Source: Bacillota bacterium (GTDB lineage Bacteria > Bacillota > Bacilli > Alicyclobacillales > Alicyclobacillaceae). From it: DNA of 6,230 bases. This document shows, in pieces, positions 1 through 6,230 of this stretch (the first letter of the stretch is position 1; each line of letters starts with the position of its first letter). The notes below the pieces were generated by a model, which saw only the letters and a list, made by a program, of their open reading frames with translations, made no database searches and was not told the DNA's origin. The DNA lies in NCBI GenBank assembly GCA_021820805.1, contig JAKADF010000072.1, positions 4,004 to 10,233 on the forward strand, written 5' to 3'. A program made the translations under genes and the position numbers.

Positions 1-317
1 AAAATTTCGTCACCTGGTCTGCATACTCCGAATAACGCAAGTCTTAAAGCATGGGTGCCAGATATAATCTGGGGCCTTACAAGTGCCTTTTGCGTTCCAA
101 AAACACGAGCATACATGCGTTCAAGCTTGTCTCTTCCTTCATCATCAAGCCCATACCCAGTTGACCCTGTCATATCAAGCGCAGAAACCCGCTCTGTCCA
201 AAACGCTTCAAGCACTTTTTTTTGGTTGACTTTTGCAATTTCTTCAACCTTATTAAAAGCAGATGAAACCTCCTCTTCACATTGATACAGCCATTCCGAC
301 AAATTCTTCGTTTCCAA
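1..317 (-). CDS. ynbB: YnbB-type PLP-dependent enzyme (methionine gamma-lyase / 'aluminum resistance' family), 5' part only
   Basis: The first 105 codons of a gene that runs out of the window at base 1. The reading frame gives residues such as ALDMTGSTGYGLDD, RMYARVFG and RPQIISGTHALRLALFG followed by RPGDE. These match my recollection of the N-terminal region of the YnbB family, fold-type I PLP enzymes of about 410-420 residues annotated as methionine gamma-lyase-like or aluminum resistance proteins; the PLP lysine would lie outside the window. An in-frame TAG lies 15 bases upstream of the chosen start. The first start after it is TTG at 317, preceded by GAGGGAG (326-332) with an 8-base spacer. 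The first ATG in frame falls inside conserved sequence, so TTG is favoured. It follows hflX by 30 bases, the same order as hflX-ynbB in B. subtilis. The true substrate is unknown from sequence. Confidence 0.85.
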   Translation of the reverse strand, partial: METKNLSEWLYQCEEEVSSAFNKVEEIAKVNQKKVLEAFWTERVSALDMTGSTGYGLDDEGRDKLERMYARVFGTQKALVRPQIISGTHALRLALFGVCRPGDEI

Positions 318-325
318 CCATACAT

Positions 326-332
326 CTCCCTC
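326..332 (-). promoter_or_regulatory. Ribosome binding site of ynbB (supports TTG start)
   Basis: The minus strand reads GAGGGAG, 8 bases before TTG at 317. No ATG or GTG in the ynbB frame lies between the upstream TAG and this TTG, so this site decides the start. Confidence 0.65.
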
Positions 333-347
333 TAGCTATCACTTTCA

Positions 348-1634
348 TTATTGCAGCTCGTCCATTCCAAATATATCTAGCGTTTGGTTCCAAGACTCTA
401 TGTATTTACGATCCATTCGTAAAGTTACACGGACCGATCCGTTTTCACCAGGAGAAGTCTCAACAATTTGGCCGAAATGTGCAACTTTCACCCATATCTG
501 CCCGGCTTCTTTGGGAATGGACACTTCGATTTCAATCGGATCGAGCTTCAGATAAGCTTCAACTGATTCAATGAGTGCATCCATGCCTGTCTCATTTCCT
601 GCCGAACCGTAAATAGAGCAAATTGCCCTTGTATCGGGTCCTGGTTCAATACCAGCAATATCCATTTTATTAAAAAACGTAATGCAAGGCTTCGTGTCTG
701 CTCCAATTTCTTTTAAAACTTGATATGTTGTTTTTAGGTGAGCTTCAACATCATCACTCGCATCAACCACTTGAACAATCAAATCGCACGCTCTAACTTC
801 CTCGAGTGTTGAATGGAAAGCGTCAACAAGCAAATGTGGCAAATGATGAATAAAACCAACAGTATCTAGAATAACAAGTGAGCCTTTTGTCCCTGCTGAT
901 ACTTTCCTTGCAAATGGTTCAAGTGTGTCAAACAAACGCTTATTGCCCACAGGAGCTACCGATACACCCATTTTTTGAACCCATCGATTAAGGACAGTTG
1001 TTTTCCCTGCATTCGTATATCCAACAAGTGCAACAAGAGGAACATTTCGAGTTCTTTGTGCACGCTGTGTCTCGCGGATACGCTCAACATGCTGTAATGC
1101 TGCTTTCAGATGTGTTATACGCTTTCGTATCCGACGCCTGTCTGTCTCCAACTTTGTTTCACCCGGACCGCGTGTTCCGATGCCGCCCCCTAGTCTTGAC
1201 ATTTGGACACCACGGCCTGTCAGCCTAGGCAAGAGATACTGTAACTGTGCAATCTCTACCTGCAGTCGTCCAGCTTTGGACATAGCCCGCTGTGCAAATA
1301 TATCCAAAATTAACTGTGTCCTGTCAACAACCCGACAAGCAATTTCAGTCTCTAGATTCCGTACTTGTGCCGGAGACAGTTCATCATCAAAAACAATACA
1401 GTTCACAGATAATTCTGTAGTACGTGCTGCTATCTGTCCGATTTTTCCTTTGCCTAAATAAAGTGCAGAATCTGGTTTGTCCTTTTGTTGCGTAATGACA
1501 TCGGCCACAATTGCTCCAGCGGCCTCACACAGTCCGTGCATCTCCTCAATGCGCCGAAGAAACACATCTTCACTTTCGTGCGGAAATCGGCAAAGCGCAA
1601 TTATCACGGTTTGAACCTCATTTGCTTTTTTCAC
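348..1634 (-). CDS. hflX: GTPase HflX (ribosome-splitting / ribosome-rescue GTPase)
   Basis: A 428-residue protein, normal length for HflX. The N-terminal HflX domain is followed by the signature GGGIGTRGPGETKLE (about 149-163). The G domain has G1 GYTNAGKT (205-212), a switch I region LFDTLEP (234-240) with Thr237, G3 DTVGF (257-261) and G4 NKMD (322-325). A C-terminal tail is rich in beta-strand sequence. In studied bacteria HflX binds the 50S subunit and splits stalled or stress-inactivated 70S ribosomes using GTP. The start is GTG at 1634, directly after the TAA of the upstream gene. Its ribosome binding site GAGGTGG (1639-1645) lies in the last codons of that gene, so translation is probably coupled. 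No catalytic motif looks damaged; G1 ends KTT where KST is commoner. Its place downstream of spoVK implies at least part of its expression follows the sporulation programme, though this is inference. Confidence 0.96.
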   Translation of the reverse strand: MKKANEVQTVIIALCRFPHESEDVFLRRIEEMHGLCEAAGAIVADVITQQKDKPDSALYLGKGKIGQIAARTTELSVNCIVFDDELSPAQVRNLETEIACRVVDRTQLILDIFAQRAMSKAGRLQVEIAQLQYLLPRLTGRGVQMSRLGGGIGTRGPGETKLETDRRRIRKRITHLKAALQHVERIRETQRAQRTRNVPLVALVGYTNAGKTTVLNRWVQKMGVSVAPVGNKRLFDTLEPFARKVSAGTKGSLVILDTVGFIHHLPHLLVDAFHSTLEEVRACDLIVQVVDASDDVEAHLKTTYQVLKEIGADTKPCITFFNKMDIAGIEPGPDTRAICSIYGSAGNETGMDALIESVEAYLKLDPIEIEVSIPKEAGQIWVKVAHFGQIVETSPGENGSVRVTLRMDRKYIESWNQTLDIFGMDELQ

Positions 1635-2267
1635 TTATCCACCTCGATTTGAACCTCGCTGCCACATGCGTTCATTCTCGGAATCCATTAACTCAGTTGT
1701 TGTCGATTCAAAAAAAATATCCAACAAGCTGAATGCCGTTAAGGCAAGTACAGTCCAAGAAGTATTGAACAGTACAGTTATAACGAATGCAAATAAGACT
1801 GCAAACAGTGTAACTGCAACACCAAATCGATTTGCAATGTTTCTCTGCCCAGACATGCTGTCATGGTTCATATCTACAATAGCATCTAACCAATAGACAA
1901 CACACATCATGGCAAGTGCCCAAATTGTATCATGAACACCAAGTACCAACACACAAAGCAAAGTGGCTACTATAGATTCGATTACTGACTGCGGCTTTGA
2001 TTCCTGCTCCCAGGATTTGAATATTGGCCCTATTGCATAACTCGCCAGAAATACGCCTATTGCCAAATGGATGTTGCAAATTGCCGCAAACAGCACTGCC
2101 AAAATACTATATGGTAGTGCCTTTCGGCCAGTTTTTGCAGCAAAAGTACGTAAACCACTGCAAATATCGTATTCCGTATTGAATACATCATCCACCATCT
2201 TAGCAACAAAACCCGACCCTAGAATCGCACCAAAATCGAGTGCAAGGTTAAGCCAATTGGCGGACAT
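1635..2267 (-). CDS. Small UbiA-like multispanning membrane protein, uncharacterised
   Basis: A 210-residue, strongly hydrophobic protein with about seven candidate membrane segments (about 6-24, 51-67, 68-84, 94-112, 113-128, 148-167, 170-186) and a polar C-terminal tail. Two Asp-rich motifs stand out. DDVFNTEYD (26-34) fits the first UbiA motif NDxxDxxxD, with N replaced by D and the middle D by N. D128-D132-D136 fits the second motif DxxxDxxxD, and the following G140 and A145 and the F148-G149 pair line up with E. coli UbiA as I recall it. About four hydrophobic segments separate the motifs, as in UbiA proteins (integral membrane prenyltransferases, about 280-300 residues, nine helices). 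This one seems to lack helix 1 and one C-terminal helix. ATG 2267 is preceded by GAGGTG (2275-2280) at 7 bases. It overlaps the GTPase gene by 20 bases and abuts hflX. The assignment rests on motif spacing; catalytic activity and substrate are unknown. Confidence 0.85.
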   Translation of the reverse strand: MSANWLNLALDFGAILGSGFVAKMVDDVFNTEYDICSGLRTFAAKTGRKALPYSILAVLFAAICNIHLAIGVFLASYAIGPIFKSWEQESKPQSVIESIVATLLCVLVLGVHDTIWALAMMCVVYWLDAIVDMNHDSMSGQRNIANRFGVAVTLFAVLFAFVITVLFNTSWTVLALTAFSLLDIFFESTTTELMDSENERMWQRGSNRGG

Positions 2268-2853
2268 AGCGTTTCACCTCGCGAAACCCAATACCAGTCA
2301 ATGCTGAAATTGGGATTACGCGCTGCTTTGGAAATGCTCGTTTCAACATATGATAACCTTTTTTAGCACCGGGTAAATCCATTTTGTTCGCCAAGATGAC
2401 ATAGTCTTTCCGTGTAGAGCCAAATGCTGCTAATGCGTGATCTAAAGTTTGAATAGAGTTCCCAGATGCCAAAGCAAAAGATTGAACATCAATAACATGA
2501 AAAAGTATATGTGTATTTACCATCGCTTTTAACGTCTGTGCAATTGCACTGCGAATACGCATATCATTTGGAATACCATCGCAAAGTCCGGCAGTATCAG
2601 TTAATACGAGTTGTAAACGCTTTGTACGATGCCTTAATTCCATTGATACGGTTTGCATATACTCTGTACGATGACTCGTGTCTACAATTCCTCTGGAAAC
2701 TTCTTTAAGACTCATACGTTTCAGTTCCGTTGTACCGTCAGCACGTTCAACCCACCACTCGAGCTCTCGAAGCCCTAAAAATTTGGCGAATTGGACACAA
2801 AACATCGTTTTTCCAGATCCATGTTTACCGATAAGAATACATTGATTTTTCAT
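2248..2853 (-). CDS. Small Ras-like/TRAFAC P-loop GTPase, uncharacterised, in spoVK operon
   Basis: A 201-residue, single-domain GTPase. It has G1 GKHGSGKT (9-16), a possible switch I Thr in VDTSHRTE (57-64), G3 DTAG (86-89), G4 NKMD (156-159) and G5 SALTG (183-187). No second domain, KH domain or zinc motif is present, so it is not Era, Der, Obg or YsxC/EngB as such. A polar stretch with WWVERADG (33-40) lies between G1 and switch I. The start chosen is ATG 2853 with GGGAGG (2860-2865) six bases upstream; a TTG at 2883 in the same frame has no ribosome binding site and would put 10 unrelated residues before the P-loop strand. It overlaps the 3' end of spoVK by 29 bases and the membrane gene by 20, so it is probably co-translated with both. 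The GTPase fold is clear; its role is unknown. A regulatory partner of the membrane protein or SpoVK is a guess from context. Confidence 0.9.
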   Translation of the reverse strand: MKNQCILIGKHGSGKTMFCVQFAKFLGLRELEWWVERADGTTELKRMSLKEVSRGIVDTSHRTEYMQTVSMELRHRTKRLQLVLTDTAGLCDGIPNDMRIRSAIAQTLKAMVNTHILFHVIDVQSFALASGNSIQTLDHALAAFGSTRKDYVILANKMDLPGAKKGYHMLKRAFPKQRVIPISALTGIGFREVKRYVRQLA

Positions 2854-3832
2854 ATTCACCCTCCCATTGAAAATCGCTTGCAAACAATGTCATCAATTCA
2901 TCTCTTGTTGGATTTTTAGCATGAAACAATCGTACTGCATGCATGCGGATGGCAGCTTCGAGAGTATTTCGTACCCACCTGGCATTTCCAAATGGCCGAT
3001 TTAATGAAGGTCTAGCAAGTATTTGCTGCAAATGACGTCTTAATTTGACTTCTGCATCCGGATGGATTTTATACTGCCTCCCTGCTGCTCCTCGGCGAGC
3101 AATTTCGATAAGTGACGGTACATCATAATCAGGAAACTTTAGTTGTATTGGAAATCGACTCGGCAAACCAGGATTTGTGTTCAAAAACCATTCCATCTCC
3201 TGTTTGTACCCAGCTATAATAGCGACAAATTGATTTTTATAATCTTCCATGCCCTTGACCAGACAATCAATTGCTTCACGGCCAAAATCTTTTTCCCCGC
3301 CTCTTGCGAGGGAATAAGCTTCATCAATGAAAAGTACACCACCGAGGGCGCGTTTAATTTGTTCTTTTGTTTTTTGGGCCGTATGACCAATATACTCACC
3401 AACTAAGTCCGCACGCTCTACTTCAACTAAATGACCTTTTTCAAGTAAGCCGCATTCATGAAACATACTTGCCAAAAGGCGTGCAACGGTTGTTTTTCCT
3501 GTACCTGGATTGCCTTGAAAAACCATGTGCAATACAACTGGTTCTGTTTTCAGACGTAAGCGCTCCCGCTCTTGTTGAATATATAAAAATGCAAATATTT
3601 GTCTAACCGTCTGTTTTACTTCTTTTAGACCAACCAAACTGTCTAGTTCAGCTAAAATCGCTTCCAAACGATCTCGATTAATAACAGGTCGTACCACCGT
3701 TTTATCACTTGGCAATCCACCGCCAGACAGACGACTAAGTGCTTCCTTTAAAGCAATTTGTCCTTGTTGAAACTCATCAATAATTTGATGGGTTTGATAG
3801 TTATCGGGAAAACGTCTTGTGCCAGAATGCAA
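2825..3832 (-). CDS. spoVK: Stage V sporulation protein K (AAA+ ATPase, CbbX/CfxQ family)
   Basis: A 335-residue AAA+ ATPase, close to the 322 residues of B. subtilis SpoVK. It has Walker A GNPGTGKTT (107-115), a pore-loop region EYIGHTAQKT (146-155), Walker B LFIDEAY (167-173), sensor 1 region AIIAGYK (204-210), an arginine finger in NPGLPSRFP (R226) and sensor 2 FGNARWVRN (281-289). The segment around ERADLVGEYIGH and the stretch SLARGGEKDFG match SpoVK as I remember it. SpoVK acts in the sporulating cell and is needed for spore maturation; its substrate is not settled. The start is TTG 3832 with GAGGTG (3840-3845) at 7 bases. It is first in a five-gene operon, about 100 bases after a terminator. 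Transcription by mother-cell sigma E would be expected from B. subtilis, but I see no convincing sigma E promoter. The end overlaps the GTPase gene by 29 bases. Confidence 0.96.
   Translation of the reverse strand: MHSGTRRFPDNYQTHQIIDEFQQGQIALKEALSRLSGGGLPSDKTVVRPVINRDRLEAILAELDSLVGLKEVKQTVRQIFAFLYIQQERERLRLKTEPVVLHMVFQGNPGTGKTTVARLLASMFHECGLLEKGHLVEVERADLVGEYIGHTAQKTKEQIKRALGGVLFIDEAYSLARGGEKDFGREAIDCLVKGMEDYKNQFVAIIAGYKQEMEWFLNTNPGLPSRFPIQLKFPDYDVPSLIEIARRGAAGRQYKIHPDAEVKLRRHLQQILARPSLNRPFGNARWVRNTLEAAIRMHAVRLFHAKNPTRDELMTLFASDFQWEGEYEKSMYSYR
2860..2865 (-). promoter_or_regulatory. Ribosome binding site deciding the GTPase start
   Basis: The minus strand reads GGGAGG (within GGGAGGGTG), six bases before ATG 2853, and lies inside the 3' end of spoVK. 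It supports 2853 over the upstream TTG at 2883, which has no purine-rich site before it. Confidence 0.7.
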
Positions 3833-3937
3833 CAGGTATCACCTCATACTTTTGGTTCTATTCCCTTCTAAATGGGCGAATGTCACATCCTACACTATGC
3901 ACGAACTGAAATCTGGGTGAACGCCCAAAGCTGAAAC
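3833..3937 (-). other. Leader / promoter region of the spoVK operon
   Basis: About 100 bases between the spoVAF-like terminator and spoVK. It must hold the spoVK operon promoter if the operon is transcribed separately. A GCATAGT at about 3893-3899 on the minus strand recalls a sporulation -35 element, but no -10 at correct spacing matches sigma E, F or G consensus, so no promoter is called. A short near-palindrome, TGGGTGAACGCCCA, lies at about 3913-3926. Confidence 0.4.
3840..3845 (-). promoter_or_regulatory. Ribosome binding site supporting the TTG start of spoVK
   Basis: The minus strand reads GAGGTG, seven bases before TTG at 3832. The next Met codons in the frame lie far inside the ATPase domain (around residue 103), so TTG is the only sensible start. 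Confidence 0.75.
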
Positions 3938-3974
3938 AAAAAAACCTCTGGTATGATAATTCAGTACCAGAGGT
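3938..3974 (-). terminator. Rho-independent terminator of the spoVAF-like gene
   Basis: A perfect 9-bp inverted repeat, cctctggta (3945-3953) and taccagagg (3965-3973), with an 11-base loop, extended by one A-T pair. On the minus strand it is followed by seven Ts (3944-3938). It begins about 32 bases after the stop of the spoVAF-like gene and separates that gene from spoVK. The other side has CGTTTT, so weak termination in the plus direction is possible. Confidence 0.9.
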
Positions 3975-4005
3975 CGTTTTATTAAGCTTGCGGATCAAAC
4001 AGAAA

Positions 4006-5508
4006 TTAGGTTTTGCTTTTCCGCCGGAATAAATCTGGCACCCCATTTAATTGAGGTGTTGGCAATCTGAGTAAAATATCTTTCAGTCCTCGATTCCATT
4101 TAAATGGAACTAATGGCCATAAATATGGAACTCCAAATGATTTTGTCGATAACAACAACCCAAATAAAGATACGACCGAAATGGCAAAACCTACTCCCCC
4201 TAAAGCTGCAGTCCACAGAGTTGTCCAGAGTCTCGCCATTTGATTTGCGCTGCCAAGTTCATAAGATGAAGTTGCGTATTGCGCTACCATAACAAGCCCC
4301 ATATATACCAGCACTTCAGGCTGTAAAAGCTGTATTTTGGCAGCAAATTGACTAAATAACAAGGCTGCAACAATACTGACTGCCGAACCTAGCACTGGTG
4401 GAGTATTAATGACAGCCAACCGGAGTATATCGAGACCAACCTCCGCCACAAGAATCTCCGCCCAAAGCGGTAACGGAAAAGTGCTGTCCGCTTTAAAAAA
4501 CCTTAACCACACCGGCATTATTTCTGGATGCGCATTCATAACAAGGAAAATTCCAGGCAAAAAAATACTTAAAAAAACAGCAATAAGAATGACCCAGCGC
4601 AAGTATGTACCAATAAGCGGATATGAGTGATACTCCTGCGGATGTTGCATATGTTGAAAGAATGTCGTTGGTGCAATAATTACGTCAGAAGTCGTATCGA
4701 CAACAATGACGACTTGCCCTTCTATAAGCGCCGCACTTGCAACATCAGGCCTTTGGGTATATCTTGCAATCGGGAAAGGATTCCACTTAACTTTTCCAAT
4801 AACATCAATGACTTCTTGCTCGCCCATCATGAGGCCGTCTGTTTTCATGCTTTTTAAGCGATTACGCATATCATCGACAAGCTGCACATCTGCAACATCT
4901 TTTAAGTACATTAAGCTGACATCTGTTTGCGAACGAGATCCAACTTGCATTAATTCCACACGTAATCTTGGATCACGCAGGCGTCTGCGTATCAATGACG
5001 TATTCATGAGCATTGTTTCAGTAAACCCATCATGATTACCACGTATAACACGTTCCATCATGGGCGTAGTAATACTGCGCATTGGATAAATACGAGTATC
5101 AATTAGAAGGGCTGCATCATACCCGTCAATAAATGTAATTAAAGGACCTGATAATATGAAACGTACGGCATCAGACATCTTATAAACAGGCTGAACTTGA
5201 ACGAATGCGACATGTGTGTTCAAATATTGAACTAACTCAACAAACGTAAAAGTGCTGCCTTTGTGTTCTTCTAAAAAATTTTGAATGCATTGCTGGAGAT
5301 TTTCAAGGATTAAAACCATATTCATCGTTAGGAAGTATCCATTAGCAACATAAGACATCATATTTAAGTTCCCAAATCGGAACGGCTTAGCTAACACATC
5401 CCAACTTACACCAACGCCGATTAATTCATTTAAAAAATCAACGTTATCTTCTAGAACGCCTGATATCTTTCGATCCTCAATCTCCGGAAGCACTGCAGCC
5501 ATGATCAT
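4006..5508 (-). CDS. spoVAF: GerA-family spore membrane protein, SpoVAF-like
   Basis: A 500-residue protein of the GerA family (germinant receptor A subunits and SpoVAF), normal length. The soluble N-terminal half has VGVSWDV (32-38), GFTETMLMNTSLIRRRLRDP (161-180) and the conserved NPFPIARYTQRPDV (243-256). A C-terminal membrane domain follows from about residue 300, with segments near 303-325, 348-366, 372-390, 397-411 and 431-455, then PYLWPL (461-466). The VGVSWDV N-terminus, the GTYLRW junction (300-305) and the PYLWPL end resemble SpoVAF more than GerAA. In Bacillus, SpoVAF works with germination receptors in the inner spore membrane and helps release ions and dipicolinate during germination. 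ATG 5508 has AAGGGG (5513-5518) only 4 bases away; a second ATG at 5502 has a more usual 10-base spacing and could be the true start. It has its own terminator and no spoVA genes next to it. The GerA family is certain; the SpoVAF subtype is likely. Confidence 0.9.
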   Translation of the reverse strand: MIMAAVLPEIEDRKISGVLEDNVDFLNELIGVGVSWDVLAKPFRFGNLNMMSYVANGYFLTMNMVLILENLQQCIQNFLEEHKGSTFTFVELVQYLNTHVAFVQVQPVYKMSDAVRFILSGPLITFIDGYDAALLIDTRIYPMRSITTPMMERVIRGNHDGFTETMLMNTSLIRRRLRDPRLRVELMQVGSRSQTDVSLMYLKDVADVQLVDDMRNRLKSMKTDGLMMGEQEVIDVIGKVKWNPFPIARYTQRPDVASAALIEGQVVIVVDTTSDVIIAPTTFFQHMQHPQEYHSYPLIGTYLRWVILIAVFLSIFLPGIFLVMNAHPEIMPVWLRFFKADSTFPLPLWAEILVAEVGLDILRLAVINTPPVLGSAVSIVAALLFSQFAAKIQLLQPEVLVYMGLVMVAQYATSSYELGSANQMARLWTTLWTAALGGVGFAISVVSLFGLLLSTKSFGVPYLWPLVPFKWNRGLKDILLRLPTPQLNGVPDLFRRKSKT

Positions 5509-5800
5509 AACACCCCTTCTTGGCTCACCATCCTCCCATTACAGTTACCCAAACAACAAGGTGTCATGCACAAATTGTCCGTTTTTATCTTTGGTAGACA
5601 GAATTACATGAATGCCAAAGGCTGATGCTAACATTGAAGTACATCTTGTATATCATTAGTTCCGACAAAATGAGCAAATCACTGCGCGAAACAGCAATTA
5701 ATCGTATTACTCATTCGTACAGTTGTTGCTATTGTTTATGACTCTTGGATTGGTTAAAAGAGGATTAGTGGAGGAAACTTGAGTTTTCGATCAAAAATAC
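5509..5800. other. Intergenic region upstream of the spoVAF-like gene, no supported gene
   Basis: About 290 bases between the tRNA terminator and the spoVAF-like gene. It should contain that gene's promoter, expected to be forespore sigma G by analogy with gerA and spoVA, but I find no GNATR / CATNNTA pair at 17-18 bases. The minus strand has a purine-rich GGGAGG near 5533-5538 before the actual ribosome binding site. Two tiny plus-strand ORFs (38 and 15 codons) are possible but weakly supported. No tRNA, riboswitch or repeat is visible. Confidence 0.5.
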
Positions 5801-5841
5801 AAAAAGACGGAATGCTTAACTATTAGCCAGCATTCCGTCTT
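5801..5841 (-). terminator. Rho-independent terminator of the tRNA transcript
   Basis: A perfect 13-bp inverted repeat, AAGACGGAATGCT (5804-5816) and AGCATTCCGTCTT (5829-5841), with a 12-base loop. In the minus direction the stem is followed by TTTTTGTATTTTT. It lies 15 bases after the CCA end of tRNA-Ser, ending a transcript of at least two tRNAs. Confidence 0.93.
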
Positions 5842-5856
5842 CCATAATAATTTATA

Positions 5857-5950
5857 TGGCGGAGTGAGAGGGATTCGAACCCTCGATACGCCTTTTAAGC
5901 GTATACTCGCTTAGCAGGCGAGCGCCTTCGACCTACTCGGCCATCACTCC
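5857..5950 (-). tRNA. tRNA-Ser(GCT)
   Basis: A 94-base class II tRNA with encoded CCA. The acceptor stem GGAGTGA (5950-5944) pairs with TCACTCC (5867-5861), followed by discriminator G and CCA. The anticodon loop CTGCTAA between CTCGC and GCGAG gives GCT, reading AGC/AGU serine codons. A long variable arm (TACGC-TTAAAAG-GCGTA) is the serine hallmark, and the T arm GAGGGTTCGAATCCCTC is intact. Confidence 0.97.
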
Positions 5951-5954
5951 ATAT

Positions 5955-6030
5955 TGGTGGGCGTTGACGGGCTCGAACCGCCGACCCCCTGCTTGTAAGG
6001 CAGGTGCTCTCCCAGCTGAGCTAAACGCCC
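5955..6030 (-). tRNA. tRNA-Val(TAC)
   Basis: A 76-base tRNA with encoded CCA. The acceptor GGGCGTT (6030-6024) pairs with AACGCCC (5965-5959), with discriminator A. The D arm GCTCAGCTGGGAGAGC, the anticodon stem-loop CTGCC-TTACA-AGCAG (anticodon TAC) and the T-arm loop GGTTCGAGCC are all intact. It reads GUN valine codons. Only four bases separate it from tRNA-Ser, so the two are co-transcribed. Confidence 0.97.
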
Positions 6031-6039
6031 ATTCTAACT

Positions 6040-6092
6040 TCGGATACACTTCGTATTTCTACGTCACTGCGGTTCACTCAATCGGTCACGTA
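6040..6092. repeat. 53-base direct repeat, copy 1 (next to tRNA-Val)
   Basis: Identical over 53 bases to 6160-6212, with a 120-base offset; it begins tcggatacacttcg and ends cggtcacgta. Directly after it lies a small hairpin, cgtac-tttt-gtacg (6089-6102), overlapping its end. It sits 9 bases upstream of the 5' end of tRNA-Val in the transcribed direction, in DNA with no ORF. Confidence 0.95.
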
Positions 6093-6159
6093 CTTTTGTA
6101 CGCTCCCTCATTCGCTTACCTTGCTCCTTGAACTACTAGTGTCTCCTTGTTATTTATCC
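6093..6159. other. Spacer between the repeats, probable leader of the tRNA transcript
   Basis: It contains gctccctcattcgcttaccttgctcc-type low-complexity text and no ORF. On the minus strand I find no well-spaced -35/-10 pair before tRNA-Val, so the tRNA promoter probably lies beyond base 6230, possibly with more tRNA or rRNA genes. Confidence 0.3.
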
Positions 6160-6212
6160 TCGGATACACTTCGTATTTCTACGTCACTGCGGTTCACTCA
6201 ATCGGTCACGTA
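6160..6212. repeat. 53-base direct repeat, copy 2
   Basis: Exact match to 6040-6092. It is followed at once by tcgtatttct (6213-6222), which repeats an internal 10 bases of the unit (6051-6060, 6171-6180) and then diverges, suggesting the start of a third, rearranged copy. The function is unknown; such GTGAC/GAGTGA-rich sequences look like dispersed non-coding repeats. Confidence 0.95.
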
Positions 6213-6230
6213 TCGTATTTCTGCATGTCC

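Follow-up and report, generated by a model that had tools for sequence, protein, structure and literature searches.

The window analysed here, a 6,230-nt stretch of DNA, carries a gene for a small membrane protein with two Asp-rich motifs, encoded directly behind a GTPase gene and spoVK (Table 1). The locus raises two questions: whether this protein, which we call mini-UbiA, is a shortened relative of the UbiA prenyltransferases, and what such a protein might do beside a GTPase and a sporulation gene.

An earlier note, made from the sequence of the window, had read a 210-residue protein with the motifs D26-D27-x-x-N30-x-x-x-D34 and D128-xxx-D132-xxx-D136, followed by a Gly...Ala...Phe-Gly pattern. 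The ORF indeed carries both motifs, and the pattern behind the second is made up of G140, A145 and F148-G149. spoVK shares 29 nt with the GTPase gene, which in turn shares 20 nt with the mini-UbiA gene, and hflX begins at the base immediately after the mini-UbiA gene. Given this overlapping or abutting layout on a single strand, the four genes are probably co-transcribed. The SpoVK of the window scores below the TIGR02881 cut-off (387.8 against 422.95 bits), which seems strict for the phylum, since only 46 of 398 genomes pass it.

Table 1. Features of the window, with coordinates counted from its first nucleotide
Feature	Coordinates	Strand	Basis
Mini-UbiA protein, 210 aa	1635..2267	-	ORF (ATG start), family alignment A4, profile match to full-length UbiA, AlphaFold model
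Asp motif 1, residues 26-34 (DDVFNTEYD)	2166..2192	-	Sequence and conservation
Asp motif 2, residues 128-136 (DAIVDMNHD)	1860..1886	-	Sequence and conservation
Internal repeat copy 1, residues 20-88	2004..2210	-	hhalign of the two halves
Internal repeat copy 2, residues 122-191	1695..1904	-	hhalign of the two halves
Small Obg/HflX-like GTPase	2248..2853 (from its ATG)	-	Pfam/NCBIfam; G1, G3, G4 and G5 motifs intact
SpoVK, AAA+ ATPase, directly upstream of the GTPase/mini-UbiA pair	2825..3832	-	TIGR02881, 387.8 bits
HflX GTPase, next gene downstream of mini-UbiA	348..1634	-	TIGR03156, over cut-off
GerA-type spore germination protein, neighbour	4006..5508	-	PF03323, E=7.6e-131
YnbB-like / methionine gamma-lyase-type gene start, runs off the window	3..317	-	PF06838, E=5.5e-35

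A family of short proteins found through spoVK

The first homologue search yielded only three relatives, at 56-70% identity. A protein search with the A1 profile found nothing beyond the four known proteins, and neither a scan of genome contigs with the same profile nor a scan of viral contigs confirmed any relatives; the genome-contig scan was insensitive, since it also missed a distant member in locus L001. That member came from a scan anchored on SpoVK, which led to a Thermoanaerobacterales MAG (L001) where spoVK and the GTPase are accompanied by a 206-aa protein with DDYMDMEFD and DDYADYRTD at positions matching the window motifs.

We searched 398 genomes from the phylum of this MAG (Bacillota in the wide sense) and found the GTPase at E<=1e-18 in 96 and the mini-UbiA profile at E<=1e-4 in 97. 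Five of the latter, with matches of about 1e-5 to full-length UbiA frames of 315-345 aa, were set aside, leaving 92 mini-UbiA genomes. A second sample of 200 genomes, from the class (Bacilli) of the Paenibacillus genome of L008, contained mini-UbiA at E<=1e-8 in 29 and the GTPase at E<=1e-25 in 33. The family is uncharacterised, and its proteins measure about 190-210 aa in the 53 rows examined. Organisms named as carriers are Thermosediminibacter litoriperuensis, Tepidanaerobacter acetatoxydans Re1, Tepidanaerobacter sp. GT38 and Thermoanaerobacterium sp. DL9XJH110; their mini-UbiA proteins go by 'hypothetical' or 'unknown function' in annotation. One UniRef entry of the family opens 'UbiA prenyltransferase famil', so the UbiA label is already present in automatic annotation.

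Conservation of the Asp motifs

The Asp positions proved to be conserved among homologues. Across 53 aligned rows (44 of A4 and nine from Bacilli), motif 1 retains D26 in 51, D27 in 53, D30 in 49 and D34 in 40, and motif 2 retains D128 in 51, D129 in 49, D132 in 49 and D136 in 42; E97 (52), Y53 (52) and G149 (53) are also conserved. The family norm is thus DDxxD for motif 1 and DDxxDxxxD for motif 2. Because the three intact 56-70% relatives and 40 further distinct relatives share the layout, the motif arrangement of the window protein is, as judged from these alignments, more than chance. The first UbiA motif, NDxxDxxxD, compares with the DDxxD of the family and with DDxxNxxxD in the window, while the second, DxxxD, has its counterpart in D128 and D132, both of which the window protein has.

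The earlier note had regarded both D26 and N30 as replacements within motif 1. N30 does deviate, in three of the four members of the window's clade; D26 is no replacement, since it is the rule in the family. Relative to the 53 rows, the window protein stands out by N30, A129 and P81, and Asn at position 26 occurs in P0002 and P0003 only. Sixteen departures fall at positions 26, 27, 30, 128, 129 and 132, with 11 in the window clade, four in L174 and one in L052, so that, within this alignment, changes to the Asp motifs are clustered in the four-member clade of the window. The presence of N30 and A129 in this clade suggests weakened or altered metal binding.

Homology to UbiA

The earlier note had proposed a reduced or divergent UbiA member that has lost helix 1 and one C-terminal helix. 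A reduced relative, missing helix 1 and the C-terminal end, agrees with a collinear profile match and with the seven-helix model of a family member (P0010). Using hhalign, columns 3-169 of 208 in the family profile aligned collinearly with columns 38-225 of 325 in a profile built from 30 full-length UbiA proteins (163 columns; probability 91.7; score 51.3), with each Asp motif opposite its counterpart; hhalign probabilities throughout are those of single comparisons rather than of a database search. Columns 1-37 and 226-325 of full-length UbiA have no partner in the mini-UbiA profile. The reversed profile and 20 rotations scored at most 18.6 against the same target, which led us to reject the notion that the UbiA similarity is a chance Pfam match. 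At the profile level, then, mini-UbiA is homologous to UbiA, minus helix 1 and the C-terminal end. The 30 full-length proteins are the 30 loci obtained from 34 PF01040 matches in 13 of 14 genomes, with frames picked by hydropathy; L145 and L149, which have long frames, are possibly poor rows. The four-member clade of the window, taken alone, had no match to full-length UbiA (2.7%) and matched the rest of the mini-UbiA family at 99.8%.

A search against PF01040 had been proposed as a check. PF01040 is the best Pfam match of the window protein, at a score (19.3 bits) under the curated cut-off of 34.2. P0002, P0003 and P0004 reach 25.8, 28.6 and 30.7 bits, so none of these four family members passes. 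PF01040 matches at E<=1 were found in 16 of 44 members (best E 5.4e-8), and the L001 protein had none at that threshold. PDB sequence searches with P0004 and A1 gave no match; the best PDB match of the family profile was M. jannaschii DGGGP synthase, around motif 2 (E=0.022). We also considered mini-UbiA as a substitute for full-length UbiA; it is no replacement, because full-length UbiA coexists with it in all four mini-UbiA genomes among the 14 searched.

The P0010 AlphaFold model has seven long helices, with the motifs after helix 1 and helix 5, and so falls below the eight or nine membrane helices typical of the UbiA family (PMC4106721). Its helices 43-65, 67-83, 96-111 and 113-133 account for the roughly four hydrophobic segments first read between the motifs; the window model (pLDDT 87.1) merges the first two into one, 42-84. 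Foldseek matches of both models were weak (E 0.17 or worse), and AfUbiA chains made up eight of the first ten rows for the window model. For that model VIA ranked ABC transporters first, which we interpret as generic helix packing; for the second model, UbiA or isoprenyl-diphosphate-synthase-type chains occupied 25 of 50 VIA rows, as weak matches.

Mini-UbiA thus shares with UbiA (PF01040; A. fulgidus 4tq3-4tq6, A. pernix 4od4/4od5, M. jannaschii DGGGP synthase 6m31) a pair of Asp-rich motifs in corresponding positions, four inter-motif helices, a G/N-x-A-x-x-x-G stretch after the motif and a collinear profile. It differs in its length (about 200 aa as against about 280-300), in the missing helix 1 and C-terminal part, in having D rather than N at the first position of motif 1, in its visible internal repeat, in its coupling to a GTPase and in its PF01040 score under the cut-off. 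The trans-isoprenyl diphosphate synthases (FPPS/GGPPS/octaprenyl-PP synthases), whose fold is related to that of UbiA (PMC4106721), also have DDxxD motifs, and several appeared in our PDB profile and fold lists; unlike mini-UbiA they are soluble, and they match it weakly and over a short stretch (E 0.12 or worse).

An internal repeat

AfUbiA has twofold pseudosymmetry, with two four-helix bundles, and an origin by duplication of a four-helix protein has been proposed from its structure (PMC4106721). We found that the two halves of mini-UbiA resemble each other in sequence: in hhalign, a single gap suffices to align the two repeat copies in the window protein, with 20% identities, and the half profiles match with a probability of 97.8 and a score of 66.7 (52 rows, omitting L174, which has lost both Asp motifs). 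None of 100 column shuffles reached this score (<=22.6), and 114 reversed rotations gave at most 13.9. With everything up to the motifs removed, the match persisted at 94.8% and a score of 36.0, with shuffles at or below 12.4. By this comparison the two halves are homologous. The same test gave 4.4% for the halves of the 30 full-length UbiA proteins and 44.7% for A7, a set of 14 full-length proteins selected for matching A4.

Comparisons with A7 (mN-cC 86.2, mN-cN 3.1) had raised the idea that both mini-UbiA halves resemble the second half of UbiA, which was not upheld with the 30 proteins chosen by PF01040 (mN-dN 49.5, mN-dC 4.1, mC-dN 79.0, mC-dC 53.2). Mini-UbiA provides the clearest sequence trace of the proposed UbiA duplication found here, and the repeat may be ancestral or may reflect a later re-duplication.

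The partner GTPase

In all 92 mini-UbiA genomes of the 398, every one of which belongs to the 96 with the GTPase, the two genes lie on the same contig and strand with mini-UbiA downstream. Fewer than 150 nt separate the match ends in 87, and more than 2.6 kb in three. In L105 and L106 the wide gap holds genes for a histidine kinase and a response regulator; L107, the third, has a same-size frame in between, probably the same pair. Four GTPase genomes were without mini-UbiA: in one (L111) the contig ends just after the GTPase, and in the other three mini-UbiA was absent from the stretch examined. The second sample comprised 27 genomes with both matches, and the other two mini-UbiA genes adjoin a diverged GTPase. 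The pair is adjacent in 28 of the 29, the exception being G543 (L172, L173), where the two genes are on different contigs and spoVK stays with the GTPase. A GTPase match without mini-UbiA was seen in six of these Bacilli genomes, and also in G045, G089 and G332.

The GTPases, too, form an uncharacterised family. Its members are about 200 aa long and share a conserved region, PHKTRxLQ, ahead of G3 (consensus of A5, an alignment that omits the GTPases of L026, L035, L058 and L059, which were missed by the P-loop search or have a broken frame). The family has the G1, G3, G4 and G5 motifs in common with Obg/HflX/Der-type GTPases, and its best PDB profile match is the Spo0B-associated GTP-binding protein 1lnz (E=1.8e-13). 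It differs from Obg and HflX in being without their extra domains, and the NCBIfam scores of the window GTPase are far below the cut-offs.

Several loci depart from the usual form. One genome (G529, L174) has lost both mini-UbiA Asp motifs, and the adjoining GTPase is without G3, G4 and G5; both frames and the gene order persist there (3318-4524) despite the motif loss. In L175 the GTPase is without G3 and G4, and mini-UbiA retains its Asp motifs. A single 382-aa frame joins the two domains in G379 (L104, 1909-3054), which may be a genuine fusion or the product of a single indel in a draft contig. The GTPase gene has an internal stop or is split into two frames in G044, G122 and G233, where the mini-UbiA frames are intact.

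spoVK and sporulation

SpoVK (TIGR02881 at E<=1e-70) was found in 275 of the 398 genomes and in 91 of the 92 with mini-UbiA; the Fisher value for this co-occurrence (3.8e-16) is no clean probability, because the genomes are related. Among 40 distinct loci, spoVK lies directly upstream of the pair in 38, and one locus (L179, G562) repeats the window order GerA-SpoVK-GTPase-mini-UbiA-HflX-YnbB. Truncated spoVK frames occur in L171 (161 aa, region 2292-4467) and L175 (181 aa, 3444-3986), both in reverse-strand coordinates; just upstream of the former, a 597-aa frame with a resolvase-like stretch looks like an element inserted in spoVK. A sigma-E-like promoter was not enriched upstream of spoVK: 2 of 29 regions fell at or below 0.1 of shuffles, and in the window 0.86 of shuffles were as good.

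HflX has a role outside sporulation. YnbB has been linked to EF-P modification (PMC5885033), and since these next-door genes have other roles, gene order is weak evidence for a sporulation role of the pair. In B. subtilis, SpoVK is reported to activate the lipid II-making enzyme MurG at the surface of the forespore during sporulation (PMC10659427); the word UbiA does not occur in the text of that article. Open-access PMC text yielded no description of a GTPase-UbiA module.

A possible role in handling lipid carriers

A prenyl-diphosphate-type protein, a GTPase and the chaperone of the lipid II enzyme share a probable operon, which suggests handling of lipid carriers. The reading we favour, and hold at about even odds, is that mini-UbiA is a reduced and internally duplicated UbiA relative of about seven helices that, linked to the GTPase, handles prenyl diphosphates for the assembly of the spore envelope. 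On the cytoplasmic side, between its Asp motifs, mini-UbiA would bind Mg2+ together with a polyprenyl diphosphate or a lipid that bears one; the partner GTPase would bind mini-UbiA and gate or sense its lipid-bound state; and the pair would serve spore-envelope assembly beside SpoVK. In favour of this reading we count the profile match, the conserved Asp positions, the seven-helix model, the linkage to the GTPase and to SpoVK, the paired motif loss in G529 and the joint frame in G379; the sub-cut-off PF01040 scores, the weak fold matches, the unmatched window clade and the missing promoter enrichment tell against it. It is homology that would tie mini-UbiA to prenyl diphosphates, and a part for the pair in the SpoVK pathway is one that we infer, the SpoVK-MurG report concerning B. 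subtilis. We think it unlikely that a more specific version holds, in which the symmetric tandem duplication proposed to lie behind the UbiA fold has been kept or regained in sequence and the protein, gated by its GTPase, handles prenyl-diphosphate lipids at the forespore membrane, where it would supply or sense carriers for SpoVK/MurG-driven cortex synthesis.

Mini-UbiA might instead be a true small prenyltransferase that prenylates an acceptor specific to spores, assisted by the GTPase as an accessory. The UbiA reaction requires both Asp motifs (PMC4106721), and most rows keep both motifs of the catalytic fold. This reading nevertheless seems improbable to us: with helix 1 and the C-terminal part absent, part of the canonical cavity wall is missing; the full-length UbiA proteins in the four genomes mean that mini-UbiA would not be their sole prenyltransferase; and the window clade and L174 keep the gene despite altered or lost motifs. 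That same retention in L174, together with drift in the window clade at N30, A129 and E132 and the strict linkage to the GTPase (92/92), would suit a membrane protein of UbiA-like ancestry that has no enzymatic role and serves the GTPase as an anchor or scaffold, its Asp motifs binding lipid head groups or a metal only structurally. A mere anchor would not need the D26, D27, D30, D128, D129 and D132 found in 49-53 of 53 rows, however, and the GTPase of L174 has decayed too, so we consider an anchor doubtful. Finally, a seven-helix membrane protein unrelated to UbiA, with convergent DDxxD motifs, would fit the PF01040 scores under cut-off, the weak fold matches with ABC transporters first in VIA and the failure of the window clade alone to match the UbiA profile, yet it is very improbable in view of the 163-column collinear match, which includes both motifs and lies far over controls, and of the AfUbiA and UbiA/isoprenyl-diphosphate-synthase-type chains among the Foldseek and VIA rows.

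The family matters in two respects. Because its repeat is visible in sequence, the proposed duplication origin of the UbiA fold can now be tested on structures and trees of its two halves. An uncharacterised GTPase and a prenyl-diphosphate-type membrane protein at the spoVK locus, in 92 of 398 sampled genomes, also open the way to a genetic test of how lipid carriers are handled in spore-envelope assembly.
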